A DNA stretch of 57,088 nt from Acidobacteriaceae bacterium (GTDB lineage: Bacteria; Acidobacteriota; Terriglobia; Bryobacterales; Bryobacteraceae). Positions 1-57,088 of the stretch are shown here, piece by piece. The position numbers were made by a program, and so were the translations under genes. Positions within the stretch are counted from its first letter, which is position 1. Each line of letters starts with the position of its first letter. The notes under the pieces are model-generated. The model saw only the letters and a program-made list of their open reading frames with translations, ran no database searches and was not told the DNA's origin. Location of the stretch: assembly GCA_019244055.1 (NCBI GenBank), contig JAFATG010000289.1, positions 1-57,088 of the forward strand, read 5' to 3'.

Positions 1-1351
1 TATCGAGTGCACCGGTGAGCCGTTGATATGAATACTGTAAATAGAAATCGTGTTGCATGTCGTCTTCGCGGGTGCGCATCACTTGAACAGGGACTTTCAT
101 TTTTGCGGCGACCTGATACGCCTCGGCCAGATAGTCCCATTGATAACGGCGGCCAAATGATCCGCCTGAAAAGGTCACGTGCACGATCACGTTGTCCGGC
201 GAAACTCCCGCCACAGACGCAATCGTCTTTTGCGCCAAATCCCCGCCCTGAGTAGGCGACCAGACTTCAATGCGTCCGTCGGCGCGCACATGAACCGTGG
301 TGTTCATGGGTTCCATCGTGGCGTGGGCTTGAAAGGGCATTTCATAGTCCGCTTCGATCTTCTTTGCAGCACGCGCCAGAGTGTCCTCAACATTGCCGCG
401 CTGCGCAGTGACGACACTGGGCGGGCCTGCGGCCTTTTCACGAAGTTGCTGTTGGAGGGTGGCAGTGGTTTCTGATTCGCCCGGACCTTTGTCCCACGTG
501 ATATTCAATGCCTTCCGACCTTGGATAGCGGCCCAGGTGGAAGTTGCCAGTACGGCGACACCGCCTGCCACATTCAGATTGCGCTCAATCGCCGCGACAT
601 AGCCGATTGGCGGAACGGCGAAAACCGCTTTTACACCCGGAACCGCTTTAGCATCCGAATCATCGAAACTGATGAGCTTCCCGCCAAAATGCGGACAGCG
701 TGCGATTACGGCAAACAGCATTCCCGGAACGCGGACGTCTAGGCCGAATATTGCGCTTCCATCTACCTTGGCCGGAGTATCGACCCGCGGCATGGACTTT
801 CCGGCAATGTGGAACTGTTTAGGGTCTTTCAATGGAACTCTGCTGAGATCGGGGACTGGAAGTTTCGATGCACTCTCCACCAACTCGCCGTAACGAAAGC
901 GCCGGCCTGTGCCGATGTGAATGATGCTTCCGTTTTCCGCGCGGCACTCGCCCCTGCCACAATTCCATCGTTGAGCGGCTGCAGTGAGTAGTAGCTCGCG
1001 TGCTTGCGCGCCGGCTTGACGCAACGGGAGCCAAGTGGAAGCGGTGCCGTCGCTCCCGCCCGTAGTCAGATGTTTGTACACTGCGGGAACAGTCGGGGCC
1101 TGCTCGACGTGAATTGCAGGCCAGTCGAGTTCAAGCTCCTCGGCGAGCATCATGGCGTTCGCAGTCCGTGTTCCTTGTCCCATCTCGGGGGTCTCGGTGA
1201 ACAGAGTGACTTGGTTATCTGGCGCAATGCTGATCCAGGCATTCACTCTTCCATCGGTCGATTGGGTAAGCCTACGACCGGGGAGAGAAAAGCTCAAAAC
1301 GAGCACTGCGCCCGTTCGCATCGCTTCGCGTCTAGTAACAACGGCGCTCAT
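1..1351 (-). CDS. Molybdenum hydroxylase large subunit (isoquinoline 1-oxidoreductase beta-like), partial
   Basis: Large, molybdopterin-binding subunit of a xanthine dehydrogenase/aldehyde oxidase-family enzyme that hydroxylates N-heterocycles or oxidises aldehydes. One open frame of 450 codons runs leftward from an ATG at 1349-1351 and leaves the window without a stop, so the C-terminal part is missing. Readable blocks include [20 protein letters not shown] near residue 50 and [17 protein letters not shown] with [13 protein letters not shown] near the truncated end; the GGSFGRR block and the following Trp/Tyr-rich run are typical of the IorB-type subunit that carries the Mo cofactor. The start overlaps the stop of the 2Fe-2S gene (ATGA), so the two are translationally coupled and form a two-subunit enzyme without a separate FAD subunit. 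An export signal is not obvious. The substrate cannot be told from sequence. Confidence 0.9.
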
Positions 1352-1809
1352 GCTTTTGCCTCCGCGACCCGTTGGATCGCACGGCGGATCCGCTGGTAGG
1401 TCGCGCACCGGCATATATTGCCGCTCATTGCGTCATCGATTTCCTCTCGCGTGGGATGTGGAGTGTTCTCTAGAAGCGCCGCAGCCTGCATGATCTGTCC
1501 GGACTGACAGTAACCGCATTGCGGCACCTGTTCGGCAATCCAGGCGCGCTGGATCGGATGACTGCGATCGATTGATAAGCCTTCAATCGTCGTTACCTTT
1601 CGTCCGCCAACGGAGCCGATAGGCGTTTGACAGGAGCGCACTGCTTCTCCATCTAGATGGACCGTGCACGCTCCGCACAGTCCCATTCCGCAGCCGTATT
1701 TCGTTCCTGTCAAACCAAGTGTGTCGCGCAGTATCCAAAGGAGGGGAGTGTCCGGCCGTATCGTCAACTCGTGCCGCTTGCCGTTCACGATTAGTCCAAT
1801 CGAACTCAT
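1348..1809 (-). CDS. 2Fe-2S subunit of the molybdenum hydroxylase
   Basis: Small electron-transfer subunit partnering the large subunit that follows. With the start at 1809 ([10 protein letters not shown]) it has 153 residues. A plant-type ferredoxin domain holds Cys40, Cys45, Cys48 and Cys60 (motif CGMGLCGAC plus C), and the C-terminal helical domain holds Cys98, Cys101, Cys133 and Cys135 (CGYC, then CRC), the complete ligand set for the two [2Fe-2S] clusters of this family. The reading frame is open upstream to 1845, but the ATG at 1809 puts the usual beta-strand and 'VNG' directly at the N-terminus and is the better start. It is first in the operon and divergent from the sensor kinase at 1946. 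Confidence 0.93.
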
Positions 1810-1881
1810 GAGAATCTGCCAACAGAATCTAACGCTCTGCCACATTGAGCCAAGCGAATTGGGATGGATCGTAGTCAGCCG

Positions 1882-1896
1882 GTTACGAATCGTAAC
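1882..1896. promoter_or_regulatory. 15-bp palindrome in a divergent promoter region
   Basis: GTTACGA-A-TCGTAAC is a perfect 7-bp inverted repeat around one base. It lies in the 136-bp gap between the leftward molybdenum hydroxylase operon and the rightward histidine kinase gene, 50 bp before the kinase start and 73 bp before the 2Fe-2S gene. It looks like a dimer-binding operator; which protein binds it is unknown, and LytTR proteins usually prefer direct repeats, so the adjacent regulator is not an obvious match. Confidence 0.45.
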
Positions 1897-1945
1897 GAGA
1901 CCGCCTGGTTTGGCAATGGTCGGTATTCCGGTTTAGATTTGGAAT

Positions 1946-3073
1946 GTGACCGACTCGCGAATCTCTGCGACGGACAAACGTGTCCTGATCGCTTGCGGCT
2001 TAGGCGTCGCCGTTCTTGTTGCTGCAAGTCAGTGGTATTTTTACGACGCGGTTCACCGTCAGGAAGAGCGGTTCACTTATTATCTGGCTACGTGTGCGTA
2101 TCTCTGTGGCGTCCTGGCGCCTGTCGTGATATGGCTTGGGCGCCGCCGGCCAATTGACAGCGGAGACTGGAAGCGGTCTCTTCCCATTCATCTGGCGGCA
2201 AGCTTATTGCTAACCGCCTTGGGCGTGTGTACGGAAGCGAGCATCGGTTGGCTTCATCATGCGAGCCAATGGAGCTATTGGGCGGCGCTGAGACACTACT
2301 TTACGCAACACACACAGATCAGCATCGTTACGTATTGGGCACTTCTCGGCGGGTTCCACGTCTACCGTATCTATGATCATGCGCGTCGCCGCGAGGTGCA
2401 TGCTGCGCAGCTAGAAGCACGGCTTCGAGAGGCGCAGCTAACAGCTCTACGCAGCCAGCTTCAGCCGCATTTCCTGTTCAACACACTGCAGGCGGCGACC
2501 ACCTCGGTTTATGACGATCCGCAGGGCTCCGAAGAGATTCTGCTCTCGCTCAGTGAACTGTTGCGCATATCGCTTCAGGTATTCGAGCGGCAGGAAATTC
2601 CGCTCGGCGAAGAAATTGATTTTTTGAACCACTATGCCGCCATCCAACAGCGGCGCTTTGGAGACCGTCTGCGGGTCGATTTTCAAATCCCGGAAGAATG
2701 CCGGGCTTGCGCTCTGCCCGCACTCCTGTTACAGCCGTTGATCGAGAATGCGATCCGGTACGGGGTCGGTCTTCGCAAGGAGGCGGATGTAGTAACGGTT
2801 CGTGCATCCCTGAATCAAGATCTCTTGCATATTGACATAAGAAACCTCACAAGCATTCTGGACGACTCTCTGGACCGCCTCATCTCTCGCGGCGTGGGTT
2901 TGGCCAACACGATTGCTCGCCTGCAGCACCTATATGGGCCTCAAAAATCGTTCGTAATTCGTAACGTTTTGCCGCAAGGCGTGGCGGTTTCGCTTTCCGT
3001 CCCAGCGCGAGTCCTGCCATTCCATTCCACCGAATTGGAAATCTATGAGCATTCGGGCGCTAATCATCGATGA
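1946..3073 (+). CDS. LytS/YehU-type sensor histidine kinase
   Basis: Membrane sensor kinase of the His_kinase (PF06580) class, 375 residues, GTG start. Hydrophobic stretches at roughly residues 13-30, 46-64, 80-100 and 125-141 suggest four membrane helices with no large extracytoplasmic sensor. A short coiled linker leads to the phosphoacceptor block QLQPHFLFNTL with His175. The ATPase part has LLQPLIENAIRYGV (N-box) and SRGVGLANTIARL (G-box), as expected for this class. The gene overlaps the response regulator by 29 bp, so the pair is surely co-translated. The input signal is not evident; the divergent molybdenum hydroxylase operon is a possible target but that is inference. Confidence 0.92.
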   Translation: MTDSRISATDKRVLIACGLGVAVLVAASQWYFYDAVHRQEERFTYYLATCAYLCGVLAPVVIWLGRRRPIDSGDWKRSLPIHLAASLLLTALGVCTEASIGWLHHASQWSYWAALRHYFTQHTQISIVTYWALLGGFHVYRIYDHARRREVHAAQLEARLREAQLTALRSQLQPHFLFNTLQAATTSVYDDPQGSEEILLSLSELLRISLQVFERQEIPLGEEIDFLNHYAAIQQRRFGDRLRVDFQIPEECRACALPALLLQPLIENAIRYGVGLRKEADVVTVRASLNQDLLHIDIRNLTSILDDSLDRLISRGVGLANTIARLQHLYGPQKSFVIRNVLPQGVAVSLSVPARVLPFHSTELEIYEHSGANHR

Positions 3074-3812
3074 CGAACCGCTCGCGAGGCAGAGCGTTCG
3101 CCGGTTCTTAAAGCAGCACAATGATATCGAGCTATTGGGCGAATGCGCTGACGGGCAGTCCGCGATTGACGCGATTCTAGCCCACAAACCCGATCTCGTT
3201 TTCCTGGATGTCCAGATGCCAGAGGTAGACGGATTTGCCGTGGTCAATCGCATCGGAGTTGCGGAAATGCCGGCAACGGTTTTCGTTACGGCCTACGATC
3301 AATACGCTCTGGCCGCCTTTGATGCAAACGCCCTGGATTACCTGCTGAAGCCGTTTGGAAAGACTCGCTTCGACCGGGCGCTGGCGCGTGCTCGCGAGCG
3401 GATTGCCCTGCACGCGGATCGCGAGTCGATTCGACAATTCCTCACAGCGATGGAGGGTATGGCGCCAGCTCGAAACTACATCGACCACTTACCCGTCACT
3501 CAAAACGGCCGCATTGTCTTCGTCAAGGCACGGGACATTGAATGGATTGAGTCTGCGGGGAACTACGCTCGCGTCCATACTCACTCACACCAGCTTGATA
3601 TCCGTGAAACGCTGGCGAATCTGGAGAGGAGGTTAGATCCGCGCCAATTTGTCAGAATTCACCGCTCCACCATTGTGAATTTACAGTATGTAAAAGAAGT
3701 GCATCCGTGGTTCCACGGGTATCATCTTGTGGTCCTCAAAAGCGGAGAAAAACTTCGCATGAGCCGATATCAAAAGGAGGTATCGGCAAAACTCGGCATC
3801 CGCGGTCGTTGA
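3045..3812 (+). CDS. LytTR-family response regulator
   Basis: DNA-binding response regulator of 255 residues. The receiver domain (about 1-120) shows the acidic pair IIDDEP near residues 9-10, the phosphoacceptor Asp55 in LVFLDVQMPE, and LLKPFGKTRF with the conserved Lys. A LytTR DNA-binding domain follows at about 150-250 (GRIVFVKARDIEWIESAGNY, then FVRIHRSTIVNL and a C-terminal SRYQKEV). The start lies inside the kinase gene, which indicates translational coupling. Acidobacteria encode many such LytS/LytTR pairs; no target operator could be recognised with confidence. Confidence 0.94.
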   Translation: MSIRALIIDDEPLARQSVRRFLKQHNDIELLGECADGQSAIDAILAHKPDLVFLDVQMPEVDGFAVVNRIGVAEMPATVFVTAYDQYALAAFDANALDYLLKPFGKTRFDRALARARERIALHADRESIRQFLTAMEGMAPARNYIDHLPVTQNGRIVFVKARDIEWIESAGNYARVHTHSHQLDIRETLANLERRLDPRQFVRIHRSTIVNLQYVKEVHPWFHGYHLVVLKSGEKLRMSRYQKEVSAKLGIRGR

Positions 3813-3899
3813 TGATTTGGATGTCGTTCAAGCTTTAGCGCTGTCGAGCCCCGTTTTGGCGTTGGTATGGAGGGTGTAGTGGCGGTAGCGGGCCGGTAA

Positions 3900-6529
3900 T
3901 CACTGGCTGCGCAGGGATTGGGTTGGCTCGAGGTGCGCCGCGCGGAAAGCTGGAATACAGGTAGCGGCGAGGGCAACACACAGGATTACGGCGAGTACAA
4001 CGAAATAGACGACTGGCGCACTGAACTGCGTGCCATTAAACATAGCGCTGAAGACTCGTGGCAATGGCAAAGCGAGAACCACACCAACGGCTGAGCCGAT
4101 GGCCCCAGTTTTTAACCCATCCCGCAGGATCATATTGAGGATTTCGGAACTGCCTGCGCCGAGCGCCATCCGAATCCCGATTTCGTGCGTGCGCTGGCCG
4201 GTAGAGTACGCCACCATTCCGTATATTCCAATCGCGGCCATGACGAGCGCGAGTAGTGCGAAGGAGCCGAGGATGCGCACGAATAGCGGGTTCCCACGGC
4301 GGTTCTGATCGACAAATTGCTGCATCGTTCTGACGTTTGCTACCGGTAGCTCCGGATCGATTTCCGAGATCGTGCGGCGCAGCGGCGGGATCAAGCTCTC
4401 AGGGCTAGCTTCGGTGCGTAAGAGCACGCAAAGCGAGGCGGTCGGGTCCTGCGCGAGAGGCTCATAAATCTCCGGATCGACGCGAGTGTCTTCGGAGTCG
4501 CTCTTGATGTCGCTGACAACGCCGATGATTTCACTCCAGGCATTAGGCGCATCTTTGCCGGCGAACCTTAGCTGAACGCCAAGCGGATTTCTTCCGCCGA
4601 GAACGCGGCGAGCGAACTCCTGATTCACTAGAACGATTCGCGGTGCTTTTGCGTCGTCGGAATCCGCAAAGCGGCGGCCACGCAGGATGCGGACGCGCGT
4701 GGTCTGGAAGTAGTCGGGCGTGATTATAACGTGTAAGGCCCTGGGCGGTGCGTTTGTCAGGTTTTCGCGCTCGCCTTTGATGAGGAATGGAGTACTCGAT
4801 GGGCTGCTGCCGGGAAGATCAGACGAAAGCGCGGCACTGCCGACGCCAGGAAGCTGACGCAGGCGGGTGAGTAGCTTTGTTGCGAAGAGACGCTGCGCAT
4901 CGGCATCGTTGTACTGAGCGCGATCGAGAGTCAAGTTTGCGGTGAGCAGGTGATCCGTGGGGAATCCGAGGTTCTGGTGTTCGATGTGAAAAATGGCGTG
5001 GATCAGCAGACTGCTTCCGATGAGCAGAAACAAAGCGAGCGCGATTTCGGAGGTGACCAGGAGGGCGCGGAGACGATTTTGCGACCGATCCGAGGAAGCC
5101 GTGCGAGTCTCGTTCTTGAGATCGGTATTAAGGTCCCGCCGCACCGATTTGATGGCCGGAGTCAATGCGGAGAGTAGAGCCGAAACGACGGAAATAATCA
5201 GGGCGTAGAGGAGAACCTTTCCGTCCAGGCCGACAGGAACTGCACCAACGAAATCGTTGAAACTCAGATTGGCGCGCACCACCGCGATGCCAACATACGC
5301 GAGCAGCAGGCCGACGCCTCCACTCAGAAGAGAGATGACCAGGCCCTCCGTTAGAAGCTGACGAACAATACGCACCCGGCTCGCGCCGATCGACAAGCGA
5401 ATCGCAAGTTCTTTCTGACGGCGTGCCGCTCGGGTGAGCAACAGACCGGCGACATTGGCGCACGCGATAAGGAGAATGAAGCCGACCGTGATCATCAATA
5501 CCACGAGCGCTTTGCGGATGCCGAAGTTACGAATGAGGTAATCCGGAAGGGGTCGCATCGAGGCGCCCCAGCGGCGTTCCGAAGCCGGAAATTCGATTTC
5601 CGCGCGATGCGCGAAGGCGGTTAGTTGTGACCGTGCCTGGGCCGGAGACACGCCACGAGCGAGGCGCGCGAACAAGTAAAGATAGCGCTCGTGGCGAGCC
5701 GCTACCGCTTGATCGGCTGCGGTTAAAGTGAGCGGCGTCCAAAGCTGCGGAAGAAACCCGAGGAAACGAAAATCGTCGAGCATGACCCCAATGACGGTGT
5801 GATCTTCACGGTCAAGGCGGACCGTGCGCCCGACAATGTCTGGGTCCGAAGCAAAGCGGCTGGCCCACAGGGCGTAGCTAAGAATCAGGACGTGGTTGCG
5901 ACCGGGCAGGTCTTCACCCGCAACGAAGGTTCGGCCCAGAGCGGGCTTAGCGTTGAGCAGGCTGAAGTAGTTAGGAGAAACGGAGGCATACCGGACGGTT
6001 TCGGGCTGACCTTTGATGGTGAGACCGGCGCTTTTGTAATCGTCGGCGGCAGCTATTCAGAAAAGACATTCGTATGGCTGCGCCAGGCAAGGTAGTTCGG
6101 CACGGAGACTGGGTTTAAGTCCGCGACTTCGCTGGCGTTCGGATCCACGGAAGAGAGCACGTAGACGTGTTGCGGGTCCTGACCCGGCAGGTGCGGCAGG
6201 AGAAAGGCACTCACCAGGCTGAACATCGTGGCGTTGACAGCGATACCGAGCGCAAGCGTTATGACGGCAGTGGTGGTGAAACCGGGAGTCTTGACGAGTT
6301 GCCGGCACGCGAATCTGATATCGGCCCAAAAGCTTTCGAGTTTCGGCCATTGCCACACTTCGCGGCTGCGTTCTTCGACCAACGTGCGGTTTCCGAAAGA
6401 ACGGCGCGCCGCGAGTTCAGCCTCTTCGCGGCTGAGGCCGTCTGTTATCAGTTCATCAATGGTTTCGCTGATGTGTTCGGAGATGGAGACTTGGATATTG
6501 GAGTAGCGCTGACGGCGGAAGATGCTCAT
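3900..6529 (-). pseudogene. ADOP-type ABC permease, broken by a single frameshift
   Basis: MacB/FtsX-type permease of the long acidobacterial form. The first piece (6529 to about 6056) encodes an N-terminal helical region, then DIRFACRQLVKTPGF and the first membrane helix, and ends in VFSE followed by TAG. The family sequence resumes one frame away with AAADDYKSAGLTIKGQ and runs on without a break through PNYFSLLNAKPALGRTF, the three central helices, the second extracytoplasmic domain and the C-terminal helices to the stop at 3900, about 875 residues in all. One missing A in the GAATAG context (about 6053-6058) would restore SEIAAAD. The gene is thus either a very fresh pseudogene or carries a one-base sequence error. 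It starts 6 bp after a PadR gene, the usual pairing for this family. Confidence 0.85.
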
Positions 6530-6535
6530 CGGGAC

Positions 6536-6880
6536 CTACGCTTCCGCGGCGGCGAGCACGCGGGTAATACCGGCTAACATGCGGTCGAAGCTCGACACTT
6601 CCCGTTCGAGCTGGCGCTGACCGTTGGCCGTGAGGTGATAGATGCGAGTGGGCCGCCCCTTGACGGAGATGCCGGGTTCGGATTCGAGCAGGCCTTCTTT
6701 CAATAAGCGCTGCAGCGCCGGGTAGAGAGAGCCTTCTTCGACTTTGAGGAGATCATCCGAGACCTGTTTGATGTGTTTGGCCAGCGCATAGCCATGCATC
6801 GGCTTGAGCCGTAGCGAATGGAGGATCATGAGTTCCAGCGCGCCGGAGAAAAGATCGCGCTGATCCGCCTTTTTCGGCAT
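6536..6880 (-). CDS. PadR-family transcriptional regulator
   Basis: Small winged-helix repressor of 114 residues. DLFSGALELMILHSLRLKPM leads into HGYALAKHI, then the wing region EGSLYPALQRLLKEGLLES and GRPTRIYHLTANGQRQLERE, ending in a dimerisation helix. These are the hallmarks of short PadR proteins. The gene sits 6 bp upstream of the ADOP permease in the same direction, so the pair is likely autoregulated; a strong inverted repeat stands 20 bp upstream of its start. PadR proteins respond to phenolics or drugs in studied cases; the effector here is unknown. Confidence 0.95.
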   Translation of the reverse strand: MPKKADQRDLFSGALELMILHSLRLKPMHGYALAKHIKQVSDDLLKVEEGSLYPALQRLLKEGLLESEPGISVKGRPTRIYHLTANGQRQLEREVSSFDRMLAGITRVLAAAEA

Positions 6881-6900
6881 GAGTTAAGCTTAGCACCCGT

Positions 6901-6923
6901 ATAGCTATTTTGTAAATAGGTAT
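6901..6923. promoter_or_regulatory. Likely PadR operator (near-perfect inverted repeat)
   Basis: ATAGCTATTT, three bases, AAATAGGTAT: the arms match at 9 of 10 positions. The site is AT-rich in a GC-rich neighbourhood and lies 21 bp before the PadR start codon, where a self-repressor would block transcription of the PadR-ADOP operon. The assignment to PadR is inference from position and from the comparable site at 24179-24213. Confidence 0.6.
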
Positions 6924-7127
6924 TCCTAAATGAGGCTCGCAAACGACTCCACCTCAGCTAACATTGGCGTGAGCACAGCTCTCAGTTCAGGACTGAGATC
7001 GGCTGTCATTCCAGTGCTTACCTGAAAAGCGCCGGTCTCCAGGCAACACGACGTCGCGGAAGTGCCCCGAACACTCCGTGAATTTTCGGTGGGTTGGGTA
7101 GGGAGAGGGAGGTCCCGCTCGGATCGG

Positions 7128-7457
7128 CTATTTCTGTTTGTTACCGGAAGGCTTGACTCTGATAAAGAGTTTGTCCCATTTGTGATGCTTGCCCGAAGGC
7201 CGACCACCCGGAAAGGTCCGGTTCAACAGTTGGATATCTGAGATCAAGTTAGCGTCCATCCAGCGCCAGTTAGGAAGTTTGTGGCTGCTGGAGCCTGCGA
7301 TCTGGTATCCGAGGAGCTTGACGGTGCCATTTTTAATTCCGTAGTCGTGCGGTTCCAGAATACGCTCCCTACGTTTGTAAGACAGCCGGATCAAGCGTGC
7401 TTCGGCGATCGCTTGCCACAAGAGGGGATTGATGTTCGGCTCGGATTCCGACTGCAT
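7128..7457 (-). CDS. Small WYL-like protein
   Basis: Protein of 109 residues from the ATG at 7457 (MQSESEPNINP). It contains WQAIAEARLIRLSYKRRERILEPHDYG in two overlapping blocks, followed by GYQIAGSSSHKLPNWRWMD, which resembles the beta-rich ligand-sensing WYL fold (the REPHDYG-type strand and the W-R-W turn) without any DNA-binding or other domain. The frame stays open upstream to 7541, but the extra residues look unlike protein. WYL domains bind nucleotides or other small ligands; stand-alone copies have no fixed function. No operon partner is evident. The 240 bp between its stop and the PadR gene hold only the operator. Confidence 0.6.
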   Translation of the reverse strand: MQSESEPNINPLLWQAIAEARLIRLSYKRRERILEPHDYGIKNGTVKLLGYQIAGSSSHKLPNWRWMDANLISDIQLLNRTFPGGRPSGKHHKWDKLFIRVKPSGNKQK

Positions 7458-7631
7458 GGGCTTTTGCCTCTTATATTTGATGCCGCTGAGTATAGCTTGG
7501 ACGCATTGAGGTGCGCGGCACTGCGAAGCACGATACGGCATGGGTGAAAGCGCCTACTTAGCTGGCATGGAGCGCCTCACGATAGTTCCACGGCATCCAC
7601 CGGGCGGTTGTGCAGCTACATCCGTGGCGTG

Positions 7632-7971
7632 TTTCGGCGTTTTCCTGTGAAGAAGTGCCACGTCACAACGAGCCGCTCCCAGCAAATCGATCGGACCGAA
7701 GGTCAACCTGACGCCTGGGTCTATCAGTGTTACGGTGGATAGACTTCACACGCAAACGGCTCGTAAGTCGGATTGAGAGTGCGGCTGATAGGCGGATCCG
7801 GATCGTGGAGCTCACTTCTCGAGCGGGAAAGCCCTTATCGTTCCTGCCTTTCGGCAGGACGCGGCCGCAATCCGCAAAGTCTTCGCTGAAATTTCATCAG
7901 AACATCTAGATCAACTCGAGCGGACTCTGAAACGTGTGGGAAAGCGTGCACAACAGATGTGTGTTCAATAA
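7632..7971 (+). pseudogene. Degenerate MarR-family regulator
   Basis: Fragments of one MarR protein can be read by switching frame at least three times: HNEPLPANR near 7650-7680, KVNLTPGSISVTVDRL near 7700-7745, RLVSRIESAADRRIRIVELT near 7757-7820, and AFRQDAAAIRKVFAEISSEH up to a normal TAA at 7969-7971. Together these give the recognition helix, the wing (DRR) and the C-terminal dimerisation helix in the right order. The N-terminal third is not recognisable. Several independent lesions mean genuine decay, not one sequencing error. The following 290 bp (7972-8262) show no gene. Confidence 0.75.
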
Positions 7972-8262
7972 GAAGAAAAGCAATGAGGGGTCTGGATACA
8001 GAGATCGGAAACTGGCGATCCTGATAAGCGTATTTGACGATGCCATCATCGGGGGGGAATAGTCGAGATGAGTAGGTGCGAGTCGAAGCGTCCACCCAAA
8101 TGAAAACGATGAACTCCCTGATTCCTTTTTGAAAAGTGCCCGACCACGAAGACTTCGGGCGCGTAAGACTGTATGTCTGTTCCTTTCACCAAAACTCAAA
8201 GCGACTCTCCAGCACGATACAGAGTGCTCGAAGGCCAAAGTTCGGTGTCAATCGACACGGCC

Positions 8263-8925
8263 TCATCCGGTCGCAGACGTTGTTCTGTCTCGTGAAGATG
8301 GACCGGTTGCTGCTACCATTCTTGTTACAATAGCGTGCGCTTCGCGTTCTTCCGCACGAAGATTTGGGCCGAGCATCGATCCGAGAAACACCAACCCGCC
8401 TGAGCCAAAACGGCGCCTCATCGCCACTGGCGTGTTCCCGTACCACGCGATCGTTTCGGCGCGCGCACAGGCCACCGGAATCACGGACGAAAAAGATCTG
8501 GTCAGCGCCGCGGACGGCCAGCGATAGTGAATGAACATCCCGGTGGTTCTGAGCTGATCGGGTGAGAGCGCAACCGGCTGCATTAGGTTAACACCGAAGA
8601 CCTCTCGCAGAATTCGGGCCTGCGTGGCGAATTCCCGTGCCTCGCAAGCTATAAGTGCGCTCTCCCAAATGACCCAGGTACCCGCAAGGGCCCGTTCGCG
8701 TAGGCGGCATGCGAGCGATGCGTCGATCGCAGAAACGCCGCAAAGCAGGATGACGTTTGAAGATCCAGGCGCTATTAGCGTTCGGAATCCATCCGCCGAT
8801 TCTTGTGAGAGGCAATTCGGTTCGGAGATGATTTCGAACTCGGCCACTTGGGCACGCGTGGCCCTAAGTCCCGCAGCAACCGGGAGGATTAGCGCTTGCT
8901 CAAAAAGTTGTCGCCGGGTCTGCAC
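8263..8925 (-). CDS. Exported protein of unknown function
   Basis: Protein of 220 residues that begins MQTRRQLFEQALILPVAAG, a short twin-Arg, hydrophobic leader compatible with export by Tat or Sec. The rest alternates strands and helices (NVILLCGVSAIDASLACRL, GTWVIWESALIACEAREF, GSGGLVFLGSMLGP), which recalls a flavodoxin-like or class-I amidotransferase-like fold, but I recognise no catalytic triad and no named family. It starts 6 bp after the isomerase-like gene, so the two are co-transcribed and may act on the same sugar-like substrate; this is inference from context only. Confidence 0.65.
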   Translation of the reverse strand: MQTRRQLFEQALILPVAAGLRATRAQVAEFEIISEPNCLSQESADGFRTLIAPGSSNVILLCGVSAIDASLACRLRERALAGTWVIWESALIACEAREFATQARILREVFGVNLMQPVALSPDQLRTTGMFIHYRWPSAALTRSFSSVIPVACARAETIAWYGNTPVAMRRRFGSGGLVFLGSMLGPNLRAEEREAHAIVTRMVAATGPSSRDRTTSATG

Positions 8926-8931
8926 GCTTCG

Positions 8932-9771
8932 TCACAAATTGCCGGAGATTACGCGGTTCATCGCAGCCGCGGTATCGTAAATCTGCTGGTCGGGAGCGTA
9001 GGTATACTTCGCTTCCATCTCCGCGATTAACCAGCCGTCGTAGCCTACCTTCGTGAACGCGTCTCTGATCGCGCGCCAGTTGTTATCGCCCAAAAAAATG
9101 TTGGTGTACACGCTCTGGTTTCCGCAGCGGCCTCTATGCGTATGAACATCTTTGAGGTGAACGCGGGTAATCTTCGGACCGAGAATTTCAATCCACTGTT
9201 CCGCGAATCCCGTGTCGTGGATATTCCCGACGTCGAGGTGAATTCCGACCCACGGGCTATCGACATCGCTCAGGAAGGCGTTGAATTCCCGCGGGCTCAG
9301 CAAAAACTTCTGTTCTGAGCAGCAGTTCTCGACTCCGATTTTCACTTTCGCAGCGGCTGCATCCGGCGCCAGTTTCTTTAGGGAATCGAGGGTGCGCTTG
9401 TAGACCTCATTGTAGGGCGCGTCGCTCGTAACCAGGCCGGCCACGATCAGAATGGCATCGGTGTTGAAAATCTGTGCCGCTTCGATCTGCCGCTGGATGT
9501 GGCGGAAGGCCGCCTCCCGCTTCGAAGCATCGCGCGCCGAAACATTCTCCTTCCAATCCAGCGAGTTCGATATATTCGAGACTCGAAGGCCGGCATCCTC
9601 GATCTTCTGGCGCATTTCGCGCATCTGCGAATCGGTGCTCCCTATTTGGAACCATTCGCGCTCGCCTAGCCACAGCTCGACACCGTCGTAACCGGCGCGT
9701 TTGAGGAGCTGTAAGCCGTTCTCGAACGACACGCCTTTGGGAAAAATATTGTCACCGATTGATTTCTTCAT
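8932..9771 (-). CDS. Sugar phosphate isomerase/epimerase-like TIM-barrel protein
   Basis: Xylose-isomerase-like TIM-barrel (AP endonuclease 2 superfamily) protein of 279 residues. It carries the usual metal-ligand blocks in order: a Glu in KIGVENCC, HLDVGNIHDTG, RVHLKDVHTH, and the final Glu in LIAEMEAKY. Members isomerise or epimerise keto-sugars or inositols in the cytoplasm; the substrate is not predictable. There is no signal peptide. It heads a two-gene unit with the exported unknown downstream. Confidence 0.88.
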   Translation of the reverse strand: MKKSIGDNIFPKGVSFENGLQLLKRAGYDGVELWLGEREWFQIGSTDSQMREMRQKIEDAGLRVSNISNSLDWKENVSARDASKREAAFRHIQRQIEAAQIFNTDAILIVAGLVTSDAPYNEVYKRTLDSLKKLAPDAAAAKVKIGVENCCSEQKFLLSPREFNAFLSDVDSPWVGIHLDVGNIHDTGFAEQWIEILGPKITRVHLKDVHTHRGRCGNQSVYTNIFLGDNNWRAIRDAFTKVGYDGWLIAEMEAKYTYAPDQQIYDTAAAMNRVISGNL

Positions 9772-9843
9772 ACGAAGCGGCTGAATTAGCGCTTCCTTAC
9801 GGTAGCGGTTCTGAAGAAATCATATCCGAGTCGACGCAACTTT

Positions 9844-9871
9844 CGAGGGCGATCCGGTTAGACCGCCCTCG
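9844..9871 (-). terminator. Hairpin terminator
   Basis: CGAGGGCG and CGCCCTCG form a perfect 8-bp GC-rich stem around a 12-base loop. It begins 6 bp after the stop of the small gene ending at 9878. The T-run that follows on the leftward strand is poor, so efficiency is uncertain. Confidence 0.6.
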
Positions 9872-9877
9872 CGTTTA

Positions 9878-10069
9878 CTACTCTTGCGGGAAGGTGAAAT
9901 CGCGGTTGTAACCGCTACCAGCATCCTGGTAGAGATCCGGCGGATCCAGCGGTGCCGATCCCACCTCAGGCCCTTCCAAAAGAGCCTTCTGATAAGCCTT
10001 TTCGCGGTTGACCAGATCACTGAGCATAGGCCCGGTGATGGTCCGCTTCTGGCGATCACTCGCTTTCAT
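9878..10069 (-). CDS. Small hypothetical protein
   Basis: Predicted soluble protein of 63 residues starting MKASDRQKRTITGPMLSDL. It has a charged helical first half (LVNREKAYQKALLE) and a Pro/Asp-rich tail (PLDPPDLYQD). I do not recognise a family. Support comes from its sensible composition, an ATG start and a GC-rich hairpin directly after its stop. It stands alone between the isomerase unit and the amidohydrolase operon. Confidence 0.45.
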   Translation of the reverse strand: MKASDRQKRTITGPMLSDLVNREKAYQKALLEGPEVGSAPLDPPDLYQDAGSGYNRDFTFPQE

Positions 10070-10225
10070 GCCGGAACAGTACCATGCCGTAGTGGCGAGC
10101 CGGCCCTCCGCAGGCCTTCGGCGATTTTTTTCTTCTGTCTAAGTAACTGTCGTCAAACCTGTTTCGCCTCACTATGACAAAATAGGCGGTTCTGATTGGC
10201 GCTTGTGACTGAGGCAAGGATGCGA

Positions 10226-11620
10226 ATGAGATCTGTTTATCTGATGCTACCCGCGCTGCTATGGGCCAGCGTGGCGCTTCGCGCCGAAGTGCCGTCCGCA
10301 ATTGCAATTAAGGATGCGCACGTGGTGACCGTCAGCGGGGAAGATCTTCCGAAAGCAACCGTGATCTTGCGCGACGGACTGATCCAGGATGTTGGGGCCA
10401 ACGCATCGATTCCCCCCGATGCCTGGGTGATCGACGGCGCGGGGTTGACCGTTTATCCCGGCTTCATCAATGCGCTGAGCACTTGGGGAATTCCGCAGCC
10501 GGGGCCGAACCGGGCTGTCGCGACAGCAGGGAACGTGCCGCAGCAAGCCGCGCCGGCAACTCCCGCGCCGAACCCGGCCCCACGATCGCACGGACCCGAG
10601 GACCGGCCCCAAACCTATTCCTTCGAGCGAGCCGCAGACATGGTGGAACCGAGTGACTCGCGTCTCGAAGCGGTCCGAGCCGCGGGCTTCACCACGTCTG
10701 CTACCTTCCCGAACCGCGGTATCGTGGAAGGTCTCGGTGCGCTGATTGATCTGGCAGGCGAGCGTGGCCGCGACATGGTAATCGCGCAGCCAATCGGTCA
10801 GCAGATCGAATTCCGTGTCGGAGGCGGCGGAATGGGGCGTAGCTTCCCTTCCTCTTTGATGGGCAACATCGCATACGTCCGCCAGCTCTATCTCGATCTA
10901 GGTCAGTACAAGCAGGCGAAAGAGACCTATGTGGCGCATCCGAACGGCAATCGCCGTCCCGAGTATGACCACGATCTGGAGGGGCTCGCGGAATCGCCGC
11001 GTCTGTTGCTTCCGGCAGACGAGTGTCAACAGGTTGATCGTATTCTGAATTTCGGCCGTGAGCTGAAGGTCCCGTTCGTGGTTTATGGCTTGCATGAAGG
11101 CTATCGCCGGATCGATGAACTGAAACAGGCGAATGTGCCTGTATTGATCAGCTTGAAGTGGCCCGAAAGGCCGAAAGACGCTGATCCGAACGATATTCCG
11201 AACTATCGCGATCTCCTCATGCAAGAGCAGGCACCGGCTGTGCCGGGCATGCTGGCAAAGGCGGGAGTGAAATTTGCATTCTATTCGGATGGCGTGGACA
11301 GCGCCCCCGATTTGAAGAAAGCACTTAAGAAAACGGTCGATGCGGGACTCTCGCGCGCGGATGCCATTCGCGCGTTGACGGTGAATGCGGCGGAGATCTA
11401 CGGAGTAGGAGACCGGCTGGGCAGTATCGAGAAGGGTAAGATCGCGAACCTGGTAGTCACAAAAGGCGAAGCTTTCGACGACAAAAGCACTGTCGAGTAC
11501 GTGTTCGTGGATGGAAAGGAATTTCAGCCTTCGAAAGAACAGCAGCAGCCGCCCCAGGGAGGCGAAAGACGGGGAACGAATCCGGCAGACGAGGGTGATG
11601 CAAACGGGGGTGTGAATTAA
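10226..11620 (+). CDS. Exported amidohydrolase-like protein 1, lacking the HxH motif
   Basis: First of three coupled amidohydrolase-superfamily proteins, about 464 residues. The ATG at 10226 is preferred because AAGGA lies five bases upstream; an in-frame ATG at 10220 is possible. A signal peptide (MRSVYLMLPALLWASVALRA) precedes the beta-sandwich (IAIKDAHVVTVSG, YPGFINAL). In catalytic members 'PG-x-ID-x-H-x-H' follows, but here the sequence is PGFINALSTWG, so both metal His are absent. The C-terminal part keeps the superfamily framework (SRADAIRALTVNAAEIYGVG, GSIEKGKIANLVV). It probably lost catalysis or works as a partner of the next protein. A Pro/Ala-rich insert lies near residues 105-130. 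Confidence 0.85.
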   Translation: MRSVYLMLPALLWASVALRAEVPSAIAIKDAHVVTVSGEDLPKATVILRDGLIQDVGANASIPPDAWVIDGAGLTVYPGFINALSTWGIPQPGPNRAVATAGNVPQQAAPATPAPNPAPRSHGPEDRPQTYSFERAADMVEPSDSRLEAVRAAGFTTSATFPNRGIVEGLGALIDLAGERGRDMVIAQPIGQQIEFRVGGGGMGRSFPSSLMGNIAYVRQLYLDLGQYKQAKETYVAHPNGNRRPEYDHDLEGLAESPRLLLPADECQQVDRILNFGRELKVPFVVYGLHEGYRRIDELKQANVPVLISLKWPERPKDADPNDIPNYRDLLMQEQAPAVPGMLAKAGVKFAFYSDGVDSAPDLKKALKKTVDAGLSRADAIRALTVNAAEIYGVGDRLGSIEKGKIANLVVTKGEAFDDKSTVEYVFVDGKEFQPSKEQQQPPQGGERRGTNPADEGDANGGVN

Positions 11621-13017
11621 TGCGACGCCTGATACCGATCGCGTGCGCGATAGCGATGCTCGCCGGCCTGAGCGGCGCTGAGACCATTCTGATCCGGAAC
11701 GCGACCGTGCTGACCGTCACGAAAGGAACCGTACAGAACGGCAGCGTGCTGGTTGAAAACGGCAAGATCGCCGCTATCGGGAAGAACGTCAGCGCTCCCG
11801 CGGACGCAACCATCGTGGATGCGACCGGCAAATATCTGATGCCGGGAATCATCGATTGCCATTCGCACACCGCGATCGAAGGCGGCGTAAATGAAGGAAC
11901 CGTTTCGGATTCTTCGATGGTGAACATTAAAGATGTCATCGATCCGGAAGACATAAATATCTATCGCGGCCTGGCCGGCGGTTTGACTGTTTCGAATGTG
12001 CTGCACGGGAGCGCCAACGCAGTCGGCGGCCAAACTATCGTGATCAAGCTGCGCTGGGGCAAGACGGCCCGGGAGATGCTGTTCGAAGGCGCGACTCCGG
12101 GCATCAAGTTCGCCTTGGGCGAGAATCCGAAGCGGCAGGGCTACCCGTCGCAGAATTTTTTTAGCCAAGGCCCCGCACCGGAGCGCCGCTTTCCGGGAAC
12201 TCGCATGGGCGTGGAAGAAGTGATTCGGGAGAGCTTCACGGACGCGAAGAACTATCAGGCGGAATGGAAGCAGTATCACGACGCCGTAGCGCGCGGCGAG
12301 CACCCGATCCCGCCAAGAAAGGACCTGCGTTTGGAGCCGTTGGTGGAAGTGCTCGAAGGAAAACGCTACGTTCACGCCCATTGCTACCGTTCCGACGAGA
12401 TTCTTATGCTGCTGCGCGTGGCCGATGAGATGGGATTCAAGATCCGTACCTTGCAGCATGTGCTCGAAGGCTATAAGGTCGCTAGAGAGATCGCGGAGCA
12501 CGGAACCGGCGCATCGACATTCAGTGACTGGTGGGCCTACAAGATCGAGGCATACGATGCGACGCCCTATAACGCGGCGATTATGACGCGCAAAGGCGTG
12601 GTGGTTTCGCTCAATTCGGATTCCGACGAGTTGCAACGGCATCTGAACCTGGAAGCTGCGAAGGTCATGCGGTACGGCGGCCTGAGCGAGACCGAAGCAT
12701 TGGCTATGGTCACGATTAATCCGGCCAAGCAGCTTGGAATCGACAATCAGGTCGGCTCGATCGAAGTGGGCAAATCGGGCGACATGGTGCTGTTTGACAA
12801 GCATCCGCTCGATTACTATTCCAAAGTGCAGAAGGTCTGGATCGATGGGCATGACTACTTTGATCGCGATAAGGACCTGGAGACTCGCCCGGAATTTCAG
12901 AAAAAGAAGAAGGCGTTGGAAGACAAACTGAAGGTGGCGGAGGATACCGGTACGCGCCAGGGTAAGCGCAACGCCTCAAATGCCGCCAGCACGCCGATGA
13001 TTGAGGAGAATCAGTGA
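11620..13017 (+). CDS. Exported amidohydrolase 2 (imidazolonepropionase-like), with intact HxH
   Basis: Second of the trio, 465 residues, with a signal peptide (MRRLIPIACAIAMLAGLSGA). The metal-binding segment MPGIIDCHSHTAIEGG is complete, later His residues occur in YVHAHCYRSDE and TLQHVLEG, and SLNSDSDEL supplies the Asp expected near the C-terminal end of the barrel. The tail has GGLSETEALAMVTINPAKQL and VGSIEVGKSGDMVLFD, as in imidazolonepropionase-like and dipeptidase-like exported hydrolases. The start shares one base with the previous stop (TAATG), so translation is coupled. It is probably periplasmic and acts on cyclic amides or peptides; the substrate is unknown. Confidence 0.93.
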   Translation: MRRLIPIACAIAMLAGLSGAETILIRNATVLTVTKGTVQNGSVLVENGKIAAIGKNVSAPADATIVDATGKYLMPGIIDCHSHTAIEGGVNEGTVSDSSMVNIKDVIDPEDINIYRGLAGGLTVSNVLHGSANAVGGQTIVIKLRWGKTAREMLFEGATPGIKFALGENPKRQGYPSQNFFSQGPAPERRFPGTRMGVEEVIRESFTDAKNYQAEWKQYHDAVARGEHPIPPRKDLRLEPLVEVLEGKRYVHAHCYRSDEILMLLRVADEMGFKIRTLQHVLEGYKVAREIAEHGTGASTFSDWWAYKIEAYDATPYNAAIMTRKGVVVSLNSDSDELQRHLNLEAAKVMRYGGLSETEALAMVTINPAKQLGIDNQVGSIEVGKSGDMVLFDKHPLDYYSKVQKVWIDGHDYFDRDKDLETRPEFQKKKKALEDKLKVAEDTGTRQGKRNASNAASTPMIEENQ

Positions 13018-14330
13018 TGGAATTCCCGAAATTATTTTTAGTTGCGCTGGCACTCTCCGGTTCCGCGCTCTTCGGCGCTGCCGATAATTCCGTCGTGATC
13101 CGCAATGTGACCATTCATCCGATAACGGCGCCCGATATTTCCAACGGCTCGGTTCTGGTGATCGACGGTAAGATAGCCGAAATCGGAACACGAATCGGGG
13201 CGCGCTCGGGTGCGCGGACCGTAGACGGGCACGGTCTGCAGCTCTATCCCGGCCTGATCAACGCCGCAACCAACGTCGGATTGGAAGAGATCTCATCACT
13301 ACGCGATTCGGTGGATCTGGATGAGATCGGAATGTTCAATCCGGAGCTGAGAGCCGAGATCGCCTGGAATCCATCGAGCCAGCACATTGAGGTCACGCGC
13401 GCCTCTGGAATTACCACGGTCATCAGCCTGCCGGGCAGCGGCGCCCGCAGCTTTCGCGGCGGACCGGGAACAGTGATCAGCGGGCAGGGCGCATTAATGC
13501 ATTTGGAGGGATGGACATGGGAGCAAGCGGCGGTGAAGCCGAGCGCCGTGATGGACATGATCTTCCCGCAGGTGGAAACCGTTCCTCGGCGGTTTGCGGC
13601 GTTTCTCGCTCAGCCGGCGCTTTCCTATCAGGAACTGCAGCGGCAGTATCGTGAGCGCCTGAGGCAGACCGGCGAATTCTTTGAAGATGCGCGACGTTAT
13701 GAAAAGGCCAAGGCGGCTTCTGGACCGGACTTTCGGCGCGACGTCCGGCTGGAGGCGATGACTCCGGTGATCCAAGGCAAGACGCCGTTGCTGGTGCAGG
13801 CGGAACGGGAGCAGATGATCAAGGAGGCGGTGGCGTTCGCGGACAAGGAGAAGGTGAAGATCATCATCGCGGACCCGCGCGAGATCGGATCGACCGGGGC
13901 GCTGCTGAAACAGCACAATATTCCAGTCGTGCTCGGCAAGACCTTCGACCTGCCTATGCGCGATGACGATCCGTACGATGCCCCATACACCCTTCCTGGG
14001 GACTTCTATAAGGCGGGTGTGAAGATCTGCTTTGGAACGTTTGACGTCGAGTTTGCGCGGAACGTGCCGTTCGAGGCAGCGCAGGCCGTCGCGTTCGGAT
14101 TGCCGCGCGAGGAAGCGCTCAAGGGGCTGACCATCAATAGCGCGGAGATTCTGGGCGTTAGCGATCAGCTAGGTTCGATCGAGAAGGGTAAAGTGGCAGA
14201 TCTGATTCTGACGGACGGCGATCCGATGCAGGCGAAGACGAATATCAAGCAGATGTTCATCGCGGGCCGGGAGGTGAGCCTCGAGTCACGGCACACGCGC
14301 GAGTATGAGAAGTGGATGAAACGGCCGTGA
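13017..14330 (+). CDS. Exported amidohydrolase-like protein 3, lacking the HxH motif
   Basis: Third of the trio, 437 residues from the ATG at 13017, which shares one base with the upstream stop (TGATG). A signal peptide (FPKLFLVALALSGSALFGAA) is followed by the N-terminal sandwich and YPGLINAATNVGLEEI, where the HxH of the family is replaced by AxN. Later barrel His and Asp ligands are also not evident in ADPREIGSTG or CFGTFDVEFA. The C-terminal framework is retained (REEALKGLTINSAEILGVS, LGSIEKGKVADLILTDGD). Like protein 1 it appears to be a non-catalytic homologue made together with the intact enzyme. Confidence 0.88.
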   Translation: MEFPKLFLVALALSGSALFGAADNSVVIRNVTIHPITAPDISNGSVLVIDGKIAEIGTRIGARSGARTVDGHGLQLYPGLINAATNVGLEEISSLRDSVDLDEIGMFNPELRAEIAWNPSSQHIEVTRASGITTVISLPGSGARSFRGGPGTVISGQGALMHLEGWTWEQAAVKPSAVMDMIFPQVETVPRRFAAFLAQPALSYQELQRQYRERLRQTGEFFEDARRYEKAKAASGPDFRRDVRLEAMTPVIQGKTPLLVQAEREQMIKEAVAFADKEKVKIIIADPREIGSTGALLKQHNIPVVLGKTFDLPMRDDDPYDAPYTLPGDFYKAGVKICFGTFDVEFARNVPFEAAQAVAFGLPREEALKGLTINSAEILGVSDQLGSIEKGKVADLILTDGDPMQAKTNIKQMFIAGREVSLESRHTREYEKWMKRP

Positions 14331-14345
14331 AGCCGGGAATCGGAA

Positions 14346-15806
14346 ATGAGGGATAAAGTTCCCACGTTGCTGGTTCTCCTCTTCTGTTTCTGTGCTGCGT
14401 CCCGGACGATCGCCGCTACGCGCGACTACGAAGCTTTCGGCAAACCTATTCAGCCCGCTGCCGCTGACCCCGTAATCACTTCCGCTTTGAAGGAGGTCTC
14501 ACAGGAGGAGATTCAGCACACGATCGGGAAACTCATCAGTTTTGGCAATCGCAACACGCTCTCCAGCGTGACGACGGATCAGAAACGGAGCGAAGGTGTG
14601 CTGGCCGCTGCCGACTGGATCGAAGCGCAGTTCAAGACTTATTCCGCAACGTGCGGCGTATGCCTGGAGGTGAAGCGCGACACCTTCACAGCGCCGGTGC
14701 AGAACCGTATTCCGAAGCCGACCACGATTGTGAATGTGTACGCCATTCTGCGCGGGTCCGATCCTGTGCAAGCGCGGCGCATGTACCTGGTGACGGGTCA
14801 TTATGATTCGCGGAACTCCGACACGCTCGACACGTATGGAGCGGCGCCTGGCGCTAATGACGATGCGAGCGGAGTGGCCGTGAGCCTCGAATGCGCACGG
14901 GTTTTGAGTAAGCACAAATTCCCCGCCACACTCGTCTTTGCCGCGGTCGCAGGCGAAGAGCAGGGGCTTGTCGGCAGCGCTCATTTGGCGCAGCTGGCGA
15001 AAGGGGAGGGCTGGCAACTCGAAGGCGTCTTAAACAATGACATCGTCGGCGGTGATACGACTCCGGGAGACAAGCTCCAAGACGAATCCGCCGTCCGCGT
15101 GTTTTCGGAGGGCATTCCCGCGACGGCTACGCCTGAAGAGATCCACCAGATTGAGGCGATCGGGATCGAGAATGATTCACCATCCCGCGAGCTGGCGCGT
15201 GAGGTCCTGGAAGTAAGCGAGACCTATCTGAAACCCGGGCAGACTGAGCGCGGTTCCGGCCTGGAAGCCGTGGTGGAGCAGCGGCATGACCGTTTTCTGC
15301 GCGGGGGCGATCACGCCTCCTTTAATCGCGAAGGGTTTCCAGCGGTGCGGCTCACGGAGTGGCGCGAGAACTTTAATCATCAGCATCAAAATCTGAGAAC
15401 CGAAAATGGAATCGAGTTCGGCGACCGAATCAAGTTTGTTGATTTCGCATACGTAGCAAGAGTCGCCCGACTGAATGCTGCTACTCTCGCCATGCTCGCC
15501 TCCGCTCCGGGAAAACCGCGCGACGTCCGCATCGTAACCAGAAATCTCGACAACAATACAACTCTCACCTGGAAGGCTCCCGAGGGTGCGCCGTCCGGAA
15601 CCTCGTACGAAATTGTCTGGCGCGTTACGACTGCGAGCAACTGGCAATACTTCGCGAAGTTAACCAGCGCAGGCGACAGCAGCACAGGCGAAGAACATTC
15701 GGCCACTCTTCCGATTTCAAAGGACAATGTCATCATCGGCGTGCGCTCAGTGGATTCGGCTGGGCACATGAGCCCAGCGGTCACGGCGATACCGGTCAGG
15801 CGGTGA
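14346..15806 (+). CDS. Secreted M28-family metallopeptidase with a C-terminal fibronectin-III-like domain
   Basis: Zinc aminopeptidase-like protein of 486 residues. It has a signal peptide (VPTLLVLLFCFCAASRTIAA), then the co-catalytic zinc blocks of the M28 family: VTGHYDSRNSD, GANDDASGVA, AVAGEEQGLVGSAH, NNDIVGG and, late in the domain, FLRGGDHASFNREGFPAVR. A beta-rich tail from about residue 395 (RDVRIVTRNLDNNTTLTWKAP, YEIVWRV) reads like a fibronectin type III module. It begins 15 bp after the amidohydrolase trio and probably belongs to the same operon, suggesting a set for degrading exported or environmental peptides and amides. Confidence 0.92.
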   Translation: MRDKVPTLLVLLFCFCAASRTIAATRDYEAFGKPIQPAAADPVITSALKEVSQEEIQHTIGKLISFGNRNTLSSVTTDQKRSEGVLAAADWIEAQFKTYSATCGVCLEVKRDTFTAPVQNRIPKPTTIVNVYAILRGSDPVQARRMYLVTGHYDSRNSDTLDTYGAAPGANDDASGVAVSLECARVLSKHKFPATLVFAAVAGEEQGLVGSAHLAQLAKGEGWQLEGVLNNDIVGGDTTPGDKLQDESAVRVFSEGIPATATPEEIHQIEAIGIENDSPSRELAREVLEVSETYLKPGQTERGSGLEAVVEQRHDRFLRGGDHASFNREGFPAVRLTEWRENFNHQHQNLRTENGIEFGDRIKFVDFAYVARVARLNAATLAMLASAPGKPRDVRIVTRNLDNNTTLTWKAPEGAPSGTSYEIVWRVTTASNWQYFAKLTSAGDSSTGEEHSATLPISKDNVIIGVRSVDSAGHMSPAVTAIPVRR

Positions 15807-15841
15807 CAAAGTGAAGTTTTTAAGCTGCTACGATTGGCACG

Positions 15842-16066
15842 ATGCCTCTCCAACTCACGGCCGTTTTCATGAAGGTCCCCCAAGGCTGTGTAGCTTTTGT
15901 CGAGGAGTTGCCAGGTGCAAATACACAAGCCGAGACCCTTGAAGCGGCTCGGGAGAACCTCAACGAAGCTGTAGCTCTTGTCCTTGAAGCGAATCGCGCG
16001 CTTTCCGAGGAATCGATTGCAGGGGCAGAGGTCATTCGGGAGAAATTGATCGTCTCGGCGGCATGA
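15842..16066 (+). CDS. hicB: HicB-family antitoxin
   Basis: Protein of 74 residues with the partial RNase-H-like fold of HicB antitoxins: an N-terminal strand pair (LTAVFMKVPQGCVAFVEELPG), ANTQAETLEAARENLNEAVALVLE, and a short tail. It lacks an added DNA-binding domain. Its stop overlaps the ATG of a hicA gene (ATGA), the gene order of many HicBA loci in this phylum. The partner toxin is broken, so this antitoxin is probably an orphan. It follows the M28 peptidase by 35 bp. Confidence 0.88.
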   Translation: MPLQLTAVFMKVPQGCVAFVEELPGANTQAETLEAARENLNEAVALVLEANRALSEESIAGAEVIREKLIVSAA

Positions 16067-16250
16067 AGCGAGTCGATCTTGTTCGTCATCTGGAGAGGTG
16101 AGGCTGCGAGTTCTTACGCGAAGGCGACCGCCATACAGTTTATTAAACCGAGCTGCTAAGAAGAGCTCCGCGATCCCGCGCCATCGGGAGATTAACGAAT
16201 TTTTGGCTCGCAAGATCTGCGACGATCTTCTGGTTGAGCGACCGAAATGA
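16063..16250 (+). pseudogene. hicA: Broken HicA toxin gene
   Basis: Starts MKRVDLVRHLER and then meets TGA at codon 13. The same frame goes on with GCEFLREGDRHTVY, which holds the catalytic-type His of the HicA double-stranded-RNA-binding fold, then needs a one-base shift to read NRAAKKSSAIPRHREINEF and LARKICDDLLVERPK before a normal TGA at 16248-16250. The pieces match a full-length HicA of about 60 residues. One nonsense and one frameshift in 188 bp indicate a dead toxin next to an intact antitoxin. Confidence 0.88.
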
Positions 16251-16432
16251 ACTCTGCTCTATGGACGGTTCGGTACGGCGCCCCTTTCCCTGAAACCTCC
16301 TGACCTTCCTCCGGCCTCAAACAAATGGCGGATATGACGGTTCGGCCGTCGTGACCGGTTGATCCACTTGGATTTACAGAGCTGGTCCTAAGCCGTCGGG
16401 CCGCTCACGCCTCACAAAGAAGGAAGATTACT

Positions 16433-17074
16433 ATGCGAGGAACCCTATTCAGTAGCTTCGTTTTGGCCAGCATGAGCTTCTGCCTATTAGGGGGCGGGGC
16501 TGCACTGGCTCAACAACCAGGTGGCGGACAGATGCCTCAGTCCTCTCCCACGCGTCCCGGTGCGGCGGGAAACCCCAATAATCCCAACAATCAGATGGGC
16601 CAGAATCCCGATGCCATGACGACCACCAAGGTCGATGACAAGAAGTTCGTTAAAGACGCCGCGATTGGCGGAATGACAGAGGTCGAGCTAGGAAAACTAG
16701 CAACTGAGAAAGGTTCGAGCGACGCCGTCAAGCAATACGGTCAAAAACTGGTCGACGATCACACAAAATCTAACGACGAGCTGAAGCAGATTGCCAGCGC
16801 CGAAAACGTCAACATTCCGAGTTCGCTCGATTCCAAACACCAGTCTCGAATCGACAAGTTATCGAAACTGTCCGGTCCGAGCTTCGATAAAGCCTTTCTC
16901 AAGGATGCTGTGAAAGATCACGAGCAGGATATATCGGAGTTCCAGAACGAGGCTCAGGGCGGCTCAGATCCAAATGTCAAGCAGTTTGCATCCAAGAACT
17001 TACCAGTTCTGCAGGAGCACCTGACTGCGGCCAAAGACCTAAGCAAGACAGAAAAGGGGAGTTCAACCAAGTAG
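16433..17074 (+). CDS. Exported DUF4142 protein
   Basis: Protein of 213 residues with a Sec signal peptide (SFCLLGGGAALAQQ), a low-complexity Gly/Pro/Asn-rich linker to about residue 60, then a helical DUF4142 (ferritin-like-fold) domain: KFVKDAAIGGMTEVELGKLA, QYGQKLVDDHTKSNDELKQI, KAFLKDAVKDHEQDISEFQN and a final helix. Such proteins are periplasmic and often stress-linked, but no activity is established. A good ribosome site (AAGGAAG) stands before the ATG. It is monocistronic: 180 bp follow the broken hicA, and the next gene faces it. Confidence 0.9.
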   Translation: MRGTLFSSFVLASMSFCLLGGGAALAQQPGGGQMPQSSPTRPGAAGNPNNPNNQMGQNPDAMTTTKVDDKKFVKDAAIGGMTEVELGKLATEKGSSDAVKQYGQKLVDDHTKSNDELKQIASAENVNIPSSLDSKHQSRIDKLSKLSGPSFDKAFLKDAVKDHEQDISEFQNEAQGGSDPNVKQFASKNLPVLQEHLTAAKDLSKTEKGSSTK

Positions 17075-17093
17075 CGAAACACGGTGGGACTGA

Positions 17094-19217
17094 TTAAGCC
17101 CAAAGATCCCGATTCTTGAACTTGCGCATCAACCCGCGCACGATGCGCTCAGTAAGAGTTCCGAAGGGCTGGTCGGTGGTGACATAGGTCCAGACGGCTC
17201 CCCGCTCTTGCGGATCTTCTCCGCCGCCAGCCTCGGCTTCGGCCAGCCGTCTCGCTGTTTCTTCCGGAATGGAAGTCTCGAGCTCAGGAAACCACTGGTC
17301 TATCTGTCTCAGGTACTCGAGATGCGGATTGCGGCCCGCCAGGGAGAGCCAGTGCAGTCCTGCACGGTAATCGGCCAGGCGAGCCAGATAGTCTGCCCAG
17401 AGATCGTCAATGGTTCGCAGCGTAATCAGCCGTTCCAGCTCCGAGCCGCACGGCAGCGAGCCATCCAAAATCTTCTGCCGATAACTCTGAATACGGTTCC
17501 GCTGTCCCTCAACCGGTATCTCGTATTTCTGGAGAAAAATCCGCAAATCCAGATTTTGTCCTTCCACTAACGGCTGCACGCTCTCTGGGTCCGTGCTGTA
17601 TTTCGGGTTGAGATCGGCGCCCTTCACCATCAGCTCGTCTTGAAGTGACACAAAGAAGCGCGAGCAACCTGGATCACCTTGACGCCCGGCGCGACCTCGA
17701 AGCTGATTGTCGATGCGCCGGCTCTCGTGTTTATTCGTGCCGATCACGTACAATCCGCCGAGAGATGCCAAGCCTTCTCCAAGTTGAATATCGGTCCCGC
17801 GCCCTGCCATGTTGGTCGAAATCGTGACCGCGCCTCGTTGCCCTGCCTGTGCGATGATGGCGGCCTCCTGTTCATCGTTCTTGGCATTCAGCACGTGGTG
17901 CGGGATGTCGGCAAGAGAGCGGCTTAACTCCTCGGATTCGCGGACGCTCGCGGTTCCAACCAGGACCGGCTGACCCGTTGCGTGCGCCCGTCGAATTTCT
18001 TCGATGGCGGCCCGGGTCTTTTCGGCCCTCGTCGCGAACACTTCGTCAGGATGATCGACGCGGATCATCGGCCGGTTTGTGGGAATTACTTCCACAGGCA
18101 GCAGGTACATCGTTTGAAACTCCACTTGGGAACTGGCCGCCGTACCGGTCATCCCGCAGAGGTGAGGATAGAGCGCGGCCATATGCTGCATGGTGATCGA
18201 CCCCAGAATCATCCCCTGAAGCTTCGCAGCAACCCGTTCTTTAATCTCAATGGCGGTGTGTAGGCCCGCGGGCCAGCGCCGGTCCTGCGCCGTTCTTCCT
18301 TTGAACTCGTCTATCATTTCGACCGCGCCGTTTTTGACCACGTAGTCCACGTCGCGATGGAGCAGTGCGTGAGCGTGCAAAGCGTCCTGCACGGCCGTGA
18401 ATAGCTGCAGATTGTTTTCGTCGAACAGATTGCGGCAGCGCGTTGCGTGCTCCACAGCGCGGATCCCCTCATCCGTCAGCCCGACGTTCCGGCCGCCAAT
18501 CTCAGTTCTGTAGTGCACACCGCTGCGGAGGCTGCGCACAACCTGATCTGCCAGAAATGCCAGCGCGCTTTCATCATTGCTGCCACCGGCAATCACCAAG
18601 GGAATGCGCGCCTCATCGATCAGAATCGAATCGACCTCATCAATGACCGCAGCGTGAAACGGACGGTGGACCTGCTCGCGCAGTTCAAGCGCAAGCTGAT
18701 CGCGAAGGAAGTCAAACCCGGCTTCGTTGGCGGTCGCGTACGTGACATCGCAGGCATAGGCGGCGCGCCGCTGATCCGGCGTCATTCCTTGCTGCACATA
18801 CCCGACCGAAAAACCTAAGCGACGATAGATGTCTCCCATCCAGCAAGCATCGCGGCGCGCGAGGTAATCGTTGGCGGTGAGGACATGCACTCCCATTCCT
18901 TCGTGTGCGTACCACGCAATGGCGGGCACCGCCGCCAGCGTCTTGCCTTCACCGGTCTGCATTTCGGCAATACTTCCCCGGGTCAAAGCAAGCGCGCCCC
19001 GGAACTGTACGTCAAACATTTGCTGCCCCAGCGAGCGCGACGCTATCACGGCTGTCAAGGCGATTAGTCGGAGTAAGTCCTTCCTTGCTCCGAATGCCAG
19101 CGCGTCTAAGTCATCATCGCTCAACTGAGCAAACTCTCTTCGCATCGCGTTGATTTTTCCGATGGCGGATGCATCGCGGCGCGAAGGTGCAAAAACAGAA
19201 TGCAAAAATGGGTGCAC
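17094..19217 (-). CDS. Short SecA-like translocase ATPase
   Basis: SecA paralogue of 707 residues; housekeeping SecA is usually about 850-1000. Walker A is MQTGEGKT at residues 86-93, motif II is DEVDSILIDEAR at 193-204, the preprotein cross-linking region and helicase motifs follow, and GRAGRQGDPG lies near residue 510. The sequence ends soon after the helical scaffold (LMRKFKNRDLWA), so the C-terminal linker and the zinc-binding Cys motif that bind SecB and lipids are absent. It therefore looks like an accessory SecA with specialised cargo, not the essential copy. No SecY-like or glycosylation genes lie nearby. A small secreted ORF stands just upstream in the same direction. Confidence 0.92.
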   Translation of the reverse strand: MHPFLHSVFAPSRRDASAIGKINAMRREFAQLSDDDLDALAFGARKDLLRLIALTAVIASRSLGQQMFDVQFRGALALTRGSIAEMQTGEGKTLAAVPAIAWYAHEGMGVHVLTANDYLARRDACWMGDIYRRLGFSVGYVQQGMTPDQRRAAYACDVTYATANEAGFDFLRDQLALELREQVHRPFHAAVIDEVDSILIDEARIPLVIAGGSNDESALAFLADQVVRSLRSGVHYRTEIGGRNVGLTDEGIRAVEHATRCRNLFDENNLQLFTAVQDALHAHALLHRDVDYVVKNGAVEMIDEFKGRTAQDRRWPAGLHTAIEIKERVAAKLQGMILGSITMQHMAALYPHLCGMTGTAASSQVEFQTMYLLPVEVIPTNRPMIRVDHPDEVFATRAEKTRAAIEEIRRAHATGQPVLVGTASVRESEELSRSLADIPHHVLNAKNDEQEAAIIAQAGQRGAVTISTNMAGRGTDIQLGEGLASLGGLYVIGTNKHESRRIDNQLRGRAGRQGDPGCSRFFVSLQDELMVKGADLNPKYSTDPESVQPLVEGQNLDLRIFLQKYEIPVEGQRNRIQSYRQKILDGSLPCGSELERLITLRTIDDLWADYLARLADYRAGLHWLSLAGRNPHLEYLRQIDQWFPELETSIPEETARRLAEAEAGGGEDPQERGAVWTYVTTDQPFGTLTERIVRGLMRKFKNRDLWA

Positions 19218-19254
19218 AACCCCTCCTCTCTTTGCTGAACTGACAGATTCGTTG

Positions 19255-19266
19255 CGTTACGTAACG
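19255..19266. promoter_or_regulatory. 12-bp perfect palindrome before the SecA-like gene
   Basis: CGTTACGTAACG reads the same on both strands and lies 38 bp upstream of the SecA-like start codon, after the stop of the small ORF at 19270. It could be an operator; there is no recognised binder. Confidence 0.3.
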
Positions 19267-19269
19267 TGG

Positions 19270-19581
19270 TTAGAGAGAGAAGGATGGCGGCGGTCGCTGG
19301 AACAACGATCGATCGAGTCCGGAGCGCAGGCCCGCGGCATCGTTTCCAGGTAGAGATGGGCGGAACTGCGATGAAACGAAGCTACGGCCATCGCATACCG
19401 GCAGCAGTTTCCTTTTTGTGAGGTGTTTTGCCGCGTGAGCGTTGTCGAGATACGCGTATTCGGTCGAAGCGCACGGAGCGGCGATGCGCGAAGCCGGAAG
19501 ACTCGATGCGGCTGTCAGCGCCAGTAGCGCAGCGATAAGCCAGGTTGTGAACTTAGGCTTCACCTGTAGAAAGTATTGCAC
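19270..19581 (-). CDS. Possible small secreted protein
   Basis: From a GTG at 19581 the frame encodes 103 residues with a convincing leader: FLQVKPKFTTWLIAALLAL followed by TAASSLPASRIAAP, i.e. basic start, hydrophobic core and small-residue cleavage region. The mature part is Ser/Pro/Arg-rich (DGRSFVSSQFRPSLPGNDAA) without a recognised domain. It lies 52 bp upstream of the SecA-like gene on the same strand, so it could be co-expressed cargo. The frame continues upstream to 19833, but that part overlaps the opposite gene. Coding is uncertain. Confidence 0.35.
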   Translation of the reverse strand: MQYFLQVKPKFTTWLIAALLALTAASSLPASRIAAPCASTEYAYLDNAHAAKHLTKRKLLPVCDGRSFVSSQFRPSLPGNDAAGLRSGLDRSLFQRPPPSFSL

Positions 19582-19728
19582 GTAACCGGGAGCTGTGAAA
19601 ATAGGGCTAAGGGTCTGGGGGGGCGCAGACAGGACAATGTTCGGGGGGCCTGGCCTGGGCAATGTTTTCGAAGCAGAGTCGCGGGTGGGGGCATCGAAAG
19701 CTGAGATCACCATTTTGGGGAGGCTACG

Positions 19729-20640
19729 ATGTACGTAGTTACGGGCGCGACCGGGCATACTGGATCGGTTATTGCGAAGAGATTGCTCGCGCAAGGGAAG
19801 AAGGTGCGAGCGGTGGCGCGAAGCGCGGAACATCTGAGTTCGTTAGCTTCGCTCGGGGCGGAGCCGTTTGCCAGTGACATCAGCGACAGAGAAGCAGTTG
19901 CCCGGGGTTTCAACGGCGCGGAGGCGGCGTATGTGATGGTTCCGCCGGATCTGGCGAACCCGAATTACCCAGCTTATCAGGACAAGGTCATTGAAGCGGT
20001 CGCCTCAGCTCTCGAGAAGCGGTCGCCGGCGCATATCGTGGTGCTGAGCAGTTTCGGGGCGGACAAGCCGGACAAGACGGGGCCGATTGCGGGGCTGCAC
20101 CAGATGGAGGAGCGGCTGAAGCGGATTTCGGGACTGAATGCGCTGTTTCTGCGCGCGGGGTATTTCATGGAGAATACGCTGCCGCAGACAGGCGTGATTC
20201 AGCAGATGGGAGCGACGGCGGGTCCGTTGAAGCCTGACCTCAAAATTCCGCTGATTGCGACGAGAGACATCGGCACGTTTGCCGCGGACGCACTGCTGCG
20301 GCTGGACTTTCGAGGCCACCAAACGCAAGAATTGCAGGGCGAGCGCGATTTGACGATGACGGAGGCGACGAACGTGATCGGGAACGCGATCGGCAAGCCG
20401 GAGTTGCAGTATTGTCAGATTACTTCTGACCGGTTTCGCGGGATCCTGCTGCAGATGGGGGCATCGCAAAGCATAGCGGACCTGTTCGTGGAGATGTCGG
20501 AGGCGCTGAATTCAGGATATGTTCGTGCGCTGGAGCCGAGATCGGAGCGGAACACGACGCCGACCTCGTATGAGCAATTCGTTGGCGAGGAGTTCCTGCC
20601 GGCCTATCAGACGATTGCAGCGGGGGCGGCGAGAGCGTGA
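19729..20640 (+). CDS. NmrA-like atypical short-chain dehydrogenase
   Basis: NAD(P)-binding protein of 303 residues. The dinucleotide motif is MYVVTGATGHTGSVIAKRLL (GxxGxxG) with RAVARS after strand 2, typical of NADP-preferring NmrA-type proteins. GADKPDKTGPIAGLHQMEERL and ALFLRAGYFMEN are usual family blocks; there is no classical YxxxK site, as is common in this sensor/reductase class. A strong ribosome site (GGGGAGG) precedes the ATG. It stands alone. Possible roles are quinone reduction or redox sensing. Confidence 0.9.
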   Translation: MYVVTGATGHTGSVIAKRLLAQGKKVRAVARSAEHLSSLASLGAEPFASDISDREAVARGFNGAEAAYVMVPPDLANPNYPAYQDKVIEAVASALEKRSPAHIVVLSSFGADKPDKTGPIAGLHQMEERLKRISGLNALFLRAGYFMENTLPQTGVIQQMGATAGPLKPDLKIPLIATRDIGTFAADALLRLDFRGHQTQELQGERDLTMTEATNVIGNAIGKPELQYCQITSDRFRGILLQMGASQSIADLFVEMSEALNSGYVRALEPRSERNTTPTSYEQFVGEEFLPAYQTIAAGAARA

Positions 20641-20653
20641 AGCGATGGGGAGC

Positions 20654-21130
20654 TCAGCCGCCCATCGCACGACGGACCATTTTAAAGTCGCGCGGCGGTC
20701 CAGACAACATGCGGATCTGTGTGAAGCCCGTATCTGCGAGGCGCTTCTCGATTTCGTCCCGTGGTATCAGTGGGCGCCCCGGCTCGCAACTCTAAAGGCC
20801 ATCAGAGCCGCTCTCAAATCCGTGCCGGTTTTTTGCAGTCGCAAACAGAAGCTAGCCGCTAGGTTTCAACGCGCGATGTACACGCTCGACGATTCGCCAA
20901 AGCTTTTGCGGCGGAATGGGGCTGGAATCCAGGCCAGATCAAAGGCTTTCACATCGACGACTTCCTCCGCATCCTGGCCCCGAACTTCAATCTGTTCCCG
21001 TAGACCAGCTGCAGCCACATTACTTCGCGCAAGCGATAGCGAAGGCCTTACGTATCGATTGCGACAATGCGCACCGATGGCCAATGGCGTGCGATTGCGA
21101 TCGAGAGTCGTCCGACTGCGATCGCACTAG
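20654..21130 (-). pseudogene. Relic of a class I SAM-dependent methyltransferase
   Basis: Pieces of one methyltransferase are readable leftward: SIAIARHWPSVRIVAIDT (end of motif I), then a frame change to SLSLARSNVAAAGLREQIEV and GQDAEEVVDVKAFDLAWIPA, another to LWRIVERVHRALKPSG, where TAG replaces an expected Trp before LLFATAKN, a further TAG, and finally RPLIPRDEIEKRLADTGFTQ through RDFKMVRRAMGG to a stop at 20654-20656. The N-terminal part before motif I is gone. At least four lesions show an old pseudogene squeezed between the NmrA gene and the ADOP permease. Confidence 0.82.
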
Positions 21131-21163
21131 TGCGCGTCGTAACACGGAGAAAAGAACAAAGTC

Positions 21164-23824
21164 CTACTGTTCGCGAAGCGTGCGCGCGGGATCTACATGA
21201 ATCGCGCGAGCGGCAGGATTCCAGGCAGCGAGGAGTGCCACGGCCCCCATCATCAATACGGCTGTAATATACGTGAGCGGATCCCTCGGGCTTATGCCGT
21301 ACAGCACCGCCGATAGCAGCCGGCCAACGGCAAGAGTGATCGTTATGCCGATGGAGAGGCCAATCGCACAGAGCACCACTGTCCGTCGTAGCACGGAGGA
21401 AAGGACCTGGCTCGGTCGCGCGCCCAATGCCATACGAATGCCGATCTCGCGCATCCGCCGGGCGACCGAGTACGCCATCAGTGCGAATAGTCCCGTCGCA
21501 GCCAACACCATTGCCAGCACCCCGAACACTCCTAATACAATAGCGGCCGCGCGCGCGGGAAAAAGCGGTAGCGAGAGTTGATCTCTCAGTGTTCCTACAT
21601 TGAAGAGCGTCAGCTCCGGGTTCAGGTCGAGCACCGCTTTCCGTAGCGTATCGGTAGCTTGCTGCGCCGGTAAACGAGTTCTTGCGACCAGAGTCGTCCA
21701 TCGCATTTCAGCCTGGGCGATTGGCAGAAAAATGGCGGATTTCGGATCCTCGCCGAGCGAATCGTACTTGCCGGTCTCGACCACACCAATCACTTCGAAT
21801 CCTTTGTCATGCCCCGGCGGGCCCATGCGCACAATCTTTCCCAGCGGATTTTCGCGCCCGAACACAACGTGCGCCAGCGCTTCATTGATGATCGCCACGT
21901 GAGGCGCGCCCTCGCGGTCATGCTCGTTCACGTCACGTCCCATAAGAAGCCGCGTCGCCGCCGTCCGCAAATAATTCGGAGAGATGTTGTAAATCAGCGC
22001 GGGATGCCATTCGGAGCGCTTCGGCATGGGACGATCCGCCCGAGAGATGACTTCGTCGCTTTCTCCGGCTCGCAACGGCAGATTGCTGATTATCCCAACG
22101 GATTGCAGACCGGGGAGGGCGGAGGCTTTCTCCAGCAAATTGGCATCGAAGCGCCGGCTATGCGCGGTATCGTAGCCTTGGAGGCGCAGGTCAACAGAGA
22201 CCGCGACGGCGTGGTCCGGGTTGAAGCCGAGATTCAGCGACAGGGCGTGCTGCAAGCTTCTTACCACCAGCACGGAGGAGATGACCAGGATCACCGAAAG
22301 AGCGATTTGCCCGGCGACCAGAAGATCGCGAATGCCGAGCCGTCGAAAGCGGCTCAAGACAGGTTCGTCTTTGAGGCTCGGGACCAAATCGGTCCGCACC
22401 GTCTGCAGAGCGGGCGCGAAACCGAAAAGAAGAGTGGTCACGAGAACGGCAGCCAGCGTAAAGCAAAACACGACGCGATCAGGCTGAAGCGTGGTGTTGA
22501 GCGGAAGATCGATACCCGGCTGCCAAGAACTAAAGAGATTACAGGTTGCGAATGCGATAGCAAGACCCAGCAGCCCGCCGCCGGCAGCAAGCAAGAGGCT
22601 CTCGGTCATGAGTTGTCGTAGCAACTGGAACCGGCTTGCGCCGACCGCCAGCCGGATGCCGATCTCGCGCTGACGATCGGAAGCTCGAGCCAGCAGCATG
22701 CCGGCAAGATTGATACACGCGAGCAGGAGCGCTGCCCCTGCGATGCTCATAAACGCAACACCGAAAGCCGTAACCGGTCCGCGAAAATATGTACCTACCA
22801 GACCCGGCCTCGACAACTCGAATTTTCCTTTTGGATTGATATCGTTGGGATAGGTTCGGGCGAGTTGCTGAGCAATCCGGTCCAGATCCGCTTCCGACTG
22901 CGCGAATGAGACCCCGGGCTTGAGGCGGCCTATGGTCCAGACCTGTCCCGAATCGCGATCCCGCAGCCAATTATCACCGGGCTCGATTTGAGTCTCCATA
23001 CTCATCGGAACCCAATAATCGCCTGCCAGAATCAGCTCCGTCCCCAGAAACGATGGAGGAGCGATGCCAATGATCGTGAACGGATATCCGTTGATCTTTA
23101 CCGCTCTGCCGACCACGTTCGGATCTGCTGCAAGCCGCGTCTGCCAATATCGGTGGCTTATCACCACAACGGGATTGGCGCCGGGCTTTCCGTCTTCAGC
23201 GGAACCGAAAAAGCGTCCCAGTTCCGGCGAGATGCCAAGCGTCTCAAAGTAATTACCGCTCGCCTCATAACCCCAAACCCGAAAATTCTCGCGGGCTCTT
23301 AGGCTCATGTTTGCGGGATTGAAACGGCAGGCAATCAGGCTAGTAAACACCGTGTTCCGGTCGCGAAAATCGATGTAGTTCGGATATGCCATGTTGGTCC
23401 CGCCGTTCCAGTTCAGGGAAACAAGCTGTTGCGGATTCCGAGCCGGAAAACTGCGCAGCAGGATATCTTCCACGAACGTGAATACGGTTGTGTTTGCGCC
23501 GATACCGAGAGCCAGAGTGAGAACCGCAACCACCGTGAAGAGCGGAGTACGGCGCAGCATGCGCGCGGCGTACCGCAGATCGCGCACAAAGCTTTCGATC
23601 AGCCTCGTGCCGCGCGCATCGCGGCATTCTTCTTTATAAAGGGAAACCGGCCCCATCAGCCTTTGCGCGGCAAGCTTCGCTTCCGCTGGCGTCATGCCCG
23701 CGCGAACGTTGCTCTCGATCTCCTGCTGAAGATGATGTTGCAGCTCGTCCGCCAGGTCCGCCTCTAGCTGGCGCCTCCGAAACAGTGATCGAGCCAGCAT
23801 TCGCAGCTTCTCCGCCCAGCGCAT
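21164..23824 (-). CDS. ADOP-type ABC transporter permease (MacB/FtsX-like)
   Basis: Intact membrane protein of 886 residues. It opens with a cytoplasmic helical region (LEADLADELQHHLQQEIESN, AEAKLAAQRLMG) characteristic of the acidobacterial form, then DLRYAARMLRRTPLFTVVAV with helix 1 near residue 100, the first extracytoplasmic MacB-like domain to about 370, three helices (AALLLACINLAGMLLARASD, then a second and third near 425 and 480), a second FtsX half with its own extracytoplasmic domain, and three C-terminal helices (GIRMALGARPSQVLSSVLRR). No ATPase gene is adjacent, so it is an orphan permease; drug or lipid export is usually presumed. It follows the broken PadR gene by 8 bp. Confidence 0.93.
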   Translation of the reverse strand: MRWAEKLRMLARSLFRRRQLEADLADELQHHLQQEIESNVRAGMTPAEAKLAAQRLMGPVSLYKEECRDARGTRLIESFVRDLRYAARMLRRTPLFTVVAVLTLALGIGANTTVFTFVEDILLRSFPARNPQQLVSLNWNGGTNMAYPNYIDFRDRNTVFTSLIACRFNPANMSLRARENFRVWGYEASGNYFETLGISPELGRFFGSAEDGKPGANPVVVISHRYWQTRLAADPNVVGRAVKINGYPFTIIGIAPPSFLGTELILAGDYWVPMSMETQIEPGDNWLRDRDSGQVWTIGRLKPGVSFAQSEADLDRIAQQLARTYPNDINPKGKFELSRPGLVGTYFRGPVTAFGVAFMSIAGAALLLACINLAGMLLARASDRQREIGIRLAVGASRFQLLRQLMTESLLLAAGGGLLGLAIAFATCNLFSSWQPGIDLPLNTTLQPDRVVFCFTLAAVLVTTLLFGFAPALQTVRTDLVPSLKDEPVLSRFRRLGIRDLLVAGQIALSVILVISSVLVVRSLQHALSLNLGFNPDHAVAVSVDLRLQGYDTAHSRRFDANLLEKASALPGLQSVGIISNLPLRAGESDEVISRADRPMPKRSEWHPALIYNISPNYLRTAATRLLMGRDVNEHDREGAPHVAIINEALAHVVFGRENPLGKIVRMGPPGHDKGFEVIGVVETGKYDSLGEDPKSAIFLPIAQAEMRWTTLVARTRLPAQQATDTLRKAVLDLNPELTLFNVGTLRDQLSLPLFPARAAAIVLGVFGVLAMVLAATGLFALMAYSVARRMREIGIRMALGARPSQVLSSVLRRTVVLCAIGLSIGITITLAVGRLLSAVLYGISPRDPLTYITAVLMMGAVALLAAWNPAARAIHVDPARTLREQ

Positions 23825-23832
23825 CCCACCTC

Positions 23833-24163
23833 CTAAACCGCTTCTATCACTATGCCGATTGCGCCTGAAAGCCGCCGCCAGTTCTCAAGCTCAGACTTCA
23901 ATTGCTTGCGTCCGGCTGCTGTCAGCGAATAATACTTCGCTCGCCGGTTGTTTTCCGAATCCTTCCATTCGGCCCTAATCCAGCCTTTGATGCTCGAGCC
24001 GGTGCAAAGCCGGGTACAACGAGCCCTGCTGCACTTGCAAGACATTATTAGAGATCTGGACGATACGCTTGGCGATAGCCCAGCCATTCATTGGCTCCAG
24101 CGAAAGTGTCTTTAGGATCAGCAGGTCGAGCGTACCCTGAACCAGATCCGCCGGTTTGCCCAA
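23833..24163 (-). pseudogene. PadR-family regulator with a single frameshift
   Basis: The first frame reads [35 protein letters not shown] and [15 protein letters not shown], then meets a stop. The second, one base away, supplies the missing end: [20 protein letters not shown] and [20 protein letters not shown]. Removing one A from the run at about 23988-23992 (CAAAGGC to CAAGGC) gives the canonical LEHQGWIRAEW and a normal PadR of about 109 residues. Either a fresh mutation or a sequence error. It precedes the intact ADOP gene by 8 bp and faces a miniature ADOP across a strong inverted repeat. Confidence 0.85.
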
Positions 24164-24178
24164 TAAGAAGCTCCTCTC

Positions 24179-24213
24179 GACTATCTACATTAGATGAAGG
24201 ATTGTAGATAGTC
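24179..24213. promoter_or_regulatory. Perfect inverted repeat, likely PadR operator
   Basis: GACTATCTACA at 24179-24189 and TGTAGATAGTC at 24203-24213 are exact reverse complements (11 of 11) around 13 bases. The site lies 15 bp before the PadR start and 36 bp before the divergent permease start, so one repressor could control both directions. TATCTACA/TGTAGATA-type repeats are common before acidobacterial PadR-ADOP genes to my knowledge; binding is inferred. Confidence 0.7.
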
Positions 24214-24249
24214 AAGGGGAATCATTCGAAGCCGTGCGGTACTTCTGGG

Positions 24250-25386
24250 ATGAGTGAGGACATGACTGCCTCAGAAACCCATTTCGAGCGCGTCTGGTTG
24301 GAGAGCATCAGCTACGATCTGCGCTACGCGGGTCGTTCGCTAGCGCGCAAACCCGGTTTCACGTTCGCTGTGGTCAGCGCGCTGGCGTTGGGCATCGGCG
24401 CGAACGCTGCGATCTTCAACGTGCTCCGGCAGCAAATGACCGCGAATTCCCAAACTGCTCTTAAAATCCTAACGGGCACGGCGGGATTGATTCTGTTGAT
24501 GGCTTGCCTAAATGTGGGGAATTTGTTTGGTGCCCGCGCCCTGGCCCGAGAGAAGGAATTTGCTATTCGGGCAGCGATCGGCTCATCACGGCCCCGCGTT
24601 ACGCGGCTGCTTGTCTTTGAGAGCTTAACGCTGGGACTTCTTGGAGGAGCAATCGGGATGGCATTAGCCTGCTCAATCATGTCGGCCGCGAGTTTCCTTA
24701 TGCCCGAAGCGCTTCCCAGCCGGATCCCGACCGATTCTCTTGTACTCGGCTTCGCGCTCATTGGTTCGATTTTCACCAGCGTGCTGTTCGGCCTGATTCC
24801 TGCAGTCAGGGCATCCAAGCCGAAGCTTAACGTCTCGCTACAGCACAACCGGAGAAGTGGTTCGCGCTTTTCATCCCGCCTGTTTGTCCGCAATACTCTG
24901 GCGACCGTGCAACTATCGCTTTCCGTCTTTTTGCTCATTGGAGTGGGGCGGCTGATCCGAAGCTTGGCGGTCCTGAGGATCAACGCGGCCGAACTCGGCG
25001 AGCCGGGATATCTGCTCGGGGGCTTCGCGCTGCTCGCCCTCCTCACTGCTGCTATTGGCGTGTATAGCGTCATTACCTATTCCGTCACGAAGAGGACGCA
25101 CGAACTCGGAGTTCGTCTCGTGCTAGGTGCCGGAGGACGCACTCTTCTGGGGATGATTCTCGGTCAAGCGTTGCGCCTGAGTTTCATCGGAATCATCGTG
25201 GGAGTAGCGGGCGCCATCTACCTGACGCGTGTACTCTGGAGTTTCCCCTTCGGAGTGACGGCAACTGATCCGCTGATATTTGTAGCCGCTTGCGCAATCC
25301 TGATCGCGTCGGTGTGTCTTGCCACCTATTTCCCGGCACACCGCGCCATCAACATAGATCCGGTGGTCGCGCTGAGACATGAATGA
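24250..25386 (+). CDS. Miniature ADOP/FtsX permease lacking both extracytoplasmic domains
   Basis: Protein of 378 residues in one open frame; full-length relatives have about 800-880. It begins near DLRYAGRSLARKPGFTFAVV and helix 1 (SALALGIGANAAIFNV), then jumps straight to the second helix (TAGLILLMACLNVGNLFGAR), omitting the first MacB-like domain. The central helices and the start of the second half (LATVQLSLSVFLLIGVGRLI) follow, then it jumps again to the last three helices (GYLLGGFALLALLTAAIGVY, GVRLVLGAGG) and a normal C-terminus (INIDPVVALRHE). Both large outside domains are gone while the frame and all membrane segments remain. It may be a functional minimal permease or an in-frame relic. 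It is divergent from PadR with a shared operator. Confidence 0.8.
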   Translation: MSEDMTASETHFERVWLESISYDLRYAGRSLARKPGFTFAVVSALALGIGANAAIFNVLRQQMTANSQTALKILTGTAGLILLMACLNVGNLFGARALAREKEFAIRAAIGSSRPRVTRLLVFESLTLGLLGGAIGMALACSIMSAASFLMPEALPSRIPTDSLVLGFALIGSIFTSVLFGLIPAVRASKPKLNVSLQHNRRSGSRFSSRLFVRNTLATVQLSLSVFLLIGVGRLIRSLAVLRINAAELGEPGYLLGGFALLALLTAAIGVYSVITYSVTKRTHELGVRLVLGAGGRTLLGMILGQALRLSFIGIIVGVAGAIYLTRVLWSFPFGVTATDPLIFVAACAILIASVCLATYFPAHRAINIDPVVALRHE

Positions 25387-25479
25387 GGGGCGGTAAGCAA
25401 GTGAAGTACTAGTACCACGGAAGTTGGTAAAACCACGCTCAGGACGATACAATCCAAGCACTCCCGCGAGATTTTTCTA

Positions 25480-26040
25480 ATGAATTCATTGCGATACCTT
25501 GTTGCGTTTCTATTCGTGACTGCACCCCTTGCCCTGCAGGCTTCACATCCGACGATCATCGTCAATGGGGACCCACCGAACATAACGGTCATCACAAATA
25601 CTTCATTTACTTTTGGCGCAAATTCGTCAGGTGGGGGCGATTTTTCCTTCCAGAATGAAACAGGTCAGAATTGGACCAAGCTGGATATCTTTGTCACACT
25701 GCCCACCTTTCAATCGATCACGTGTGGCAGCGTCGCATTCGTAACATGCACCGTAACTACTACCACGCCTGCGGGTGCCTCACCGGCTTCGTACGACTTA
25801 GTTTTTGGACCGGACCCGAATGGTGGGATTCTCAATGGTGAGCTCTTCTCCATCAATCTCAACAACAATGCCGTCATTAACCTGGACCCGAACGGAGTCG
25901 GAGATTGGGGCCCGGGAAGGGATTTCGACGCGAAGGCTAACTTCTTTACGCCTGAGCCGGGTTCCTGGATGCTGATCGCCTTGGGCCTAACGGCCCTCGG
26001 GGGGTTCTGCATCTACCGTCGACGGCGCCCTGCGGCCTGA
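25480..26040 (+). CDS. PEP-CTERM sorting-domain protein
   Basis: Secreted protein of 186 residues with a signal peptide (RYLVAFLFVTAPLALQA), a beta-rich Asn/Gly-rich middle (FTFGANSSGGGDFSFQNETG), and a C-terminal sorting signal: PEPGSWMLIALGLTALGG followed by the basic tail YRRRRPAA. The motif, hydrophobic helix and Arg cluster are the classic exosortase substrate. The exosortase is not in this window. Two Cys about 10 residues apart (SITCGSVAFVTC) could form a disulphide. Its 3' end overlaps the facing kinase gene by 28 bp. Confidence 0.9.
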   Translation: MNSLRYLVAFLFVTAPLALQASHPTIIVNGDPPNITVITNTSFTFGANSSGGGDFSFQNETGQNWTKLDIFVTLPTFQSITCGSVAFVTCTVTTTTPAGASPASYDLVFGPDPNGGILNGELFSINLNNNAVINLDPNGVGDWGPGRDFDAKANFFTPEPGSWMLIALGLTALGGFCIYRRRRPAA

Positions 26041-29000
26041 CTGAACTTCTTGGCCAAAGAATCGAATTCGGGCAGTTGACGAACCGGCTCTAAGTCGGGA
26101 TCATTCATGACTTCTTGTAGCGATTCGCCACTTTTGAGCGCGCGTTGCAAAGCGCTGAGAGCTGCGCTCTGACGGCCCTGAAGGGAAAGCACGACCGCTT
26201 CGAAATACATGAGCTGGCTGTTAGCGCCATCAACGGACCGCGCGCTCTGAATGAACTGCTGTGCTTTGGAGAACTCGCCTTTCGCGGCGTAGCACATAGC
26301 GAGCGTACCCATGGTGTCCGCCTTTCGCGGATTAACTTGCAGTTCGTTGTACGCCGCAGAGATGGCCCGGTCGAAGGCCAGCATGGCTTTCTCTTTCTGC
26401 CCGGCACGGTTATAAGCCTGCGCCAGGTTTCGTATCGCCTCAGACGAATTCGGATTGAGATGCACGGCCGTCTCGGACATCTGGACGGCTTCCTCATAGC
26501 GGCCCAGTTCGTAATATGCCGTGCCTAAATTCGAGTAGGCATCGAATGTCGGATGCAACGCGATGGCCTTTTGGAAATACGGAATACAATCCTTCCAGCG
26601 GCCCTGCTCATAATAGATGGCGCCGATATTGTTATATCCGGACCAATCTTTGGGGTTGAGATCCACCTGTCGCTTGAACTCTTGCAGGGCTTCCTCGTTG
26701 CGTCCAAACTGAAAATAAGCCCACCCGAGCTGTTTGTAGTTGTACCAGTAATACGGGTTCAGTTCGACTGCTTTTTTGAAGGCGGCCAATGCGGGCTCCG
26801 CTTGGCCCGTCGCAGCGTACGCCTTCCCAAGGCGAATGTACCCGTCGTCCGAGTTCGGTTGGAGTTGAAGAGCTTTCTCGATTTCTTCCACCGCCTGAGC
26901 ATTTTTCCCGGTCGCTGTGTACACGCTCCCGAGAGCAAAGTGTACCTCGGGCAGGTCATCGTTCCGGCGACTGGCCTCGCGCGCGGCAGCCAGCGCCTTC
27001 TCAGCCCAAAAACTCTCTCTCTGCGTCTTGTACAGCAACAAACTGGAATCCGCGATACCGGTCCAGGCCAGCGCAAACCCAGGATCCTTGCTGGAGGCCT
27101 GGTCAAACAAGGCTAATGCTTCCTTCGCGGCTGCGGCATCGACCCGGTTTTTCAAAATATCTCGTCCTTTGAGGTAGAGGTCGTAGGCGGCTACATCCTG
27201 CGTGGGTGGAATCGCGGAGCGCTCACGTTCCTCAATCGTGGGAGTGATACTCAAGGCTTGTATGAGGTGGGTGGCGACCTCATCTTCGAGCGTGAAGAGA
27301 TCGGCACGGATGCCCGTAAACGTCTGGCTCCAAACGCGCGTGTCTTTCTTCAGGTCATCGAGACTGACAATGACCTGAATACGGTCGTCTTGCGCCTGCA
27401 CGGTGCCGTTCACAAGCAGATTTGCGCCAATCTGGCGGCCGATCATCGTGGTGGGCTGATTAAGATCGACATGCTGCAGTGCCTGCACGGAGATCGGGTG
27501 CACGCCATTCAACGAGAACAGGCGGGAGGAAATGGAGTCGGCGATACCCTCCGCTTCGTACCTTAGATTGGGGTCCGCGCTGAGCGTCCGGAAAGGCAGC
27601 ACCGCGACATATTTGCCGTTTACCGGGTATGGCCGAGGCATTGTCTTCCGCTGAAACAGGAAGAAGCCAGCCACAGCCATAGCTATCGCGGCCGCGAGAC
27701 CGAAGGCGCAGTAGATCCACGCCCGCTCGAATCGATTTCTCACGCCGCGACTGGCGGAGGTTTCCGAAGCGGAATTCTCCGCCTGTAGCTGGCGCAAGGC
27801 TGCTAGCAGCTCTTGCGTGGTCGCGTACCGGTTTCGCGAATCGGGTTCGAGGCAGCGAATGATAATTTCGGCTAGCTTGGTTGAAAGGGCCGGGTTTATA
27901 ACCTTCGGATTCTGCGGGATTTCGGCGACACGCAGCGCCAAAGTTTGAAAGACCGAATCGTCTTTGAAAGGAATCTTCCCGGTGGCCATCTCGTAGAAAA
28001 TTAGTCCCAGCGAATAGATATCCGTGCGGCAATCGACCAGCTTGCCTTCCACCTGCTCGGGCGACATATAGCGAGGCGTCCCGTGCACTTCTCCGGCGGA
28101 GCTTGAAGGGGACTCCTGTTGCCTTTCCACCATGCGGGCCAACCCAAAATCGGCAATGCACGCGTGACCCGCTGAATCAAGCAGCACGTTACTCGGCTTT
28201 AGATCCCGATGAACAATTCCCTGCTCGTGCGCGGCCGCTAGTCCTTCACACATTTCGATCGCAAGCTGAACTATGCGCTCCTCCGGAAGGGCACCGTACC
28301 GCCGCAGGAGATGGCCCAAGTCCTCTCCATCCGCCCATGCCATGGAAACGAAACGCAGTCCGTTCGCCTCGCCCAGATCATGAATGCGCAGAACGTGCCT
28401 GTGCGAGATCTGGCTGGCTAGTGAGATTTCGTGTTTCAGGCGTAATAACCCGTGGGCATCGCTCGCCAGCTCTGGGCGAACGACTTTCAAAGCAACTGTA
28501 CGATCCAGGTCCAGGTCTCTGGCGCGATAGACCTTTCCCATTCCGCCTTCGCCCGCTTCTGCTTCGATCAAATATCGCGAACCCAGGAGGGTGCCCGGCG
28601 CAAATCCCCCGGATACGGACGGGTGGGGCGAGGACCGCGGTGCGTCCTCGGAATTCAATTCTTCCAGTAACTCCTGCGCACTCTGATATCGGCGGACCGG
28701 ATCCCGCTCGAGACAGCGCATTACGATGCGCGCGAGCCAGGGCGGTGTGCTTGGGTCGATTGAATTGATGGGGCGTGCGCGATCACGTGTCCTGGCAAGG
28801 AACGACTGAACCATGTTCTCTGCCGGGAATGGCAATTCTCCGGTCAGCAGTTCATACAGAACCACACCCACGGCGAAGATATCGGAACGCTCGTCGCTTT
28901 GGCCGCCCAGCGCCTGTTCAGGCGACATGTAATGGGGGGTGCCAAGCACCGCGCCCGTGCGCGTGATACCTGACTGCTCGAGCGAGCGCGCCAAACCGAA

Positions 29001-29714
29001 ATCGACGATGCGCACGCGCTTATCGCGGCCGACCAGGATATTCTGCGGCTTCAGATCGCGGTGGATGACCCCCTCTGCGTGCGCGGCCTGCAGGCCCTGG
29101 CAAACCTGCTTGACCACGGTAATCGCCTCCTTTGGGGTGAATCGGCCGTGCCTATCGAGGAGCGATTTAAGATCCGCGCCGTCGACGAATTCCATAGTGA
29201 TGAAGCGGAGCCCATCCGCTACACCGAGATCGAAGATCCGGACGACGTTGCGATGCGCAATCTGCCGCGTTAGAAGTGTTTCCTGCTTCAGCCGGCGGAG
29301 CGCTGCTGGGTTCGCTGCCAGATCCGGCCGGATGGTTTTGAGAGCAATGGTGCGCTCCAATTCGACATCGAAAGCTTCGTAGACGGTGCCCATACCGCCC
29401 TCGCCCAAACGTCGCACTATGCGGTACCGTCCGGCGACTACTTCGCCGCCGCCAAACTCGCTCCCGGACAGGTTGGCACTGCCAACGGCCTCGCCTGACG
29501 AGGCGGCGGCATCTTGCACACCCGCGCTCCCCTCACCGATTTCCGCTGCGAGGGTCTGATCGATTCCGTCGAACGCGCTATTGCAGCGCTCGCAGGAAGC
29601 GGACCCATTCGGATTCGAGCAAGAGCATACAGGACAGATCATCACGCTTTGAAAGCTTCCACGTGGCGCGGCTGATCTGTCCCATTCATCGCTGGTTTCC
29701 CGCGGCATTTCCAC
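26013..29714 (-). CDS. Membrane Ser/Thr protein kinase with two kinase domains, zinc ribbon and TPR repeats
   Basis: Protein of 1233 residues; GTG start with GAAGG upstream. Order: a zinc-ribbon (CPVC and CERC, residues 27-45); kinase domain 1 from about 93 (RRLGEGGMGTVYEAF, catalytic HRDLKPQNIL near 218, DFGLAR); kinase domain 2 from about 378 (EAGEGGMGKVYRARD, HRDLKPSNVLLD near 500, ADFGLAR); a membrane helix at about 663-690 (WIYCAFGLAAAIAMAVAGFF); an outside TolB/FlgO-like domain (VAVLPFRTLSADPNLRYEAE); and about eight TPR repeats from 870 to 1200. Both kinase domains keep the Lys, HRD Asp and DFG. Single-kinase versions are common in this phylum; the tandem kinase arrangement is unusual. 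Substrates are unknown. Confidence 0.93.
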   Translation of the reverse strand: MEMPRETSDEWDRSAAPRGSFQSVMICPVCSCSNPNGSASCERCNSAFDGIDQTLAAEIGEGSAGVQDAAASSGEAVGSANLSGSEFGGGEVVAGRYRIVRRLGEGGMGTVYEAFDVELERTIALKTIRPDLAANPAALRRLKQETLLTRQIAHRNVVRIFDLGVADGLRFITMEFVDGADLKSLLDRHGRFTPKEAITVVKQVCQGLQAAHAEGVIHRDLKPQNILVGRDKRVRIVDFGLARSLEQSGITRTGAVLGTPHYMSPEQALGGQSDERSDIFAVGVVLYELLTGELPFPAENMVQSFLARTRDRARPINSIDPSTPPWLARIVMRCLERDPVRRYQSAQELLEELNSEDAPRSSPHPSVSGGFAPGTLLGSRYLIEAEAGEGGMGKVYRARDLDLDRTVALKVVRPELASDAHGLLRLKHEISLASQISHRHVLRIHDLGEANGLRFVSMAWADGEDLGHLLRRYGALPEERIVQLAIEMCEGLAAAHEQGIVHRDLKPSNVLLDSAGHACIADFGLARMVERQQESPSSSAGEVHGTPRYMSPEQVEGKLVDCRTDIYSLGLIFYEMATGKIPFKDDSVFQTLALRVAEIPQNPKVINPALSTKLAEIIIRCLEPDSRNRYATTQELLAALRQLQAENSASETSASRGVRNRFERAWIYCAFGLAAAIAMAVAGFFLFQRKTMPRPYPVNGKYVAVLPFRTLSADPNLRYEAEGIADSISSRLFSLNGVHPISVQALQHVDLNQPTTMIGRQIGANLLVNGTVQAQDDRIQVIVSLDDLKKDTRVWSQTFTGIRADLFTLEDEVATHLIQALSITPTIEERERSAIPPTQDVAAYDLYLKGRDILKNRVDAAAAKEALALFDQASSKDPGFALAWTGIADSSLLLYKTQRESFWAEKALAAAREASRRNDDLPEVHFALGSVYTATGKNAQAVEEIEKALQLQPNSDDGYIRLGKAYAATGQAEPALAAFKKAVELNPYYWYNYKQLGWAYFQFGRNEEALQEFKRQVDLNPKDWSGYNNIGAIYYEQGRWKDCIPYFQKAIALHPTFDAYSNLGTAYYELGRYEEAVQMSETAVHLNPNSSEAIRNLAQAYNRAGQKEKAMLAFDRAISAAYNELQVNPRKADTMGTLAMCYAAKGEFSKAQQFIQSARSVDGANSQLMYFEAVVLSLQGRQSAALSALQRALKSGESLQEVMNDPDLEPVRQLPEFDSLAKKFSQAAGRRRR

Positions 29715-29890
29715 CAGGCAGACCTTCGATCACGAGGTGATCAGAGAGCCGCTAACCGCAAGCGAATTGCTCGAATAATAGTGAGTGTATCAGCAGAAAC
29801 GTTTCGGAATCCAGGCCTGAAACCTGATTGGAACGCCTGGGGCCTGCAGCAGCATAAGGGACGCCAGCCAGGGAGTCGAATACAAGGCTC

Positions 29891-30628
29891 TCAAGTTTGC
29901 CAAGCTAGTCGCAATCCGAGCGCAATTAATGTCAGAAGCAGCGCGATGCGGAGAGGACGCTGCGCCACCCGGCCCGCCGAAGCTGATCCGGTAAGTGCGC
30001 CCAAGACTCCGCCGATCGCCAGCTTGGCGAGCAGTGCAGAATCATAGTTGCCTGCGCTCACGTGAATGCCGCTGCCCACAAGAGAAAGGCCCAGCCCAAA
30101 GGACAGATCGGTTCCTACCACCTCGGCCGTCGACAAATTTGTCATTCCGAGCAGCAGCAGTGAGCCTAGCGCTCCCGCTCCGGCCGAAGAGAACCCCACT
30201 TCGGCTCCGATAGGAAATGTGAGCCAGGGAAGCCAATGGGCACGTGGCTTCGGGGGAACCGTTCGTGGACGAAACAGCCGGTATAACCGAAGCACAGCGG
30301 CGCTCGTGATAAATACTCCTAGTGCGACGAAAATGGGTTTCTGATAAGTACCGTGCTTGAACCTATCAAGGAGCAGCGATCCGACAATAACTCCAGGCAC
30401 GCCGCCAATCAGCAGCAAACCCAGCACACGCATGTTAATGTTCCGGTGCAACGCATAGAAGGGAACTGACGCGACCTTCACGATTACGGAGAACGCCAAC
30501 GCCGTTCCAACCGCAATGGCCGGCGGCACGCCTAGAAAAATAATGAGAATCGGTGTGGTTAGCGTTCCGGCTCCGACGCCTGTTAGCGAAATGGCCAGCG
30601 CGATCGCGAAGCCAAGGATCGCTTCCAT
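29891..30628 (-). CDS. TauE/SafE-family sulfite or sulfonate transporter
   Basis: Membrane protein of 245 residues from the ATG at 30628. About seven or eight hydrophobic helices and the two family repeats are visible: LGFAIALAISLTGVGAGTLT with PPAIAVGTALAFSVIVK in the first half, and GFSSAGAGALGSLLLLGMTN with EVVGTDLSFGLGLSLVGS in the second. The start lies one base beyond the cysH stop (TGAAATG), so it is coupled to cysH. Its place after the sulfate-activation genes points to sulfite or sulfur-compound transport, perhaps relieving excess sulfite. The 120 bp after its stop show nothing firm. Confidence 0.9.
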   Translation of the reverse strand: MEAILGFAIALAISLTGVGAGTLTTPILIIFLGVPPAIAVGTALAFSVIVKVASVPFYALHRNINMRVLGLLLIGGVPGVIVGSLLLDRFKHGTYQKPIFVALGVFITSAAVLRLYRLFRPRTVPPKPRAHWLPWLTFPIGAEVGFSSAGAGALGSLLLLGMTNLSTAEVVGTDLSFGLGLSLVGSGIHVSAGNYDSALLAKLAIGGVLGALTGSASAGRVAQRPLRIALLLTLIALGLRLAWQT

Positions 30629-30629
30629 T

Positions 30630-31304
30630 TCAGTGATCCCCGGCGATGTGGATTCCGCACTCCAACTTCCGCCCGGCCCACCGGCCAGATCTCGCATTTT
30701 CAGGATCGAGCGGCCGCTGCGTGCAAGGGCCGCAGCCGATGCTGGTATAGCCCTCGTCATAAAGCGAGAGCAGCGGAATCTCGTGTTCTCTCGCGAAACT
30801 CCAGACGTCCTTATCCCTCCAATCCGCCAGCGGGCTCACCTTCAGAAGATGCTTGCCGGACGGCAGAGGGAATGTATCTGTCGTTTGCAAGTTGGCCCGC
30901 GTAGGCGACTGGACGCGGCGCAACCCGGTGAACCAAACGTCATAGTGCTCGAGCGCGGAAAAGAGTGGAACCACTTTGCGCATTTTGCAGCATTGATCGG
31001 GCTGCGATCTGTAAAGTATTCCGAACTGCGCTTCCTGCTCGGCCACGGTCTTCTCAGGAATCAGATTCACCAAGTTAAGGCCGTAACGCGCCGTCATCTC
31101 GTCGCGATAACGGTACACCTCGTCGAAATGGTATCCGGTATCAAGGAAGAATACAGGAATTCCGGGGAGGCTTTCGCGTACCAGGTGCAGAACTACGATG
31201 TCTTCCGCCTGGAAGCTGCACGTCAATGCGGCCGGTCCAGTTCCGGCTAGCGCGGACGTGATGCAGGAACGAGCTTCGGCGGTCTTGGTCGAAGTTTCAA
31301 TCAT
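30630..31304 (-). CDS. cysH: Adenylyl-sulfate (APS) reductase
   Basis: Assimilatory reductase of 224 residues from the ATG at 31304, which overlaps the cysN stop by 8 bp. It reduces APS to sulfite with thioredoxin. The Cys pairs Cys105-Cys106 (QCCKMRK) and Cys191/Cys194 (GCGPCTQRP) are the ligands of the [4Fe-4S] cluster that marks the APS-type enzyme, and Cys216 in KLECGIH is the catalytic Cys. The substrate-binding loop SFQAEDIVVLH is also present. No cysC (APS kinase) is nearby and the iron-sulfur motif is complete, so PAPS is probably not the substrate. Confidence 0.95.
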   Translation of the reverse strand: MIETSTKTAEARSCITSALAGTGPAALTCSFQAEDIVVLHLVRESLPGIPVFFLDTGYHFDEVYRYRDEMTARYGLNLVNLIPEKTVAEQEAQFGILYRSQPDQCCKMRKVVPLFSALEHYDVWFTGLRRVQSPTRANLQTTDTFPLPSGKHLLKVSPLADWRDKDVWSFAREHEIPLLSLYDEGYTSIGCGPCTQRPLDPENARSGRWAGRKLECGIHIAGDH

Positions 31305-32796
31305 CACGTTGCTCGTTTGAGACTTGGACATCGAGCAGGTTAAGCAGGTTTTCGAGTGCTTCCAGCGCATCGCGATAATCGAGCGCGGACAGGTCCGTCT
31401 CATGGGCCAAGCCAGGAACGGAAATCACGAGCGATCCGTTCTTCACTGCCCAGTTGACATCCCGCAGCAGAGATTCTTTCGTCTGCCGCGTATGGGACCC
31501 CGGCCCTTCAATCAGGCCGCCGGCGACTGTAGCATTCGTTGCGGGATCGATCAGGATAAAGCTGCCGGTCGCACGGTTTCGCTGGTAAGAATCGAACCAC
31601 AGCGCCCGCGAAGTCTCGATACCCACGACGGATATCGAATTCATCTCTAGTCGAGTGGCAGTCTCAGGCTGCAACGTATGAATGTTGATGGCGTGATGGA
31701 TCTCGGAAATGGAGGCCCAAACTTGCTGGGTCGCGTGCTTTAGACGATAGCGCTTACCTGCCTCGCCCGGGTCCGCATGCATCCAGATCAGGGTCGCGCG
31801 CAAGGAATGAGCAAGATCCGGCAAAGCGTTCACCGGCGCGAACAGATCACCGCGAGCGATATCGAGCTCGTCCGACAATGTCAGAGTAATCGCCTGTCCT
31901 GCAGAAGCTTCATTTAGATCGCCGTCGAACGTCGCAATCCGCTCGATGGTAGTAGTGCGGCCCGATGGCATTGCCGTCACGGGTGTACCGGCGGAGATGC
32001 TGCCTGAAGAAACGGTTCCGGCGTATCCTCGGAATCCATCGCCGGCTCGAACCACGCGCTGTACCGGGAATCGGAACGGCTCTTCCGCGCATTCTGATTC
32101 GACATCCACTTCCTCGAGATACTCGAGCAGCGGCGGCCCGTCGAACCAGGGCATATTTCGGCTCGGAAGCACGACATTGTCCCCTGCCAGCGCGCTCACG
32201 GGAATGAAATAGGTCTCAATCTTTTCGAAGCGCGAAAGAAAATCGCGAAACTGTGTTTCGATATTCGCGAACACCGCGCGCGAATAGCCGACGATGTCCA
32301 TCTTGTTCACCGCGATTACAAGATGCCGGATGCCAAGCAATGATGCAACAAACGAATGCCGCTTCGATTGCGGCAGCAGACCCTTTCGGGAATCAACCAG
32401 GACCACGGCGAGCTCGGCTGTCGAAGCGCCGGTCGCCATGTTGCGGGTGTATTGCTCATGGCCCGGTGTGTCGGCAATAATGAATTTTCGTCGAGGCGTT
32501 GCGAAGTATCGGTACGCAACGTCAATCGTGATGCCCTGTTCGCGCTCCGCGCGCAGGCCGTCGGTCAGCAGCGAAAAATCAATGGGACCAGCATGGCGCC
32601 CGGCTGAAGCCCTTGTGACCGATTCAAGCTGATCTTCGAAAACGCTTTGCGAATCATACAGGAGTCGCCCAATGAGAGTCGATTTACCGTCATCCACGCT
32701 GCCGCATGTGATGAAGCGCAGCAAGCTGTTTGTCTGGTCCTGCTCCAGGAAGGTTTCTATGGGGTCCGACACGGGAAGTAGTGCGGCAGCGCACAT
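31297..32796 (-). CDS. cysN: Sulfate adenylyltransferase GTPase subunit
   Basis: Regulatory GTPase of ATP sulfurylase, 499 residues. GTP-binding motifs: GSVDDGKSTLIGRLLYD (G1, about residues 32-48), DTPGHEQYTRNMATGAS (G3) and NKMD (G4), followed by EF-Tu-like beta-barrels. There is no C-terminal APS kinase domain, unlike the fused CysNC forms. Its ATG follows the cysD stop directly (TAAATG), so the heterodimer subunits are made together. It couples GTP hydrolysis to the formation of APS from sulfate and ATP. Confidence 0.96.
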   Translation of the reverse strand: MCAAALLPVSDPIETFLEQDQTNSLLRFITCGSVDDGKSTLIGRLLYDSQSVFEDQLESVTRASAGRHAGPIDFSLLTDGLRAEREQGITIDVAYRYFATPRRKFIIADTPGHEQYTRNMATGASTAELAVVLVDSRKGLLPQSKRHSFVASLLGIRHLVIAVNKMDIVGYSRAVFANIETQFRDFLSRFEKIETYFIPVSALAGDNVVLPSRNMPWFDGPPLLEYLEEVDVESECAEEPFRFPVQRVVRAGDGFRGYAGTVSSGSISAGTPVTAMPSGRTTTIERIATFDGDLNEASAGQAITLTLSDELDIARGDLFAPVNALPDLAHSLRATLIWMHADPGEAGKRYRLKHATQQVWASISEIHHAINIHTLQPETATRLEMNSISVVGIETSRALWFDSYQRNRATGSFILIDPATNATVAGGLIEGPGSHTRQTKESLLRDVNWAVKNGSLVISVPGLAHETDLSALDYRDALEALENLLNLLDVQVSNEQRDD

Positions 32797-33699
32797 TTAG
32801 AAGTACCCCTCCTGTTTTTTTAGTTCCATAGATCCGTCCTGATCATGATCGATTACACGGTTCTGCCGCTCAGAGCGCTTGGTTGCGAGCAACTCCTCGA
32901 TAATTTGCGGAACAGTTTCGGCGTCGGAGCGAATGGCGCCTGTACACGGGCTGCATCCAAGAGAGCGCATGCGGCATTTCACCAACCGTGGTTCTTCGCC
33001 CGGCAAGCGAGGCACGAAGGGCTGCTCGATCGGTAGCAGCGCCTCGCCGCGCACCAGCATCGGCCGCGGCTTGGCAAAATACAGGGGAACAATCGGTATG
33101 CTTTCAGCGTGAATGTACTCCCAGACGTCAATTTCGGTCCAATTCGAGAGCGGAAACACTCGCAAGCTTTCACCCGGATGCACCCGCGTGTTGAACACGT
33201 TCCAAAGCTCGGGGCGCTGATTCCGAGGATCCCATTGCCCGCGCTCGTCACGAAACGAAAAGACTCGTTCCTTTGCGCGAGAGCGTTCTTCATCACGCCG
33301 CGCTCCACCGATAGCCGCATCAAACCCGCCCGCGCGCAAGCCATCCAGCAGTGCAGTTGTCTTCAGCGCTCCACAGCAGCGCTGCGTACCCCACTCAAAC
33401 GGATTCGCACCTTCCTTCAGCGCAGCCGTGTTCGTCTGCACGATCAATTTCACGCCGAGGGCAGCCGTATAGCGGTCGCGGAACTCGATCATCTCCCGAA
33501 ATTTGTACCCAGTATCGACATGCAGCAACGGAAACGGGATGGGAGCGGGGTAAAAAGCCTTCTCGGCCAGCCGCAGCAGGACCGAGGAGTCCTTGCCAAT
33601 CGAATACAGCAAAACGGGCTTTTGGCACTCGGCCACCACTTCCCGTAAGATGTGGATGCTTTCGGCCTCAAGCTGACGGAGATGGGGCGTGCTGCTCAC
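32797..33699 (-). CDS. cysD: Sulfate adenylyltransferase catalytic subunit
   Basis: ATP-PP-loop enzyme of 300 residues that adenylylates sulfate with CysN. The PP-loop appears as [15 protein letters not shown] near residue 32, followed by [18 protein letters not shown] and [20 protein letters not shown], and a C-terminal [18 protein letters not shown] block, all typical of CysD. It is the first of the cys genes; 64 bp separate it from the YceI gene upstream, enough for a promoter, although the whole train from the aminotransferase onward may be one transcript. Confidence 0.96.
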
Positions 33700-33763
33700 T
33701 TACCGGCCAGCTTATCACAATGTCCACTAAAACGATAGATTATTGGATCTTTACCCTACGCGG

Positions 33764-34363
33764 TCATGGCGTATGCGCCCCATTGACTCGCCCCACAGCA
33801 GTGAAGTCAATCTGCACCCGGTCGTTCACCTTGAGTAAGAAAGTGCTCGGGTTCCTCATACCCCATTGGACGTACGGCACGATGAACTTGCCCGTGGCCG
33901 TGATCTCCTCCCGAGATAGTTGGATCTGCATTGGGATTGTGATCTCGTGCGCCTGCCCATGAATGAGAAATGATCCCGTGACTTCGACATTTGATGTACC
34001 CGGCGCGGAGACCGATCCGGCGAATCGCGTAGGTCTGAAACGAATCTCGGGATAGCGCTCGGTCTCCAGGATGTTACGCTTCATCCGTTTATCGCGCGCT
34101 GCGCTGCCACTGTTTCCGCTTGCCGCATTCACCACCAGGTCGCCTGTAATCGCGCCCGTTGCGGAGTCGAAGGAAACATGCCCCTCTATTAACTGAAAAC
34201 TTCCATGCACGGTATGTAGAACATCGCTCAAGGTGAAGAGGACAATTGTTTTTGGCGGATCCAAAGTGGCCCTTAGCTGTTCGGAGCGCAGAGGCGGGAG
34301 GGTTAGCAATACCGAAAGAACGGTCAAATATATCGCCCGGAGCCAGCGCACCCTTTCTCTCAC
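33764..34363 (-). CDS. Exported YceI-family lipocalin-like protein
   Basis: Protein of 199 residues with an N-terminal hydrophobic signal (LRAIYLTVLSVLLTLPPL), then a YceI beta-barrel: FTLSDVLHTVHGSFQLIEGH, GAITGDLVVNAASGNSGSAA with the following RDKRMKRNILETERYPEIRF in family order, and a C-terminal TAVGRV. The barrel binds long isoprenoid or lipid molecules in known members. Its neighbour upstream is a geranylgeranyl-reductase-like oxidoreductase, so a shared lipid or quinone substrate is possible. The gap of 12 bp to that gene argues for an operon. Confidence 0.88.
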   Translation of the reverse strand: MRERVRWLRAIYLTVLSVLLTLPPLRSEQLRATLDPPKTIVLFTLSDVLHTVHGSFQLIEGHVSFDSATGAITGDLVVNAASGNSGSAARDKRMKRNILETERYPEIRFRPTRFAGSVSAPGTSNVEVTGSFLIHGQAHEITIPMQIQLSREEITATGKFIVPYVQWGMRNPSTFLLKVNDRVQIDFTAVGRVNGAHTP

Positions 34364-34375
34364 GCGATAAACTCC

Positions 34376-35488
34376 TTACGCGGCGAGAAACGCTCTGCCG
34401 AGATCCAGAAGTCGCCACGAGCAGAGATCCCGAAAAGATGAAGCGCCTACGTGGATTGCAAGCAATGCTTTGAAAACTTCTGGTGTTTCGGCCAGCCCCG
34501 CCAGGGCGCGCCTTTGGAAGCGGCCATTGCGCTCAAGCGTTAATATGAGCGAGGCCATTGCTTGCGGGCCCCTCATGAGTTCTCTATGCCGCCGTTGGTA
34601 GATCCGAAGATCGCCGGCTGCAACCGCCCGACCAAGGGCGAGCGCCTGCTTGAATGCCAAGCACATCCCCTCTCCTGTGATTGCATCGACGGAACCCGAG
34701 GCATCGCCGATCAATATCACGTTTCTGCTCCGCACGCTTCGTAGCCTCCGCGAAAGTGACAATGCGCCCATCTCTGGAGAGGCCGGCGCGGCATTGCCGA
34801 GCCTTGCATACAGTTCGGGAAAGGTGCGCAACGCACTCTCTAATCGGAGCTTCGGATGGCGCGAAATCCCGACCACGCAAATCTCATCCGATGCGATTGG
34901 AGTGACATATATCTGCGAACTGGTTCCCCAATACAATTCCATGTAGGGAGACCATGGTGCAATCCGGTAGTGACGCCGGAATCCGTAACGTTGTCTCTCT
35001 CGCGCAACCTGCTCGAGTGCCGCCTGGCGCCTGACTTGCGAATTCTGCCCGTCGGCCCCCGCGACAAGCTGAGCTTCGATGAACCCGCAATCGAACGAAA
35101 CTCCTTTTTCTACCACTCGTGCGTGCTTTGCGTTCCAGATTACCGAGACACCGACGTTCATCGCATGTCTGACCAAGAGTTCGTGGAATGTCGTTCGCCG
35201 CACCCCTCGTCCCATGCCGTTCGGGAAATCGGCACAAATAGAAGAGCGTGCATCGGCAAAGCGAATACCACGAAATGCGAATCCGACCCCCTCGGGAATC
35301 ATCATTCCCAATTCGCGCAGGGCCGCGAGGCCGTCCGGCATGAGGCCTTCGCCGCAGGCCTTGTCCATCGGCGCGACCCCACAGTCCACGATGGTCACGT
35401 CACATTTTTCGCGCGTTAGCGCAATTGCCGCCGCCAGACCAGCGGGTCCGCCGCCTACGACGCACACCTTTCGATAGGAGCTAGACAT
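34376..35488 (-). CDS. FAD-dependent oxidoreductase (geranylgeranyl-reductase-like)
   Basis: Flavoprotein of 370 residues. FAD-binding: VCVVGGGPAGLAAAIALTRE (GxGxxG) at residues 8-27, GADGQNSQVRR as the second motif, and GDASGSVDAITGEGMCLAFK as the third, where GEGM marks geranylgeranyl-reductase/monooxygenase relatives. The early CGEGLMPDGLAAL is also typical. Members reduce isoprenoid chains or hydroxylate aromatic substrates. It overlaps the aminotransferase by 8 bp and leads into the YceI gene. Confidence 0.88.
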   Translation of the reverse strand: MSSSYRKVCVVGGGPAGLAAAIALTREKCDVTIVDCGVAPMDKACGEGLMPDGLAALRELGMMIPEGVGFAFRGIRFADARSSICADFPNGMGRGVRRTTFHELLVRHAMNVGVSVIWNAKHARVVEKGVSFDCGFIEAQLVAGADGQNSQVRRQAALEQVARERQRYGFRRHYRIAPWSPYMELYWGTSSQIYVTPIASDEICVVGISRHPKLRLESALRTFPELYARLGNAAPASPEMGALSLSRRLRSVRSRNVILIGDASGSVDAITGEGMCLAFKQALALGRAVAAGDLRIYQRRHRELMRGPQAMASLILTLERNGRFQRRALAGLAETPEVFKALLAIHVGASSFRDLCSWRLLDLGRAFLAA

Positions 35489-36872
35489 TCACAACTCGTC
35501 GGGCTAGCCCGAGCGCTTCACTCCAAAAGACCGTCGGTGAGTGGGCCAGCTTCACCGTTTGATAAATGGCATCCGCAGCTTTATCGATCTGCTCTTGGCT
35601 GATGATGAGCGGCGGAACAAGCTTCAGAACCATGAAATTGTTCCCGCAGATCTGCGCAAGAATGCCGTGGTCGCGAAACAAACGCATGACGAGAACCTGT
35701 CCGAACATCGCCGGATGGATCGTGGTGAAGCCTTCATAGGCGGCTCGCAAGCTGAGCTTGCGTGGCGCGCGGAAGACGATTCCTGAAAAGAGCCCCTCTC
35801 CTCGGATCTCTTCGACCATTTCGAATTCGGCAAGCATCTCCCGTAGTCGCCGGCGCATGTATGCACCCAGGACAGTAGAACGCACTGCGGCATGTTCCTT
35901 TTCCAAGGTGTCGAGGACGCTCAGCCCAACTCGCATTGCGAGGCCATTTTCGGAAAACGTGGACGTATGGATCAGGGATCGCTTCAGCGATCCGTACACA
36001 GACTGGTAAATCGGGTCCGTCATCAACACAGCGCCGCTCGGTACCAGCCCGCCGCTCATTGCCTTGGCGAGCACTATCAGGTCCGGCTCAACGGAGTAGT
36101 GGTGCGCTGCTATGAATTTACCCGTTCTGAAGAAACCAGTTTGCACTTCGTCGAGCACGAGCAACGTCCCGTATCGTTTGCACAGCAAGCTTGCCTTCGG
36201 CAAGAACTCAGGCGCCGGTACTCGTATACCGCCTTCACCTTGGATGGGCTCCAGAAAGAGCGCGGCGTATTTCTTGCTTCGAAGCTGGTCCTCCAGCGCG
36301 GACAGATCGTTAAACGGAATCTGCTGTGTGTCGCTCAGCAGCGTTCCGAACCCCTGCTTCCAAAATGAATCCCCCATCAAAGAAAGCGCGCCGCAAGTGA
36401 GTCCATGAAACGCTCCCTCTGCGTACAGCAGTCCTGCTCGCTTGGTATGCGCCTTCGCAAACTTAATGGCGGCTTCGATTCCCTCGCTGCCGGAGCTGCA
36501 AAAAAAGACCTTCTTCACACGGCCGCCTGCAAGCGAGCAGAGGCCCTCGGCTAATTGGCCCGCGCGCTCCGGTATATGGCTTTGCAGCATCGCAGGCCCT
36601 CGACGGTCTAGCTCGTCTTTGATTGCGTCGATGATCGCCGGGTGATTGTGGCCGAGATTGTGAACGCAGTAGCCGGAAAGAAAATCCAATATGCGCCGCC
36701 CTTCCGTTGTGAAGAGCTCGGCTCCGACACAACGGTCGTAATGAACGTGCATCTGCAGGAGCTTCAATAAACGCGCCCAGTGGGGGTTTACAGCGTTCGC
36801 ATACTGCTGGTCGGAGCGGGTTTCTGTGAGGTGACCAGGGAAGTGGTCGTGAATATGCTGTAGGGGAGACAT
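35481..36872 (-). CDS. Class III aminotransferase
   Basis: PLP enzyme of 463 residues from the ATG at 36872. Blocks: DFLSGYCVHNLGHNHPAII, FFCSSGSEGIEAAIKFAKAH (phosphate cup), EPIQGEGGIRVPAPEFL, LVLDEVQTGFFRTGKF and ILAKAMSGGLVPSGAVL with the PLP Lys. It belongs to the ornithine/acetylornithine-type family, near 'aspartate aminotransferase family' proteins such as the hopanoid-linked HpnO; which amine it makes is open. It heads the leftward gene train, and the downstream flavoprotein and YceI protein hint at an isoprenoid-lipid route. No squalene-hopene genes are seen here. Confidence 0.88.
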   Translation of the reverse strand: MSPLQHIHDHFPGHLTETRSDQQYANAVNPHWARLLKLLQMHVHYDRCVGAELFTTEGRRILDFLSGYCVHNLGHNHPAIIDAIKDELDRRGPAMLQSHIPERAGQLAEGLCSLAGGRVKKVFFCSSGSEGIEAAIKFAKAHTKRAGLLYAEGAFHGLTCGALSLMGDSFWKQGFGTLLSDTQQIPFNDLSALEDQLRSKKYAALFLEPIQGEGGIRVPAPEFLPKASLLCKRYGTLLVLDEVQTGFFRTGKFIAAHHYSVEPDLIVLAKAMSGGLVPSGAVLMTDPIYQSVYGSLKRSLIHTSTFSENGLAMRVGLSVLDTLEKEHAAVRSTVLGAYMRRRLREMLAEFEMVEEIRGEGLFSGIVFRAPRKLSLRAAYEGFTTIHPAMFGQVLVMRLFRDHGILAQICGNNFMVLKLVPPLIISQEQIDKAADAIYQTVKLAHSPTVFWSEALGLARRVVNV

Positions 36873-37019
36873 TCTCAACTAATTTCTTTCTGGGGGTGGG
36901 CGTTGCCCACGCGATGGAGATGAAAACACATTGGACGTGGCCTTACGTTTTTCCGGTTACTAAACAAGCACACCTCCCCGCCTAGACCGTTCTAGCTAAA
37001 TGCAGGATAGAAAATTTGT

Positions 37020-37535
37020 CTATTGCGAGCGCAAAACAGCATTTACGTGATCAGTCAGTTCGTGAAGTGCGGCCTCGCTAACGGACCCGTGCGTCCCACA
37101 CTGAATTTTGCCTTTTGAGTCAACTAGCAAAAGATATCCTTCTTCCGACCGCTCGAATCCGATAATTCGCTTGAGTTCACTCTCGCCCTGATATACCAGG
37201 AGGAAATGATCATGCTGCTGAAGAGGTACGCCGCTTTTCATTCCATGAACAATCATGGCCCGAACCAGCCATGGCGCATCCTCGAGGACGGCAATCGAGT
37301 AAACGGTCACGCGTCGATCTTGTCCGAAGTGGTTCATGGCACGCTCCGCCCAGGGCTTCAATGAGTTTGGGAAGCATGACTAAACCAAATGCGACCGCGC
37401 CGAGTCAGACGGAAGCAAGATCCGCCTTTCCGACAGACTTTCTCCGGTTATCTGAGGCATCTGCTCGCTGGCAGCCGGCACCGCAACAGAAAAGCTAAGA
37501 GCAGCGAGAAGGCCAACGACAAGACGGGTCCGCAT
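37020..37535 (-). pseudogene. Exported thioredoxin-fold-like protein with an internal amber codon
   Basis: One reading frame of 171 codons interrupted only by TAG at 37380-37382. Before it: MRTRLVVGLLAALSFSVAVP, a good signal peptide, then LSERRILLPSDSARSHLV. After it: KPWAERAMNHFGQDRRVTVY, MKSGVPLQQHDHFLLVYQGE and GYLLLVDSKGKIQ, which resembles ATP10-like or redoxin-type proteins (the HDHFLLVY and G-x-LLLVD strands). Because both halves share a frame, a single point change restores it. It could also be a sequence error or, if internal starts work, a shorter product from 37361. Confidence 0.65.
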
Positions 37536-38264
37536 AGTAGAAGCCTAGCTCATGCGTTACGTTGTGGAGCTGGTCCCCACTCGGGAATCACCCATGCTGG
37601 AGCAATTCTGAGATACGGTGCATCATGGGTGCAGACAAATTCGGTACCTGTTGCTCGTTGCTGCTGGTCGCAGATTTGCCACGGATGCTGTGGATCATTG
37701 GCCGGTATTGCCGGCTAGACCGCAATCATGCTTTGGTTTAGGGCGGCGCCCACTCTGGCCCTTTCCCCACGCGAAGCCAGCCTGAAAAAATTGAATTCAG
37801 ATCGAATCCGTGCAGGCCAACGCATTCATAATGTTTGCACGCGCCCATATGTGAATTGGTAAGCGGACGGACGTATGTCTGCACCGAACGGAGATGCGTT
37901 TTGCGCTAAGGGCATCATTGCTATTCGACCTGACTCGCGTGTACCCCGGCCTCCAGGTTCGGGCGGTGCGCTATTACTAGACCCAGCCTGAACGGCCGTG
38001 ATCGTCGTCGATAGTCGGCGACGAACCTGAGAAGACTTATACTGCCGGCGAATGTTTATAGAAACACCGGGACAGATGCATGCAGTATCGCGAAATGCTA
38101 GCCACCGAGAACCGGCGAGACTGCTGGCTATACTGCTTGCAAAGAAAGGCGCGCAACTTACCGCGGCCGCGTAGGAATGAGGCGGGCGGATGTCTATCGC
38201 GACCCCTGGTTGCGGGTCGAATCTTCTCGCGTCATCTTTTGTCGCAGGACTGTAGGAATAACAG
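37536..38264. other. Gene-free stretch with a possible coding remnant
   Basis: No intact gene is visible. On the leftward strand 37550-37714 is open for 54 codons without a usable start and reads like protein (HPWQICDQQQRATGTEFVCT, then RIAPAWVIPEW) up to a TGA just before the signal-peptide gene; a TAG at 37715-37717 closes it upstream. I do not recognise it. The rest, 37730-38264, shows no coding pattern in any frame. Confidence 0.4.
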
Positions 38265-39075
38265 ATGCAGCCCATTGCCAAGGAAATCGAACAGTACTAT
38301 CTGAATAGTCAGGAAGCGAACCGCTTGACCGCTGATGTTGGTGAACTCGAACGCGTTCGTACACAGGCGATTCTTGCCCGTTACCTCTGACCTCCGCCCG
38401 CAGCGATTTTCGATGTGGGTGGTGCGGCCGGGGTATATGCTTTTCATCTTGCAGAACTTGGATATCGCGTTCACCTGATAGATCCAGTGGAATTTCATTT
38501 GGAACAGGCACATTCTCCTAACTCCGAATCAGGTGTGCCCTTACCATCGATCACTTTGGCGACGCGCGTCAACTGAATGTGCGCTCCGACAGTGCGGACG
38601 CCGTTCTGCTGCTAGGGTCCCTTTACCATCTCGTCGCGTACGAAGATCGTATGCAGGCCCTTCGTGAAACGCGCCGCATCCTAAAGCTTGGCGGCGTGCT
38701 TTTCGCCCCTGCAATATCGCGTTTTGCCTCACTCCTGGACGGCGTAGCTCGAGGATTTTTTCAAGATCCGGAATTTCGCAAGATCGTTGCCGCGGATCTC
38801 GCGTCCGGTCAGCACCGGAATCCATGGAATCATCCTGCTTACTTCACTACTGCGTATTTTCATAGGGCCGCCGAACTCGCCGACGAGACTCGTAACGCCG
38901 GTTTTCGTGATGTCGAGATTCTGGCTGTCGAAGGCCCGGTATGGAGTGGGGCTCGGTTCCGCCAACCTGGGCTGATCCAGAACAGCGCCGCAACCTCATG
39001 GAATTTTTGATCTCAATTGAGAGGGAACCCTCACTGCACGGTACCAGCGCTCATCTCTTGGCGGTTGCACGCTAG
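38265..39075 (+). pseudogene. Broken class I SAM-dependent methyltransferase
   Basis: Starts with an ATG and IEQYYLNSQEANRLTADVGE, then meets in-frame TGA at 38388-38390. The same frame continues with AAIFDVGGAAGVYAFHLAEL (motif I) and GYRVHLIDPVEFH. A frameshift near 38560 is needed to reach GDARQLNVRSDSADAVLLLG, HLVAYEDRMQALRETRRILK and GGVLFAPAISRFASLL, and another near 38970 to reach ADPEQRRNLMEFLISIERE and a stop at 39073-39075. Order and spacing match a methyltransferase of about 270 residues. Three separate lesions make it a true pseudogene. Confidence 0.85.
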
Positions 39076-39183
39076 CACAGAGCTGGCAGCCTCGCCCGAG
39101 GCTCGACGAAAGCGTGATCCGTTTCTACCCCAGTTGATACGCGACCATTTATTCAGCTATGATCCCCGTCTGGAGGTATGACC

Positions 39184-40263
39184 ATGCCGGGACGGTCTCA
39201 ACGACCCATTGACGCTGCCAATTCGCGCACGCGCCCAGTCGCCGGAGGGAAATCACTCGTCGACCTAGTAGCAGTTGTAGCTGGCGCAACGCGCGGTGCA
39301 GGGCGAGGCATTGCGCGAGCGCTCGGAGAGGCTGGCGCTACGGTCTATTGCACTGGACGAAGTGTGCCCGGCAACCGCTCTCCATACAATCGTCCTGAAA
39401 CCGTAGATGAGACGGCTGAGATGATCCGTTCCGTTGGCGGTTCTGCGATCGCGCTTCGGGTCGATCACAGTGCAGAAGCAGAAGTCGAGGAACTTTTCCG
39501 CCGCGTGGTTCGCGAGCGTGGCCGCCTCGATATACTCGTGAACAGCATCGCCGGCGAAGACCCGCTGATGGCACAGTGGTGCTCTTTTTGGAAGACCGAC
39601 CTCAATAACGCCGAAGCGGCTCTCCGGCATTCGCTCGTCTCCCACATCATCACAGCCAAGCACGCGGCTCCCTATATGATTCACAACCACCGCGGACTTA
39701 TCGTGGAGGTTACGGAGAGCGACATCCTTGGCGCTGGGGGCAATCCGGTAACTCAGACGGTGAAGCTTGCGCTCAAAGGGCTGGCGCTGAACATGGCGGC
39801 AGAATTGCGCCCGTACGGTGTTGCAGCCGTTTCGATAACGCCCGGTTTTCTGCGATCAGAAACGATGCTGGAGCGATTCGGGGTCACCGAGGAGACTTGG
39901 CGCGAGGGCGCAAAGAAAGACAAGAACTTTCTAGAATCAGAATCCCCATTATTCGTGGGACGAGCTGTTGCGGCACTGGCAGGAGATCCTGCAATTCTGG
40001 AGCGTTCGGGACAGCTTTTAAGCTCTTGGGAACTCGGCCGCGAGTATCGATTCACGGATACCGACGGGCGCCGACCGGACTGGGGTGCGATCAAAATCGA
40101 CTTCTCGATGGTTCCGGAACAGTTGGTTCAGCTTCTGAGAACCGGTTCGGAGATCCAGCTTCGATGGTTGAGCGAGCTGAGGCGGAGAACGAAGCGTTTT
40201 TTGGCCCAGCTGCCCCAAACCGAGAGCGGGACGGTCGAGGTACGCGACGCGGCGAAGTCGTGA
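39184..40263 (+). CDS. SDR-family oxidoreductase lacking the catalytic Tyr
   Basis: Protein of 359 residues; ATG at 39184 sits 7 bases after GGAGG, while the ATG at 39178 is too close to it. The Rossmann fold is clear: VAVVAGATRGAGRGIARALG (TGxxxGxG class), then GATVYCTGRS, and LDILVNSIAG as the NAG-type strand. Where relatives have YxxxK the sequence is NPVTQTVKLALKGLAL: the Lys remains but Thr stands in place of Tyr. The end (SSWELGREYRFTDTDGRRPD) is typical of a long SDR subgroup. It may not catalyse ordinary carbonyl reduction. A downstream tail of about 60 residues is unassigned. Confidence 0.88.
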   Translation: MPGRSQRPIDAANSRTRPVAGGKSLVDLVAVVAGATRGAGRGIARALGEAGATVYCTGRSVPGNRSPYNRPETVDETAEMIRSVGGSAIALRVDHSAEAEVEELFRRVVRERGRLDILVNSIAGEDPLMAQWCSFWKTDLNNAEAALRHSLVSHIITAKHAAPYMIHNHRGLIVEVTESDILGAGGNPVTQTVKLALKGLALNMAAELRPYGVAAVSITPGFLRSETMLERFGVTEETWREGAKKDKNFLESESPLFVGRAVAALAGDPAILERSGQLLSSWELGREYRFTDTDGRRPDWGAIKIDFSMVPEQLVQLLRTGSEIQLRWLSELRRRTKRFLAQLPQTESGTVEVRDAAKS

Positions 40264-40699
40264 TTGAAGCATAGTGCGCGGTCGACTTGCCAGCATCGCT
40301 ACGCTCCGATAATGTTCGGGTTCATCCCGGAATGCCGTTCGGCTTTCCTCCGGATCAAGTGTTTAGCTTCACCGGAATCCCACCCAACCTTCGATCCGAT
40401 GTTTCTCGAGGCGGCCTGCCTGGAGATCGCTCGAAATCGGTTCAGGCTAGCTCGTTGCAAGCAATGTACCACGGTTCAGCATGGTAGATCATGTTGTCAA
40501 ATGAAGGCTCATCACATTTGCCGTTAGGTCCCTTTGGGAGTTGCCGCCAAAGTGTGGTCACTTTTTCTGCAGCGGCATCTCTCTCGAACCGGTGAAAGTT
40601 GACGAGGCAATCTTCGACCGCGCCCAGAAATGGGGGCTGTGCTCGCCCGCACCATGCCTATATGATCTGCTTTCGGCTACTTTATTCAACCTGACCGTG
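40264..40699. other. Gene-free stretch
   Basis: No ORF with protein-like composition, RNA gene or hairpin was found. Short open frames on the plus strand around 40287-40527 lack start signals and recognisable motifs. The stretch leads into the decayed dehydrogenase fragment. Confidence 0.5.
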
Positions 40700-40912
40700 C
40701 GCAGTAGCGAAGTGGTGTCTCAGTAAGCGTTCCGCCCGATTACGTTGATCGCTCCGGAGAAGGCGTAACCAGCGAAGGCGAGTATTGACCATACATGAAT
40801 ATCGCCTGTATGGCCGGCATCCCATCGGTCGTCGCCTGCACCATCCCAGTGCAACCAGATGCTGGTCAAGATAACAGCACGCGATTTGAGCCTCGGCGGA
40901 GCACCAGAAGAT
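40700..40912 (+). pseudogene. Decayed fragment of an E1 alpha dehydrogenase gene
   Basis: Nucleotide similarity to the intact E1 gene in this window: 40741-40815 lines up with 43091-43166 (about 80-85% by eye, e.g. GCTCCGGAGAAGG and ACCAGCGAAGGCGAG in both), 40700-40740 with 43049-43090, and 40862-40912 with 43183-43233 (GCTGGTC-AAGATAAC, GCGATTT, CCAGA). The match covers the thiamine-diphosphate-binding segment. The copy has a lost base, a stop at the position of the motif and about 27 extra bases. It is a dead partial relative, either an old duplication or a remnant of a homologous gene. Confidence 0.75.
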
Positions 40913-41152
40913 AGGAGTCCGAATAATAGGGACGCTGGATGCCGGACGCGGGTACTGTATCGTAGTTCCCAATCCATACAGGAGCGCCAGTGGAGTTGAC
41001 GCGTGGTGACTATCGCTCATCGTTTTCAAAGGGTGCGTGGTCTTGCAAGCTTTTCAGCATTGAATTTTCAAGCCTAACTCGCGAAGAGATTAGCCCGAAT
41101 GGGGCACGGGAGTGTGCTTTGATACTCTCATTCAGTCCTGGGAGTATTTAAG

Positions 41153-42344
41153 GTGGGTAAAGAACTTCAGCTTAAAGGCCTGCTGGGTTCTGGCAACGCA
41201 ATGGTGGTAAGGTTACCGGCCTCGTTTAATTTGGCACGCGAGATTACGCCCGCAACGTCGTTGAAGCTGGCCACAGCATTTGGCCACATGTCGGGACGGA
41301 AGAGCATCAGGAACAGCATTCATCAATCGCGAGGTTCTATAAAGCTGCTCACGGGCCTATCGTTTTGTCAAACTGAGCCGGCCTTGTTGACAGAATGGCT
41401 GGAACTGAGCCGTTCAGGGCGTGCTCAGGCACGATTATTCACACGGCGAGATATTACGTTCCATCCGAAGGTCATTTAGATCGAAACGCCGAAAAAACGC
41501 TTCACGGTGATTGGCTCCGGCAATCTGAGTGGGGGTGGTTTTCTCGCGAACATCGAGTGCGGCCAGTTCTCGGAAGATGATGAAATTTTCAAACAGGCCG
41601 ACAAATGGTTTAACCGACTGTTTGACGATGACGAGCTCACGTCGGCGCTGCGGGGTCAAGACATCCGTCGTTATAGAAAGCGCTTCGATACGGCAAATCA
41701 AAAGAACAAGGAAATCCAAGCCCTACAGCATGAGGCTGAGGATGAGATCGCGGACCGCACGCATCCGAGCCTTGGTCGCTGGAAGATGGCCATCGCCGAT
41801 GCCATCCAGTTCTTTAAATCTAAAACGGTTCAAGGAATTCTACCAAGAGGACCGCAGATCCATAGGCAGGAAAATCAAGCGGGCTTTGCGTTACCCTAGC
41901 TTTGAATTCGACCGGGACGGTTTAGAGCGGTTTTACAAAAATTGGTCGTTGGGGCACCTCATAGAGGTTCGGAAACCGCGAGTTTGGAGACAACGCAAGA
42001 GACTGCAGGCGGGTTTGCGGTTCCTCATCGATGATTCTGTCCCGATCGAAAATAGGCTGACGGCCGTTCTGGAGGGGAGATACCGGGTAGAGGGCGCAGG
42101 GCTGAATTTTCTGACGAAAGTGTTAGCCGCTCATAATCCTATGAAGTTCACGGTCTATAACGAGCCGGTCGCCAAAGCGCTCAAGTACTTCGAGTATGAC
42201 ATGCCATATGGCTTGACAGCCGCGCAGAAGTACTTGGAATTCTCACGTTTAATGGAAGGTTTCCGCATAGAATCGGGTGCTAGGAACGCCTTTGATGTCG
42301 ATGCATTTTTTTACAATTATTGGGAGCAGAATATTAAGTCCTAA
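41153..42344 (+). pseudogene. PLD-family protein with a C-terminal unknown domain, interrupted
   Basis: About 397 codons with two lesions. From a GTG at 41153: LKGLLGSGNAMVVRLPASFN to ARLFTRRDITFHPKV, where TAG at 41477-41479 interrupts the HPK half of an HKD motif. The same frame continues with KKRFTVIGSGNLSGGGFLAN, the GSGNLS block of phospholipase-D nucleases, then DKWFNRLFDDDEL. Near 41825-41832 (TCTAAAACGG) one extra A shifts the frame; the other frame then gives RFKEFYQEDRRSIGRKIKRA, YKNWSLGHLIEVRKPRVWRQ and YRVEGAGLNFLTKVLAAHNP to a stop at 42342-42344. The C-terminal domain resembles those attached to restriction-type nucleases. It may be a dying defence gene. Confidence 0.72.
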
Positions 42345-42503
42345 TGCCCTAATTGCGTGTGCGGATTCCGGGGGCAGGTCAAGATTAGTCTCATAGACTC
42401 GCCTGATATCGATAATTCACATCGCTTCTTCATCCGTATCTCTGATACTAGCTTTGAAGCCCGAGTTGTTATCCGATCGCACGATCCCGAATTTGGAGCA
42501 AAC

Positions 42504-44723
42504 ATGGACCCAGTTGACTCTCGAGCTGTATCGACCTCCGTAGCACCGATCCCCGTGAGATATCGTCATCCGCAGGAATCGCCAGGCGTATTCACCCTCG
42601 GGGAGATAATGCAATTGGTGACTTCATCAACCCGGGTGTTTATCTCGCCGGAATCGTCCGTTTTTCCGGCCGAACTGGATCGCGAAACGCTGATCCGCGC
42701 GTTCCGGCTGATGTATCTGTCGCGCTCTTTGGATGATCGCGAAGTTCTTCTCAAGCGCCAGAACAAGATTTTCTTTCAGATCAGCGGAGCGGGCCACGAA
42801 GCCGTGCAAGTTGCCGCCGGCCTCTTAATGAAGCCGGGTTTCGACTGGATCGTTCCCTATTATCGTGACCGCGCGCTCATGCTCACGCTCGGCATGACAG
42901 CAGAAGACATGCTGCTGCAGGCGGTTGGGGCGGCTCGCGATCCCAGTTCCGGCGGCCGGCAGATGCCCTCGCACTGGTCTTATCCGCCGGTACGCATTCT
43001 GACCGGCTCGTCTCCGACCGGGACGCAATATCTTCACGCCGTCGGTTGCGCGGAAGCGAAGCACTATCTCGATCCGGATTCCGACCAGATCACGTTGATC
43101 TGCTCCGGAGAAGGTGCAACCAGCGAAGGCGAGTTTTGGGAATCCATGAACATCGCCTGCATGGAGCGCCTCCCGCTGCTTGTGCTGGTCGAAGATAACG
43201 GGTATGCGATTTCAGTTCCGGTCGAGCGCCAGACCGCGGGTGGTAACATCGCTCGCCTGCTCGAAGGCTTTCCCGGATTGCTGCGCCTCGAAGTAGACGG
43301 CACCAATTTCGTCGATTCCTACCTCGTCCTCAAGCACGCCTCTGAATATTGCCGCGCGAATCACGGACCCGCGCTAGTGCATGCCACTGTGATTCGTCCC
43401 TATTCGCATTCGCTCTCCGACGATGAGCGCCTCTACAAACCACGCACGGAACGAGAGCACGAAGCCGCAATAGACCCGCTACGCACCTATCCGGACCTGC
43501 TCGTTAGGGAAGGTGTCATCAATCGCGCGGGAATCGAGGAGATCATTCGCGATATCGATCGCGAGGTGGCCGAAATCACCGACCGCGTACTACACGAACC
43601 AGGTCCGCCGCGCGGCTCGGCCTTCACCCATTTGTATTCGGAGAAAGTCGACCCAAGCTCCGTGCGCTTCGAAGCCGAGCCGCAGTTCCGCGGTGAGCCA
43701 CGGACGATGGTTGATTCGATCAACCAGACGCTCGCTGAAGAGATGCGCCGCGATCGCCGCGTCATTGTTTTCGGCGAAGATGTGGCGGACTGCAGCCGCG
43801 AACAGTATCTGTCGGAAGTTAAAGGCAAGGGCGGCGTGTTCAAGGCCACTTCCGGTCTGCAACGCGAGTTCGGAACGGATCGTTGTTTCAACACCCCTAT
43901 CGCGGAAGCCAGCATTGTGGGGCGCGCTATCGGACTTGCGGCTGCTGGATTGAAACCAATTCCTGAAATTCAATTTTTTGATTACATCTGGCCTGCCATG
44001 ATGCAGATTCGGAATGAGTTAGCAACCATAAGATGGCGCTCCAATGGCAGCTTCTCTTGTCCGGTCGTTATGCGCGTTCCAATCGGAGGGTATCTAACAG
44101 GAGGCGCGATCTATCACAGCCAGTGCGGCGAGGTGGAATTCACACACATTCCGGGTCTGCGCGTCGTATTTCCGTCGAACGCTTTAGACGCATGCGGGCT
44201 TCTGCGAACCGCGATTCGGTGCGACGACCCTGTGCTGTTTCTGGAACATAAGAAGCTTTATCGCGAACCCTACAATCGCGCTCCGCATCCCGGAACGGAT
44301 TTCACTGTGCCATTCGGGAAGGCAAAGGTAATCAAGCTGGGTCAGAACCTGACGATTATCACGTACGGCGCGCTCGTTCAGAAGTCATTGCAGGCGGCTC
44401 TGCAACTGGAGCAGCGCCGGCACAACGCTTCGATCGAAATCATCGACCTCAGGTCGTTGTCTCCCTACGATTGGGAGACGATTGTGGCGTCTGTTCGGAA
44501 GACCAACCGAGCGCTCATCGCGCATGAGGACACACTCTCGTGGGGCTATGGAGCAGAGATCGCGGCGCGAATTGCGAACGAGCTGTTTACTCATCTTGAT
44601 GCTCCGGTGGGTCGCGTGGCTGCGCTAGACACCTGGGTGGCGTACAATCCTCGGCTGGAGGATGAAATTCTTCCGCAGGTCGAAAACATTGTGCGGGAAG
44701 GCGAACGCCTGCTGGCCTTTTAG
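42504..44723 (+). CDS. 2-oxoacid dehydrogenase E1, fused alpha and beta subunits
   Basis: Thiamine-diphosphate enzyme of 739 residues from the ATG at 42504 ([10 protein letters not shown]), preceded by GGAGC; the frame is open to 42357. The alpha half has [35 protein letters not shown], and the ThDP/Mg motif [10 protein letters not shown] with [10 protein letters not shown] near residues 201-240. The beta half from about 392 has [48 protein letters not shown] and a C-terminal [16 protein letters not shown]. This is the pyruvate/branched-chain type E1 with both subunits in one chain. No E2 or E3 gene lies nearby. Its 3' end overlaps the facing MFS gene by 4 bp. Confidence 0.93.
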
Positions 44724-46015
44724 TGATTGCCTTCCCGGACAGGAGCAGGCGCTCGGCAGCCCATCAACACCGCGGCGCTCAGCAGTGATGGCAGAGTCAC
44801 CAGCCAGATGACCTCCGTGTACAGCTTGTGATCTGATAGGTATCCGATGATCGGAGAGATCACGGTTTGCAGAATTCCAAAGGCGCAGGTCAAGGCGGAG
44901 ATCGCTATTCCGGAGCGCGCCGGTCCATAGAGATCGATCGGCAGAGCATAGATGTTCACGCTTCCCGACAGCGCGAAGAAGAAGCTGATCGAGATCAGGG
45001 CCGTGGCCCAGCGCGCGTCGGGCGCCAGTGGAAGCAGCGAAGTAATCAGCGCTCCGAAGGCGCTGACCCAGATTGCTCGGCGCCGGGCGGCAACCGGTTC
45101 AACGGAGCGATTGATCCAGCGGAGCGAGAGCCAGCCGCCAAAAAATCCGCCGGCGTTCGAGACTAAAGGCGGGATCCACACATAACTCGCGGTTTGGCGC
45201 AGAGTGAGGTGTTGCACTCCGGTGAGATAGAGCGTTGTCCAGTTCGACCAAAGCGAATAACTGCCCATCCACAATACGTTCGCTATCACCAGCAGAATGA
45301 GATTGCTTTCGCGAAGGATTGCAAAGTGCGAGCGCTTGTCTCCGGGTTGCACGAATTCTTCCGCTGCATATCGCGGCTTGATTTTCCGGCTCACCACGAG
45401 CCAGAGCGGAATCCACAAGAAACCGAAGCAGCCCGTAACGAGAAACGGCACGCGCCAGCCCCGAGTCAGGGCCAGACCGATAAAGAGCGGCGCAATCGCG
45501 GCCCCAAGACTTAAACCGATCTGGTTCACAGCAGCTCCCAAGGCTCGCTCTCCAGGTTTCAAATAGAGACCGTTCACTTTGCCGAAAGCGGGCACGCCCG
45601 CGGATTCTCCGATGCCCAGTGCCGCCCGGCAAACCGCCAGCCCTCCGAATCCGCGCACTAGACCCGTTCCCACGGCCGCAGTCGACCACCAACTCACTGC
45701 CCAAGAAATCCCGCGATTTACTCCGAAACGGTCTAGAATCCATCCGGCAAAGACTGTGCTGGCGGCGTAAGTGATCGAAAACACCGAGATCAGCAGGCCG
45801 AAACGCGTCTGATTAAAACCCAGACTCGCCATAATTAAAGGAGCGAGCGTGTTCAGCAGTAATCGGTCTAGATAATTCAGCGTGGACGAGAGTACGAACG
45901 CGCAAGCCGCAACCCAGCGAGAAGGAAAAAGCGAGGAGAGAGATGGCAGTAAACGATGATGGGGAATTTGGACGGCGGCAGTTTCTAAATTCGGCTGGAT
46001 CGGTCGCTGCTGCAT
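44720..46015 (-). CDS. MFS transporter
   Basis: Twelve-helix permease of 431 residues from the ATG at 46015. Helix 1 [20 protein letters not shown] is followed by the loop 2-3 region [12 protein letters not shown] and a [15 protein letters not shown] block, the pattern of the anion:cation symporter (hexuronate/phthalate) subfamily. A second half begins near residue 225 ([20 protein letters not shown]). No other start codon fits before helix 1, so it must overlap the divergent peptidase gene by 73 bp. It probably takes up an organic acid or sugar acid; the substrate is unknown. Confidence 0.88.
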
Positions 46016-47064
46016 CGGTCGCGGCCTCGGCGAGCCTTCTCGGCCGAGACTACACACACGATGATCGCAGTTGGGAACTCTCGCCCGGTAGCATTCTTGA
46101 TGTCGGCGATCTCCGCGTGGGCCACTTCACCGATGTCCGCAGACCGACAGGTTGCACTGTGATCCTTTTCGACCAAGGCGGCGCTGTGGCCAGCGTCGAT
46201 GTTCGCGGTTCCGCTCCGGGCACTCGCGAAACCGACCTGCTTAATCCCGTCAATACCGTGCAGAAGGTGAATGCGATTCTCCTGTCGGGTGGGAGCGCCT
46301 TCGGCCTGGATGCGGCGACTGGCGTGATGCGCTATGTCGAAGAGAAGGGACAGGGCTATCGTTTAGGACCGCTTGTTGTGCCTATCGTTCCCGCTGCGAT
46401 TCTGTTTGATCTGAATATCGGTGATGCGAAGATTCGTCCTAACGCTGATGCTGGCTACGCTGCATGCCAGAATGCTTCACACCAGTCGATCGAGCAGGGC
46501 AATGTCGGGGCGGGTGCGGGTGCGACGGTCGGCAAACTCTTCGGCCTGAAGTGTGCGATGAAGTCCGGCATCGGAACGGCAAGCCTGCGAGTTGGCGGAT
46601 CCGGTTTGATCGTCGGCGCAATCGTTGCCGTGAATGCGGTAGGAGATGTGAGCCATTATGAGAGCGGCAAGCTCTTAGCCGGAGCGCGCACTCAAGATGG
46701 AAGCCGGCTGCGCAATAGCATGCGCGAGATTCTCGAAGGATCATCGCAGTCCGCCGAAGAGCGCCCGGGTGCCAACACTACTATCGGCGTGGTGACCACC
46801 AATGCTGACCTGACGAAAACAGAACTGGCGAAGGTAGCGCGGATGGCACACGACGGGTTAGCGCGAACGATCAATCCTGTTCACACCGCGGCGGATGGCG
46901 ACACGATCTTTGCCGCGGCAACGGGATCGATGAACGTGCGTAGTGATATTTCGGTCATCGGCTCGGTGGCCGCTGAGGCGGTCGCTCGTGCCATCAACAA
47001 CGCCGTTCTGGCCGCGACCGGTATTCCCGGCTATCCGGCCTGCCGCGATTTGCCGCGCGTTTAG
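45943..47064 (+). CDS. P1-family peptidase (DmpA/BapA-like), Tat-exported
   Basis: N-terminal-nucleophile aminopeptidase of 373 residues. A twin-Arg leader ([20 protein letters not shown]) shows export in the folded state. The family core is PTGCTVILFDQGGAVASVDV, LLSGGSAFGLDAATGVMRYV and GNVGAGAGATVGKLFGLK. The autocatalytic cleavage site lies in RPGANTTIGVVTTNADLTK, where Thr after Asn would become the nucleophile of the small subunit. Such enzymes remove N-terminal D- or beta-amino acids or act on short peptides. It is divergent from the MFS gene with overlapping 5' ends. Confidence 0.93.
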   Translation: MAVNDDGEFGRRQFLNSAGSVAAASVAASASLLGRDYTHDDRSWELSPGSILDVGDLRVGHFTDVRRPTGCTVILFDQGGAVASVDVRGSAPGTRETDLLNPVNTVQKVNAILLSGGSAFGLDAATGVMRYVEEKGQGYRLGPLVVPIVPAAILFDLNIGDAKIRPNADAGYAACQNASHQSIEQGNVGAGAGATVGKLFGLKCAMKSGIGTASLRVGGSGLIVGAIVAVNAVGDVSHYESGKLLAGARTQDGSRLRNSMREILEGSSQSAEERPGANTTIGVVTTNADLTKTELAKVARMAHDGLARTINPVHTAADGDTIFAAATGSMNVRSDISVIGSVAAEAVARAINNAVLAATGIPGYPACRDLPRV

Positions 47065-47085
47065 AGGACCCATGGCAACACCTGC

Positions 47086-48924
47086 TCACTGCCACCGTAC
47101 GCTGCGCGCCTGAAACCCCTCCGGCTCAATCTGGACCGTTTCCTGATGCCGACCCAAACCGTTCGATACAACGAGGCTGTGTGGCCCCGCATTCAGGTGA
47201 ATAGTTATGGGCGTTTGCCCGTAGTTCCTGCCGTCCACCGTGACGCTCGAGCCGCTTGGCATCGAGGTGACAACCAGAACGCCCTGGCCCTTCGTCAGCG
47301 GAATATAAATACTATTCGTTTCTGGAATCGTGAAGATGCGGCGGGCTATGGCGAAGCCATCCAGTTGCGCAACAAGCGTATGCCGGCCGTTGGGCAAAGA
47401 AAGCGTGCATGGGGTGGAGCACGTTTCGGCTCCTCCGTCCACAACCATCTTTGCGCCGGGCGGCTCGCTGAGCAATTCGATATCGGCTAGTCCGCCGACG
47501 GAAGGCGCCCCCGCTTCCGGACCCGGTGCCTGCGTATGAGCCGGACTCGGGGGGCGGACTTTTTCCAGCGGCGCAGGAGCTGCGCTCGGCTCCGTTTGCG
47601 TGGGCGCGTGCTCCGCTGTGTCGGCGTTTGCCGGAGCTTTAGCGGGCGGCTTCGCTGCATTCGCTGTTTGCGTATTGGCCGTAGCAGTTGACTTCGCTGT
47701 ACTCGCTGTTTGTGTCATATCGGTAGGAGGCGGCGGAACTGTCGGCCCGGAGTCTCCGTCCAGGACCTGCACGGGCACGTTCGGTCCTGAATTCATCCGT
47801 ACGATAAACAAAATGGCGCCGAGCACTGCTACGCAGAGGGCGAGAATGAGCGCCAGTTTTTTTCCTGCTGAACTTTCTCGAACTTCTCGCGTGGCCTCGC
47901 CGGGGTTACGGACCAACGGGCGGGTGGCAATGCCGTTACTGACGCTGCCCGGCGCCGGGACAACGATTCGCGTCGGATGCACACGAGCCGCCTCGCCTGA
48001 TGCGCCCTGCATAATGACCGTCGCGGACATGTTCTGCGGAGGCGCAAAGACGGGCATTAAACCCGCGGAAGTACCCGGTCTCCAGGCCGAGCATTCTCCC
48101 AGAGCTATTAGGAGCGCGCCGACGAACCTGCCGCAAGATTCAAATCGGTTTTCCGGCTGCTTCGCGAGAACGCGCCGCATCACTTTGCCCACCGTCTCGC
48201 TCAAAGCGGCATTCGCATGTTCGACCGGCTTCGGCTCCTGCTGACCAATTGCGTAGAACAGCCCAGTCAGGTTTTCGGCGAAAAACGGCTTACTGCCGCA
48301 CAGGATTTCGTAAACGATCACGCCGAGCGAGAATTGATCCGAGGCTCCGGTAACGGGCAGACCCTGAATCTGCTCGGGCGACATGTAGTTCGGAGTGCCG
48401 GTCATCGCGCCGGTCTGTGTAATCTCGTGCGAGAGCAGCTTGGCTACACCAAAATCCGTTATCTTGGCGCTGCGGTCGGCGCCCTGCCCCGCTTCAGAAA
48501 TCAGGATGTTTGCAGGCTTGATGTCGCGATGGATGATGCCCTTCTGGTGCGCATAATCGAGCGCATCAGCCACTTGCCGCAAGAAACGGAGAAGCTCGCC
48601 CGAGTCGGGCGCTTGCACTGACCGCAGAACGCTGTCGAGTGAAGAGCCGTGTACGTACTCCATCACGATGTACGCCGTCCCCTCCAGGTCGAGAACATCG
48701 TAGACTGTAACGATATTCGGATGCGAGAGCATTCCGGCGGAGTGGCTCTCGCTGAGTACTTTGTTCCGGATCCGAATTCGCTCTTCAGGATCGGACACCT
48801 CGCCCACGCGGATGGCCTTAATTGCCACCGTGCGGCCAATTGCGGGGTCGCGGGCTTTGTAAACGATACCCGAAGCGCCTCGGCCAACCTCTTTTTCAAT
48901 CTGATAGCGGCCGACCTGCTCCAC
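47086..48924 (-). CDS. Membrane Ser/Thr protein kinase with PEGA repeats
   Basis: Protein of 612 residues, GTG start. The kinase domain spans about 7-265: EVGRGASGIVYKARD (Gly loop), VAIKAIR (Lys), HRDIKPANILI (catalytic Asp) and DFGVAK, with APE-like MSPEQI. A membrane helix lies at about 355-375 (LALILALCVAVLGAILFIVR). Outside come an Ala/Thr/Pro-rich linker (to about 470) and two PEGA domains (IELLSEPPGAKMVVDGG and VVTSMPSGSSVTVDGRNYG), beta-sheet modules that may touch the cell wall or envelope. It is convergent with the P1 peptidase and divergent from guaB. Confidence 0.95.
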   Translation of the reverse strand: MEQVGRYQIEKEVGRGASGIVYKARDPAIGRTVAIKAIRVGEVSDPEERIRIRNKVLSESHSAGMLSHPNIVTVYDVLDLEGTAYIVMEYVHGSSLDSVLRSVQAPDSGELLRFLRQVADALDYAHQKGIIHRDIKPANILISEAGQGADRSAKITDFGVAKLLSHEITQTGAMTGTPNYMSPEQIQGLPVTGASDQFSLGVIVYEILCGSKPFFAENLTGLFYAIGQQEPKPVEHANAALSETVGKVMRRVLAKQPENRFESCGRFVGALLIALGECSAWRPGTSAGLMPVFAPPQNMSATVIMQGASGEAARVHPTRIVVPAPGSVSNGIATRPLVRNPGEATREVRESSAGKKLALILALCVAVLGAILFIVRMNSGPNVPVQVLDGDSGPTVPPPPTDMTQTASTAKSTATANTQTANAAKPPAKAPANADTAEHAPTQTEPSAAPAPLEKVRPPSPAHTQAPGPEAGAPSVGGLADIELLSEPPGAKMVVDGGAETCSTPCTLSLPNGRHTLVAQLDGFAIARRIFTIPETNSIYIPLTKGQGVLVVTSMPSGSSVTVDGRNYGQTPITIHLNAGPHSLVVSNGLGRHQETVQIEPEGFQARSVRWQ

Positions 48925-49007
48925 TGATGCCAGTATAGATGGCGCAAAATCTGAGCGTAAGTATTTAAAAACACAAGCCTGATAGCGCGAAATACGCCTC
49001 TTGTTAG

Positions 49008-50477
<1,470 letters not shown>

Positions 50478-50490
50478 TTCTCAGATCCTC

Positions 50491-51120
50491 CTAGTCGTGC
50501 CGGAGCGCGAGCATCCGATTGATTCGAGACGCCTTGCGGGCGGGCACGTAGGCCGCGGGTGCCAGAACCTCGCGCAGCACCATCCAGATTACAGCACGGC
50601 GCTGCGCACCGAGCGCCATTCGAATCCCGATCTCGCCGGTGCGGCGACCGACGGTATAGGACATCGTGTCGTACAGGCCGACGCAGGCGATCGTCAACGC
50701 CAGTATCGCGAACGCAGAGCACAGATCGGCAAAGGTGATCTCCTGGTGCATTTCGTTCGCAATCTCCGTCTTCTGGGTTCTTACGTCGGAGACAGGAACG
50801 CGCGGGTCCGCCTGGCGAACGATCTCGCGCACTGAATTGACATAACTAAACGGATTGCCCGCCGTACGCAGCGCGTACACCATTTCGTGAGGTTCCGGGT
50901 AGCCTTGATCGTACGGGATGTACACAACCGGCGGGATGACCTCCTTCAACCCGCCATGGCGGGCGTCTTTGGCTATACCAACAATTTCCATGTCGCGCCT
51001 GGGGCGGAGCTTATCATCCGACAAAATGAGATGGCGCCCCAAGGGATTCTGGCCGGCCAAATTGGCCTTGGCGAACCGTTCGTTGATGACGGCGACATCT
51101 TGTGAACCGGACCGGTCGCG
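50491..51120 (-). pseudogene. ADOP permease fragment, C-terminal half, inverted
   Basis: The readable piece begins abruptly inside an extracytoplasmic domain (DRSGSQDVAVINERFAKANL, AGQNPLGRHLILSDDK), continues through PPVVYIPYDQGYPEPHEMVY and a membrane helix (CSAFAILALTIACVGLYDTM) to GEIGIRMALGAQRRAVIWMV, then skips the last two helices and ends with VPARKASRINRMLALRHD and a stop at 50491. It lacks any start or N-terminal half and has an internal deletion. It lies head-to-head with another ADOP piece. Confidence 0.8.
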
Positions 51121-51956
51121 CGGCTGATTGAAGGCTTCGTGCGCCTCAAGCCGGGCGTCACGCCCGATCAGGCCCAGGCGGAAATTTCGGCCGTAGCGAA
51201 GCGGCTGGAGTCAGATTATCCAGCAACGAACCGCGGACGCGGCATCCGGCTTTATCCGTTATGGAGAGCTCCCTTCAACAACGCGCGCACTCTGCTCCCG
51301 ACGCTCAGTATCGCTCTCGGAGTGGCCGTCGTTCTGCTCCTCATTGTCTGCGCAAATGTCAGCAATCTGCTCCTCGTCAAAGCTTTCGGGCGGCGACATG
51401 AAATAACGCTTCGTCTGGCCGTCGGCGCTGGGCGCGGGCGGCTGTTGAGGCAGCTTGTCACGGAGGGTTTGGTCTTGTCGAGCATCGCTGCCTCCACGAG
51501 CCTGGTCCTTGCTTACTGGTGCCGTAACCTGCTCGTGCTCTTACTCCCAAGGCGGAGTGGCACGGCGATGTTTTTACCCGGCGCAGTGGATTGGCGTGTG
51601 CTGGTGCTGAGCACCTTAGTGTGTCTGCTTGCGACCTTACTATTCGGGTTGGTTCCTGCCATTCACACCAGGAAGCTCGATCTCGCCTCCGCGTATGGCT
51701 CTCGGCGCTGACGCGCCAGATTTGCTGCGGTATGTGATGTCGCAGGGCCTTGCTCTAACGCTGCGTGTTGTCCTCGGCGCAGCGGCCGCGCTCGGATTGA
51801 CACGGCTACTGGGTTACCTGCTCTACAAGGTGAGCCCGCGCGACCCGGCCGCGTTCGCCTCGGTATTGGTCGTGATGATCATCGCGTCACTCGCAGCGCT
51901 TTCTACCCGCTTGGCGTGCAACGCGGACCGACCCGGTTCGGGCGTTGCGAAATTGA
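51121..51956 (+). pseudogene. ADOP permease fragments, middle and C-terminal, fused
   Basis: Starts inside the first extracytoplasmic domain (RLKPGVTPDQAQAEISAVAK), passes the central helices (LSIALGVAVVLLLIVCANVS, then GLVPAIHTRKLDLAS), and near 51690 is joined out of frame to an end piece (RMALGADAPDLLRYVMSQGL, LYKVSPRDPAAFASVLVVMI). One more shift near 51900 gives FLPAWRATRTDPVRALRN and a stop at 51954-51956, the normal C-terminus of the family. About 400 residues between the pieces are missing. It may come from the same ancestral gene as the inverted piece beside it. Confidence 0.82.
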
Positions 51957-52015
51957 TTCCAGTTCAGTTCCAACACGCTCCGCTCTCGCCGAATCATCTG
52001 TTATGATTCAGGCGC

Positions 52016-52933
52016 ATGAGCGCGTACTCGATTGGCGTAGATCTGGGAGGCACCAATCTGCGCGTCGCTGCAGTCGATGAACAGGGGACCATCGTGGCTC
52101 GTGTCTCCGAGCCGGCTGTTTTCGACAGTGGCCCTGAGCGAGTTGTCGTGGACATCTGCAAGGTCATAAGAAGCATCCGTGAACGGAACGGCATGGAAGA
52201 ATTGCACGGCGTGGGAATCGGCGTGCCTGGATTCATCGATATGGAATCCGGCGTGGTCATCGGCTCAGCAAATCTCCCGGGCTTCGAAGGGTTTCCGGTC
52301 CGGGATCAGATTCAGAAGAATCTCGGCACGCGCATCATTTTAGAGAACGATGCAAACGCGGCTGCATTGGGCGAGATGTGGATGGGGGCGGGCAGGAACG
52401 TGAAAGACTTGATCCTGCTGACCCTCGGTACCGGAATCGGTGGCGGGATTGTGTTCAATGGAAAAATTCTGCATGGGTTCCGCGGGATGGCCGGTGAATT
52501 CGGGCACATGACGGTTTTTCCGGATGGCAATCCCTGCGGTTGCGGTAACTATGGTTGCCTCGAAAAGCATGCTTCGGCGACCGCCATCGCCGCCATGGGA
52601 CGCATGATGCACTTCGGCCGGGACACCACCTCGGCAAAGGTCTTCGATTTGGCCGTGCAAGGCAACCCCCGGGCCAAGATGGTGTTTGAAGCGATGGGGC
52701 GAGCGCTGGGCATCGCGCTGGCAAGCCTCATCAATATCTTCAACTTCCCGTTGTATCTAATTAGCGGTGGGCCACTTCCCGCGTGGGACTTTTTCGCACC
52801 AGCGATGATGATCGAAGTAAAGAAACGGGCATTCACCTTCGAGCGTACGGGGGCGAAGATCGAGAAGGCGTTGCTCGGCGCCGATGCGGGTTTGTACGGC
52901 GCAGCCTACCTGCCCTTCCAACAGAGCACGTAG
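52016..52933 (+). CDS. ROK-family sugar kinase (glucokinase-like)
   Basis: Protein of 305 residues that phosphorylates glucose or a related hexose with ATP. IGVDLGGTNLRVAAVDEQG forms the phosphate-1 loop, ENDANAAALGEMWMGAGR carries the catalytic Asp in IILENDANAA, LTLGTGIGGGIVFNG is the phosphate-2 loop, and GEFGHMTVFPDGNPCGCG continues with NYGCLEKHAS, the CxCGxxGCxE zinc site of ROK enzymes. There is no DNA-binding domain, so it is an enzyme, not a repressor. It is followed 48 bp later by a xylulokinase. Confidence 0.94.
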   Translation: MSAYSIGVDLGGTNLRVAAVDEQGTIVARVSEPAVFDSGPERVVVDICKVIRSIRERNGMEELHGVGIGVPGFIDMESGVVIGSANLPGFEGFPVRDQIQKNLGTRIILENDANAAALGEMWMGAGRNVKDLILLTLGTGIGGGIVFNGKILHGFRGMAGEFGHMTVFPDGNPCGCGNYGCLEKHASATAIAAMGRMMHFGRDTTSAKVFDLAVQGNPRAKMVFEAMGRALGIALASLINIFNFPLYLISGGPLPAWDFFAPAMMIEVKKRAFTFERTGAKIEKALLGADAGLYGAAYLPFQQST

Positions 52934-52981
52934 CGCGAGCGCTCGCGTTAACCTAAGTCTTCCGTTCGCGCTTTAGAAAAC

Positions 52982-54481
52982 ATGTATTGGCTCGGGATCG
53001 ATGTCGGCACGGGTGGCTCTCGTGCCTTGCTGGTGGATGCAAAAGGACGCGTTCAGCACTCCTTCGTCGCCGCCCATGAGGACATGCGCATGTTGCGGCC
53101 GCTATGGGCAGAGCAGGACCCTCGCGACTGGTGGCGCGCCTCGCAGCTGGCCATCAAGGGCGTACTGGCGCAAGCCCGCGTGGATGGAACCGTGATTCGC
53201 GGTATCGGCCTCACTGGGCAAATGCACGGTCTCGTCCTATTGGACGCGAACAACGAGGTGATACGTCCCGCCTTGATCTGGTGCGATCAGCGCAGCCAGG
53301 AGCAGGTCGACGCCATTAACGCGAAGCTCTCGCCGGAGATGGTAGTCAATTCCATCGCGAACCCGGTGCTCACCGGCTTTACTTTGCCGAAGCTCCTGTG
53401 GATTCGCGATCATGAGCCGCAGAGCTTTGATTCGCTGCGGAAGATTTTGCTTCCGAAAGATTATCTCCGCTTCAAGTTGACAGGCGAATTTGCAACCGAT
53501 GTTTCGGACGCCAGCGGAACCGCACTGTTCGATGTGGCGCATCGACGGTGGTCGAGCGAGATGATCAACGGCTTGGGGCTGGACGGGGGTTTGCTGCCGC
53601 AAACCTTCGAGTCACCCGAAATTACCGGCAAGGTTTCGCCTGACGCAGCGGCGGTTACAGGCTTGGCGCCCGGAACGCCCGTTGTTGCTGGAGCTGGAGA
53701 TCAGGCAGCGAGCGCCATCGGGAACGGAATCGTTGAGCCTGGGGCGGTCTCTTGCACCATTGGCACATCGGGTGTTGTTTTCGCCTTCCTTGAGAAGCCA
53801 GCTTACGATCCTGCCGGACGCGCGCATACTTTCTGCCACGCAATCCCGGGCGCCTGGCACGTTATGGGAGTTACGCAAGGTGCTGGCCTAAGTCTGCAAT
53901 GGTTCAGAAATCGATTCGCTCCCGGCGTTACGTACGATGAGCTAACGGCAGATGCGACGCGATCACCTGCCGGCGCTCAGGGTGTCTTCTGGCTCCCTTA
54001 CTTGATGGGAGAACGTACTCCGCACCTGGACGCGAACGCCCGCGGAGCGTGGATCGGATTGACTGCTAAACACCAGCGGTCAGACTTGGTCCGCGCCATT
54101 CTGGAGGGGGTCTGCTACAGCCAGAAAGACGGGATGGAGATTATCGCGGGTCTGGGCGCGCGGCCCTCTCGCGTGAGGCTTTCCGGCGGCGGTGCAAAGA
54201 GCCCATTCTGGCATCAGTTATTCGCAGACATTTTCGATATGCGTGTGGCGACTCTGGCCACACAGGAAGGCTCGGCTTACGGCGCGGCGCTGTTGGCGAC
54301 GATCGGAACCGGAGAATACGGGAGCGCGGACCAAGTCTGCCGCGTGGCGCTGCAGGAGATCGAGCTGAAACATCCAGACCAAGCGTCCGCACGGCCTTAC
54401 CAAGAGCGATACAAAGTGTACCGAAGTCTCTATCCCGCTCTGAAGTTGGCGTTTCGAGCCATTGGCGACCTGGATGCCTGA
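52982..54481 (+). CDS. xylB: Xylulokinase
   Basis: FGGY-family kinase of 499 residues making D-xylulose 5-phosphate. WLGIDVGTGGSRALLVDAKG starts the protein, then GIGLTGQMHGLVLLDANNEV (substrate-contact block MHG), IWCDQRSQEQVDAIN, AGAGDQAASAIGNGIVEPGA with CTIGTSGVVFAF, WLPYLMGERTPHLDANARGA, and RLSGGGAKSPFWHQLFADIF near the C-terminus, as in XylB. The next gene, priA, starts within its last codons. Sugar entry or isomerase genes are not adjacent; the ROK kinase upstream suggests a small sugar-kinase cluster. Confidence 0.94.
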   Translation: MYWLGIDVGTGGSRALLVDAKGRVQHSFVAAHEDMRMLRPLWAEQDPRDWWRASQLAIKGVLAQARVDGTVIRGIGLTGQMHGLVLLDANNEVIRPALIWCDQRSQEQVDAINAKLSPEMVVNSIANPVLTGFTLPKLLWIRDHEPQSFDSLRKILLPKDYLRFKLTGEFATDVSDASGTALFDVAHRRWSSEMINGLGLDGGLLPQTFESPEITGKVSPDAAAVTGLAPGTPVVAGAGDQAASAIGNGIVEPGAVSCTIGTSGVVFAFLEKPAYDPAGRAHTFCHAIPGAWHVMGVTQGAGLSLQWFRNRFAPGVTYDELTADATRSPAGAQGVFWLPYLMGERTPHLDANARGAWIGLTAKHQRSDLVRAILEGVCYSQKDGMEIIAGLGARPSRVRLSGGGAKSPFWHQLFADIFDMRVATLATQEGSAYGAALLATIGTGEYGSADQVCRVALQEIELKHPDQASARPYQERYKVYRSLYPALKLAFRAIGDLDA

Positions 54482-56897
54482 TGGAAGTCCGCTCTATTGC
54501 GACGTTGCGTTGCCTGTCCCAGTAGATCGGCTCTTCACATATGAGCTGAGCCCTACGCTTCGCCACAGGGTCCAAGCAGGTTGCAGAGTGCTCGCTCCCT
54601 TTGGAACGCGCCGCCTCACAGGTGTTGTCTTGCGCACCCACAATGATCCACCGGGGCAGGAATTGCGTGAGGTACTGGTCCTGCGCGATGAAGAGCCGGT
54701 CCTCAACCAGGAACTACTGGCGCTCGCGCGTTGGATTTCGGAGTACTACTGCGCTCCCATCGGCGAGGTGCTCAAGAGCATGCTTCCTTTGAGCGGTGAG
54801 ACGCGGCGAAGCACGCAATACTCGCTTACCGATCTCGGCCGCGACGTTGCGCGTCAACTCGTTATCGGATCTGAAATGGATGCCGCGAGTAGCGTTCTCT
54901 CACTCCTCGAAGAGCGCGCCCGATCCGCGGAGTATCTCGCCTCTAAAGTGGAAGGGGCACGCGAAGCCGTGCGTGGGTTGATAAAAAGAGGGTGGGTTAC
55001 GGCAGAGCAGCAGGTAGACAGCCGCGACCCTCAGCGTGCATCCGCACAGCGTTTGCAAGCTTCCTTCATGCGGCGTGCGCCTGCAGATTTCAAACTGAAG
55101 AAAAATGAACGGGAGCTGCTGGCGTTTCTCGAATTGCATCCGGGGCCTCACAATCTGGCCAAGCTTGGCGAATCAGTAAAGAACGCCAGCGCCGCTGCCC
55201 GGGCGCTTGCCCGTCTCGAGCTCATAGCTCTGGAAGTGGAAGGATTAAGTCCCACTGCTATCGATAGCCCGGCCATTCCTCTTCTGAACTCCGCGCAGGA
55301 AGAAGCGCTTCGCGCTGTCACGACTGCGCTCAATGCGAAACAGTATCAGGCTTTCCTCTTGCAAGGGGTCACCGGATCTGGAAAAACAGAAGTCTATCTA
55401 CGGGCGATCGAAGCGACTTTACAAACGGGCAAGAATGCTCTGCTGCTTGTTCCCGAGATTGGTTTAACGCCGGCCGTCGCCGGGCAGTTTTTCCATCGCT
55501 TCGGAAAGCAGGTCGCGATTCTTCACTCCGCTTTCGGCGATGCAGAGCGGGCCGATCAATGGCGGCGGATTCAGGATGCCCGAGCCCGCGTGGTGGTCGG
55601 AACGCGGTCGGGCGTGTTCGCTCCCATTCAGAACCTCGGTCTTGTCGTGGTGGACGAGGAACATGATGGCAGTTACAAGCAGCAGGAAACACCGAGATAC
55701 CATGGCCGCGACGTAGCCATCGTGCGCGCTAGAAACGCAGGAGCAGTCGTTATTTTGGGATCCGCCACGCCGAACCTTGAGAGCCGCCATAATGCGGACC
55801 ACGGCAAATACACCCTGGTCACATTGCCTGAGCGCATTGCGCAGCGTCCCTTAGCCGCCGTAGAGATCATCGACATGCGCGTGGAATTCCTTGAAACGCG
55901 CAAGCAGGCGATCTTCTCGCGAAAGTTACTCCAGGAGATTCAGCAACGGCTCGATCAGCACGAGCAGATCATGCTGCTGCTCAACCGGCGCGGTTTCTCG
56001 AGTTTCATGGTTTGCCGCGCCTGCGGGGAAAGGCTGTTATGCAGCAACTGTTCCGTTGTGCTCACGCATCACCGCCGCGATAAGCGCATGCTCTGCCACT
56101 ACTGTGCGTATGCCGAAAAAATTCCCTCGGAATGCCCAAAGTGCGGCAGTGATTACATCCAATTTCTTGGGAGCGGGTCAGAGCGCGTGGAGGATGAACT
56201 GCATCAGCATTTCCCGGCGGCACGGATCGCACGTCTTGATCGCGATACGGCCGCGGGTAAAGGCGTGTTCGATCAGGTCCTGCAGCGGTTTCGTGATGGT
56301 AGCATCGATATCCTTGTCGGTACACAAATGATCGCGAAGGGGCACGACATCCCGAATGTGACTCTCGTCGGAGTCGTGCTCGCAGATATCGGTTTAAGCA
56401 TGCCGGATTTTCGAGCGGCCGAGCGAAGCTTTCAGCTTTTGACACAGGCGGCCGGACGAGCCGGACGTGGCTCGTCACCGGGACGAGTCCTGATTCAGAC
56501 GCTTAATCCCGACCACTACGCGATCCGCTTTGCCGCAGCCCAGGACTACGAACATTTCTACAAAAAGGAGATCGAGTTTCGGAAATGGCTCCGCTACCCG
56601 CCATTCGCCGCCTTCGCGAATGTGCTGGTGCGAGCTGAGAAACAGGAGGACGCGCTCCGCATGGCGACCCAGCTCGGCTATACTTTAACTCCTGCGCCGG
56701 AAGGGGTGCGCGTTATGGGACCAGCCGAAGCGCCAGTTGTCCAGCTCAAGAATGAGTTTCGCTATCAAATTCTCCTGAAGACCGCGAACCGCTCGGTTTT
56801 GCGCTCCGTGCTAAACGATTTGCGCCGCTTTGCGGAGAAAGACAAATGGAAAGCGACGGCTCTTGTCATCGACGTGGACCCCATTAGCCTAATGTGA
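54474..56897 (+). CDS. priA: Primosomal protein N' (replication restart helicase)
   Basis: DNA helicase of 807 residues that reloads the replisome at stalled forks. The ATG at 54474 overlaps xylB by 8 bp; a TTG at 54462 is possible. The N-terminal 3'-DNA-end-binding domain (CDVALPVPVDRLFTYEL) comes first. Helicase motifs: LQGVTGSGKTEVYLRAIE (Walker A), VVVDEEHDGSYKQ (DEEH), LGSATPNLESRHN, and VGTQMIAKGHDIPNVTLVGV. Eight Cys in the zinc module (CRACGERLLCSNC, CHYC, CPKCG) are all present, near 515-560. It is a housekeeping gene. Confidence 0.97.
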   Translation: MPDGSPLYCDVALPVPVDRLFTYELSPTLRHRVQAGCRVLAPFGTRRLTGVVLRTHNDPPGQELREVLVLRDEEPVLNQELLALARWISEYYCAPIGEVLKSMLPLSGETRRSTQYSLTDLGRDVARQLVIGSEMDAASSVLSLLEERARSAEYLASKVEGAREAVRGLIKRGWVTAEQQVDSRDPQRASAQRLQASFMRRAPADFKLKKNERELLAFLELHPGPHNLAKLGESVKNASAAARALARLELIALEVEGLSPTAIDSPAIPLLNSAQEEALRAVTTALNAKQYQAFLLQGVTGSGKTEVYLRAIEATLQTGKNALLLVPEIGLTPAVAGQFFHRFGKQVAILHSAFGDAERADQWRRIQDARARVVVGTRSGVFAPIQNLGLVVVDEEHDGSYKQQETPRYHGRDVAIVRARNAGAVVILGSATPNLESRHNADHGKYTLVTLPERIAQRPLAAVEIIDMRVEFLETRKQAIFSRKLLQEIQQRLDQHEQIMLLLNRRGFSSFMVCRACGERLLCSNCSVVLTHHRRDKRMLCHYCAYAEKIPSECPKCGSDYIQFLGSGSERVEDELHQHFPAARIARLDRDTAAGKGVFDQVLQRFRDGSIDILVGTQMIAKGHDIPNVTLVGVVLADIGLSMPDFRAAERSFQLLTQAAGRAGRGSSPGRVLIQTLNPDHYAIRFAAAQDYEHFYKKEIEFRKWLRYPPFAAFANVLVRAEKQEDALRMATQLGYTLTPAPEGVRVMGPAEAPVVQLKNEFRYQILLKTANRSVLRSVLNDLRRFAEKDKWKATALVIDVDPISLM

Positions 56898-56934
56898 AAC
56901 GGATGTTAAAGTGAGGATATTACCAGCCTCTTGC

Positions 56935-57012
56935 GGCGGCTGTAGCTCAGTTGGTAGTAGCGCCAGATTGTGGTTCTGGATGTCGTGGGTTCGAATCCCA
57001 CCAGCCGCCCCA
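56935..57012 (+). tRNA. tRNA-His (GTG anticodon)
   Basis: The cloverleaf folds cleanly: acceptor GCGGCTG (56936-56942) pairs with CAGCCGC (57002-57008), with the extra G at position -1 (56935) opposite C73, the identity element of histidine tRNA. The D-arm is GCTCAGTTGGTAGTAGC-like, the anticodon arm CCAGA-TTGTGGT-TCTGG gives anticodon GTG, and the T-arm is GTGGGTTCGAATCCCAC. The CCA end is encoded (57010-57012). Confidence 0.96.
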
Positions 57013-57024
57013 AAGTAGAATTCG

Positions 57025-57088
57025 TCCATTCCGGACACATAGGTAACACTTTTGGCCCGAATGGGTTTTCCAAGGGTTGGAGAGTTTT
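57025..57088. mobile_element. Possible end of an IS481-like insertion sequence, cut by the window edge
   Basis: Directly after tRNA-His the sequence CCGGACACATAGGTAACACTT appears (first 20 bases considered). Its reverse complement, with GTGTTACCTATGTGTCCGG, resembles the terminal and subterminal repeats of IS481-type elements as I remember them. No transposase is within the window, so this is a weak call from sequence memory only. Confidence 0.3.

Follow-up and report, generated by a model that had tools for sequence, protein, structure and literature searches.

Why should a bacterium encode three amidohydrolase-like proteins in a row, of which only the middle one carries the residues expected to bind metal? 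The question is raised by a stretch of 57,088 nucleotides from an Acidobacteriaceae bacterium (assembly GCA_019244055.1, contig JAFATG010000289.1), which we refer to as the window. An initial annotation had suggested that the three products, here named P1, P2, and P3, are one active subunit with two inactive homologues, perhaps joined in a heteromer. Gene fusions, co-occurrence of the genes even where they are unlinked, and a packed P1-P2 model support this suggestion, and we infer that the trio probably forms an exported heteromeric enzyme, in which P2 would be the catalytic metallo-amidohydrolase and P1 and P3 pseudoenzyme sisters packing on it.

The genes overlap by one base at each junction (gap -1), through TAATG between P1 and P2 and TGATG between P2 and P3 (Table 1). 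Alternative starts exist for P1 (ATG at 10220 or TTG at 10196) and for P3 (GTG at 13014). By inspection, each protein begins with a hydrophobic, signal-peptide-like N-terminus. Across the homologous loci, a crude test detected such a stretch in 60/77 P1, 56/64 P2, and 98/117 P3 unfused frames, and in 45/54 P1-P2, 26/27 P2-P3, and 5/6 triple fused frames. Together with the open reading frames, the gaps, and the family matches below, this bears out the earlier description of three exported amidohydrolase-fold proteins with one-base overlaps; their products are presumably located in the periplasm or envelope.

Table 1. Features of the amidohydrolase trio, in window coordinates
Feature	Position	Strand	Basis
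P1, exported pseudo-amidohydrolase, 464 aa	10226..11620	+	ORF; PF01979 match; 1/6 metal ligands kept
P2, exported metallo-amidohydrolase, presumed catalytic subunit, 465 aa	11620..13017	+	ORF; PF01979; complete HHKHHD
P3, exported pseudo-amidohydrolase, 437 aa	13017..14330	+	ORF; PF01979; 0/6 metal ligands kept
NALSTWG of P1, replaces HxH motif	10469..10489	+	Sequence; column alignment
DCHSHT of P2, first two metal ligands H81 and H83	11854..11871	+	H81/H83 invariant, 153/153 distinct rows
K163 of P2, presumed bridging (carboxylated) lysine in GIKFALGENPKR	12106..12108	+	Invariant except one masked X; aligns with 3ooq Lys
H254 of P2, presumed metal ligand	12379..12381	+	153/153
H280 of P2, presumed metal ligand	12457..12459	+	153/153
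D334 of P2, presumed metal ligand/general base	12619..12621	+	153/153
NAATNVG of P3, replaces HxH motif	13260..13280	+	Sequence; column alignment
E91, D100, and E103 of P3, near-invariant acidic residues	13287..13325	+	146/148, 148/148, and 144/148 rows, counting two duplicate loci

All three proteins score above the cut-off of 25 bits for the Amidohydro_1 family (PF01979), at 61.2 (P1), 69.9 (P2), and 46.4 bits (P3). They also share their best solved relative, the Thermotoga maritima amidohydrolase 3ooq, which we take to be TM0814 and which they match over the full-length sequence (P2 E 7e-64, P3 E 5e-33, P1 E 9e-23). Among the 25 NCBIfam models listed per protein, none reached its cut-off for P1, P2, or P3. 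For example, imidazolonepropionase (HutI, TIGR01224; curated cut-off 298.15 bits) gave 36.2, 63.7, and 34.8 bits for P1, P2, and P3, and Xaa-Pro dipeptidase (XaaProDiPepCaul, NF051886; curated cut-off 500 bits) gave 51.9, 62.7, and 51.5 bits. By sequence and model comparison, the trio has its fold in common with Xaa-Pro dipeptidase, the Arg/Lys carboxypeptidase Cc2672, and ochratoxin-A hydrolase, although P2 stays far under the curated score of the first. To our knowledge, these three enzymes work without HxH-less sisters. The structure of 3ooq, a protein of unknown function, resembles P2 in a sequence alignment through common HxH, GIK/GLK..GENPKR, TRMG, and HAH motifs; unlike the trio, its PDB entry contains one sequence only. 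By analogy with 3ooq, solved as a single protein with near-identical active-site motifs, P2 may be active without partners. A literature search that covered few subscription papers returned none on TM0814/3OOQ.

The residues that mark a catalytic member of the family (HxH, Lys, His, His, and Asp) are complete in P2 and incomplete in P1 and P3. They occupy six alignment columns (H81, H83, K163, H254, H280, and D334 of P2), which by analogy with the family we regard as the metal ligands, and which read HHKHHD in P2, LTEPGD in P1, and ANIQDF in P3 of the window. The initial annotation had noted that only the middle protein has HxH and had proposed aligning the ligand columns of homologues as a check. 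The alignment extended the observation to the relatives of P1 and P3: the pattern PG..HxH occurs in 143/153 P2, 0/136 P1, and 1/146 P3 rows, and all six ligands are present in 152 of the 153 distinct P2 rows, the remaining row having one masked residue (X). P1 retains none of the ligands in 98, one in 31, and two in 7 of its 136 distinct rows; for the 146 rows of P3, the corresponding numbers are 89, 47, and 7, with three ligands in a further 3 rows (L141, L145, and L146), all from loci holding P2 and P3 only. The window's own rows are counted; L186 and L214, which duplicate L104 and L117, are not, and neither the four loci with divergent paralogue clusters (L130, L132, L133, and L136) nor L144's truncated P1 entered the acidobacterial counts. 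The further remark that the later ligands are missing as well was correct for P3 and only partly so for P1, which keeps the last Asp.

Apart from H280, the ligand columns of P1 and P3 exceed 74-99% of columns in variability, and the same columns are invariant in P2. The H280 column is mostly Gly in the acidobacterial set (58/64 P1 and 47/76 P3). Because few ligands are kept and all but one of the six columns show unusual variability, we regard the metal site as abandoned in both proteins. A tolerant search allowing up to three residues from each ligand position recovered at most four ligand types, in 1/136 P1 and 10/146 P3 rows, and an alternative conserved metal site at or near the ligand columns was accordingly rejected. 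A quick add-on alignment read 3ooq as HHAHHD; we took its Ala as a misalignment, since the other alignment pairs the 3ooq Lys with K163.

Beyond the ligands, P2 is invariant at G167-N169, R195, Y212, Y256, K308, and E310 (155/155 rows, in an alignment that omits three domains shorter than 300 aa and retains the duplicates L186 and L214). All of these except Y256 are common to 3ooq in the printed alignment, and the P2 pocket therefore looks complete by itself. In P3, R128 is near-invariant along with the three acidic residues of Table 1, and Glu occupies the E103 column in P2 too; residue numbers count from the ATG at 13017 and would be one higher from the GTG at 13014 (E92, D101, and E104). 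The near-invariant positions of P1 are Gly, Pro, Ala, Leu, and Thr, together with Q220 and D224 (numbered ten higher in the conserved-residue alignment), of which D224 is common to the window's P2. Identity to the nearest relative, L149, is 70% for P1, 81% for P2, and 73% for P3. In this comparison, amino-acid-changing differences per site are far rarer than silent ones in all three genes, with silent changes saturated for P1 and P2; for the window's P3, where they are nearly so, dN/dS is ~0.10.

An even draw of 199 Acidobacteriota genomes, the window's own included, contained P2-like matches in 94 (E 1e-60) and P1-like and P3-like matches in 91 and 97, respectively (E 1e-20), cut-offs at which the P1 and P3 queries also match their sister proteins. 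P3-like matches were found in 94/94 P2 genomes and P1-like matches in 89/94. Under strict cut-offs placed above these cross-hits (1e-90 for P2; 1e-36 for P1 and P3), 86 genomes had P2, with P3 in 86/86 and P1 in 68/86; the co-occurrence of P2 with P3 then has a Fisher p of ~1e-49, uncorrected for the relatedness of the genomes. At the loose cut-offs, P2-less genomes gave a P3 match in three cases (G033, G057, and G110) and a P1 match in two (G080 and G110). We fetched 80 acidobacterial stretches and kept 76, of which 63 hold all three classes, 12 hold P2 and P3, and one holds P1 only, its genome having P2 and P3 on another contig (L080/L081). When a P1 profile was run on the 11 fetched stretches with only P2 and P3, it detected no separate P1 ORF. 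When the window's P1 was used as the query (E 1e-10), every match in 11/11 two-part genomes (ten with such fetched loci plus G066, and leaving out G054 with locus L143) fell on the P2 or P3 locus, in a single-sequence search that a divergent P1 elsewhere would escape. Judged from these sequences, the loss of P1 in some Acidobacteriota looks real, and P1 seems dispensable in those where only P2 and P3 were found.

A second sample comprised 148 genomes of the phylum of G201 (recorded as Bacteroidetes) and yielded P2 in 86 (E 1e-60), P3 in 87 (E 1e-30), and P1 in 69 (E 1e-20). P3 accompanied P2 in 85/86 genomes and P1 did so in 68/86. The sole P2 genome without P3, G208, does not count as a clear counter-example, as its P1-P2 frame runs into masked sequence. 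P1 was missed in 18/86 P2 genomes at E 1e-20; in the 7 of these 18 whose regions were checked, a profile showed a divergent P1 adjoining P2 in 7/7. Weak matches without P2 were seen for P3 in G232 and G325 and for P1 in G326. In two genomes (G244 and G260), P2 and P3 share a contig at distances of ~1 and 1.4 Mb; therefore, the co-occurrence is not only operon inertia.

To cover other phyla, GTDB species genomes were scanned with the P2 alignment, and the best 80 of 593 confirmed stretches were kept, a selection biased towards P2-like sequences in which 68/80 hold all three classes. Three P1-P2 fusions among these 80 (L173, L176, and L207) have P3 on another contig of the genome, and in nine other incomplete loci P1 or P3 is unseen beside a contig or record end. 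According to the record titles, the trio occurs in Acidobacteriota, Gemmatimonadota, Planctomycetota, Bacteroidota, Pseudomonadota, Verrucomicrobiota, Armatimonadota, Marinimicrobia, Zixibacteria, Krumholzibacteria, and Ignavibacteria, with some names modernized; many of the records are metagenome bins, and a few records may be misnamed. A search for the same gene order in other Acidobacteria had been put forward as a test, and the trio proved strongly conserved in the 76 acidobacterial loci and the best 80 of 593 alike.

The genes are also frequently joined in one frame. Among the 76 acidobacterial loci there are 17 P1-P2, 19 P2-P3, and one P1-P2-P3 fusions, with none in 39; the best 80 of 593 include 38, 8, and 5 (one cut by a contig end), respectively, with none in 29. 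Two loci occur in both sets, and the duplicates are again counted. The three arrangements occur in many phyla, and a P1-P3 fusion was not seen in either set. In seven loci, the gene order is P2-P3 followed by P1. The 187 unfused junctions were scored by the nearest possible start codon, which gives a four-base overlap with the upstream stop in 85 and a one-base overlap in 24; this choice of start leans towards overlaps. The active and inactive paralogues are thus genetically coupled in a conserved way, fusions included, as would be expected of a heteromeric enzyme with pseudoenzyme subunits.

We used AlphaFold2 to model natural fusions. The P1-P2 fusion L225 (34 fused rows) was predicted with pLDDT 80.2 and pTM 0.82, a value that, in our judgement, two domains of 400 residues could hardly attain without being packed together. 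The P2-P3 fusion L181 (only 10 rows) reached pLDDT 75.9 and pTM 0.77, with the other four models at pLDDT 64-66, and is the weaker prediction. A mixed alignment of fused and single-domain rows had P3 rows aligned to the P2 half in its consensus and was not used for prediction. In fold comparisons, 3ooq ranked first for both the P2 domain of the L225 model (Z 43.2, rmsd 2.1, 371 aligned) and the P3 domain of the L181 model (Z 43.4, rmsd 2.7, 363 aligned), and the P1 domain of L225 matched amidohydrolases at Z ~25. Full-length sequence matches of all three proteins, with the fold matches of the P2 and P3 domains, place them in a 3ooq-like subgroup. Some match rows of the L181 model extend over both halves, perhaps because the domains intertwine or because the model is in error.

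These observations suggest a mechanism. By analogy with the superfamily, the ligand set of P2 would form a binuclear metal center and hydrolyze an amide-type bond, a step that would be located outside the cytoplasm. P1 and P3 would be old duplications that lost the metal site and kept the fold; they may occupy the subunit positions held by identical copies in homomeric relatives, and, packed on P2, serve as its dedicated partners with a role in structure, regulation, or the positioning of substrate, so that the active assembly would be shaped, gated, or regulated by them. Our guess for the substrate is small peptides or N-acyl amino acids, because characterized relatives (Xaa-Pro dipeptidase, Arg/Lys carboxypeptidase, and ochratoxinase) cut such bonds. 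Substrate inference from gene neighbors was dropped: over 161 loci, in a survey that took in the window, duplicates, and divergent clusters, the most widely shared neighbors, a peptidase M20 family and an amino-acid permease, recur at just 12 and 9 loci, respectively, which is too few to build on. In the window, an M28 peptidase follows P3; it is absent from the 14 neighbor families listed over the loci.

Co-occurrence and operon order could also arise among proteins that act in one pathway without touching each other. Taken alone, they would suit P1 and P3 being independent exported proteins, derived from dead amidohydrolases, that bind substrate or product and are co-expressed with P2 without a stable complex, and the near-invariant E91, D100, and E103 of P3, just after the lost HxH, could bind a ligand. 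Covalent fusions in three arrangements and many phyla, along with the packed P1-P2 fusion model, render this unlikely. The same three residues and R128, together with purifying selection, could alternatively mark P1 and/or P3 as enzymes whose active site has moved or works without metal, giving the trio two or three activities. We consider this quite improbable, given that the near-invariant positions of P1 are mainly Gly, Pro, Ala, Leu, and Thr, that its D224 is found in the window's P2 as well, that both proteins vary unusually at five of the six ligand columns, and that the tolerant search gave so few ligand types. Finally, decaying paralogues on their way out would explain the lost catalytic residues and the P1 not found at 11 acidobacterial loci. 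This is scarcely credible in view of full-length frames in many phyla, the rarity of amino-acid relative to silent changes, and fusion to P2 in several arrangements; for P3, its retention in 94/94 and 85/86 P2 genomes speaks strongly against it. The initial impression that the outer proteins are not simply decaying was thus well founded, and conservation across phyla and scarce amino-acid changes rule out a chance local oddity too.

The nearest precedent for a heteromeric enzyme with pseudoenzyme sisters is the ATCase of Pseudomonas aeruginosa, in which an inactive dihydroorotase chain of the amidohydrolase superfamily is required as a stoichiometric subunit for the active enzyme (PMC7053772). 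It differs from the trio in having a transcarbamoylase rather than a sister amidohydrolase as the active partner, and a single pseudo-chain (PMC7053772). Trypanosome AdoMetDC-prozyme and deoxyhypusine synthase are reported to pair an active or impaired enzyme with a catalytically dead paralogue, but these trypanosomatid enzymes come from unrelated families and have one dead partner rather than two (PMC5201418, PMC3663545). Our literature search, which reached few subscription papers, found no paper on comparable amidohydrolases, whether tandem, inactive, or heteromeric. The widespread enzyme predicted here from sequence, with three parts of which two are pseudoenzymes, would be new as far as that search extends. 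Of the genomes sampled in two phyla, roughly half carry the set (94/199 and 86/148), and the libraries searched name its pieces only as amidohydrolase family. Recognition as one three-part enzyme would keep two of the three pieces from being mistaken for hydrolases and would account for proteins with two or three fused amidohydrolase domains. The separate, half-fused, fully fused, and two-part forms offer a natural series for probing the purpose of pseudoenzyme subunits.

A broader claim, to which we give even chances, is that the trio represents an exported enzyme of ancient origin, undescribed so far and close to obligate, in 10 phyla or more, with P2 always accompanied by P3 and usually by P1, that the pairing of live and dead members is general in the 3ooq-like clade and evolved separately in L130, L132, L133, and L136, and that the dead subunits are needed, for example, for gating or positioning an envelope-derived substrate. 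In a tree of 100 rows, a chosen subset, P1 forms one clade (SH-aLRT 100), P2 forms one clade with one L130 domain inside (SH-aLRT 100), and 26/30 P3 fall in one clade (SH-aLRT 99). Each clade contains many phyla, and similar phylum groupings recur in each. The P3 of four loci with only P2 and P3 (L134, L137, L141, and L145) lie outside the main P3 clade; therefore, more than one inactivation is possible. L130, L132, L133, and L136 hold other pairs, in which the HxH domains are all HHKHHD and the partners keep at most two ligands. Most of their live and dead members fall in separate, mirrored clades, and pairing therefore looks like a habit of this branch.

Pairing of a complete amidohydrolase with a ligand-poor one is found beyond the three-gene arrangement of P1, P2 and P3, in which P2 is the presumed catalytic member. 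Four loci (L130, L132, L133 and L136) carry a domain with all six inferred metal ligands (HHKHHD) adjoining or fused to a ligand-poor amidohydrolase, and in L130 three complete and three ligand-poor domains are consecutive. One more adjoining pair, in L237, was compared at the motif after PGL only, which reads HSH in one member and HTV in the other.

P2 and P3 also occur without P1, in the Acidobacteriota loci L134, L135, L137-L143, L145 and L146; 10 of these genomes were checked, and none held P1 matches away from the P2 and P3 genes. Among the columns of three P3 acidic residues, only that of E103 is also acidic in P2.

Features discussed, with coordinates (P3 residues counted from the ATG at 13017)
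Feature	Location	Strand	Remark
P3 E91, D100, E103	window 13287-13325		near-invariant in P3
M28 peptidase	window 14346-15806	+	C-terminus weakly fn3-like
DUF4142 protein	window 16433-17074	+	N-terminus signal-like
SecA relative, 707 aa	window 17094-19217	-	model scores below cut-offs
Live-dead amidohydrolase domains, L130	G006, 3673-11370		
Adjoining pair, L237	G173, 4110-6736		

The M28 peptidase gene starts 15 bases past P3 on the same strand, and this family is absent from the 14 largest neighbour families common to the trio loci. Further along, the SecA relative is perhaps an accessory SecA: its score reaches neither the cut-off for the listed SecA models (672 bits; cut-off, 814) nor that for the mycobacterial-type SecA2 model (656 bits; cut-off, 725).
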